NCBI GenBank assembly: GCA_025062095.1
Contig: JANXAZ010000029.1
Location: 1-41,868, forward strand
DNA: 41,868 nt
Reading direction: 5' to 3'
Source: Geminicoccaceae bacterium
GTDB taxonomy: Bacteria; Pseudomonadota; Alphaproteobacteria; Geminicoccales; Geminicoccaceae
A model generated the notes under the pieces. It made no database searches. It was not told the origin of the DNA and was given only the letters and a program-made list of their open reading frames with translations. Made by a program: the position numbers and the translations under genes. Positions 1-41,868 of this stretch are shown piece by piece. The number at the start of each line of letters is the position of its first letter. Position 1 is the stretch's first letter.

Positions 1-228
1 GCCCGGGCGACGGTGAGCGGAGCGGGCGAGCTCTTGCGGCAGAGCGCGGCGCAGCCGGCCGAGCTCCGGGCCGAGGTGACGAGCCCGGGCGGGACCACCG
101 CCGCCGCCCTCGCCGTGCTCGCGGCTCCCGAGAACTGGCCACGGGCGGTGCGCGAGGCGCTCGCCGCGGCCGCGCGTCGCTCGCGCGAGCTCGGCACCGC
201 CGCGACAGGCGACAACCGGAAGAGGTGA
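1..228 (+). CDS. proC: Pyrroline-5-carboxylate reductase, C-terminal part (5' end outside window)
   Basis: The window opens inside this gene; frame 1 is open from the first base to the TGA at 226-228 (75 codons visible). The segment TSPGGTTAAAL is the hallmark C-terminal motif of ProC, the NADPH-dependent enzyme that makes the last step of proline synthesis, reducing 1-pyrroline-5-carboxylate to L-proline in the cytoplasm. The visible part corresponds to the all-helical dimerisation domain; the Rossmann domain lies upstream of the window. The tail ends with a short basic stretch. The stop overlaps or abuts the next gene (a GTG lies at 225), so the two are probably co-transcribed. Identification rests on one strongly conserved motif and the flanking helix pattern. 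Confidence 0.9.
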   Translation, partial: ARATVSGAGELLRQSAAQPAELRAEVTSPGGTTAAALAVLAAPENWPRAVREALAAAARRSRELGTAATGDNRKR

Positions 229-233
229 AACCC

Positions 234-872
234 GTGGCTCAGGAAGCGAGGCCGGATCTGTTGCTCGAGGCCTGGAAGCTGGTGGCCGAGAAGGGTTGGC
301 GCGGTTTCAGCCCGATCGAGCTCGCCCGCCGCACGGGAAGACCCTTGCCCGAGATCTACGCCGTCTTCACCGAACCGCGCGATCTGCTGCGGGCTCTCGG
401 CCATCGGCTCGATGCCGCCATGCTCGACGTCCCGCTCGCCGAGCTCGAGCGGTTGAGCGTGCGCGAGCGCCTGTTCGAACTCCTGATGCGCCGCTTCGAA
501 GCGATGCGCCCGTTCAGAGACGGGCTCGCCGCCGCCGGCCGCGAGGTGTGGTGCGATCCCGCGCTCTTGTGCGGAACGATCGCCAATCTCGAGCGCGGCT
601 CGTATTGGCTGCTCGAGGCGAGCGAGGCGGGGCTTTCGGGGATCTGGGCGCGGCTCGGCCGCTGCGCGCTCCAGATCGCCTATGTGCGCGTCTTCCGCGT
701 CTTTCTCGAGGACGACACGGCCGATCTCTCGCGGACCATGGCCGAGCTCGACAAGCGGCTCGGCGAGCTCGAGAGCCTCGCGCGTTTCGCCGGCTTCGCG
801 CGGCCGGCGCGGCCCGCACCGGAGGCGCCCGCGGGCGGAACGGAAGGGGGCGAGGCCCCGGCCTCGGCGTGA
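234..872 (+). CDS. TetR-family-like transcriptional regulator
   Basis: A protein of 212 residues. The N-terminal 50 or so residues fit a TetR helix-turn-helix: a first helix (LLLEAWKLVAEKGW), then 'FSPIELARRTGRPLPEIYAVF', the pattern in which the recognition helix precedes a tyrosine/phenylalanine pair. The rest is a helical ligand/dimer domain without recognisable motif, ending in a Pro/Ala/Gly-rich tail. The GTG at 234 is preferred because AGAGG (221-225) lies 8 bases upstream; a GTG at 225 overlapping the proC stop is the alternative. A TetR-like or COQ9-like gene directly after proC is, from memory, a recurring alphaproteobacterial arrangement. The target genes cannot be inferred from the sequence. 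Confidence 0.8.
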   Translation: MAQEARPDLLLEAWKLVAEKGWRGFSPIELARRTGRPLPEIYAVFTEPRDLLRALGHRLDAAMLDVPLAELERLSVRERLFELLMRRFEAMRPFRDGLAAAGREVWCDPALLCGTIANLERGSYWLLEASEAGLSGIWARLGRCALQIAYVRVFRVFLEDDTADLSRTMAELDKRLGELESLARFAGFARPARPAPEAPAGGTEGGEAPASA

Positions 873-874
873 GG

Positions 875-1888
875 TCAGGGCGCGAGGATGGCGATCGCGC
901 GCTCGCGGGAAAAGCGCTGCTCGCCGCGGCGCACGTCGACCGAGGCCCGATAGGTCCCGATCGGCCAGCCCTCCGGGGGGCGACGGCGGCCGACCCAGCG
1001 GATCGCGAAGGCCTGGTCGCGGTCCTGCTCGATCTCCCGCTCGACCACCGTCCGGCCGGCGGGATCGAGGAGCCGGAACCGCCAGATGTCGCCTTTCCGC
1101 AGCCCGAAGCCGCGCGCCCAGACGACGAGTGCCGCCGCATCGGCCGGAAGCGCGGCGCCGTCGTGCTCGCCGCGCTCGAGTTCGGCGGGCTTCGGCTCGC
1201 GCCCGGCCACCCCGAGCCCGGTCAGAGGAATCGCCACGTAAGCTAGCGAGGCCGCGACGTCCGCGCGCCACAGCCCCGGTCCGCTGGCGGGACAGCTTCC
1301 TTCGCCGACCGGCGCGCCCGTGAAGGGATCGAGCGAGCGCCGCTCCCGGAGAACCTCGAAATGGAGGTGGGAAAAGCTCGTCTTCCCCGACAGCCCGACG
1401 AGCCCCAGCGCTTCGCCCGCGCGCACGTTGCGCCCGCGCTCCACGCGGAGCGAGCCGCGGCGGAGATGGCAGTACTGCGTGCGCCAGCCGTCGCCGTGGT
1501 CGAGGAGCACGCCGTTGCCGCATTCTCGGCCGCGCACCGCCTCGAGGCCGCGGCTCTCGACCCGCTCGTCGGGTTCGCCGTCGCGGACCGCGAGGACCGT
1601 TCCGTCCGCCGCGGCGAGCACCTCGACCCCGCGCGCCATCGCGGAGAGATCGGGCAGCGCGAAGTCGATCCCGTCGTGGCCGTCGTAGGTGAGCGTGCCG
1701 CAGGCGTGATCGCGTTTTCCCGGCCCGGGGTCCTGATCGACGTGGTGCACGATCCAGCAATCGACCCCCGGCGTGCAGCGCAGCGGCAAGGCGAGCTCGA
1801 GCGTCTGCGCCCCGGCCGGGAAGGCCGCGAGCGCGAAGAGCAGGAGCGCGGGGCCAGCGTTAACTCGGCGTTCACGCAGAAGGTGCAT
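875..1888 (-). CDS. Secreted M23 (LytM-type) metallopeptidase
   Basis: A protein of 337 residues with a signal peptide (hydrophobic core about 12-24, likely cleavage after Ala27 in AGA-Q). The M23 zinc site is intact: HxxxD at His71/Asp75 (GHDGIDFAL), the YCHL histidine at 141, and HxH at 174-176 (HLHFEV). M23 enzymes cleave glycyl or cross-link peptide bonds in peptidoglycan, so it should act in the periplasm. Four cysteines near 38, 44, 63 and 123 could form disulfides. The region after about residue 190 has no recognised domain and may be a substrate- or partner-binding beta domain. The gene is divergent from fliB, with only 36 bases between the two starts, so each promoter must overlap the other's coding region or lie in this gap. 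The ATG at 1888 is preferred because the signal peptide begins directly after it. Confidence 0.88.
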   Translation of the reverse strand: MHLLRERRVNAGPALLLFALAAFPAGAQTLELALPLRCTPGVDCWIVHHVDQDPGPGKRDHACGTLTYDGHDGIDFALPDLSAMARGVEVLAAADGTVLAVRDGEPDERVESRGLEAVRGRECGNGVLLDHGDGWRTQYCHLRRGSLRVERGRNVRAGEALGLVGLSGKTSFSHLHFEVLRERRSLDPFTGAPVGEGSCPASGPGLWRADVAASLAYVAIPLTGLGVAGREPKPAELERGEHDGAALPADAAALVVWARGFGLRKGDIWRFRLLDPAGRTVVEREIEQDRDQAFAIRWVGRRRPPEGWPIGTYRASVDVRRGEQRFSRERAIAILAP

Positions 1889-1924
1889 CTTCGCCCCCGA
1901 TCCCTCCGGTGCGGAGAGCTAGTC

Positions 1925-3145
1925 GTGACCGTGACGATCGTGCAACCCCGGCACATGGCCGGCTTCGCCTGCCTCGGCCCGGACTGCCCCGATACCTGTT
2001 GCAAGGATTGGGCCGTGGACGTCGATCCGCCGACCGCGCGGCTCTGGCGGCGCCATCCCGATCCCGTCTGGCGCGCGCGCTTCGAAGCCGGGCTGCGCCG
2101 CGTGCGCGACGGCAAAGGCGAGGCGCGCGCGCTCGTCGCCATGCGCGCGGACGGGAGCTGCCCCTTCCACGGCGAGGACCGGCTCTGCACGATCCAGAAA
2201 GAGCTCGGCGCCTCGGCCATGCCCTGGATCTGTCGGGTCTTTCCGCGCGGGGAGGAGCGCGAGGGCGATCTTCTGGCACGCACCGGCTCGCTCGCCTGTG
2301 TCGCGGTGGCGCGCGCCGCGATCGGCGAGGCGGATGCCCTCGACGAGACGGTCGAGGGATCGATCGGCCCGACGCTTCTCGGCTTCGGGGCGCCCGATGC
2401 GGGCGAGCGCTTCGCGTTGCGCGAGCGCTTGGCCGTCCGCCGCACGGTGTTCGCGATCCTGCGCCGCTCCGGCTGGAGCTGGCCGGCACGCCTCGTGCTC
2501 TTCGCCCTCTTCGTCGAGGAGCTCGGCCGCCTCGAGCTCCACCGCGACCGCGCCTCGTTGCTCGCCCTTCTCGATCGGTTCGCCGCCGTGCTGCGGCTCG
2601 CGGAGCCGGAAGGCGTGGCGGACGCGCTCGCGCCGGCGCGCGCTCGGGCACCGCTTCTGTTGGTGCCGGTCTTGCGCGCGCTCCTCGAGGCGACGCGCGT
2701 GCCGGTACCGGGCAAGGTCGCCTGGGGCGCGTTCGTCGCCGCCGCTCTCGACCGGCTCGGGATCCGCGAAGCGGCGCCGGAGGAGGCGGCGGAGCGGCTC
2801 CTCGCGCTCGCTTCCGAGCGTCTCGAGCCCCTGGTCGCGGCGATGCCTCACCTTTTTCCCAACCTCGCCGCCGCGCTCGCCCACCAGCTCCGTTTTCCCG
2901 GCGAACGGCCGAACGACGTCCTCGATCGGTTCGCCGCTCTCGTGGTCGCCTTCGCCACCTGGCGGCTGTTGTTCGTGGCTCGGCTCGCCGCCGGCGTCGC
3001 GGATCCGCGCGAGGCGGCGGCGGAGGTCGCCTGGCGGCTCGGCCGGCACCTCCTGCACTCGCGGGCGCTGGTCGAACGCGGCATCGAAGGCCTCGCGCGG
3101 GCGGGTGCCCGCGCGCCCGCGGCCCTCGTGGCTCTCGCCGTCTGA
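1925..3145 (+). CDS. fliB: Flagellin lysine N-methylase (FliB)
   Basis: A protein of 406 residues. FliB methylates surface lysines of flagellin using S-adenosylmethionine. The signature is at the N-terminus: Cys16-x4-Cys21-x3-Cys25-Cys26 (CLGPDCPDTCCKDW), followed by further conserved-looking cysteines in CPFHGEDRLCTIQKELG and PWICRVFPR. The family is described as carrying an Fe-S cluster on such cysteines. The GTG at 1925 fits a GGAGAG (1913-1918) 6 bases upstream. An upstream extension of the frame runs antisense through the M23 gene and is rejected. The position next to the flagellin gene is the classical fliB context and strongly supports the call. The C-terminal half is Ala/Leu/Arg-rich and helical, as usual for the family. 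Confidence 0.88.
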   Translation: MTVTIVQPRHMAGFACLGPDCPDTCCKDWAVDVDPPTARLWRRHPDPVWRARFEAGLRRVRDGKGEARALVAMRADGSCPFHGEDRLCTIQKELGASAMPWICRVFPRGEEREGDLLARTGSLACVAVARAAIGEADALDETVEGSIGPTLLGFGAPDAGERFALRERLAVRRTVFAILRRSGWSWPARLVLFALFVEELGRLELHRDRASLLALLDRFAAVLRLAEPEGVADALAPARARAPLLLVPVLRALLEATRVPVPGKVAWGAFVAAALDRLGIREAAPEEAAERLLALASERLEPLVAAMPHLFPNLAAALAHQLRFPGERPNDVLDRFAALVVAFATWRLLFVARLAAGVADPREAAAEVAWRLGRHLLHSRALVERGIEGLARAGARAPAALVALAV

Positions 3146-3161
3146 GCGCTCCGATCGCCCG

Positions 3162-3200
3162 GCCGCACGAGCTTTGCAGCGGACCCGTGCGGCGCCTTTC
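3162..3200 (+). terminator. Possible terminator after fliB
   Basis: An 8-bp perfect stem, GCCGCACG (3162-3169) with CGTGCGGC (3186-3193), has a 16-base loop and is followed by GCCTTTCG. It lies 17 bases after the fliB stop. The T-run is short, so termination may be weak or Rho-assisted. Confidence 0.35.
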
Positions 3201-3275
3201 GCCGTTCGTCGCCTGTGCTCGCCCGCAAAAGCGCGTCGGAGGCCGAGCGACGCTCGCCGGGACGACCGCGGTGCT

Positions 3276-3290
3276 CGGCATTTTCTGCCG
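3276..3290 (+). promoter_or_regulatory. Upstream palindromic box 1 of the flagellin promoter
   Basis: CGGCA-TTTTC-TGCCG is a perfect 5-bp inverted repeat with a 5-base A/T-rich centre, preceded by GCT. It lies about 110-125 bases upstream of the sigma-54 -24 element, where enhancer-binding activators of the FlbD/FleQ/NtrC type bind. The match to any known consensus was not tested. Confidence 0.45.
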
Positions 3291-3305
3291 GAGGGCGCGG
3301 CGGCT

Positions 3306-3320
3306 CGGCAGAATTTGCCT
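3306..3320 (+). promoter_or_regulatory. Upstream palindromic box 2 of the flagellin promoter
   Basis: CGGCA-GAATT-TGCCT repeats box 1 with one arm mismatch. Both copies share the context GCTCGGCA-N5-TGCC and start exactly 30 bases apart, close to three helical turns, so two activator dimers could bind on the same DNA face. The box lies about 80 bases upstream of the -24 element. Confidence 0.45.
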
Positions 3321-3398
3321 GCGCGCCAGCGCCGGTCGGGCGCGGCGGAACCCTCGGATTTCGGCCTCCGCAGCCGGACGGGGCCGGCGCGAGAGGCC

Positions 3399-3414
3399 TG
3401 GCACGAGAGATGCG
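3399..3414 (+). promoter_or_regulatory. Sigma-54 (RpoN) promoter of the flagellin gene
   Basis: TGGCACG-AGAG-ATGCG matches the -24/-12 consensus TGGCACG-N4-TTGCW with one clear mismatch. The invariant GG (3400-3401) and GC (3412-3413) are separated by the required 10 bases. The expected transcription start is near 3425, giving a leader of about 62 bases before the flagellin ATG. The two palindromic boxes upstream fit activator sites. It is one of the best non-coding signals in the window. Confidence 0.78.
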
Positions 3415-3425
3415 AACGGAGGGGC

Positions 3426-3439
3426 GCCGGTTCGCCGGC
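3426..3439 (+). other. Stable hairpin at the predicted 5' end of flagellin mRNA
   Basis: GCCGG-TTCG-CCGGC forms a 5-bp perfect G+C stem capped by a UUCG tetraloop. It begins 1-2 bases after the start predicted from the sigma-54 element. A 5'-terminal stem can block 5'-end-dependent decay or be bound by a regulator. The closing pair is G-C rather than the especially stable C-G. Confidence 0.5.
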
Positions 3440-3486
3440 CGCAGGGCAAGACGCCCGGTGCCACCTTCACGTAGAGGGACCCTTCC

Positions 3487-4596
3487 ATGCCCAACAGCAT
3501 CGTCACCAACACGGCCGCCAACACCGCGTTGCGTTATCTCCAACTCAACAGCAGCGCGGCCTCGAGCTCGGTGGCCAAGCTCTCCTCCGGCTCGCGCATC
3601 GTGAAGGCCTCGGACGACGCCGCCTCGCTCGCCGTCGGCACCAAACTCAAGGCCGACGTGGCGGCGCTCAAGCAGGCGCAGGTGAACGCGAGCCAGGCGA
3701 CGAGCCTTTTGCAGGTGGCCGACGGCGGCATGGCGCGGATCGCCGACATCCTGCAGCGGATGAAGGCGCTCGCCGTACAGGCCTCCTCGGGTTCGGTCAC
3801 CGATACCGAGCGGGCCTATTTGAACGAAGAGTTCACCCAGCTCCGTACCCAGATCGACGACATCGCCGAGCAAACTCGCTTTAACGGCCAGGCCCTGCTC
3901 GACGGCAGCGCCGGCAAGCAGGTGCTCAACGTCTCGGTCACGATGGCCTCGGGCAATGCCGCTGTGTCGCTTGTCGGCAACGCGACGAACGGCTCCTACA
4001 AAGTCACCTATGACGGTACCGATACGTTCACGCTGAACGACGGCACCAACGACATCGAGACCTTCAAGGCCACCTGGGCCGCTGGCCAGGTCGTCTTCGA
4101 CGGCTCGGTGACTTTCAAGAACTCCGGCATCAGCATCGCCTTCCAGAACCTCGATCTGGCCGACGGCACGGTATCGATCACCTTCGACGTTGCGGGTGGT
4201 CCGAGCCTGGACTTCATGGTTGGGACGGATGCATCGACCGACAGTATCACGGTCACGCTTTCCGACCTCCGGACGACGGCGCTCGGCATTTCTGGTTCGA
4301 CTGTCGACAACCAGGCCAATGCGATCGCTGCATCCAACGCGCTCGATTCGGCGATCACGCTCGTCAACGCGGCTCGGGCGAGCGCCGGAGCCTTGATTTC
4401 CCGTTTCGACGTCGTCGCGTCCAACCTCGCCACCGGCATCGAGAACATCGAGGCGGCCCGCTCGGTCCTCATGGACGTCGACGTGGCGGCCGAGATGGCG
4501 CGCTTCACGAGCGCGCAGGTCCTCATGCAGGCCAACGTGGCGATGCTCGCCCAGGCCAACCAGCTGCCGCAGAACCTCTTGCGGCTCTTGCAATAA
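3487..4596 (+). CDS. fliC: Flagellin (filament protein)
   Basis: A protein of 369 residues, the extracellular filament subunit exported by the flagellar type III apparatus. The N-terminal D0/D1 region (about 1-135) is textbook: LSSGSRIVKASDDAASLAVG, then MARIADILQRMKALAVQA and a TRFNGQALLDG motif. The C-terminal D1/D0 region (about 275-369) has IENIEAARSVLMDVDVAAEM and ends in LLRLLQ. The short central domain (about 140-250) is Gly/Thr/Asp-rich, probably beta, and less G+C-rich than its neighbours. It contains only a few lysines, which are candidate FliB targets. The ATG at 3487 has AGAGGG at 3473-3478. Transcription is expected from the sigma-54 promoter at 3399-3414. It leads a filament operon with flaG, fliD and fliS. 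Confidence 0.97.
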   Translation: MPNSIVTNTAANTALRYLQLNSSAASSSVAKLSSGSRIVKASDDAASLAVGTKLKADVAALKQAQVNASQATSLLQVADGGMARIADILQRMKALAVQASSGSVTDTERAYLNEEFTQLRTQIDDIAEQTRFNGQALLDGSAGKQVLNVSVTMASGNAAVSLVGNATNGSYKVTYDGTDTFTLNDGTNDIETFKATWAAGQVVFDGSVTFKNSGISIAFQNLDLADGTVSITFDVAGGPSLDFMVGTDASTDSITVTLSDLRTTALGISGSTVDNQANAIAASNALDSAITLVNAARASAGALISRFDVVASNLATGIENIEAARSVLMDVDVAAEMARFTSAQVLMQANVAMLAQANQLPQNLLRLLQ

Positions 4597-4611
4597 CCGC
4601 AAGCCGCGGGC

Positions 4612-4636
4612 GGGACGGGGCTGCGCGCCCCGTCCC
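4612..4636 (+). terminator. Strong hairpin after flagellin (attenuator or terminator)
   Basis: GGGACGGGGC (4612-4621), loop TGCGC, GCCCCGTCCC (4627-4636): a perfect 10-bp stem starting 16 bases after the flagellin stop. It is followed by CGCTCCCTTTCTC, a poor T-tract. It probably ends or trims most flagellin transcripts while letting some reach flaG-fliD-fliS, which fits the need for far more flagellin than cap or chaperone. Confidence 0.6.
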
Positions 4637-4661
4637 CGCTCCCTTTCTCGCGAGGTGAGCC

Positions 4662-5033
4662 GTGAATCCGCTCGCGCCGATCCCCGCGCCGGTCCTGCCG
4701 GCCTCCTCCGGCGCGGCCGCGTCTCCCCCACCCGCGGCACCGCACGCCCCGCGCCCCACCGCGCCGAACATTACGCAGCAGGCGCTTCCGCCGCTCGCCG
4801 GCGCGGAGGTCGTGCGCGGCCTCGACCACCGGCTCGAGCGCGCGGCCGCGCTCGCCCATCGCGGCCGCGAAGTGGCGGTCGAGACCCGTCGCGACGAGGC
4901 CACGGGGCGGATCGTGGTCACCGTGCGCGATCGTCTCACCGGGGAGATCGTGGGGCGACATCCGCCCGAGGAGCTCTTGCGCTTCTGGGCCGCCGCCCGG
5001 GGCGAGGAGCGGCTTTTGGATCTGCGCACCTGA
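4662..5033 (+). CDS. flaG: FlaG-family flagellar protein
   Basis: A protein of 123 residues. The first 55 or so residues are a Pro/Ala-rich, probably disordered leader. The C-terminal half carries the FlaG pattern: a basic strand (REVAVETRRDEATGRIVVTV) followed by TGEIVGRHPPEELLRF, matching the family's 'D..TGEVIRQIPPEE' signature. FlaG influences filament length and flagellin assembly in other bacteria; its exact role is poorly defined. The GTG start at 4662 is preceded by GAGG (4652-4655). It lies between flagellin and fliD, the usual place for flaG. The hairpin at 4612-4636 lies in its leader. Confidence 0.8.
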   Translation: MNPLAPIPAPVLPASSGAAASPPPAAPHAPRPTAPNITQQALPPLAGAEVVRGLDHRLERAAALAHRGREVAVETRRDEATGRIVVTVRDRLTGEIVGRHPPEELLRFWAAARGEERLLDLRT

Positions 5034-5058
5034 GACTTTCTCGCGAGGAGACGAAGCC

Positions 5059-6789
5059 GTGACTTCCGCCTCCGAGCTCTCCTTCGGCACTCTCGGGATC
5101 CGGGGCACGACCGTGCGCCTTCTGGGCGGCGCCTCCGAGCTCGACACGGAAAAGCTCGTCGAGGCCTTGGCCACCGCCAAGCGCATCCCGGCCCTGCGGA
5201 TCGAGAAGCGCATCGAGCGCACCGAGGCCCGCGCCGCCGCCCTCGAGGAGCTGCGCGGCCATCTCGCGCGGCTGCGCGACGCGGTGGAAGGCCTGCGCAA
5301 TCCCCCGGGCGCGCTCGGCCTCGAGCGCAACCTTTTCGAGAAGAAGGACGTCTTCCTTTCGACCGCGGGCCCCCTTCCCGCCTCCGAAATCCTCGGCGTG
5401 CAGGCCACCCCTCGCGCCCAGGTCCAACGCTTCTCGCTCGAGGTCGAGCGCATCGCCACCGCCCACAAGATCCGCGCCGACGCCGCCGCCTCGGCCGATC
5501 AGACGCTCGCCGACGCCTTCAACGGCGGGGCGCCGTTCTCGGGATCCTTCACCATCGGTCTCGCGGGCGGGCCCACGGTGACGATCACCGTCGACGGCAC
5601 GACGACCCTCGCCCGGTTGCGCGATGCGATCGAGGCGCAGAGCGCGGTCACCGGTGTGCGCGCCGCCCTCTTGAGCGTGGGCCCGGGCGACGTCCGGCTC
5701 GTGCTCTCGGCGCGCGAGACCGGACGCGCGATCGCGCTTTCGGCCGCCGGCGGAGACGAGGTGCTCGAGCGCCTGGGCCTTCTCGCGGGCGGGAGCGTCA
5801 AGCACGAGCTCGTCGCCGCGCGCACGGCGCGTTTTTCGATCGACGGACAGGTCCTGGAGCGGCCGAGCAATCTCGTGACCGACGCGCTTCCCGGGGTGAC
5901 GCTCAACCTCTTCCGCTCCGCCCCGGGTCAGACCGTGGATGTGAGCGTGGAGCCGGCGACCGCCGGCGTGCGCACGGCGATCCGCGAGTTCGTCGAGGCC
6001 TACAACGCGCTCCACACCTTCGCCCGGAAGCACCAGACGGTCAGCGATACCGGGCGCATCGCTCCCGAGGCGGTGCTGTTCGGCGATCGCCTGTTGCGCG
6101 GTGCGCTCGACGGGGTCGACCGGATCCTGAACAGCCGGGTGGAAGGGCTCGGTGCCGGGGCGTTCGACCGCCTCGCCGCGATCGGCATCCGCCGCGCCGG
6201 CACGGGCGAGCTCGTCCTCGACGAGGCCGCGCTCGACCGGGCCCTCGCGGGCGATTTCGAGAAGCTGCGCGAGCTGTTCGAGTTCCGCGCGACCACGAGC
6301 TCGCCCGAGCTGCGCGTCGTCGCCCGCTCGAACGCGCTCGCCGACCGCAGCTTCACGGTCGCGATCACCGATGCCGACGACGACGGTGTTCCCGAGGCCG
6401 CGACCATCGACGGCGTCGCAGCGGTGGTCGAGGGGCGGCGGATCAAGGGCGTGGCGGGAACGCCCTACGAGGGTCTGGAGCTGGCCTGGGTGGGACGCGG
6501 CTCGCAGAGCATCGAGGTGAGCTTCACCCAGGGCCTCGCCGACCGGCTCTTCAACCTCCTCGATCCCCTCGCCGATGCCGCGAACGGCGCGATCGCGAAG
6601 GAAAAAGCCGCGCTCGAGAGCGACAGGAGCCGGCTCGAACAGGAGATCGCGCGCATCGACGAGCGGGTCGAGCGCTACCGCGCCCAGCTCTACGAGAAGT
6701 TCGCCAAGCTCGAGCAGACGCTCGCGCTCACCAAAACCCTCTTGCAGCAGGTCGAAGCGCAGGCGCGCGCGTTCGAGGCGAAGAGGTGA
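5059..6789 (+). CDS. fliD: Flagellar hook-associated protein 2, filament cap (FliD)
   Basis: A protein of 576 residues that caps the growing filament and guides flagellin folding. The FliD_N region (about 15-115) starts with LDTEKLVEALATAKRIPALRIEKRIERTEAR, the typical 'lvd.lm..e..p......k' opening followed by a coiled coil. The middle contains the FlgI/FliD-like repeats (TLARLRDAIEAQSAVTGVRA). The FliD_C region begins near 290 with FVEAYNALHTF and ends in a long coiled coil from about 510 (REEL-type heptads, EKAALESDRSRLEQEIARID). The GTG at 5059 follows GAGGAG at 5045-5050. The gene starts 25 bases after flaG and ends 4 bases before fliS, so these are one transcription unit. Confidence 0.93.
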   Translation: MTSASELSFGTLGIRGTTVRLLGGASELDTEKLVEALATAKRIPALRIEKRIERTEARAAALEELRGHLARLRDAVEGLRNPPGALGLERNLFEKKDVFLSTAGPLPASEILGVQATPRAQVQRFSLEVERIATAHKIRADAAASADQTLADAFNGGAPFSGSFTIGLAGGPTVTITVDGTTTLARLRDAIEAQSAVTGVRAALLSVGPGDVRLVLSARETGRAIALSAAGGDEVLERLGLLAGGSVKHELVAARTARFSIDGQVLERPSNLVTDALPGVTLNLFRSAPGQTVDVSVEPATAGVRTAIREFVEAYNALHTFARKHQTVSDTGRIAPEAVLFGDRLLRGALDGVDRILNSRVEGLGAGAFDRLAAIGIRRAGTGELVLDEAALDRALAGDFEKLRELFEFRATTSSPELRVVARSNALADRSFTVAITDADDDGVPEAATIDGVAAVVEGRRIKGVAGTPYEGLELAWVGRGSQSIEVSFTQGLADRLFNLLDPLADAANGAIAKEKAALESDRSRLEQEIARIDERVERYRAQLYEKFAKLEQTLALTKTLLQQVEAQARAFEAKR

Positions 6790-6793
6790 GACC

Positions 6794-7225
6794 ATGAACG
6801 GATCGTCCCCCGTGCGCGCTCTCGGCGCTTACGGCCGCGGCATCGACACGCTGCCCCCGCTCGAGCGGGTGGTCCTGCTCTACGATGCCGCCCTGCGCTT
6901 TCTTGAAGAGGCGAAGCGGGCCGCCGAGGCGGGCGAGATCGAGCGTCGGTTCCGCGCCTCCGAGCGGGTGCGGGAGATCGTCCGGACACTCGATTCGGCC
7001 CTCGACCGCGAACGCGGCGGCGAGATCGCGGCCCGGCTCGCGCGCCTGTACGGTTACGTCGAGCACCGGCTCACCGCGCTCAACATCAGGAACGATCCGG
7101 CGATCGCCGAGGAACTCTCGGAGCTGTTGCGAACGCTGCGCGAGGCTTGGGCCCGCATCGCCCGACCGGCCGCGGCCGCGCCGTCACGGGCCGCGGCTCC
7201 GACGGGCGTGCGCCTGAGCGCCTGA
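6794..7225 (+). CDS. fliS: Flagellin export chaperone FliS
   Basis: A protein of 143 residues. FliS binds the C-terminal helices of flagellin in the cytoplasm, preventing premature polymerisation and delivering it to the export gate. The family features are all visible: Tyr near the start ([11 protein letters not shown]), [21 protein letters not shown], and the C-terminal helix pair [21 protein letters not shown]. The last 20 or so residues are an Ala/Pro-rich extension. The ATG at 6794 is chosen because it follows AAGAGGTGAG and sits 4 bases after the fliD stop. The frame is open further upstream, but there it runs inside fliD. Confidence 0.92.
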
Positions 7226-7280
7226 GGATCGGCTCCGCCAACACCGCGCCGTTCTCCGCTCGCGGTGCGGGCGGGCGAGG

Positions 7281-7309
7281 TTGCAGTCGGCCGGGCGCGT
7301 CCATATATC
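7281..7309 (+). promoter_or_regulatory. Candidate dnaK promoter (heat-shock-like)
   Basis: TTGCAG (7281-7286), a 17-base spacer and TATATC (7304-7309); the overlapping string CCATATATCC resembles the alphaproteobacterial RpoH -10 element. The start would be near 7316, about 100 bases before the dnaK ATG. Assignment to sigma-32 rather than sigma-70 is a guess. Confidence 0.45.
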
Positions 7310-7415
7310 CTGGCCGATTTCGCGGAACCCCTCGTGCAGTGGCCGGACGCCGCGGCCGGGGCGCATCGCGATCGATTACGAGCCGTCGCGTCACCTCGCT
7401 CGCGAGAGGATGGTA

Positions 7416-9317
<1,902 letters not shown>

Positions 9318-9325
9318 GCCGGTCG

Positions 9326-9352
9326 GGCCGGCCGGTGGCGCACCGGTCGGCC
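9326..9352 (+). other. Intercistronic hairpin between dnaK and dnaJ
   Basis: GGCCGGCCGGTG (9326-9337), loop GCG, CACCGGTCGGCC (9341-9352): a 12-bp stem with one G-U pair and no T-tract behind it. It probably lowers dnaJ relative to dnaK by partial termination, processing or protection of the dnaK 3' end. Confidence 0.55.
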
Positions 9353-9363
9353 GCGGTCGATGA

Positions 9364-10521
<1,158 letters not shown>

Positions 10522-10680
10522 GAGGTGAAGTCGCCCGGCCAGCGGGACGGGGAACCGAGTCGGCCTTTTGCTTCTCGTAGTGGTCCTGCGCCTGCGCGCA
10601 GCCGATCGGCCGGTCCGATTCCGGGGCATGACCGAGAGCCTCGCCCCTCGTTCCGGAGCCTCCGTTTCGCCTCGGAGAGG

Positions 10681-11024
10681 ATCGCGTTTCGCGCGCGAAT
10701 CCCTCTGAAAGGCGCGGATCGGATCGTCTCGGCCGGAAATCGGCCACGCATCGGAGCGCACCTCCGTCGGTTCCGGCGCCCGCCTCGCTGACCGGAACGG
10801 CGCTTGCTCGACCCGGTCGAGGATCGGGCTCTCGCCCGAGCCCCGGGACCCTTCGAGGCCGATCACCACCCCGCGCGCCCCGTGGCGATCGTCGGACAAG
10901 AGCGCGCGGGCGAGACCGTCGACGAAAGCATCGAGGCCGAGCCGGTCCCCTCCTCCGAGCGCTCGATCGGCCGGTCGAGCGCTCCGGGATGGTTTCTTTC
11001 CTCCTTTTCGCTCTTCGCCGTCAC
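10681..11024 (-). pseudogene. Decayed N-terminal remnant of a KAP-family P-loop NTPase
   Basis: On the minus strand, 6 bases after the permease stop, a GTG at 11024 opens VTAKSEKEERNHPGALDRPIERSEE, a good KAP N-terminus (DRPI...EED). The match then jumps frame at the G-run 10948-10955 and continues DRLGLDAFVDGLARALL, then VVIGLEGSRGSGES, where the P-loop lysine is Glu (codon 10831-10833), then VRSDAWPISGRDDPIRAF, aligning with the family's 'VRFNPWWFSGREDLLRQF'. Similarity fades after about 10681. A frameshift, a dead Walker A and a lost remainder indicate a pseudogene. KAP proteins are membrane-associated STAND-like NTPases, some in defence islands. The call rests on remembered family motifs, not a search. 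The 159 bases between this and dnaJ (10522-10680) show nothing else. Confidence 0.55.
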
Positions 11025-11030
11025 GAAGGC

Positions 11031-11927
11031 TCAGCTCTTGGTCGCCCCGGCGGTGAGACCCGTCACCATGTATTTGCGCACGGCATAATAGAGCGCGGCG
11101 GGCGGGAGCGCATAAACGATCGCCGTGGCCATGAGCAGAGGCCAAGGGCTGTCGTCGGTGACGAGGAAATAGCCCATGGTCAAGGGAATCGTGTGCTGGT
11201 CGGCGGTCGACAGGAGCAGAAAGGCGTAGAGATATTCGTTCCAGGCCAACAAGAGCGCATAAGTGCCGATCGCGATCAATGCCGGCCGCAGAAGCGGCAG
11301 ATAGACGAGCCAGAAGATCTGCCAGGGCGAAGCTCCGTCCACCTTCGCCGCCTCGTCGAGTTCGAAAGGCACGTTTTCGCTGTACTGGCGCAGGACCCAG
11401 ATCGCATAGGGTGTCGCGAAGGTCGCCATGGCGAGGACGAGGGCGGTGCGCGTGTTCAACAACCCGTACTGACTCATCACGCGATAAAACGGAATGGCGA
11501 GAAACGCCATGGGAATGAGATAGGTCAGAAGCGCGAGATTGGAGATCACGCTTCCGCCCGGTATGCGCAGCCGGCCGATGGCGAAAGATGCGAGGGTCGC
11601 CACGACGAGAACCAAGGCCATCGTCGAAAGCGCGACGATCACGCTGTTGGCGAGCTGGATCCAGAAACGCTCGAGGAAGAAATGGTCTTGGGTGAAAACG
11701 GTGCGGAAGTTCTCGAGCGTCGGGTGATCGGGCCAGAACCGGCCGCCGAACGCCTCGTTGATCGGCGTCAGCGACAACATCACCATGTGATAAATCGGCA
11801 GCAGCACCCAGATCAGGACGAGCACCCCCACGACGATCTGGCCGGTCTCCGCCAATCCGCGCCGGAGGGCGTAGGTGCGGGCGCTCTTGATCGCCGGCGC
11901 GCGCGCGAGCGAGGTCGCGGGGGTCAT
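11031..11927 (-). CDS. Carbohydrate ABC transporter permease, MalG type
   Basis: A protein of 298 residues with six predicted membrane segments, the first at about 25-50. The cytoplasmic EAA loop that docks on the ATPase is clear: LDEAAKVDGASPWQIFWLVYLPLLRP. The first periplasmic segment and SLTPINEAFGG opening are typical of the MalG/UgpE/LacG family (CUT1). The ATG at 11927 overlaps the upstream permease stop by 4 bases (ATGA) and is preferred to a longer frame into that gene. Together with the upstream permease it should form the channel of a sugar or glycerol-phosphate-like importer. The substrate cannot be told from the sequence. Confidence 0.93.
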   Translation of the reverse strand: MTPATSLARAPAIKSARTYALRRGLAETGQIVVGVLVLIWVLLPIYHMVMLSLTPINEAFGGRFWPDHPTLENFRTVFTQDHFFLERFWIQLANSVIVALSTMALVLVVATLASFAIGRLRIPGGSVISNLALLTYLIPMAFLAIPFYRVMSQYGLLNTRTALVLAMATFATPYAIWVLRQYSENVPFELDEAAKVDGASPWQIFWLVYLPLLRPALIAIGTYALLLAWNEYLYAFLLLSTADQHTIPLTMGYFLVTDDSPWPLLMATAIVYALPPAALYYAVRKYMVTGLTAGATKS

Positions 11928-12802
11928 CGGGCGCCGCCTCCGAGCCTGCGGACGAGCACCGCGACGAGGGGCACGAGGAAGGGCAGCGCGGTCATGACAC
12001 AAGCCACGCCCACGTCGACCTGGTGGAGATTGAAGGCGTAGCGGATCCCGAGCGTCGCCAGGACATGGGTTTTCTCGGCCGGTCCGCCGCCGGTCAAGAG
12101 ATAGACGCTGTTGAAGTCACCCAGCGACCAGATCGTCGAGAGCAGGGTCGAGGTGACGTAGAGATTCTTGAGATGCGGCCAGGTGACGTAGAAGAATTTC
12201 TGCAGAGGCGTGGCGCCGTCGATCGTCGCCGCCTCGTAGAGATCGGTGGGGATCGCCATGCGCCCGGCGAGGAGGATCAGCGTCCAGAACGGCAGATATT
12301 TCCACACGTGGACGAAGATCACCGAGCCGAAGGCGAGGGTCGGATCGATGAGCCACCAGGGCCCTTCGATGCCGAAGAGCTCCCACAACAAGCCGTTGAG
12401 CATGCCCCATTCGGAATTGAGCATCCAACGGAACGAGAAGATCGTGGGGATCGACGGCACCGCCCACGGCAAGAGGAACAACACCGAAAGCCAACGGATC
12501 CAGGGCCGCGTCTGCGCCAGGTAACCCGACAGCAAAAGCGCCAAGAACAGCTTGATGTTGATGCCCAACGCCAAGAACACCGCCGTGTTCCAGGCCGATT
12601 CGAGATAGATCGGATCGGCGAAGAGCGTGGCGAAGGCGCTCGGGCTCGCCCCCAACCACAACCCGTAAGCCACCGGCCAGACGACGAGCGTGGCGAAGAG
12701 AACGAGGTAGGGCGCGACGAAGGCCGCACCCCACGCCGTCTCGCTCGTCCAGATCCGTCGGCGCGCCGGCTGGACGGCGACTGGTGCCGCGATCACCGCC
12801 AT
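11924..12802 (-). CDS. Carbohydrate ABC transporter permease, MalF type
   Basis: A protein of 292 residues with about six membrane segments, the first at about 25-48 (WGAAFVAPYLVLFATLVVWP). The EAA loop is YEAATIDGATPLQKFFYVTWPHLK. It belongs to the MalF/UgpA/LacF group of CUT1 importers and pairs with the MalG-type permease downstream, with which it shares an ATGA overlap. It is separated from the binding-protein gene upstream by a 10-bp-stem hairpin. The N-terminus carries a short basic stretch before the first helix, as usual. Confidence 0.93.
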   Translation of the reverse strand: MAVIAAPVAVQPARRRIWTSETAWGAAFVAPYLVLFATLVVWPVAYGLWLGASPSAFATLFADPIYLESAWNTAVFLALGINIKLFLALLLSGYLAQTRPWIRWLSVLFLLPWAVPSIPTIFSFRWMLNSEWGMLNGLLWELFGIEGPWWLIDPTLAFGSVIFVHVWKYLPFWTLILLAGRMAIPTDLYEAATIDGATPLQKFFYVTWPHLKNLYVTSTLLSTIWSLGDFNSVYLLTGGGPAEKTHVLATLGIRYAFNLHQVDVGVACVMTALPFLVPLVAVLVRRLGGGAR

Positions 12803-12831
12803 CTTCGGCTCCCCTGCGGACCCGAGCGAAC

Positions 12832-12859
12832 GGCCGCGGGCGCCGTCCCGCCCGCGGCC
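12832..12859 (-). other. Intercistronic hairpin behind the binding-protein gene
   Basis: GGCCGCGGGC (12832-12841), 8-base loop, GCCCGCGGCC (12850-12859), perfect 10-bp stem, 20 bases after the binding-protein stop and 29 before the permease start. On the minus strand no T-run follows, so it most likely protects the binding-protein mRNA 3' end and lowers permease expression, as in other sugar ABC operons. Confidence 0.55.
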
Positions 12860-12878
12860 TTCGCTTTTTCGGTGCGGT

Positions 12879-14222
12879 TCAGCCCACGAGCTCCTTCATG
12901 CGCGCGATGAGCTCGTCGATCGCCCGTTCCGCCGTCCAGTTGTCGAGGACCACGCGGGTGACCGCCTTGCCCCAGGCGTTCTCGGCGTTCACGGCGATGA
13001 TCCGATGGTTGTAGACGTGCGGGAAGGGCACCTGCGGCCGCTGCGTGTACTGGCGCACCTGGACGACCCGGTGCGGATCCGTCTGATCCTTCCAATAGGG
13101 CCGATCGATCAGCCGCTTGTCGACCGGGAACCAGCGGGCGAGCGACCCCTCGAGATAGGGGCCGAGGTTTTCGGGCTGGAGGAAGAACTTCATGAACTCC
13201 TTGGCCAGCGCCTTGTTCTTGGAGTTCTTGAAGATCACCACGGTCTTGATCGACGTCGTGTATTCGATCGGCCGCCCGTCGGGTTTGTCCGGCCACTCCA
13301 AGGTGACCATCTTTTCATAATAAACGCTGCGGTCGGGGTTGTTGTACTGCGAAGCGGGAATGGAGAGCGACGGATTGGGCACCATGATGGTGATGCGGTT
13401 CAGGAAATTGACGTTGTTGTCGGCGTCGCTCCAGTTCACCGCGCCCGGCGGCACGCAGCGGTCCTTGAAGGGCTTGGTGTAGCTCTCGAGCGCCTTGATC
13501 ATGCCCTGGCGCACCTTCGGATCGTCGACCGTGAGCCTGCCCGTCGCCGGATCGACGATCTTGGTATCGAAGGCGTTGAGGAACATCATGAAGGCGAAGA
13601 AGGTATCGGAAGCCGAAGAGCTCATCGGCTGACCGATGCCGAAGACGTTGCGGTTGCCGGTCGCCCGGCGCACCGCGGGCTGCGCGACCTTGCACCACCA
13701 GTCCCAATACTCGTTCCAAGTCCGCGGCACGTCCGAGAGCTTCAAGCCGGCCTGGTCGAGCATGTCCTTCCAGACGTGGATGTGCTCGACCTGTTGGGCC
13801 ACCGGCATGGCGTAGATGCTCTTCTTGCCGGTCCTGCCGTTGAGGAGCGTGACCGCCTCGAGCGCGCTCGGCAGGAGATGCGGGCGCACCGTCTCGACCA
13901 CGTCCGAGACGTCTTCGAGGACGTCCTCGAAGGCCCAGCGCGCGGTGTGCTGCACGTCGAACAGGAAGGCATACGAGAGATCGGGAGGTTCGCCGGCGGT
14001 GAGCGCGGCCAAGACCTTGCGCGGCACGTCTTCGTTGGTGAACATGACGTATTCGACTTTTTTGCCGGTCTTGGCCTGGAATTCCTTGACGATCTTGTCG
14101 AACTGCTGGTCCTCTTCCGGATAATAAGATTTGTTCCACCAGACGGTGAGATCGGCCGCCGTCGCGGCGGAAGCGAGGCCGACGAGAACGGCGGCGCAGA
14201 GCCCGCGGATCCCTTTGCTCAT
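12879..14222 (-). CDS. Extracellular carbohydrate-binding protein of ABC importer
   Basis: A protein of 447 residues with a signal peptide (hydrophobic core about 7-20, likely cut after ATA at 20-22). The mature protein begins ADLTVWWNKSYYPEEDQQFDKIVKEFQAKTGKKVEYV, the standard fold-I opening of cluster-1 sugar-binding proteins, and later shows LTAGEPPDLSYAF and a typical MKFFLQPENL helix. It should capture the substrate in the periplasm for the two permeases downstream. The ATG at 14222 follows GGGAGGAG and directly precedes the signal peptide; the longer frame is rejected. First gene of the minus-strand operon. A promoter candidate lies at 14282-14311. Confidence 0.93.
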   Translation of the reverse strand: MSKGIRGLCAAVLVGLASAATAADLTVWWNKSYYPEEDQQFDKIVKEFQAKTGKKVEYVMFTNEDVPRKVLAALTAGEPPDLSYAFLFDVQHTARWAFEDVLEDVSDVVETVRPHLLPSALEAVTLLNGRTGKKSIYAMPVAQQVEHIHVWKDMLDQAGLKLSDVPRTWNEYWDWWCKVAQPAVRRATGNRNVFGIGQPMSSSASDTFFAFMMFLNAFDTKIVDPATGRLTVDDPKVRQGMIKALESYTKPFKDRCVPPGAVNWSDADNNVNFLNRITIMVPNPSLSIPASQYNNPDRSVYYEKMVTLEWPDKPDGRPIEYTTSIKTVVIFKNSKNKALAKEFMKFFLQPENLGPYLEGSLARWFPVDKRLIDRPYWKDQTDPHRVVQVRQYTQRPQVPFPHVYNHRIIAVNAENAWGKAVTRVVLDNWTAERAIDELIARMKELVG

Positions 14223-14281
14223 GGACCGCTCCTCCCTTGCCTGTTGGTCGAGACCGACGCCGGGTCGGCCTCTTCTCCGAG

Positions 14282-14311
14282 ACGATAGGCGCCGCGCGCC
14301 GGCCGCGTCAA
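14282..14311 (-). promoter_or_regulatory. Candidate promoter of the sugar importer operon
   Basis: On the minus strand TTGACG (14311-14306), an 18-base spacer and TATCGT (14287-14282): 5 of 6 and 4 of 6 matches to sigma-70. The start would be near 14275, about 50 bases before the binding-protein ATG. In the leader, CCGAC-GCCGG-GTCGG is a short dyad that could be an operator or hairpin. Confidence 0.45.
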
Positions 14312-14488
14312 ACGCGGGTGCGCGGGAGCCGACCCGAGCCGCCCGCAAGCCCGCCGGCGCGGGCTTGCCGCGCGCGCGGCCCCGTGCCAACTCCGCCCGG
14401 AGCGGGCCCGAAGAGGAGGGAGGGAGCGCGTCCGCGGCCCGCCCGCGCAACCGCGCGGGGCGCGCGCTCGGTTCGGGGAGAGGTGGCG

Positions 14489-15559
<1,071 letters not shown>

Positions 15560-15578
15560 GCCGAGCGCGCGGTCGGGC

Positions 15579-15824
15579 TCAGCCCTCGCCCCCGTCGAGG
15601 GGCGCCCCGGCGCAGCAGAAATCGATCACCGTCCCGCACCCCGGGCAGCGGCCTTCGCCGTGGACCCACAGGAGTTGGCCGCGGCGACCGCAGACCGGGC
15701 AGATCGGAACCGGCGGGCAAGCGGACGTCGGGGCCGCCTCCGGGCTCTTCGGCGCGGGCGGGGTCGTTTTCGGCGCCGCGGTGTCGCTCGGTTCGGTCGA
15801 AAGACGGGGTTTTCTGGGTGCCAC
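15579..15824 (-). CDS. Small zinc-ribbon protein
   Basis: A protein of 81 residues. Residues 1-35 are Pro/Ala/Thr-rich and probably disordered; residues 42-63 form a zinc ribbon with Cys42-x2-Cys45 and Cys60-x2-Cys63 (CPVCGRRG and CPGCG), followed by an unusual FCCAGAP with adjacent Cys70-Cys71. Function is unknown; such ribbons usually bind nucleic acid or a protein partner. The start is a GTG with a poor ribosome site, so the exact N-terminus is uncertain. It converges with the ABC ATPase gene (19-base gap) and lies 246 bases downstream of glmS in the same direction, without an obvious promoter. Confidence 0.65.
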   Translation of the reverse strand: MAPRKPRLSTEPSDTAAPKTTPPAPKSPEAAPTSACPPVPICPVCGRRGQLLWVHGEGRCPGCGTVIDFCCAGAPLDGGEG

Positions 15825-16049
15825 GCCTGCCTGCTCTCCGCGCCCGCGGCCGTCGCGCCGGCGCGATCCGATGTCGTGATCTGATGTGGGGATTCCCCGT
15901 CGCGGCCGCAGCGTCCTTCCCCGTCGCGGGCGCCCCGAGCGCCCCCGACCCGCGGCGCGCGGCCGTTGCGACCTCGCCGCATCGGGTGTCGCGGCGCCCG
16001 GGCTTCGCGGCGGCGCGCCTGCGCGCCGCGGACGGCGTCCACGGCCGTG

Positions 16050-16066
16050 CGGGGCGAGGCGCCCCG
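16050..16066 (-). terminator. Short hairpin just after glmS
   Basis: A 7-bp perfect stem, CGGGGCG-AGG-CGCCCCG, lies 4 bases after the glmS stop. No T-tract follows on the minus strand, so it is at most a weak or Rho-assisted terminator or 3'-end protector. Confidence 0.3.
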
Positions 16067-16070
16067 ACCT

Positions 16071-17894
<1,824 letters not shown>

Positions 17895-18170
17895 GGCCGT
17901 CCGTCCCGCCTGCGCATCGAAGCCGAAGCGGAGCTTATGGTGCCGCGCGCGGGATCGGGAGCCGCGTCCGCGCGAAACGGCCCCTCCGGCGCATCGATGC
18001 GGTATCCGAGTGTCGCAAAGATGCCGCGCTTTCCCGCTCGAGCGACCGAGCCCGCGGGCCGGGGGCGGCCCTCGTCCGTTCGCCGTTCCGTTCTTTCGTC
18101 GCCCGGGCGCGATCGGCCGCGGTCCGCCGGGCGGCGACCGCGGGCGCGGGCTGCGCGGCCGGGGCCGCTG

Positions 18171-18198
18171 TTGTCCCGCGAGAGCGGTTCGCTATGTT
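18171..18198 (+). promoter_or_regulatory. Candidate promoter of the XpaC/TelA/SPFH cluster
   Basis: TTGTCC (18171-18176), a 16-base spacer and TATGTT (18193-18198), each 4 of 6 to sigma-70, placing the start near 18205, 30 bases before the small ORF. It lies in the 342-base gap (17895-18236) between divergent glmS and this cluster; the rest of that gap shows no other feature. Confidence 0.4.
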
Positions 18199-18236
18199 GG
18201 CAGCGGAAACCGGTGGCGATCGGATCGGCGGCTTCG

Positions 18237-18353
18237 ATGAACGGATCGCGCGCGTTGGGCGGGGCTTTGCTCGTGCTCGTGCTCGGTACCTTGTGGGTGA
18301 AGGCGAACGTGGCCGGCGTCCTCGCCCCCTTCGCCCGCTTGCTGCCCTTCTGA
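18237..18353 (+). CDS. Putative 38-residue single-pass membrane protein
   Basis: ATG at 18237 to TGA at 18351-18353 encodes 38 residues. After a short N-terminal MNGSRA, residues 7-21 (LGGALLVLVLGTLWV) make one hydrophobic helix, followed by a second short apolar stretch and an FARLLPF end. It lacks similarity I can recognise. Its stop overlaps the next ATG (TGATG), a strong sign of translational coupling with the XpaC-like gene, itself a membrane protein. It is likely the first gene of the cluster and may be a small subunit. The ribosome site is weak, so whether it is translated is uncertain. Confidence 0.5.
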   Translation: MNGSRALGGALLVLVLGTLWVKANVAGVLAPFARLLPF

Positions 18354-19234
18354 TGGCTCCGCTTCCGCGCGCGCGGCGCATCGGCGGCACCACGGAAGCG
18401 GCCGCCGGCGATCTCGCCCCTTCGACCTTCCGCCGGGCCTGGATCTTGCGGATCTTCGCGGGCCTTTTCCTGTGGCCGCTCGTCTTGCGCCTGCTCGGCT
18501 TCGACGGCGGGCCGGCGCTCGCGCTCGTCCTCGGCATCGCCCTTCTGTGGGTGGCGGCGCGGCTCGTCGAGCGCGGCTTGGCCGTCGAAGCCGAGCTCGC
18601 CGGGCGCCGGCTCGCGCGGGCCCCGCGGCTGCCGCTCAAGCTCGCCGGCGCCCTCGTCGCCGCCGCGGCGGCCGGGATCGTCGGCCTGTTCGCGACCCCG
18701 GGCGGGCCGCTTCTCGCCCTCGTGTACGCGGGGCTCACCTTTCTGGGCTGTCGGCTCGCTTACGGTGCCGATCCCCGCACCGATCGCCACGCCGTCGCCG
18801 CCGCAGCGGATCGCGCCGGCATGCGTCCGGCCGAGGTCCTGGCCGTGCTCGAGGAGGCGAACGGCAAGATCCGCGGCATCGAAGAGGCGGCCCGGGTCTT
18901 GCGCTCGCGCGAGCTGCGCGAGCGGATCGCGCGCATCGCCGAGCTCGCGCGCGCGGTCCTGCGCGAGCTCGAGCGCGATCCACGGGACATCTCTCGGGCA
19001 CGACGGTTTCTCGCCACCTATCTCGACGGGACGCGCGACGTGATCGCCAAGTTCGCCGAGCAGCAGCACGAGGTCGAGGATTCGCCCCTGGGCGAGAACT
19101 TCCGCCGGCTCTTGGAGACGATCGAACGCGTGTTCGGCGAGCAGCTCGAGCTCTTGCGCCGCGACGATCGGCTGGACCTCGAGGTCCAGCTCGAAGTCCT
19201 GGAAACGCAGCTGCGTCGCGAAGGTGTCCACTGA
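18353..19234 (+). CDS. XpaC-like (5-bromo-4-chloroindolyl phosphate hydrolysis) membrane protein
   Basis: A protein of 293 residues. The N-terminal half has a long apolar region with probable helices at about 27-65 and 85-125. The C-terminal half is charged and helical, with the XpaC/halogen-hydrolase family pattern: a bundle ending in ARRFLATYLDGTRDVIAKFAEQ and FRRLLETIERVFGEQLELLRRDDRLDLEVQLEVLETQL. That C-terminus closely resembles the helices before the TelA partner in known xpaC-telA pairs. The biochemical function is not known. telA follows after 52 bases and an ideal GGAGGAG, and the gene is coupled to the small ORF upstream by TGATG. XpaC here is called by pattern and neighbourhood, not by search. 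Confidence 0.72.
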   Translation: MAPLPRARRIGGTTEAAAGDLAPSTFRRAWILRIFAGLFLWPLVLRLLGFDGGPALALVLGIALLWVAARLVERGLAVEAELAGRRLARAPRLPLKLAGALVAAAAAGIVGLFATPGGPLLALVYAGLTFLGCRLAYGADPRTDRHAVAAAADRAGMRPAEVLAVLEEANGKIRGIEEAARVLRSRELRERIARIAELARAVLRELERDPRDISRARRFLATYLDGTRDVIAKFAEQQHEVEDSPLGENFRRLLETIERVFGEQLELLRRDDRLDLEVQLEVLETQLRREGVH

Positions 19235-19286
19235 CGACCTCTCGGCCCGCGCCCGGAAGGCGACGCCGGAGTGGAGGAGTTCGCAC

Positions 19287-20507
19287 ATGAACAGCAACGA
19301 GACCGTAAGCGCCCCGCCCGCCGCCCCGACCGCGGAGGCGAGCGCGCCGCCCGCACCGTCTCCCGCCTCTGCCGCGGCGGGGCTCGACGGCGCGATCGCG
19401 GCCCTTTCCGCCGAGCTTTTGCGCGATCTCGGGATCGAGCTGACCGGCCCCACGGAAGAGCGGATCAGGCAGGCACTGGCCGAGATCGATCTCGGCCAGA
19501 CGAGCTCGGTGATCTTCTTCGGCTCCAAGGCACAACAACAACTCGCTCAGATCTCCGAGCAGATGCTCGAGAAGGTCAAGGTCAAAGAGGTCGGCCCCGC
19601 CGGCGATCTCTTGACGGCGATGGTGCAGAAGCTCAAGGAATTCGACGTCCCCGAGGTCCAGCCGGGCGAGAAGCCGGGGTTTCTCGCGCGTCTGTTCGGG
19701 ATCAAGAGCGAGATCGAGAAGTTCCTCGGTCAATACGACGACGTCAAGTCCAAGATCGAGCAGATTTCCATCGATCTGGAGCGCCACAAGACCAAACTGC
19801 TCACCGACATCGCTTATCTGGACAAGCTCTACGATGCCCATATGGATTATCTGAGAACGCTCGAGATCTACATCGCCGCCGGGCGCGCCAAACTCGCCGA
19901 GCTCGATCAGAAGGTGATCCCCGAGCTCGCCAAGAAAGTCGAAGAAAGCGACGACATGGTGGAAGCGCAGCGGCTGCGCGACCTGCGCAGCGCGCGCGAC
20001 GATCTCGAGCGCCGCGTGCACGATCTCTTGCTGACCCGCCAGGTGACGATGCAGAGCCTGCCCTCGATCCGGCTCGTGCAGGAGAACGACAAGGCGCTCG
20101 TCACCAAAATCAACTCGACCCTCGCCAATACGGTGCCCTTGTGGAAGCAGCAGCTCGCCCAGGCGATCACCATTTATCGCTCGGGCAAGGCAGCAGAGGC
20201 GGTGAAGGCGGCGACCGATCTCACCAACGAGCTCTTGCGCGCCAACGCCGAGAACCTGCGCAAGGTCAACGTCCAGGTGCGCGAGCAGTTCGAGCGCGGC
20301 CTCTTCGACCTCGCGGCGGTCAAAGAGGCCCATGCGAGTCTGATCGCGACGATCGAAGATTCCTTGCGCATCGCCGACGAGGCCAAGAAACGCCGGGCCG
20401 AGGCCGAGCGCCGTCTCGTCGAGCTCGAAGACGAGCTCAAGCGCACGCTCGCCGCGGCCTCGGCGCGGCTGCGGGGGCCGCAGCCCGCGCCCGGGCCCGC
20501 GGCCTGA
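19287..20507 (+). CDS. telA: TelA-family toxic anion resistance protein
   Basis: A protein of 406 residues, helical and largely coiled-coil, without signal peptide or membrane segment. The first 35 residues are a Pro/Ala-rich disordered leader. Family hallmarks: IIFFGSKAQQQLAQISEQML near 75, LDKLYDAHMDYLRTLEIYIAAG near 175-195, and QSLPSIRLVQENDKALVTKINSTLANTVPLWKQQL near 255-290, matching the TelA pattern 'Q..PqIrliQ.N...L..ki...i..tiPlWK.q'. TelA/YceH proteins are linked to tellurite, envelope and antimicrobial stress, but the mechanism is unknown. The ATG at 19287 follows GGAGGAG (19273-19279, spacer 7), the strongest ribosome site of the cluster. Confidence 0.9.
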   Translation: MNSNETVSAPPAAPTAEASAPPAPSPASAAAGLDGAIAALSAELLRDLGIELTGPTEERIRQALAEIDLGQTSSVIFFGSKAQQQLAQISEQMLEKVKVKEVGPAGDLLTAMVQKLKEFDVPEVQPGEKPGFLARLFGIKSEIEKFLGQYDDVKSKIEQISIDLERHKTKLLTDIAYLDKLYDAHMDYLRTLEIYIAAGRAKLAELDQKVIPELAKKVEESDDMVEAQRLRDLRSARDDLERRVHDLLLTRQVTMQSLPSIRLVQENDKALVTKINSTLANTVPLWKQQLAQAITIYRSGKAAEAVKAATDLTNELLRANAENLRKVNVQVREQFERGLFDLAAVKEAHASLIATIEDSLRIADEAKKRRAEAERRLVELEDELKRTLAAASARLRGPQPAPGPAA

Positions 20508-20538
20508 GCGCGACTCGCCGACGCCGGAGATTCGAGCC

Positions 20539-21648
20539 GTGGTCTGGAGGAAACTCCTGGGCGAATTCGTCGACGTCATCGAATGGCTCGACGATTCGCC
20601 CGACACGATGGTCTGGCGCTTCGAGCGCTACGGCAACGAGATCAAGTACGGCGCCAAGCTCGTCGTGCGCGAGGGGCAAATGGCGGTCTTCGTCAACGAA
20701 GGCGAGATCGCCGACGTCTTCGGGCCCGGTACCTACGAGCTCTATACTCGCAATCTCCCGATTCTCTCCACGCTTCAGGGCTGGCCGCACGGGTTCCAGA
20801 GCCCCTTCAAAGCCGAAGTCTATTTCTGCAGCACGCGGATCTTCACCGACCTCAAATGGGGAACGCGCAATCCGGTGATCCTGCGCGATCCCGAATTCGG
20901 GCCGGTGCGGCTGCGCGCCTTCGGCACCTATGCCATCCGCATCAAGGACCCGGCCGTGTTCTTGCGCGAGGTCGTCGGCACCGACGGTCACTTCACCGTC
21001 GACGAGATCAGCGAGCAGCTGCGCAACCTCATCGTCACCCGTTTCGGAATGGTGCTCGCCGGATCGGGGATCCCCGTGCTCGATCTCGCGGCGAACAGCG
21101 AGCAGCTCGGCCGTTTCGTCGCCGGCAGGCTGGCGCCCGAGTTCGCCAATTACGGGCTCGAGCTCGTCACGCTCCTGGTCGAGAACATCTCCTTGCCGCC
21201 CGAAGTCGAACAAGCCCTCGACCGTCGCGCCGCGATGGGGGTCGTGGGCGATCTCACGCGCTACGCCCAGTTCCAGGCGGCGGAGGCGATGCGCCTCGCG
21301 GCGCAGAACCCGGGGGCGGCGGGAGCCGGGCTCGGCCTCGTCCTGGGCCAGACCCTCGGCGCCGCCGCCGCCGGGCCCTGGGGCGCGCGCGTTTCCGAAC
21401 CGGTCGCTCCGCCGCCACCACCGCCTCCGCCCCCTAAGAGTTGGCACGTGGCCGAGGGCGGCAGAGCGGTCGGCCCGATGTCGACGGAGGAGGTCGCGCG
21501 TCGGATCGTCACGGGCGCGCTCGGCCGCGACGGCCTCGTCTGGTCGCCGGGGATGAAGGATTGGCGGCGGGCGGCGGAGGTGCCGGAGTTCGCCTCCTTG
21601 TTCGCCGACACCCCGCCGCCTCTGCCCGGGGCGGCCGGATCCGCCTAG
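20539..21648 (+). CDS. SPFH-domain protein with polyproline linker and GYF_2 domain (YdjI-like)
   Basis: A protein of 369 residues. Residues about 20-235 form an SPFH/virion-core-like domain: YGAKLVVREGQMAVFVNEGEIADVFGPGTYELYT, TDLKWGTRNPVILRDPEFGPVRLRAFGTYAIRIKDP, and GLELVTLLVENISLPPEVEQALDRRAAMG. Residues 291-299 are nine consecutive prolines; the last 65 residues form a GYF_2 (DUF4339-like) domain, with WHVAEGGRAVGPMSTEEVARRI and LVWSPGMKDWRRAAEVPEF. SPFH proteins scaffold membrane microdomains, and Bacillus YdjI belongs to the same group. The GTG start at 20539 is 31 bases after telA. It is presumably on the membrane's cytoplasmic face, linked to the zinc-ribbon partner that follows. Confidence 0.85.
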   Translation: MVWRKLLGEFVDVIEWLDDSPDTMVWRFERYGNEIKYGAKLVVREGQMAVFVNEGEIADVFGPGTYELYTRNLPILSTLQGWPHGFQSPFKAEVYFCSTRIFTDLKWGTRNPVILRDPEFGPVRLRAFGTYAIRIKDPAVFLREVVGTDGHFTVDEISEQLRNLIVTRFGMVLAGSGIPVLDLAANSEQLGRFVAGRLAPEFANYGLELVTLLVENISLPPEVEQALDRRAAMGVVGDLTRYAQFQAAEAMRLAAQNPGAAGAGLGLVLGQTLGAAAAGPWGARVSEPVAPPPPPPPPPKSWHVAEGGRAVGPMSTEEVARRIVTGALGRDGLVWSPGMKDWRRAAEVPEFASLFADTPPPLPGAAGSA

Positions 21649-21657
21649 CGCGCAGCG

Positions 21658-22827
21658 ATGCGTTCGGGACCCTGGGGCCCGCGGCTCGAGCGCGACGCGC
21701 GGGCGACCGGCGGGGTGCTCGCGAGCGCGCCCGCCGGCGGCACCTACGCCTGCGAGCGGTGCGGCGCCGTGCTCGCCTACGAGCCCGGCGCGCAGACCCT
21801 CGTCTGCCGCTACTGCGGGCAAGAGAACCGCGTCGTCGCCCCCGAGCGGGCGGTGGTCGAAAACGATCTCGACCCGGTCTTGCGCCGCTTGCCCCCGGAG
21901 CCCGCGGTCCCGCCGCCCATTCCGCACAAATGCGGCCAATGCGCGTTCGAATTCGTGCTGCCGTCCGGCCGGCATTCGGGCCTGTGCCCCGCCTGCGGCA
22001 GCCCCGCCGTGGCGGATCCCGCCACCGTGCGCGCCGTCCCCCCCGACGGCGTCCTCCCCTTTCTCGTCGCCGAGCCGGACGGAAGGCGGCTCGTCAAGCA
22101 ATGGCTCGCGTCCTTGTGGTTCGCGCCCTCGCGTCTGGCCGAGGAAGCGCGCACGGCCGGCCGGCTCGAGGGCCTCTACGTGCCGCACTGGACCTTCGAT
22201 GCCGCGAGCCGGAGCTATTTCCGGGGCCGGCGCGGCGACGTCTATTACGAGACGACCTGGGTCGAACGCGTGGTCGACGGCCGCCGGGTGCGGCAGCCGG
22301 TGCGCGTGCCCAAGATCCGCTGGACTCCGGTCGAGGGACGCCTCGCCCGGGATTTCGACGACGTCCTCGTGGTCGCGGGCGAGGAGCTCCCTTCGTGGCT
22401 CGTCGCGCGCCTGGAGCCTTGGGATCTCGCCGGGCTCAAGCCCTATGCCGCCGATTATCTCGCCGGGTTCGCGAGCGAGCTCTACAAACGCTCGGTGGCC
22501 GAAGCCCATCAGGAAGCCAAGGCGCGCATGCGGGCGGCGATCGAAGAGGACGCGCGCGCCGCGATCGGGGGCGATCAACAGATCATCGAACGGTTGGATA
22601 TCACGCTTTCGAACGAGACCTACAAGCTCGTGCTGTTGCCCGTCTGGCTCGCTCGCTTCCGATTCCTGGGTCGCGATTATCGAGTGCTCGTCAACGGGCG
22701 AACGGGTGAGGTCCACGGCGAGCGGCCCTGGAGCCTCGTCAAGATCCTCGGTACGGTGCTGCTCGCCGTCGTTCTCGTAGTCGCGCTCCTCGCGCTTTCG
22801 CGCCTCGGCTCGGGGCTCGATTTCTAA
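21658..22827 (+). CDS. Membrane-anchored double zinc-ribbon protein (YdjG-like)
   Basis: A protein of 389 residues. Two zinc ribbons: Cys32/35 with Cys50/53 (TFIIB-like) and Cys92/95 with Cys110/113. A large middle domain of about 240 residues contains the family-typical YVPHWTFDAASRSYFRGRRGD and LVLLPVWLARFRFLGRDYRVLVNGRTGEVHGERP motifs. A C-terminal helix (about 365-385) anchors it. Proteins of this kind are often mis-annotated as PriA-like because of the ribbons. In Bacillus, ydjG and ydjI are neighbours of a PspA homologue, so the pair here suggests envelope-stress scaffolding. It starts 10 bases after the SPFH gene. Its stop overlaps, tail to tail, the stop of the convergent glycosyltransferase gene. 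Confidence 0.82.
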   Translation: MRSGPWGPRLERDARATGGVLASAPAGGTYACERCGAVLAYEPGAQTLVCRYCGQENRVVAPERAVVENDLDPVLRRLPPEPAVPPPIPHKCGQCAFEFVLPSGRHSGLCPACGSPAVADPATVRAVPPDGVLPFLVAEPDGRRLVKQWLASLWFAPSRLAEEARTAGRLEGLYVPHWTFDAASRSYFRGRRGDVYYETTWVERVVDGRRVRQPVRVPKIRWTPVEGRLARDFDDVLVVAGEELPSWLVARLEPWDLAGLKPYAADYLAGFASELYKRSVAEAHQEAKARMRAAIEEDARAAIGGDQQIIERLDITLSNETYKLVLLPVWLARFRFLGRDYRVLVNGRTGEVHGERPWSLVKILGTVLLAVVLVVALLALSRLGSGLDF

Positions 22828-24485
22828 GACGACGGCGCGGCGGTGCGGCGGTTGCGCGGCAACCCTTCGATTTCGAGGCCCAAAAGTGGGACTTTGATCC
22901 GCACAGATGCAGTCTCCGGCGGGCGCCACGCGCGGGCCCGGTAGAGCACGAGTTCTCGGTCGGGCAAGGGCCGATGGGGGACGGCGCGGATCGGGATGCG
23001 CGCGATCTCGACGAAGCGCTCGGAGCGCAAGACGCGCTCGAGCCGGGCCATGACCGCGAGATCGGTCCAGAACTCGGCTTGCGCGAGGACGAGATCCACC
23101 CCTTCCCGGGCGAGCCTTTCGGCGATTTCCTCTTCGCTCCACGGGGCTTCCTTCACCCCGAGCGCGCGGCGGGCCTCGACCTCCAACAAGAGCTTGTCCG
23201 CGCGCAAGACCGCAATGTCGTCGCGACCCGCGGCGCGAAGCCAGAAGGCGAGCGTACCGTCGCGCTCTCCCGAGACGAGCACCGTCGAGTTCGGCCGAGC
23301 GAGGGCCGCGGCCGTCGCCGCCGCCTCGCGATAACCCGCGATCGCGGGCGGTCGAGCGAGGAGAAGCCCCTGGGCGAAGCCCACGACACCGAGAAACAGC
23401 GCGAGGCGCCCGGCCCAGGGCGCCACCAGAGTGCGCGAAAGAGCGAGGACCCCGAGCGCCGCGAGCGGTGCCAAAAGGTGCAGGCCCTGCCGATCTTCCT
23501 TGAGCGCGACGAAAGAAAAGAAGACGTAGGCGAACGAGAACCAGCCGAGGAGGAAGGGCACACCGCATACGAGCGAGCCGTCGCGGAACAACGACGGCAG
23601 ACGCAGCACCACCAGCACGGCGAGGCAGCTGATCAGGACTCCTCCTATTCGCGGGAGCTCGAGGAGATACCAGATCCAGCTCAGCGGCTCGCTCGGCTGC
23701 AAGACCAGATCGCTCGCTCCGGCGACATTGGCGAGATTGTGCCGGCCGAAGAGGAGCTGGTGCGGGACCCAGGGCAGGACGGCGAGAGCGAGCGCGAGAT
23801 GCGCGTGCCGCACGTCGCGGTCGCGGATCGCCGCGGGCCCGAGCCGCAGCCAGGCGGCGAGCGGCAAGAGCGGCAAGGCGTAGACGGTCGAGAGCTTGGT
23901 CCAGACGGCCGCCGCGAGGGCCGCCGTCCCCGCCCACAACCGCGTCCGTCGGCCGTCGCGGAGCCAGGCGAGAAGACAAGCGGCGGCGAGGGCGGGATAG
24001 GCGGCCGAGGGGATCTCGAGCATCACCTGCCGGGCCCAGAACGCGACGGCGGGGGCGCCGAGGAGCAGGAGCGCCGCCCCCGCGGCTCCGGCCTCGCCCA
24101 GAAACGGACGCACGATCGCCGCGATCGCCAGCCCCAAGAGCGCCGCGTGCAGCGCCACGGGCACGAGGCTCACCGATTCCGAGACGCCGAACGCGAGAAC
24201 GAAAGGTACACTGACCAGATAGAACAGAGGCGGATAGAAGAAAATGGAGAGCGCAGGCCAAGTCAAATAGTAGTCGAAGACCCATTGTACCGGCCGCGAG
24301 AGCGGCAGCTCGCGCAGCGCATCGGCCAACAGCACCGCGTTCATCGCGTGGCGCGGTGCATCGGCCCACAAGAACCCGTCGGGGGCCGGCGCCGACAGCC
24401 ACAGGGCCGCGGCCGCGGCGAACACGAGGAAAACGGCCGACCAACGCAGAGCGAGCGGTCGCACGGGGGAAGCGATGCCGTTCAT
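22824..24485 (-). CDS. Glycosyltransferase of PMT/ArnT type (GT39/GT83-like), membrane
   Basis: A protein of 553 residues with about 10-12 hydrophobic helices in the N-terminal 390 residues and a soluble C-terminal domain of about 160. After the first helix (VFLVFAAAAALWL) the first external loop, GFLWADAPRHAMNAVLLADAL, carries the Asp expected for the catalytic site of dolichyl/undecaprenyl-phosphate-sugar mannosyltransferase-like enzymes. The family transfers sugars from polyprenyl-phosphate donors to protein or lipid on the periplasmic side; the donor and acceptor here are unknown. The ATG at 24485 overlaps the TauE stop by 4 bases (ATGA). A further upstream frame is rejected because it only shadows the TauE gene. 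Confidence 0.78.
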   Translation of the reverse strand: MNGIASPVRPLALRWSAVFLVFAAAAALWLSAPAPDGFLWADAPRHAMNAVLLADALRELPLSRPVQWVFDYYLTWPALSIFFYPPLFYLVSVPFVLAFGVSESVSLVPVALHAALLGLAIAAIVRPFLGEAGAAGAALLLLGAPAVAFWARQVMLEIPSAAYPALAAACLLAWLRDGRRTRLWAGTAALAAAVWTKLSTVYALPLLPLAAWLRLGPAAIRDRDVRHAHLALALAVLPWVPHQLLFGRHNLANVAGASDLVLQPSEPLSWIWYLLELPRIGGVLISCLAVLVVLRLPSLFRDGSLVCGVPFLLGWFSFAYVFFSFVALKEDRQGLHLLAPLAALGVLALSRTLVAPWAGRLALFLGVVGFAQGLLLARPPAIAGYREAAATAAALARPNSTVLVSGERDGTLAFWLRAAGRDDIAVLRADKLLLEVEARRALGVKEAPWSEEEIAERLAREGVDLVLAQAEFWTDLAVMARLERVLRSERFVEIARIPIRAVPHRPLPDRELVLYRARAWRPPETASVRIKVPLLGLEIEGLPRNRRTAAPSS

Positions 24486-25393
24486 GGGGCCAAGGAATAC
24501 AGATCGTCGGGCTCGGCCACGAGGTCCCAGGCCAGGCGCGCGCAAACGAGGAGCGTGAGGAGCGCGAAGAGCACGCGCAACTGCTCGCCCCGCAGAGCGG
24601 TACCCGCGCGCGCCCCGAGCTGGGCGCCGATCGCACCGCCGACGATCAGAAGCACCGCCAAGACGATGTCGACCGTCTGGTTGTTGTAGGCGTGCAGGAA
24701 GGTGGTCAATGCGGTGACGAATCCTACTTGAAGGAGAGACGTACCGACTACCACGCGCGTCGGCATCCCGATCAAATAGATCATCGCAGGGATCATGACG
24801 AAGGCGCCACCGACGCCGAGCACCGCGGCCAAGAGCCCCACCACCGCCCCCACGGCGAGCGGCAGAAGCGCGCTGATGTAAAGGCGCGATTCGTGGAACC
24901 GCATCTTCAAGGGCAAACGGTGCAAGAGGAAGTGGCGATGCGCCCGCTGCGACGGCCGCGGCACCGGAGCGCGGTAGCGCAAGAGCGCCCGGCCGCTTTC
25001 CACGAGCATGAGCGTGCCGACGACGGCGAGGAGGAAGACGAAGCCCAAGGCGATCGTCGTCTCGACCTGTCCGATGTTCCACAACCAGCGGAAAACGAGC
25101 ACCCCCATCGCCGAGCCCAGAAAACCGCCGGCGGTGAGTACGAGCCCCATCTTGACGTCGACCGCCCCGCGGCGCAGGTGCGCGAGCACGCCCGAGACCG
25201 AGGAGGCGAGCACTTGCGGGGCGGCCGTGCCGACCGCGACCGCCGGCGGGATGCCGATGAAGATCAGAAGCGGCGTGATGAGAAAGCCGCCTCCCACCCC
25301 GAAGACGCCCGACAGGAATCCGACCGCCGCCCCGAGCCCCAACAGCAACAGCAAGTCGACCGAGAGCTCGGCAACCGGGAGGTAGACGTCCAT
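24482..25393 (-). CDS. TauE/SafE-family permease (sulfite/organosulfonate exporter-like)
   Basis: A protein of 303 residues with about 8 membrane helices in two repeats. Each repeat begins with the family's Gly-rich signature: GFLSGVFGVGGGFLITPLLI near 20-45 and GLLAAVLGVGGAFVMIPAMI near 180-205, followed by VGTAAPQVLASSVSG and VVVGTSLLQVGF. Members export sulfite, sulfoacetate or other sulfur anions, or have no assigned substrate. The central cytosolic loop contains many arginines and histidines. It is translationally coupled to the glycosyltransferase downstream. It lies 124 bases from the aminotransferase stop, so it may be in the same operon. Confidence 0.9.
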   Translation of the reverse strand: MDVYLPVAELSVDLLLLLGLGAAVGFLSGVFGVGGGFLITPLLIFIGIPPAVAVGTAAPQVLASSVSGVLAHLRRGAVDVKMGLVLTAGGFLGSAMGVLVFRWLWNIGQVETTIALGFVFLLAVVGTLMLVESGRALLRYRAPVPRPSQRAHRHFLLHRLPLKMRFHESRLYISALLPLAVGAVVGLLAAVLGVGGAFVMIPAMIYLIGMPTRVVVGTSLLQVGFVTALTTFLHAYNNQTVDIVLAVLLIVGGAIGAQLGARAGTALRGEQLRVLFALLTLLVCARLAWDLVAEPDDLYSLAP

Positions 25394-25517
25394 GGAGGGG
25401 GCGGGCCGCGCCGGCGGGTTTCGGCTCTGACAAGCCCGTCATCGTCGCTTGTCAAGGCGAAGGGGCGAAAAAGCGCGCAAGGGGCGGGCGATCGTGGCGG
25501 ACCGCCCACGCCCGCTC

Positions 25518-26906
25518 CTATCGGCGGGTGCGGACGAGGTCGCCTTCCCGAGCCAGACGTCGGACGGCCCAGGCGAAGGCCTCGACCGTCCGGGCCACCT
25601 CCTCTTCGCCGTGGGTGGCGGAAGCGAGCATGGCGAGCTGGCCGCTCACGTCGACGCCACCCGAGAGCAGCGCCAGGCGCAAGCGGTGGACGAGGCGCGG
25701 GGGCCGCGCCTTGAGTTCCTGGTAGGGCAGGGCGAGGGGGTCGAAGGCGAGGGGATCGATCTCGCGGCCGTTCGGGTTCACGAACAGATGCACGCCCGAA
25801 AAGCTGCCGTACGCCGCCCAGGGCACGCCTTCGCGGGCGAAGAGCTCGTTGAGCCGGCGCCTGAGCTCCGCGGCGACCCCGTTCGCCTTCGCGCAAGGCT
25901 CGCCGGTCGCGACGAGCTCGAGCGTGGCGATGCCGGCCGCGGCGGAAACCGGATTGGCGTTGAAGGTGCCGGGATGACCGATCTTCTCCTCGCCTTTGTC
26001 TTCGCAGGCGCGAAAATCGAGCAGATCCAGGATCTCCGCGCGGCCGCCCACCGCTCCCCCGGGAAGCCCGCCCGCGACGACCTTGGCGAAGGTCGAGAGA
26101 TCCGGCCGTAAGGCGTAGACTTCTTGGGCTCCGCCCGGGGCGACGCGGAAGCCGGTGACGACCTCGTCGAAGATCAAGAGCACCCCGTGCCGCTCGGTGA
26201 GCGCCCGCAAGGCCTGCGGGAAGCCCTCGCGCGTGGGGACCATGCCGAAGGAGGCCCCGGTGGGCTCGAGGATCACGGCGGCGATGTCGTCATCCGTCGC
26301 GAGGAGCTCGGCCACGGCGGCGAGATCGTTGGGGTCGACGAGCACCACCTGCTCGGCGACCCCTTCGAGGACGCCGCGGGTGGCCGTGCCGTCCATGTGG
26401 TTCTGCCAGCCCGACGTCATGTGATCGTGCCAGCCGTGGAAATGGGTGCGGAACCGCACGAGCTTGCGCCGACCGGTGAAGGCGCGCGCCAGGCGCACGG
26501 CCATGAGCGTCGCCTCGGTGCCCGAGCTCGTGAAGCGGATCTTCTCGCAGCTCGGGACCAAACGCTGGATCGCCTCCGCCCAGCGCAACTCGAGCGGATG
26601 GTTGGCCCCGGGATGGGTCATGGCGGCGAGCGCACGCGCGGCCGCTTCCGTCACGAGCGGATGGCCATGGCCCAGAAGGAGCGCCCCGTGGCCGCCGAAC
26701 CAGTCGACGTAACGGTTGCCGTCGACGTCCCATTTGTGCGGACCCGCGGCGCGCTCGACATAGATGCCGTAAGGCTCGAGCCAGCGACCGTCGTGGGTGA
26801 CGCCGGACGGAAACAGGCCGCGGGCGGCCTCGGCGAGCCGCGCGGAGCCGGGCGTGCGCGCGCGGTAGACCTCCTCGATCGTCGCGTTGTCGTGCGCCGG
26901 GAGCAT
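25518..26906 (-). CDS. Class III aminotransferase, glutamate-1-semialdehyde mutase-like
   Basis: A protein of 462 residues, a PLP enzyme of fold type I. The PLP lysine is Lys275 in STFAKVVAGGLPGGAVGG, the GSA-aminomutase pattern. The cofactor-binding Asp lies in VLLIFDEVVTGFR, and CEKIRFTSSGTEATLMAVRLAR binds the phosphate. It is longer than HemL (about 430), and the C-terminal part (LVHRLRLALLSGGVDVSG) fits the subgroup annotated as aspartate aminotransferase family or GSA-like, often of amino acid or polyamine catabolism. The ATG at 26906 is chosen over the one at 26966 because GAGG lies 8 bases upstream. The specific substrate is not determined. Confidence 0.88.
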   Translation of the reverse strand: MLPAHDNATIEEVYRARTPGSARLAEAARGLFPSGVTHDGRWLEPYGIYVERAAGPHKWDVDGNRYVDWFGGHGALLLGHGHPLVTEAAARALAAMTHPGANHPLELRWAEAIQRLVPSCEKIRFTSSGTEATLMAVRLARAFTGRRKLVRFRTHFHGWHDHMTSGWQNHMDGTATRGVLEGVAEQVVLVDPNDLAAVAELLATDDDIAAVILEPTGASFGMVPTREGFPQALRALTERHGVLLIFDEVVTGFRVAPGGAQEVYALRPDLSTFAKVVAGGLPGGAVGGRAEILDLLDFRACEDKGEEKIGHPGTFNANPVSAAAGIATLELVATGEPCAKANGVAAELRRRLNELFAREGVPWAAYGSFSGVHLFVNPNGREIDPLAFDPLALPYQELKARPPRLVHRLRLALLSGGVDVSGQLAMLASATHGEEEVARTVEAFAWAVRRLAREGDLVRTRR

Positions 26907-26944
26907 GGGTGGATCCTCGAGCGGGTCGATCGGCTGCAGCCTAG

Positions 26945-28609
<1,665 letters not shown>

Positions 28610-28626
28610 GCCCGCGCGCCGCCGGT

Positions 28627-29961
28627 TCACTCGACCGCGGGCCCGGGAGCGGCGGGCTCCGCCGCCCTTCGCTCGGGCTCCCGCACGGCGAGCAGAAGCG
28701 CGAAGCCCGAGGCGAAGAGCAAAAGGATCACCCCCATGCCGACGCGCTGGCTCTGCGCGAGGGCGGTCAACGTGCCCACCGCCCAGGGTCCCAGGGGAGC
28801 GGTGATCCGGCCGGTGAGGGCGTAAAGGCCGAAGAGCTCGGCCCGCGCCTCTTCGGGGGCGAGGCGGGCGAGCATGGTGCGGCTGGCGGCCTGCACGGGC
28901 CCCACGAAGAGCCCGAGCGCTCCGGCCACGATCCACAGGAGCGCCTTGCTCGACACGAGCAGGGCGAGGCCACCCAGGATCAGAAGCGCGCCCAAGGAGA
29001 GAAGGATCGTGGGCTTGGAGCCCAGTCGGTCGTCGAGCGGCGCCAACAGCCACGCCCCGAGGCCGGCCGTGAGGTTGAGGAGGATGCCGAAGGCCATCAC
29101 CTCGTCGACCTCCATGGCGAAGGTTCCGGCGGCATAGAGGCCACCGAAGGTGAACAGCGTGTTGAGCCCGTCGTTGTAGAGAAGGCGCGCCACGAGAAAG
29201 CGCGCGATCGCCGGCCGCGCGCGCAGAAGCGGCCACGTCGCGGCGAGCCGTGCTCGGGTCGCGCGCACGGTCTGGACGAAGGAGCTCGTCGCGCGCGGTC
29301 GATCGGGCACGAGAAGGGCGAGCGGCAGGGTGAACATGACGAGCGCCGCGGCGGTGACCGGCCCGGCGATGCGCACTTGCTCGGCGCTTTCCCGATCGAG
29401 CCCGAAGGGCGGTTCGGAGGGGAAGACGAAGACGAAGAGCACGAGAACGAGCGCCGCCAGGCCGGATCCGTAGCCGATCGCCCAGGCTCGCCCGGACCAC
29501 AGGCCCATCCGTTCGGGAGGCGCGAGATCGGGCAGAAGCGCGTTGTAGAACACCGCACCGAGCTCGAGCGCGGTATTCGCGACGAAAACGCAGCCGAGGA
29601 GAAGCAGCGCGGAGGCGGGATCGGGCGTGGCGTACCAGAGCCCGGTGCAGGCCGCGGCGGCGAGGGCGGAGGTGACGAGGATCCAGGGCTTGCGCGGACC
29701 GCCCGCATCCGCGAAGGCCCCGAGAAGAGGGGCGAGGACGACGAGGACGAGCCCGGAAGAGGTCATCGTCCAGCCCCAGAGCTCGGTGCCGCGGACCTCG
29801 TCGCCGACCACGGCGCGCGCGAGATAGGCGGGAAAGACGAACGTCACGACGATCGCCGCGAAAGGCGAGGTCGCGCAGTCCCACAGCGCCCAGGCGACGA
29901 GCGCCGAGGTCGGTGCCGGCCCCCTCACCGCGCGCCCCGCGAGCGGCTGCGCCGAAGGCAC
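28627..29961 (-). CDS. MFS transporter, UMF1/Atg22-like
   Basis: A protein of 444 residues with about 12 membrane helices. The N-terminus shows VAWALWDCATSPFAAIVVTFVFPAYLA, the opening 'W..yD.a.s.f' of the UMF1 (Atg22-like) branch of the major facilitator superfamily. The A-motif-like GAFADAGGPRKPWI after helix 2 and LGSKPTILLSLGALLI fit the same group. Members are thought to export amino acids or other metabolites; no substrate can be assigned. The ATG at 29961 begins with a basic, Pro-rich leader. It runs convergently with guaB, whose stop is 17 bases away, and divergently from the thioredoxin-like gene. Confidence 0.88.
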   Translation of the reverse strand: MPSAQPLAGRAVRGPAPTSALVAWALWDCATSPFAAIVVTFVFPAYLARAVVGDEVRGTELWGWTMTSSGLVLVVLAPLLGAFADAGGPRKPWILVTSALAAAACTGLWYATPDPASALLLLGCVFVANTALELGAVFYNALLPDLAPPERMGLWSGRAWAIGYGSGLAALVLVLFVFVFPSEPPFGLDRESAEQVRIAGPVTAAALVMFTLPLALLVPDRPRATSSFVQTVRATRARLAATWPLLRARPAIARFLVARLLYNDGLNTLFTFGGLYAAGTFAMEVDEVMAFGILLNLTAGLGAWLLAPLDDRLGSKPTILLSLGALLILGGLALLVSSKALLWIVAGALGLFVGPVQAASRTMLARLAPEEARAELFGLYALTGRITAPLGPWAVGTLTALAQSQRVGMGVILLLFASGFALLLAVREPERRAAEPAAPGPAVE

Positions 29962-30081
29962 GCCTTGTTGCTGCGCCTTCGCATGCCATATGGGCGAGGG
30001 GGTCGGGACCCGGCGCGGAGGTCGTTCATGTTCGCTCTCCTCGGTCGGTTCCTCGCCAATCTGCGCAGCGGGAGGATGACC

Positions 30082-30636
30082 ATGGCGGCAGTGGCACCGA
30101 TCTGCAACTTCGGCGAAAAAGCCAAGCCCTTCGATTTACTCGGAACCGACGGCAAGCGGTATCGGCTCGAGGACGTCAAGGGTCCCAAGGGCCTCGTCGT
30201 CGTCTTCATGTGCAACCATTGTCCTTATGTGAAGGCGATCATCGACAAGCTCATCCGCGACGCCAGAGATCTGAAAGAGATCGGCGTGAACACGGTGGCG
30301 ATCTGCAGCAACGACGCCGAGGCCTATCCCGAAGACAGCTTCGAGAACATGAAGCGCTGGGCGGAAGAGAAACAGTTCCCCTTCCCCTATCTCCACGACG
30401 AGACGCAAGAAGTGGCTCGCGCGTACGGGGCGGTGTGCACGCCCGATTTCTTCGGCTACAATGCGAACCTGGAGCTCCAGTACCGCGGGCGTCTCGACGC
30501 GTCCGGCAAGAGCCCGGTGGAGGGTGCGCGCCGCGAGCTCTACGAAGCGATGAAGCTCGTCGCCGAAACCGGTAGAGGCCCGGCCGAGCAGTATCCGTCC
30601 ATGGGCTGCTCGATCAAGTGGAAGAAGGCGGCCTGA
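30082..30636 (+). CDS. Thioredoxin-family (AhpC/TSA-type) protein
   Basis: A protein of 184 residues with a thioredoxin fold. The CxxC redox motif is Cys44-Asn-His-Cys47 (VVVFMCNHCPYVKAI), typical of the AhpC/TSA-like group with 'CNHCPYV'. The cis-Pro region is AVCTPDFFGYNANLELQYRGR. There is no signal peptide or lipobox, so it should be cytosolic and act as a thiol reductase or peroxide-linked protein; its partner is unknown. The ATG at 30082 is chosen because GGGAGG lies 6 bases upstream; ATG at 30076 is inside that site. Its stop lies in a 7-bp hairpin (GGCGGCC-TGATC-GGCCGCC, 30627-30645) that might act in 3'-end processing. Confidence 0.85.
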   Translation: MAAVAPICNFGEKAKPFDLLGTDGKRYRLEDVKGPKGLVVVFMCNHCPYVKAIIDKLIRDARDLKEIGVNTVAICSNDAEAYPEDSFENMKRWAEEKQFPFPYLHDETQEVARAYGAVCTPDFFGYNANLELQYRGRLDASGKSPVEGARRELYEAMKLVAETGRGPAEQYPSMGCSIKWKKAA

Positions 30637-31292
30637 TCGGCCGCCTCGAGCACCGCTCTTCCCTTCCCCGCCCGGCCGACGCGGCCCGAGGCCGCGGGAA
30701 CGCGTGCCGGGCGATCCCCTCGCGCGCCGCGCCCGGCTCCCCGCGGCCGCGAGGCACTCGCGCCCGATCGCGGGCTCGACTGCGTGTTCGCCCGGCGCGC
30801 GGCCAAGGAGTGCGGCCGCCTAGAGCCCGCGAACGCCCGCCGAAGCCGTCCTCCGTGGCCGCACCGTGGCGGGGCGGATCGAAGGCCTCGAAGACGAGCC
30901 CTCGCCCCGGTGCGTCCCTCCCACCGGTCGGGCTCGAGGAGCCGGTTCCGCGCGCCGGCTCGAGCCGCCCCGGGTCGGCGCTTCCGCGATCCGCTCGATC
31001 CTCGCACGCTCGGATCGAGAGACACGGTCCGCGGCCGGCCGCTGGGCGGATGCCGCGAGCCGCTCGCTTCGGTACGGTCGTACGCCCCTGCCCGCGGTGC
31101 GAGGCCGTCGGCGCCGGGGACGAACCGAGCGAACGCGCCGGGTCGGGATGCGGAAGAAACTCTCCCGCGAACACGCGCGGTGAACTCCCGGCTGCGAGAA
31201 ACGGATCGCGGTCTCGATTTTCGCTTCTTCGCGGCACGCGATCCACCGGAAGCGCTTGCGGGGCGCGGGCGCTCGGGTAGCCTCCGGCGTCG
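30637..31292. other. Long gap without recognisable gene
   Basis: The 656 bases between the thioredoxin-like gene and trkH were read in all frames. The open frames are Arg/Pro/Ser/Gly-rich and resemble no protein family. No tRNA, repeat unit or terminator with T-tract was seen beyond the hairpin at 30627-30645. It may hold trkH regulation, a non-coding RNA or a decayed gene. Confidence 0.5.
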
Positions 31293-32843
31293 ATGTCCGC
31301 GTCCCCCGTGCGCCCGAGGCTCGAACGGGCAAAGCCCGCCCAACGGCCGGCCGAACGCTTCCGCGCGGAACCCGCCGAACGCCCGGGCCTCGCCCGCGCG
31401 CGCTACGCCACCGTCGCGCACGCGGTGGGCTGGCTCCTCGTCGTCCTGGCCGCGGCCATGCTGCCGCCCATGGCCCTGGATCTGGCCGACGACAATCGCG
31501 ATTGGACCGGCTTCGCCGCCGCCGCCGCGCTCACCGGCTTCGTCGGGGTCGTGCTGTTGCTCGCCAGCCGCGGGCCGGAGCCGGCTCTCGACGTGCGCTC
31601 CGCTTTTCTGCTCACCGCCGCGAGTTGGCTCGCCGTTTCCGCCTTCGGCGCGCTGCCCTTCGTCTTCGGCGTGGCGCATCTCTCCTTCACCGACGCCGTC
31701 TTCGAGACCGTCTCCGGGCTCACCACCACCGGCTCGACGGTGATCACCGGGCTCGACAGCGCTCCTCGCGGCCTTCTTCTCTGGCGCGCGCTCTTGCAAT
31801 GGATGGGAGGGATCGGGATCGTCGTGGTCGGGCTGGTGATCCTGCCCTTCTTGCGCGTGGGCGGGATGCAGCTGTTCCGTACCGAAAGTTCCGATCGTTC
31901 CGACAAGCTCCTGGCTTCGACGGCGGCGATCGCGGCGCGCATGCTCGCCGTTTACCTCGTACTCACGCTGGCCTGCTTTCTCGCCCTCGACGCCGTCGGC
32001 TTGTCGCTGTTCGATGCTCTCCTGCACGCCATGACGGCGCTTTCGACCGGTGGTTATTCGAGCCGCGACGCCTCGATCGGCGCTTTCGCCAATCCCGCCG
32101 CCGAATGGGTGCTCGTGATCGCGATGCTCGCCGGCGCCCTCACCTTCACCCGCTATCTCGCCCTCGTCCTCGGCCGTCCGCATCTGTTCTTCGGCGATCC
32201 CCAGATCCGGCTCCTGCTCCTGATCGTGCTGACACTTTCGGCGATCCTCGCGCTCTGGCTCGTCTTCGTCCACGAGCGACCGCTTCCCTCGGCCGTCCGG
32301 GCCGCGCTGTTCGCCGTGGTCACGGTGATCACGACCACCGGCTTCGTCGCCGAAGACTGGCAGGAATGGGGCGCGCCCGTCCTCGGCCTGTTCCTGATCG
32401 TCACCGTGCTCGGCGGCTGCACCGGCTCTACCGCCGGCGGCATCAAGGTCTTCCGGGTCCAGATCCTGGCCTCGGCGACGCTCGCCTATCTCGCGGGCCT
32501 CCTCCACCCCAACCGCGTCGTCCCCATCCGCTGGGGCGACCGCCAGGTCGAACCCGAGCTCGTGCTCGCGGTCTTGAGCTTCGTGTTCCTCTTCGTCGGC
32601 AGCTGGGCTCTGTTCACCGTCCTGCTCTCCGGGCTCGGGCTCGATCTCGTGACCGCGGTTTCGGGCGCGGCGACCGCGCTCGCCAACGTGGGGCCGGGTC
32701 TGGGGCCGGTGATCGGTCCGTCGGGGAACTTCGCCTCGCTGTCCGATGCCGCGAAATGGGTCCTCGTGCTCGCCATGCTCCTGGGCCGGCTGGAATTCTT
32801 CACCCTCCTCGCGCTCTTGCATCCCGTCTTCTGGCGGCGCTGA
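31293..32843 (+). CDS. trkH: Potassium uptake protein TrkH family
   Basis: A protein of 516 residues, with about 8-10 membrane helices arranged as four M-P-M repeats. The pore loops with the filter glycines are visible: VSGLTTTGSTVI, AMTALSTGGYSS, VITTTGFVAEDW and ATALANVGPGLG. MQLFRTES and CTGSTAGGIKVFR are characteristic of TrkH. It is the K+ (or Na+)-conducting subunit, normally gated by the cytosolic TrkA; no TrkA gene is in the window. The N-terminal 35 residues are basic and Arg/Pro-rich before the first helix. It converges with the universal stress gene 60 bases downstream, a plausible osmotic-stress pair. Confidence 0.92.
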   Translation: MSASPVRPRLERAKPAQRPAERFRAEPAERPGLARARYATVAHAVGWLLVVLAAAMLPPMALDLADDNRDWTGFAAAAALTGFVGVVLLLASRGPEPALDVRSAFLLTAASWLAVSAFGALPFVFGVAHLSFTDAVFETVSGLTTTGSTVITGLDSAPRGLLLWRALLQWMGGIGIVVVGLVILPFLRVGGMQLFRTESSDRSDKLLASTAAIAARMLAVYLVLTLACFLALDAVGLSLFDALLHAMTALSTGGYSSRDASIGAFANPAAEWVLVIAMLAGALTFTRYLALVLGRPHLFFGDPQIRLLLLIVLTLSAILALWLVFVHERPLPSAVRAALFAVVTVITTTGFVAEDWQEWGAPVLGLFLIVTVLGGCTGSTAGGIKVFRVQILASATLAYLAGLLHPNRVVPIRWGDRQVEPELVLAVLSFVFLFVGSWALFTVLLSGLGLDLVTAVSGAATALANVGPGLGPVIGPSGNFASLSDAAKWVLVLAMLLGRLEFFTLLALLHPVFWRR

Positions 32844-32902
32844 CCGCAGCGCCACGGCGCGCGCCCGCTCGCGAAGCCGGGTTCGCCCCCGAGGCGACGT
32901 GT

Positions 32903-33775
32903 TCACGCGCTTCCGACCGGCGCATCGGGCGGTACGGCGAGAAGATCGAGCTCGGCGCGCCGCAACAGCTCCTCTGCCACACTGCCCAGGAGGAGCTTCC
33001 CGAAACCGGTGCGGCCTCGGGTGGCGAGGAGGAAGAGATCGGCGCGGATCCGCTGCGCCGCCTCGAGCACGAGATCGGGCACCGGTCGTTCGCCGGGCAA
33101 CACCGAGCGATGCGCGCGCACGAGCCCGACCTCGGCGAGAAAGCGGGCGAGGCTCTCCGCCGCCGCGCGTCGCTCTTGCGCGCGCAGCGGCTCGATCGCG
33201 CCCGCGGCGAGAGGGGTGCGCACGAGAAGCGAGGCGGCCGCGAAGGGAAAGACGTGAACGGCGAGGATCGAGGCCGAGCGGTCGAGGCCGAGCGCGCGCG
33301 CCACCGCCGCCGCGCGCGCCGAACCGGGGGAGAGGTCGGTTGCGAAGAGGATCCGCCGGTAAGGGCCGGCGGGCACACCGTTGGCCACGAGCACCGGCCG
33401 CTCGCCGGCGCGGAGGACGCGCTCCACCGTCGTGCCGGTGATCACCCCGCGCAACAGCTGCCGGCGCGGAGGCCCGAGGACCAGGAGGTCGGCGTCGAGC
33501 TCGGCGGCCGCCGCGAGCACGCCCTCGAAGGCTTCGCCGAAACGCAGCTCGAAGCGACAGGCGACCCCGTCCGTGCGGGCGAGGGTCTCGGCGAGCGCGC
33601 GCAACAAGGCCTCCGCTTCGCGCGCTTCCGCGTCGACCAGACGCTCCGGCCGGTCGGAGTCGACGACGTGGACGAGGCGGAGTTCCGCATCGAGCCCCTG
33701 CGCCAAGATCAGCGCGCGGCGGATCGCGCGATCCGAGCGGGTCGAGAAGTCGGTTCCGACCAGGATCTTCCGCAC
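32903..33775 (-). CDS. Tandem universal stress protein (UspA family)
   Basis: A protein of 290 residues made of two Usp domains, each opening with the 'iLv.tDfS' strand: VRKILVGTDFSTRSDRA (about 1-20) and YRRILFATDLSPGSARA (about 145-160). The second carries the ATP-binding pattern GRTGFGKLLLGSVAEELLRRA, followed by the LLAVP end; the first has the weaker GPPRRQLLRGVITGTTVE. Usp proteins bind ATP and support survival under stress. The GTG at 33775 fits the domain start best; a longer frame to 33838 adds an Arg/Gly-rich leader and is rejected. It is opposite trkH. Confidence 0.88.
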   Translation of the reverse strand: MRKILVGTDFSTRSDRAIRRALILAQGLDAELRLVHVVDSDRPERLVDAEAREAEALLRALAETLARTDGVACRFELRFGEAFEGVLAAAAELDADLLVLGPPRRQLLRGVITGTTVERVLRAGERPVLVANGVPAGPYRRILFATDLSPGSARAAAVARALGLDRSASILAVHVFPFAAASLLVRTPLAAGAIEPLRAQERRAAAESLARFLAEVGLVRAHRSVLPGERPVPDLVLEAAQRIRADLFLLATRGRTGFGKLLLGSVAEELLRRAELDLLAVPPDAPVGSA

Positions 33776-33810
33776 TCTCTCGCTCCCGCCTCGGCCCTCT
33801 CCTCCGCGCC

Positions 33811-33838
33811 ATGATCGCGCCCGGACGGGAGCGATCAA
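33811..33838 (-). promoter_or_regulatory. Candidate promoter of the universal stress gene
   Basis: On the minus strand TTGATC (33838-33833), a 16-base spacer and GATCAT (33816-33811), each 4 of 6 to sigma-70. It is preceded by a T-run (TTTTTTCGATTT, 33853-33842) resembling an UP element. The start would be near 33804. A palindrome GAAGCGC-GCGCTTC lies just upstream at 33861-33874. Confidence 0.35.
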
Positions 33839-33874
33839 CCGAAATCGAAAAAACCCGGGGGAAGCGCGCGCTTC

Positions 33875-34473
33875 GATCGATGCCGGCGCGTCTTCCGGCA
33901 GACCGCCGCATCGGCGTCGCGCGGAAGCGCCCGAACACGCACCGTGCCGCGGAACCGGGCTTCCTCCGCACCCGCTGCCGAGAGCTTTTCACCTCGGCGC
34001 CGTCCCGCGCGAGGCGGGAAATCCGCTGCGACGAAGCTCCCCACCTGGTCGCGTCTTTTCGCGCTCGCGGGCGCTCGTCCGCCGCGCGGCGGAAGCGGAG
34101 CTCGCGGTCTCGGAAGAGGGGCCGTCGACCTCCCTCGCCGACCGTCTCGGCACCGATCGGGGCCTTCTCTCCGACCGGGACGGCTCGACCCCGCTCGAGC
34201 CCGCCACCATCCGGGCGGGCGAGAACGGAAAACGCCGGGGAACCGAAGAGGTCGACAGCCGGGGCCTCCGAGGTCTCCGGATCCCGCGCTGCGCGCGTGC
34301 GCGCTCGCGCTCTCGCGAAGGAAAACACCCCGCCGGCGCGTCTTGGGGGCGATTTCGCGGGCGAGGCGACCGGCCGTCGCCGGGGCGGGATGGGGCGGGG
34401 CCCTCGGCCGGCCACCGTTTCGGCGATCCGCGTCGACGGCATCACGGCGGCGATCGGAGGCCGAGTGGTGCGG
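33875..34473. other. Long gap without recognisable gene
   Basis: Read in six frames, this stretch, part of the region between the universal stress gene and the MacB-like permease, shows only Arg/Pro/Ser-rich open frames with no family likeness. The palindrome at 33861-33874 and hairpin at 34474-34517 flank it. Confidence 0.5.
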
Positions 34474-34517
34474 CCGGAAGCGGCGCCGGTCCCTGCCGGC
34501 CCGCGCGCCGCTTCCGG
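34474..34517 (-). other. 13-bp hairpin downstream of the MacB-like permease
   Basis: CCGGAAGCGGCGC (34474-34486) and GCGCCGCTTCCGG (34505-34517) form a perfect 13-bp stem around an 18-base loop, 25 bases after the permease stop. No T-tract follows on the minus strand, so it probably protects the operon mRNA 3' end or gives Rho-assisted termination. Confidence 0.5.
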
Positions 34518-34542
34518 ACGCGGCGCCGCGCGCGGCTCCGCC

Positions 34543-35748
34543 TCATTCTCGCCGCAGCGCCTCGATCGGATCGAGCCGCGCCGCGCGGCGGGCCGGAAGC
34601 CACCCGAACAAGACCCCGATCGCGGCCGAGAACAAAAAGGATCCCGCCACCACCTCGGGATCGATGCGGAAGGGCACGGCGAGCGCTTCGGTCGTCGCCC
34701 CCGCCACCGCGAGCCCGAGGATCACCCCGATCGCTCCGCCCACACCAGAAAGCACCACCGCCTCGATCAGGAACTGCGCCATGACCTGTCCCTCGAGCGC
34801 GCCGATCGCGAGGCGGATGCCGATCTCCCGCGTGCGCTCGGTCACCGAGACGAGCATGATGTTCATGATCCCGATGCCGCCCACGATCAGGCTCACCGCC
34901 GCCACGAAGCCGAGCACGGCGGTGAGCGCCCCGCTCGTCGCCTCCACCGTGCGCACGAGCTCGCGCATGTCGCGGACCGAGAAATCGTCCTCTTCGCCCG
35001 GGCGGATGCCGCGCCGCTCGCGCAGCAGCCGCTCGAGCTCGGCTTGTATGCGCGCGGTATCCGCCCCTTCTCTGGCGGCGACGTAGATGCGCGGGATCTC
35101 GGTGTTCCCGGAAAGCCGGCGCTGGAAGGCGCGGAGCGGCATCACCACGGTGTCGTCGAGATCGGTGCCGAAGCTCGATTGGCCTTTGCTTTCGAGCACG
35201 CCCACGACCTCGCAGGGAACCTTCTTGACCCGGATCGTCTTTTCGATGGGATCCTCCGCGCCGAAGAGCGCGTCTTTGACGGTCGCACCGAGAATGCAAG
35301 CCGTCCGGCCCGAGCGCACCTCGCCTTCGGTGAAGAACCGGCCGGAGGCGAGCTTCCAGTCCTGCACGGCGAAAAGCGCGTTGTCGGTGCCGGTGATCGT
35401 GGTGATCCGGCTGGCGCCGGCGAAGGTCGCGGTCGCGGGCAGATGCGCGACCGGGGCCACCGCCTCGAGACCGCCCACCTGTTCCCGGATCGCCTGCACG
35501 TCGCGGTCGGTGAAGGGCCGCGCGGCGACCGTCGCGCGGCCGGGCCCCACTTGGCCCGGGAGGAGGAAGAGCACGTTGGTGCCGAGCCGGGCGAGATCGG
35601 CCGTCACGCGGGCCTGGGTGCCGCGGCCGATGGTGACCATGGCGATCACCGCGCCCACGCCGATGACGATCCCGAGCACGGTGAGAAACGAGCGCAGCGG
35701 GTTGCGCGCCAGCGCGCGCAGCGCGAGCCGCAGGGCCTCGACGATCAT
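34543..35748 (-). CDS. MacB-like ABC transporter permease
   Basis: A protein of 401 residues of the MacB/FtsX fold. A first helix (RSFLTVLGIVIGVGAVIAMVTIG, about 20-42) is followed by a large periplasmic MacB_PCD domain (about 45-270) and three C-terminal helices (FVAAVSLIVGGIGIMNIMLV, the region near 320-350, and the last at about 365-385), ending ARRAARLDPIEALRRE, the conserved FtsX tail. It lacks the ATPase domain, which is encoded by the upstream gene. It should move a substrate across the envelope together with the HlyD-type adaptor. It overlaps the ATPase stop by 4 bases (ATGA). No outer-membrane TolC gene is in the window. Confidence 0.93.
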   Translation of the reverse strand: MIVEALRLALRALARNPLRSFLTVLGIVIGVGAVIAMVTIGRGTQARVTADLARLGTNVLFLLPGQVGPGRATVAARPFTDRDVQAIREQVGGLEAVAPVAHLPATATFAGASRITTITGTDNALFAVQDWKLASGRFFTEGEVRSGRTACILGATVKDALFGAEDPIEKTIRVKKVPCEVVGVLESKGQSSFGTDLDDTVVMPLRAFQRRLSGNTEIPRIYVAAREGADTARIQAELERLLRERRGIRPGEEDDFSVRDMRELVRTVEATSGALTAVLGFVAAVSLIVGGIGIMNIMLVSVTERTREIGIRLAIGALEGQVMAQFLIEAVVLSGVGGAIGVILGLAVAGATTEALAVPFRIDPEVVAGSFLFSAAIGVLFGWLPARRAARLDPIEALRRE

Positions 35749-36452
35749 CGGCGCTCTCCGCGGCGCAGATCCGCGACGATGCGGCCGTCGCGAAACCGCA
35801 GCTCGCGCGCGGCGTAAGCCGCGATGTCGGGTTCGTGGGTGACCATCACGATCGTCAGTCCGCCGCGGTTGAGCTCGCTCAGAAGCGCCATGATCTCGTG
35901 GCTCGTCTTGCTGTCGAGGTTGCCCGTGGGCTCGTCGGCGAGCAGGAGAACCGGCTCGGAGACGAGGGCGCGGGCGATCGCCACCCGCTGCTGCTGCCCG
36001 CCGGAGAGCTCGGAGACGGAATGGCGCTCGCGGTCGGCGAGGCCCACCCGGGCGAGGGCCGCGCGCGCCCGCGCGCGCCGCTCGGCGGCCGGCAGTCCCC
36101 GGTAGACGAGCGGCAGTTCCACGTTCTCGAGCGCGCTCGTCCGCGGCAACAGATTGAACCCCTGAAAGACGAAGCCGATGAAATGACGGCGCACCAGCGC
36201 CAGGACCTCGCGCGGGGCGCGCTCGAGCGGGCGGCCGGCGAAGCGGTAGCTGCCCGAGGTGGGCCGATCGAGACAGCCCAGGATGTTCATCGCCGTCGAC
36301 TTGCCGGAACCCGAGGGGCCTGTGATCGCCACGAACTCGCCCGCTGTCACCGCGAGATCGACGGAATCGAGCGCGCGCACGGCGGCCGTCCCGCTCCCGT
36401 AGACCCGGCTCGCGGCCTCCAACGCGACGAGAGGGCGCGCAGCCTCGCTCAT
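35745..36452 (-). CDS. MacB-type ABC transporter ATP-binding protein
   Basis: A protein of 235 residues with only the nucleotide-binding domain. Walker A is GPSGSGKSTAMNILG (about 40-48), Q-loop VFQGFNLLPRTSALENVELPL, signature LSGGQQQRVAIARAL, Walker B VLLLADEPTGNLDS and H-loop MVTHEPDIA. This is the LolD/MacB branch. It is the energising half of a split MacB with the permease downstream, and overlaps the adaptor gene upstream by 4 bases. The frame continues far upstream inside the adaptor gene, but the ATG at 36452 matches the family start (MSEAARPLVALEAASRVYG). Confidence 0.95.
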   Translation of the reverse strand: MSEAARPLVALEAASRVYGSGTAAVRALDSVDLAVTAGEFVAITGPSGSGKSTAMNILGCLDRPTSGSYRFAGRPLERAPREVLALVRRHFIGFVFQGFNLLPRTSALENVELPLVYRGLPAAERRARARAALARVGLADRERHSVSELSGGQQQRVAIARALVSEPVLLLADEPTGNLDSKTSHEIMALLSELNRGGLTIVMVTHEPDIAAYAARELRFRDGRIVADLRRGERR

Positions 36453-37735
36453 CCGCTCGTCCGCCGCGGCAAGACCGCCTCGGTCACGACCCGAACCCCG
36501 GGCTCGAGCCCGCCGCGGATCACCGTCTCGCGCCCGTCCGTGGGCCCGATCTCGACCCGCACCGGCTCCGGGCGGCCCTCGCGCAGCACCCAGAGCGTGC
36601 GCTCGGGCCCGGTCTCCTCCCGCGGGCTCGGCTGGCGGAAGCGCGGCATCGCGGGCATCAGCGCGCGCAGCAGCCCCGGCCGCTCGGCCCGCTCCTCGAG
36701 AGGCGGGGAGAAGCGCAAGGCGGCGTTGGGCACGAGCACCGCATCCTCGACCGTCTGGACCGCGATCTCGGCGGTGGCGGTCATCCCCGGCCGCAGCGCG
36801 AGGTCGCGGTTGTCGACATCGAGGATCGCCTTGTAGGTGACCACCCCGGCCTGGAGCTCGGAGGCGAAGCGCACCTCGCGGATGGTGGCGGAGAAGCGCC
36901 GCTCGGGCCAGGCGTCCACGGTGAAGGTGGCGGGCTGGCCCGGGCGCACGCGGCCGACGTCCGCCTCGTCGACGTCGACCTGCACCTCCATCTGGGCGAG
37001 GTCCTCGGCGATCGTGAACAGACGCGGAGCCTGCAAGGTCGCGGCCACCGTCTGGCCGGGATCGACGTTGCGGTGCAGGACTACCCCGTCGATCGGGGCG
37101 AGGATCGAGGCCTTCTCGAGATCGACTTCGACCAGACGGAGCTCGGCCTCGGCCACCGCCACGTCGGCCTTGGCGCTTTCGAGGGCGGCGCGCGCCCGCT
37201 CGAAGGCGGCGGAAGCGACGTCGAGCTCGGAAGGCGGCGCCACCCGACGGCCGACGAGCTCGCGCTTGCGCTCGAGATCGCGCGTCCTTTCGGAAAGCGT
37301 CGCCTCCGCCTCGAGCACGCGTGCGCGTGCCGCTTGCACGCGCGCCCGCGCGCTCGCGAGCCGGGCTTCCAAGCGCGCGGTGTCGAGCCGGGCCAGGAGC
37401 TGGCCTTTTTTGACCGGGCTGTTGAAGTCGACGAACACCTCCCGCACGATGCCCGAAAGCTCGCTCGAGACTTCGACGAGCCGGCGCGGCTGGACCGTGC
37501 CGGTGGCGGTGACGACGACGGACAGCGTACCTTTTTTGGCCGGTACGGCGATCCAGCGGATCTCGCCCCCGGCCGGGCGGGCGAGCCAGAAGGCCACGGC
37601 CGTCGCGAGGGCGAGACCGCAGAGGGCGAGAAAAAGGCGCACGAGCCATCGCCTTCGGCGCAGCCTCGCCAGCGCCCGCTCGCCCAAGACCGCCTCGATC
37701 CGTTCTTCCAGTCCCCCGAGCGTGCCGACCGCCAT
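36449..37735 (-). CDS. MacA/HlyD-type periplasmic adaptor
   Basis: A protein of 428 residues, first gene of the export operon. A cytosolic leader is followed by one membrane helix (about 35-55, FLALCGLALATAVAFWLA). A lipoyl domain half (GTVQPRRLVEVSSELSGIVREVFVDFNSPVKKGQLLARLD), a long coiled-coil hairpin (about 115-205) with the ARLASARARVQAARARVLEAEATL repeats, and the second lipoyl half (APIDGVVLHRNVDPGQTV) follow in order; the beta-barrel is VRPGQPATFTVDAWPERRF. MacA-type proteins couple an inner membrane pump to TolC. The ATG at 37735 is preferred; a GTG at 37768 is the alternative. It is coupled to the ATPase by ATGA. Confidence 0.92.
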   Translation of the reverse strand: MAVGTLGGLEERIEAVLGERALARLRRRRWLVRLFLALCGLALATAVAFWLARPAGGEIRWIAVPAKKGTLSVVVTATGTVQPRRLVEVSSELSGIVREVFVDFNSPVKKGQLLARLDTARLEARLASARARVQAARARVLEAEATLSERTRDLERKRELVGRRVAPPSELDVASAAFERARAALESAKADVAVAEAELRLVEVDLEKASILAPIDGVVLHRNVDPGQTVAATLQAPRLFTIAEDLAQMEVQVDVDEADVGRVRPGQPATFTVDAWPERRFSATIREVRFASELQAGVVTYKAILDVDNRDLALRPGMTATAEIAVQTVEDAVLVPNAALRFSPPLEERAERPGLLRALMPAMPRFRQPSPREETGPERTLWVLREGRPEPVRVEIGPTDGRETVIRGGLEPGVRVVTEAVLPRRTSG

Positions 37736-37870
37736 GCCCTTCCGCCCGTCCGTCGCCGGCCGGCGCACCGGCCCGCGATCGCTTTTCGTTCGCGTTCGAA
37801 CTTAAGCGCGCGGACCGGGTGTCGTCGATCCGCCGCGCGGGCGCGGCGTCGAGCGGGCGGAAGCTCCGGG

Positions 37871-37902
37871 GACGAAAAGGGCCGCATCCTGCGATGCGGC
37901 CC
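37871..37902 (-). terminator. Intrinsic terminator of the exported-protein gene
   Basis: A perfect 10-bp stem, GGGCCGCATC (37879-37888) with GATGCGGCCC (37893-37902), loop CTGC, followed on the minus strand by TTTTCGTC. It is 30 bases after the stop at 37932 and isolates that gene from the MacAB operon. Confidence 0.7.
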
Positions 37903-37931
37903 TCCGCTGTGTCCGCACTCGGCTCTTGGGC

Positions 37932-38624
37932 TCAGATCGAGCGCTTGAAGAGATCGAGCCAGGTCGGGTTCATGACGACTTGGTGCAGGACCTCGACCGA
38001 GCGCTGGGCCGGCTCGGCGAAGCTCACGCGATGGACGAGCGCCTTGCCGTTGGGGACGTCGACCGTGACCGTGTAGACGTTCTGCTTGGCGGCGAGATAC
38101 TTGCCGATGACGGGGTCTTCGGCGGCGGCCTTTTCCGCGAACTTGGGGACCCAGATGCGCAGGTGCAAGAACAGAGCGCCTTTGTAGTCGGCTTCGGCGA
38201 GCGCGCGCAGCGCGGCCTTGGTGAGGGCGTAGTTCTCCTCGGGGCTCATCTGGCCGCCGAAGATCAAGGCCACGGCGTTCCGATCCTTGAAGGCGGCGAC
38301 GGCCGGCGCCGCGTCCTCGGGCTTGGCGAGCGCGGCCACGGCGAAGGCGTCGGGGGCTTTGCTCGTGCTCACGACCTGCGCGCCCATGGCGCCCACGAGG
38401 CTGCCGCAGATGCTCGTGGGGTTGGTGAGGACGCCCACCCGCTCGGCCTTGGAGATGCCGGTGAGCACCTGGCCCATGGCCGCACCGGTGTACGAGCGCA
38501 GCGCGAACTGTTCGCCCAGGCTCAGCGGTTGGGCGGAGGCGGGAGCGCCGGGCACGAGGCTCCAGGCGGCGAGGGCGAGCACGCCGGCGAGGGCGAGCCC
38601 GCGGAGGTCGCGAGAACGGTGCAT
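37932..38624 (-). CDS. Exported protein of unknown function
   Basis: A protein of 230 residues with a clear signal peptide (hydrophobic core about 9-24, likely cut after ASA at 29-31). The mature part is about 200 residues, contains one cysteine, and has an alternating helix/strand pattern (ALIFGGQMSPEENYALTKAALRALAEADYKG, then VYTVTVDVPNGKALVHRVSF). I do not recognise the family. It is a single gene with its own terminator at 37871-37902. The ATG at 38624 follows GGGAGAGAG. The leader holds a strong hairpin at 38653-38684. Periplasmic location is inferred from the signal peptide only. Confidence 0.75.
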   Translation of the reverse strand: MHRSRDLRGLALAGVLALAAWSLVPGAPASAQPLSLGEQFALRSYTGAAMGQVLTGISKAERVGVLTNPTSICGSLVGAMGAQVVSTSKAPDAFAVAALAKPEDAAPAVAAFKDRNAVALIFGGQMSPEENYALTKAALRALAEADYKGALFLHLRIWVPKFAEKAAAEDPVIGKYLAAKQNVYTVTVDVPNGKALVHRVSFAEPAQRSVEVLHQVVMNPTWLDLFKRSI

Positions 38625-38652
38625 GGCTCTCTCCCTTGGTGGAACGGTCGTC

Positions 38653-38684
38653 GACCGGGGCGGGCGGCGGCCCGCCGCCCGGTC
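38653..38684 (-). other. Strong hairpin in the leader of the exported-protein gene
   Basis: The core 38661-38681 is a 10-bp-armed dyad, CGGGCGGCGG-C-CCGCCGCCCG, extended by GACC/GGTC outside a bulge. It is about 40 bases before the ATG, outside the ribosome site. It could stabilise the leader or be an operator or Rho-related site. Confidence 0.4.
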
Positions 38685-39019
38685 ATATCAGCACCTGCAC
38701 ATATAAGAGAACCGTGACATGTCGAGGGCGCTCCGCCCCGCCGCGACCCCCGGTCGCGTGCGCGTTTCCATCTTCTTCGAAGCGAGGATGGTACCGCACC
38801 GATACGATCACGACGCCTCCTCCGCTTCAGCCGGGTGCCTGACCGGAACTCCGATCGGCAACGTTCCGGAGCTCGATCGTGCGACGCCGATCCATCGGGT
38901 TCCTCCCGGCTTGGCGCGATCTTTCGGGACGTGCCGCCTTTACTCGGGCTACGCTGGATATGCGAGTGTTCGTCGGATGAAATCTCGGTTCGAAGGAGCT
39001 CTCGGAGAGCCCCCTCGCC
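38685..39019. other. Gap between exported-protein gene and nurA; composition change
   Basis: These 335 bases hold both divergent 5' regions. The 38695-38725 stretch is A/T-richer (CACATATAAGAGAACC) and includes the palindrome GACATGTC. No open frame of note is present; sequence from here on is visibly less G+C-rich. No clear nurA promoter could be fixed. Confidence 0.45.
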
Positions 39020-40162
39020 ATGCTCGGGCCGGCGGATTACCGAGATCTCGAGTCGGAGCTCGAACGTCAGCTCGCCGAAGACCGTTGCCTGCTCGACGAG
39101 CTTCGCGACGACGTGCGCACCGGTCTCGGTCCACCGAAACGCATTCAACCGCGTTCGTCTACAGCCATCTCGGTCGTCGCCACCGACGGCGGGAACAATC
39201 AACTCCGCTTCGATCCGTTTCTGATCCAATTGGTCCGCGTCGTCGACAGCAGCGCGAACGAATATTGCCTGGAGATCGTCTCGCCCACGATGAGCGTCCG
39301 ACGCCTGTCGCAGCGCCAGCTGTCCGGACGCGAGGGGCCCACGCCTCTGGGTCGAATGATGCAATTTTTGGGCGTCGCCGACCTCTCCGAGCTGAGCCCG
39401 ATGATCCCACCCGACGCTCCGGGCAGGCTCCGTTCACCCAGCTGGATCCAGGTCTACCGCGAGCTGGTCGAATGGGCGGTTCTCCTGGCGATCGCCCGCG
39501 AAAAAGACTTCGCGACCGACACGGTGATCGTCTTCGACGGTCTGCTCCGATCGAAAGTCTTCGCCGGCGACCTTTTCGCTCGATATCGTAGCGGCTTGCG
39601 CGATGCGATCGATCTCCAGTATCAGCGCCGTCGGCGTCAGTTGTTCGTGGTCGGGCTGGCGAAGCGAAGCAAGGTCCTCGATCGTTACCGTCTGGCGATG
39701 GCGCTCGAAGGAATCATGCAGGAACCTTTCCCCTGCTTCGTCGAGGTGCCACGTGCACTCGAGGAGAAGGTTTATCGCTGGTCGGAATACGCGAGAGGAG
39801 ACGACCGTGCTGCCGAAGGGGGAGAGATCAACAAGTTCGTCGCCGGTAAATTGTTCTTCGTCAAGTTCGGCCATGGTCGTTACGATCCGATATGGCCGGT
39901 AGACATCTTACAAGATCAGGCCGACCTGGCAGACACGATTTTCGGATGCCTTCTCGCGGACGCGCGCGACGGTTTTCCCATCCCGCTTTATCCGCGCTCC
40001 CTTCAAAAGGCCCACGAAAACGCGGCCCTTATGGACTTCGACGCCGCAGTTTTGCAGGACATGATCCTGGACACGTTGAGGAAGGGGCTCGGATCGGATT
40101 GTGGCATATTCGACGAATTTCGCCTGCTCGACGACGATCTGACCCCCCGTCGTTACGGTTGA
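39020..40162 (+). CDS. NurA-type nuclease
   Basis: A protein of 380 residues. NurA enzymes are RNase H-fold Mn-dependent nucleases that resect DNA ends with HerA. Visible motifs: AISVVATDGGNNQL with Asp56 (the 'DGs' first catalytic Asp), VIVFDGLLRSK with Asp173 (second DG motif), and VVGLAKRSKVL with Lys215, the 'iaK.s' segment following in NurA. WPVDILQ and an acidic C-terminus (RLLDDD) follow. The ATG at 39020 is the first start after a stop at 38978-38980, with GGAGAG 10 bases upstream. herA follows 7 bases later. Codons such as ATA and TTA suggest acquired DNA. Nuclease activity is inferred. Confidence 0.78.
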   Translation: MLGPADYRDLESELERQLAEDRCLLDELRDDVRTGLGPPKRIQPRSSTAISVVATDGGNNQLRFDPFLIQLVRVVDSSANEYCLEIVSPTMSVRRLSQRQLSGREGPTPLGRMMQFLGVADLSELSPMIPPDAPGRLRSPSWIQVYRELVEWAVLLAIAREKDFATDTVIVFDGLLRSKVFAGDLFARYRSGLRDAIDLQYQRRRRQLFVVGLAKRSKVLDRYRLAMALEGIMQEPFPCFVEVPRALEEKVYRWSEYARGDDRAAEGGEINKFVAGKLFFVKFGHGRYDPIWPVDILQDQADLADTIFGCLLADARDGFPIPLYPRSLQKAHENAALMDFDAAVLQDMILDTLRKGLGSDCGIFDEFRLLDDDLTPRRYG

Positions 40163-40169
40163 GCCGATC

Positions 40170-41868
40170 ATGGAGCTCTTTCCGCGCGACCGGATCGTCG
40201 GTGTCTTTCGAGGCTTCCGCGAAGGCGGCCTCGAGTTCCACGCGGATCTCGTACTTCCCTATCGCAGCGATTTTCAACGCATCCCGATGCACGGCCAATT
40301 CCTTCTCGTGCAGCTCGAAAATCCCCTAGAAGCTGTTCTGGGCCGGATCGCTTCCTTCTCGTCCGAGGGCAGGCTCGCTTCTGGAAGCGGCGAGGAATTC
40401 AACATTCGCGCCTTGCAGGAGAACCGACCGATACCGGAAGACATACGAGAAAAGTACGTCAAATATCGTGTCAACATCCGCGTACTGGGGGTTCTGAGAG
40501 CCGACCGCGGGCGGATCACCTTCGTACCTTCCCACCGCCGTCTTCCGCATGTCGGCAGTGCAGTCGCATTTCCCGCCCCCGAGATCCTGCAGGAGATCTG
40601 CGGTGCGAACATCGAAGGAGCGCCGATCGGCCATTTCGCATTGGGGGAATACGTTTACGCGAAAGAGGGTAATCTGCCGGACTGGGCTCGGCGGATGGAG
40701 CCCGAGATCCTCGTGCGCTTTCCGATCGCCAATCTCGTCGCGCGGCGGACGTTCGTGTTGGCGCGGGCGGGCTTCGGCAAATCCAATCTCAACAAGCTTC
40801 TCTTCAGCACGCTCTACGAAACCACCCCGACCGTCGTGAAGAGGGGAGGCAAGCGCGTTCCCGTCGGCACTGTGCTCTTCGATCCCGAAGGCGAATACTT
40901 CTGGCCCGACGACAAGGGCAGGCCCGGCCTTTGCGACGTGCCCCACTTGCGAGACAAGTTGGTGGTGTTCACAGCGCGCACCGCTCCGAGTGCGTTCTAT
41001 CAATCGTTTGTGGCAGGCGGCATCAGGCTGGATATCCGTCAGCTTCGGCCGGCCGATGTGATCTCGATCGCGGTACCGCCGGAAAGACAAGATCAACAGA
41101 ACGTCGCGAAATTGCGCGCTCTCGCTCCGAGCAAGTGGAGCGATCTCGTCGATTTGATTTACCAACACAAAGGAGGCGCCGACCTTAAAGAGATCGGCAA
41201 AATCTTACAACTTTCACTACCGCAACAGGAGGCCGAAGCGATTGCGGCAAGATCGAACATGATCAACATCGTAAATTTGTTGCATGATCCCAGTAGCCGC
41301 TTCCTGGATTTGCTCTTGTGGGCGCTCGAGGAGGGTAAGCTCTGCGTAGTGGACTTGTCCCAGATGCGGGGCCATCAAGGTTTCATCCTCGCGGGTATCG
41401 TGTTGCGCCGTATTTTCGACAAGAACCAGGACGAGTTCACTCGACGAGAGCCGCGTTCGATTCCGACCATTGCCGTGATCGAGGAAGCCCAAGCGGTACT
41501 GAACGAACGAGCTGCGGCGGCCGAGCCGTTCGTGACTTGGGTGAAGGAAGGGAGGAAATACGATCTCGGTGCCGTCATGATCACCCAGCAACCGAGCTCG
41601 ATCCCCGAAGAGATCTTGAGCCAAGGCGATAACTGGTTCGTTTTTCACTTGCTTTCGGCCGGCGACCTCTTCGCTCTGAAAAAGGCCAACGCTCATTACA
41701 GTGACGATCTCCTGAGCTCGCTTCTCAACGAGCCCATCCCCGGCCACTGTGTGTTCTGGAGCTCGGCCGGCGGCAAGGCTTACCCGATTCCGATCCGGGT
41801 GCTGTCGTTCGAGGCGCGCTACACGCCCCTCGATCCGACCTACTCGCGCTCCAGAGAAGAAACCTACG
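40170..41868 (+). CDS. HerA-type DNA translocase/helicase (3' end outside window)
   Basis: Open for 566 codons to the window end without a stop. The N-terminus (about 1-130) fits a HAS-barrel with a DRIVGVFRGF-type start. Walker A is AxxxxGKS at 198-205 (ARAGFGKS). The HerA-specific DPEGEY follows at 238-243, Walker B with IEEAQ at 437-441 (IAVIEEAQ), and VMITQQPSSIP, the family's TQRPS-like motif, comes about 30 residues later. HerA forms hexameric rings that pump DNA and activate a partner nuclease, here NurA 7 bases upstream. The ATG at 40170 has little ribosome-site sequence, so translational coupling is likely. Rare codons (ATA, TTA, CTA) fit acquisition. The C-terminus is not seen. Confidence 0.85.
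   Translation, partial: MELFPRDRIVGVFRGFREGGLEFHADLVLPYRSDFQRIPMHGQFLLVQLENPLEAVLGRIASFSSEGRLASGSGEEFNIRALQENRPIPEDIREKYVKYRVNIRVLGVLRADRGRITFVPSHRRLPHVGSAVAFPAPEILQEICGANIEGAPIGHFALGEYVYAKEGNLPDWARRMEPEILVRFPIANLVARRTFVLARAGFGKSNLNKLLFSTLYETTPTVVKRGGKRVPVGTVLFDPEGEYFWPDDKGRPGLCDVPHLRDKLVVFTARTAPSAFYQSFVAGGIRLDIRQLRPADVISIAVPPERQDQQNVAKLRALAPSKWSDLVDLIYQHKGGADLKEIGKILQLSLPQQEAEAIAARSNMINIVNLLHDPSSRFLDLLLWALEEGKLCVVDLSQMRGHQGFILAGIVLRRIFDKNQDEFTRREPRSIPTIAVIEEAQAVLNERAAAAEPFVTWVKEGRKYDLGAVMITQQPSSIPEEILSQGDNWFVFHLLSAGDLFALKKANAHYSDDLLSSLLNEPIPGHCVFWSSAGGKAYPIPIRVLSFEARYTPLDPTYSRSREETY

What the first reader, a model, noticed from the sequence alone, without database searches (positions are those of the whole stretch)
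39020..41868. NurA-HerA gene pair, a candidate DNA-end-processing or anti-phage module
Two adjacent genes, 7 bases apart, encode a nuclease with the NurA signatures (DGG at 56, FDG at 173, AK at 214-215) and a HerA-type translocase (P-loop 198-205, DPEGEY, IEEAQ, TQQPS). Archaeal NurA and HerA resect DNA ends together, and bacterial HerA-nuclease pairs act in phage defence. The sequence divergence (DGG instead of DGS, Ala at the first P-loop position) and acquired-looking codon use make this pair worth isolating as a possible new subtype.
Basis: partly seen in the sequence, partly recalled or inferred. Interest (0 to 1): 0.75.

Follow-up and report, generated by a model that had tools for sequence, protein, structure and literature searches.

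The report
NurA-HerA-methylase module, probable restriction system
The gene pair at the end of this contig belongs to a three-gene module (a DNA cutter, a ring-type DNA pump and a DNA methylase) that moves between bacteria and most likely protects them by destroying DNA that lacks the cell's own methyl mark.

Summary
Window 39020-40162 encodes a NurA-like nuclease (380 aa) and 40170-41868 a HerA-like translocase, 7 bp apart. The contig ends inside HerA: complete relatives have about 700 aa, and a matching C-terminus plus a DNA methylase gene lie at the start of another contig (C73) of the same genome.

Of 80 related loci, 71 can be tested for a neighbouring methylase: it is adjacent to HerA or NurA in 51, within 10 kb in 5, not found nearby in 15. 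The closest solved structures of both proteins are one complex, TdpB and TdpA, recalled as the restriction arm of a phosphorothioate defence system. Here a SAM-type methylase with an N4-cytosine-like TSPPY motif is the third gene.

The module is rare and patchy, occurs in 16 phyla, and differs in GC from its host. In some proteobacteria methylase and NurA-HerA bracket known defence genes.

Best reading: a methylation-gated HerA-nuclease restriction system, a new variant of the TdpAB kind. No activity was tested.

The parts
39020..40162 (+). NurA-like (TdpB-like) nuclease, 380 aa; D56, D76, E148, E151, D173, K215, Y324, H332 invariant in the family
   Evidence: ORF; Pfam NurA 22.1 bits; conservation over 76 rows; AF2 model (mean pLDDT 85.7) closest to TdpB 8wfd_G, Z 24.3, 332 aligned, rmsd 4.1
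40163..40169 (+). 7-bp spacer between the two genes (operon-like)
   Evidence: NurA-HerA gaps in 78 loci run from -7 to 39 bp in all but four (64, 186, 734, 776)
40170..41868 (+). HerA-like (TdpA-like) DNA translocase, first 566 aa only: N-terminal region plus RecA-like motor (P-loop 198-205, DPEGEY 238, IEEAQ 437, TQQPS 472). The rest (138 codons) is at G000:C73:3-419, followed 18 bp later by the methylase frame G000:C73:438-1550 (370 aa; DPFCGRGTT at 39, TSPPYYG at 238), both outside the window
   Evidence: relatives' profile best hit TdpA; L010 model

Best explanation
A three-gene, horizontally transferred restriction-modification-like defence module. The methylase (third gene, on contig C73) marks the cell's own DNA, probably as N4-methylcytosine. 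HerA forms a ring that threads and pumps double-stranded DNA and carries a NurA/TdpB-type RNase H-fold nuclease at one face. DNA that carries the mark is left alone because the mark stops loading or translocation; unmarked incoming phage or plasmid DNA is pumped through and cut up. Shown here: the genes, their order, linkage to the methylase, predicted folds, conserved motifs, patchy spread and defence-gene neighbours. Inferred: that C65 and C73 join, complex formation, the type of mark, gating of the nuclease by the mark, and phage resistance.
For: Linkage: of 80 loci (the best 80 of 97 found), 71 can be tested. The methylase directly follows HerA in 49 (36 same strand with gaps of -32 to +20 bp, 12 of them exactly -4; 11 convergent; 2 with an interrupted HerA), directly precedes NurA in 2 and lies within 10 kb in 5. 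In the window's genome a methylase 56% identical to that of L010 and a HerA C-terminus sit at the start of C73. No fourth gene family of comparable spread was seen among the 80 loci (other large clusters judged by position to be shadow frames). Fold and sequence: TdpB is the only PDB sequence hit of the NurA profile at E<=1 (E 0.0018) and TdpA the best of the HerA profile (E 2e-27); Z 24.3 for TdpB against 14.5 for the best archaeal NurA and 9.8 for Deinococcus NurA; Z 23.9 for TdpA, next entries 21.3 and below. Methylase: Pfam N6_N4_Mtase 42-44 bits in three relatives; SPPY in 54 of 54 rows, the T before it in 53; nearest PDB chains include cytosine-N4 methyltransferases 8s9n and 8s9m. Mobility: 2 of 398 phylum, 2 of 385 class and 1 of 31 family genomes, own genome counted each time; 16 phyla on one NurA tree with 28 label changes where 15 is the minimum; low GC and GC3. 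Context: type I R, M and S genes plus a GmrSD enzyme lie between methylase and NurA-HerA in L123, TmtA-like, UvrD-PDDEXK and type III-like methylase genes in L121, and a SIR2/Dsr1-like gene beside the methylase in L043; PADLOC at E<=1e-15: 125 families hit by 84 neighbour ORFs against 4 by 80 control ORFs.
Against: No activity, phage or methylation data. 15 of 71 testable loci lack this methylase nearby; of the 24 genomes whose locus showed none, 6 have a match anywhere at E<=1e-15 (L031, L039, L074 about 1e-146; L084 4.5e-51; L012 1e-23; L087 3e-19) and 18 have none, though many are MAGs. Two methylase subfamilies (45-47% identical) occur with NurA about 88% identical (L043, L052 against L028, L029), so methylase and effector are not strictly locked together; the identity correlation is 0.51 for NurA-methylase and 0.44 for HerA-methylase against 0.85 for NurA-HerA. 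The PDB matches of the methylase cover only its SAM-binding part and include adenine methylases, so the target base is not shown. No separate specificity subunit was seen. NurA scores only just above the Pfam cut-off and was missed by the genome-wide Pfam search. PADLOC family counts are inflated by overlapping models (each of the 25 families listed has 3 members, mostly helicase models), the number of distinct ORFs hit is not given, controls are all Pseudomonadota and were not free of hits (mad3 in 2 ORFs, SspH, mad8). A published gene set of the same order acts in DNA donation.
Confidence: 0.66

Rival explanations
1. A DNA-transfer module like the tdtA operon of ICETh1 in Thermus thermophilus: HerA exports DNA, NurA trims it, and the methylase protects or marks it.
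For: The ICETh1 operon has the same order: NurA-like (377 aa), HerA-like TdtA (568 aa), N4/N6 methylase (410 aa); NurA-like and TdtA are needed for DNA donation (PMC5365140, PMC7767461; passages seen). Serine-recombinase-like frames occur in 6 of 80 loci (named by eye) and an integrase-like frame in L122 (by eye).
Against: In ICETh1 loss of the methylase has only minor effects on transfer while the type IIG enzyme is required (PMC7767461); no fourth gene of comparable spread was seen in the 80 loci; the methylase is the most constant partner here; HerA here is about 130 aa longer than TdtA. Homology to the Thermus proteins could not be tested (sequences not held).
Confidence: 0.12
2. Methylation-dependent (type IV-like) or regulatory module: the nuclease attacks DNA that carries some mark, or the methylase serves gene regulation while NurA-HerA does something unrelated.
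For: The methylase subfamily can change while NurA-HerA stays nearly the same; some loci have NurA-HerA without the methylase.
Against: In an attack-the-mark system a linked methylase making the target mark would be self-destructive (reasoning); adjacency is conserved over many phyla.
Confidence: 0.1
3. Ordinary repair NurA-HerA that resects double-strand ends.
For: Pfam NurA and DUF87 matches; fold kinship to archaeal NurA-HerA.
Against: NurA-like gene absent from 30 of 31 family genomes; foreign composition; both proteins score highest with TdpB/TdpA; NCBIfam repair HerA models far below cut-off (52.2 of 800 and 41.2 of 970 bits for the window's fragment; 56.1 and 44.9 for full-length L010).
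Confidence: 0.05

Closest known systems
TdpAB (PDB 8wet, 8wfd), effector pair of a Thermus phosphorothioate-based defence system (function recalled; its papers did not appear in the listings)
   Same: Best fold and sequence match of both proteins is to one and the same complex: HerA-type ATPase plus RNase H-fold nuclease.
   Different: Identity only 16-26% in the structural alignments; HerA here has an extra linker and a C-terminal domain of about 90 aa; the third gene is a SAM-type DNA methylase.
tdtA operon of ICETh1, Thermus thermophilus HB27 (PMC5365140, PMC7767461; passages)
   Same: Gene order NurA-like, HerA-like, PF01555 methylase, the last two overlapping by 4 bp.
   Different: Has a type IIG enzyme gene upstream that is required; TdtA is 568 aa; reported role is DNA donation; homology not testable here.
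HerA-SIR2 / HerA-DUF4297 defence complexes (PDB 8woc, 8wiv, 8j4u, 8ziq)
   Same: HerA ring plus effector, used against phage (recalled, and PDB titles).
   Different: Other effectors; fold scores below TdpA (Z 21.3 and less).
Archaeal and Deinococcus NurA-HerA repair pairs (PDB 3tai, 2ygk, 9x1m, 7f6d)
   Same: Same two folds.
   Different: More distant for NurA (Z 9.8-14.5 against 24.3); no methylase partner known to me (recalled).
ATP-dependent type I and III restriction-modification (recalled)
   Same: Translocating motor plus nuclease gated by a methylase.
   Different: Those use SF2 helicases and shared subunits; here a HerA-type ring and no specificity subunit.

Membership tests
NurA nuclease (PF09376) | Pfam NurA profile above its cut-off | tested here: inconclusive
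   Window 22.1 bits, cut-off 21; no genome-wide match at E<=0.001; L010 13.6; 21 of 44 members, window included, at E<=0.1
NurA nuclease (PF09376) | NurA-type RNase H-like fold | tested here: met
   Predicted model: Z 14.5 to 3tai_A (265 aligned, rmsd 4.4), 14.3 to 2ygk_A (263, 3.8)
NurA nuclease (PF09376) | Acidic/His/Tyr active-site residues kept | tested here: inconclusive
   D56, D173, Y324 and H332 invariant in 76 of 76 rows; their match with the Sulfolobus active site is recalled and was not mapped
HerA translocase (PF01935) | DUF87 motor with Walker A and B | tested here: met
   62 bits, cut-off 23.2; GxGK[S] core and EE of Walker B in 68 of 68 rows; Z 20.9 to 9x1m_A and 19.7 to 4d2i_A for the L010 model
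HerA repair equivalogs (NCBIfam NF040819, NF040937) | Score above the curated cut-off | tested here: not met
   41.2 of 970 and 52.2 of 800 bits for the window's 566-aa fragment; 44.9 and 56.1 for full-length L010
TdpABC defence system | Effector pair with TdpA and TdpB folds | tested here: met
   Best match of both proteins
TdpABC defence system | Phosphorothioate-modification gene alongside | tested here: inconclusive
   No fourth gene family of comparable spread in the 80 loci; no TdpC profile was searched; DNA sulphur content not testable
Restriction-modification system | DNA methylase gene linked to the nuclease | tested here: met
   Adjacent in 51 of 71 testable loci, within 10 kb in 56 of 71; own genome C73
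Restriction-modification system | Methylation protects DNA from the nuclease | not testable with these tools
   Needs biochemistry
ICETh1 DNA-donation operon | NurA, HerA, PF01555 methylase in this order on one strand | tested here: met
   36 of 71 testable loci; Thermus order from PMC5365140
ICETh1 DNA-donation operon | Type IIG enzyme gene at the head of the operon | tested here: not met
   No such gene directly upstream of the window's NurA; no fourth family of comparable spread in the loci
Known PADLOC (2023) defence systems | Nuclease and HerA both match models of one system | tested here: not met
   NurA-like protein: 0 families; HerA: partial matches to HerA and mad8 models

The most novel reading that the evidence does not exclude
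A new class of ATP-dependent restriction-modification in which a hexameric HerA ring, rather than an SF2 helicase, is the restriction motor: it pumps DNA into a TdpB-type nuclease unless N4-cytosine methylation by the linked methylase blocks it. It spans at least 16 phyla including an archaeon, lacks any specificity subunit, and in some proteobacteria its methylase and its NurA-HerA pair form the two ends of an exchangeable defence island.
Probability: 0.45. Interest if true: 0.75.

Novelty: new variant of a known kind. Interest (0 to 1): 0.6.

Why it matters
If true, one HerA-nuclease engine can be paired with quite different self-marks (phosphorothioate in Tdp, as recalled; base methylation here). 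It would add a compact three-gene restriction system whose nuclease the PADLOC version searched here does not cover, and it gives a directly testable model of how a mark stops a ring translocase, in sources such as Methylococcus capsulatus str. Texas or Desulfacinum infernum.

Tried and rejected
Repair role: rejected as main reading (patchy presence, methylase partner, closer fold kin). C-terminal HerA domain as reader of the methylase's mark: considered because it is variable (mean pairwise identity 0.38, linker 0.27, motor 0.77), but L022 and L043, whose methylases belong to different subfamilies, have nearly the same C-terminal domain (printed), so it is not supported. Its predicted four helices and beta hairpin look to me like a winged helix, but the VIA rows span residues 5-571, so the fold of that domain was not tested. 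Plasmid or phage carriage: tblastn of NurA found no match in either collection; HerA of L010 found 14 plasmid records with partial matches of 25-34% identity. HerA against phages and both against viral contigs were not searched. Literature: of the searches I saw listings (titles and starts of abstracts; searches list only 20 of 62, 12 of 72 and 3 of 797), and no listed title or abstract start describes this trio as a defence system; most hits were not opened. One search was badly built and tells nothing. Passages only were seen of PMC12839542, PMC11291478, PMC10853773, PMC5365140, PMC12904381, PMC9960219, PMC7767461. Subscription papers and bioRxiv are outside the library, and the 2004 FtsK-HerA survey is not held, so prior description elsewhere is not excluded. 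Recalled, from no call: the role of TdpAB and TdpC, the SPPY rule for N4-cytosine methylases, the Sulfolobus NurA active site. The clustering shows its first 30 clusters; that the large extra ones are shadow frames is my judgement from position and look.
Full report
OBSERVATION. The two genes exist as described: NurA-like 39020-40162 and HerA-like 40170-41867 (+), separated by 7 bp. Pfam gives NurA 22.1 bits (cut-off 21) and DUF87 62 bits; the same NurA model run over the whole own genome reported nothing at E<=0.001, so the Pfam evidence alone is thin. The window is the whole contig C65 of a 3.3-Mb genome in 143 contigs, so HerA is cut off at residue 566. Searching the genome with the C-terminal part and the methylase of relative L010 finds both at the start of contig C73: an open frame from base 3 with a stop at 417-419 (138 codons, 30% identical over the matched part) and, 18 bp on, a methylase frame at 438-1550 (370 aa, 56% identical). 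The pieces are of the right size and order for one operon split by assembly; the join itself is inferred.

RELATIVES. A scan of the genome collection (84,980 species by its description) with a two-sequence alignment found 97 relatives, of which the best 80 are held, at 48-66% identity to the window's NurA. The query patterns were strict, so distant members are missed. The 74 rows of the NurA tree with an assignable phylum fall into 16 phyla, including one archaeon (L082). Complete HerA relatives have 678-738 aa (after leaving out cut and interrupted ones). The P-loop ARAGFGKS is the same in 68 rows but for one F-to-Y change, and D56, D76, E148, E151, D173, K215, Y324 and H332 of NurA are invariant in 76 rows.

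THE THIRD GENE. A methylase of about 368 aa stands next to the pair. Of 80 loci, 2 hold no HerA and 7 end within 1.1 kb of HerA, which leaves 71. In 49 of 71 the methylase directly follows HerA (36 same strand, 11 convergent, 2 with an interrupted HerA), in 2 it directly precedes NurA (gaps 0 and 126 bp), in 5 it lies within 10 kb, and in 15 it was not found. Gaps in the 36 are -32 to +20 bp, 12 of them -4 (start codons chosen by script). Of the 24 genomes whose locus lacked it, 6 have a match at E<=1e-15 and 18 do not; three are very strong (E about 1e-146), and in L039 and L074 the methylase is on the same contig (equal contig lengths), some 15 kb upstream. An all-against-all comparison of ORFs showed NurA in 80 loci, HerA in 78 and the methylase in 58; the other large clusters look like shadow frames of these genes, and the rest are in few loci. 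The own-genome protein has DPFCGRGTT at 39 and TSPPYYG at 238. Three relatives match PF01555 at 42-44 bits; the profile's nearest solved relatives are DNA methylases, among them cytosine-N4 and adenine enzymes, and the match joins the N-terminal part here to the C-terminal part there, so the domain order is swapped. N4-cytosine methylation is likely from the SPPY motif (recalled rule) but not shown.

FOLDS. The NurA model (mean pLDDT 85.7) matches TdpB best by Foldseek (E 1e-11) and VIA-align (Z 24.3, 332 aligned, rmsd 4.1), then archaeal NurA (Z 14.5) and, lower, Thermotoga and Deinococcus NurA-type proteins (Z 10.9 and 9.8), with Argonautes around 10. The HerA model of L010 (mean pLDDT 79.4) matches TdpA best (E 1e-22; Z 23.9, 465 aligned, rmsd 4.7); other defence and archaeal HerAs follow at Z 21.3 and below. 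Sequence profiles agree: TdpB is the only PDB hit for NurA at E<=1 (E 0.0018) and TdpA the best for HerA (E 2e-27). The last 90 aa of HerA, after a variable linker, are predicted as four helices and a beta hairpin; their mean pairwise identity is 0.38 against 0.77 in the motor.

MOBILITY AND CONTEXT. The nuclease is found in 2 of 398 phylum genomes, 2 of 385 class genomes, 1 of 31 family genomes and 1 of 6 genus genomes, the own genome counted each time. On the NurA tree, phylum labels need 28 changes where 15 is the least possible (shuffled mean 39.8, so kinship also shows); near-identical copies occur in different families and, in one pair, different phyla, though mis-binned contigs could explain single cases. 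The genes have GC 0.53-0.63 against 0.70-0.72, and GC3 0.71-0.73 against 0.88-0.91. In Bordetella genomosp. 2 (L039, L121, L122) the stretch between methylase and NurA-HerA holds a 1422-aa protein with AAA/helicase domains, a TnsA-like/ResIII protein, a type III-like methylase, a UvrD-PDDEXK protein and a TmtA-like protein, with an integrase-like frame (by eye) beyond the methylase. In Pokkaliibacter (L074, L123) it holds a WYL-like protein (by eye; its likeness in L032 was scanned), type I M, S and R genes, a GmrSD enzyme and a 1418-aa protein that looks like the same helicase. Nearest-neighbour ORFs hit 125 PADLOC families at E<=1e-15 (84 ORFs) against 4 for control regions (80 ORFs; mad3, SspH and mad8 models); the family count is inflated by overlapping models, and the number of distinct ORFs hit is not given.

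MECHANISM. The best explanation is a TdpAB-like translocase-nuclease held off self DNA by methylation from the linked methylase. Shown: gene content, linkage, predicted folds, conserved motifs, spread. Inferred: the contig join, the complex, the target of the methylase, block by methylation, phage resistance. The strongest cautions are the loci without a methylase, the looser co-variation of methylase with effector (Spearman 0.51 and 0.44 against 0.85 for NurA-HerA in 51 loci, all above their permutation maxima of 0.27-0.37), the swap of methylase subfamily in L043 and L052, and the published Thermus operon of the same gene order that serves DNA donation (PMC5365140, PMC7767461; passages).

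NOVELTY. In the listings of the searches made (above all) no title or abstract start describes the trio as a defence system, and the PADLOC models of 2023 do not cover the nuclease. Subscription papers and preprints were not searchable. I file it as a new variant of a known kind: TdpAB-like restriction with a base methylase.

Noticed in passing
L025:1037-5281, L121:15033-19298, L123:13770-18023, L124:485-4738: A protein of about 1420 aa with alike N-termini (by eye; C-terminal helicase domains similar to DpdJ/MkoA, scanned on the L121 copy only) lies convergent to the methylase in four proteobacterial loci; it may be a further partner of this branch.
   Followed up: partly
L043, L052 against L028, L029: The methylase belongs to another subfamily (45-47% identical to the others) although NurA is about 88% identical: a likely methylase swap.
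   Followed up: partly
L066:8838-9911, L087:6226-7575: Different SPPY-type methylases (PF01555) lie upstream of NurA instead of the usual one.
   Followed up: partly
L061: A module without the usual methylase has a SNF2 helicase, an N6-methylase-type protein and a DUF4007 protein nearby, reminiscent of BREX-related islands.
   Followed up: partly
L040, L041, L064, L067, L083, L084, L088: NurA or HerA is interrupted or shortened in these loci (open frames too short), which suggests decay or sequencing errors.
   Followed up: no
L003 (G000:C33), L004 (G000:C61): Two more HerA-like ATPases of the own genome with GSTGSGKS and GATGSGKS P-loops; downstream frames look like a valyl-tRNA synthetase and an agmatinase-type enzyme (named by eye).
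   Followed up: no
L072 and L075: A record titled Cyanobacteria (L075) carries a NurA almost identical to one from Phycisphaerales (L072): recent transfer or a mis-binned contig.
   Followed up: no
window 31817-31911: ARAGORN calls a tRNA-Ala inside a long ORF (31293-32843) that looks like a potassium-uptake membrane protein by eye; probably a false positive.
   Followed up: no
window 34543-37768 (-): An apparent MacAB-like export set (membrane fusion protein, ABC ATPase, permease), named by eye, lies upstream of the module.
   Followed up: no
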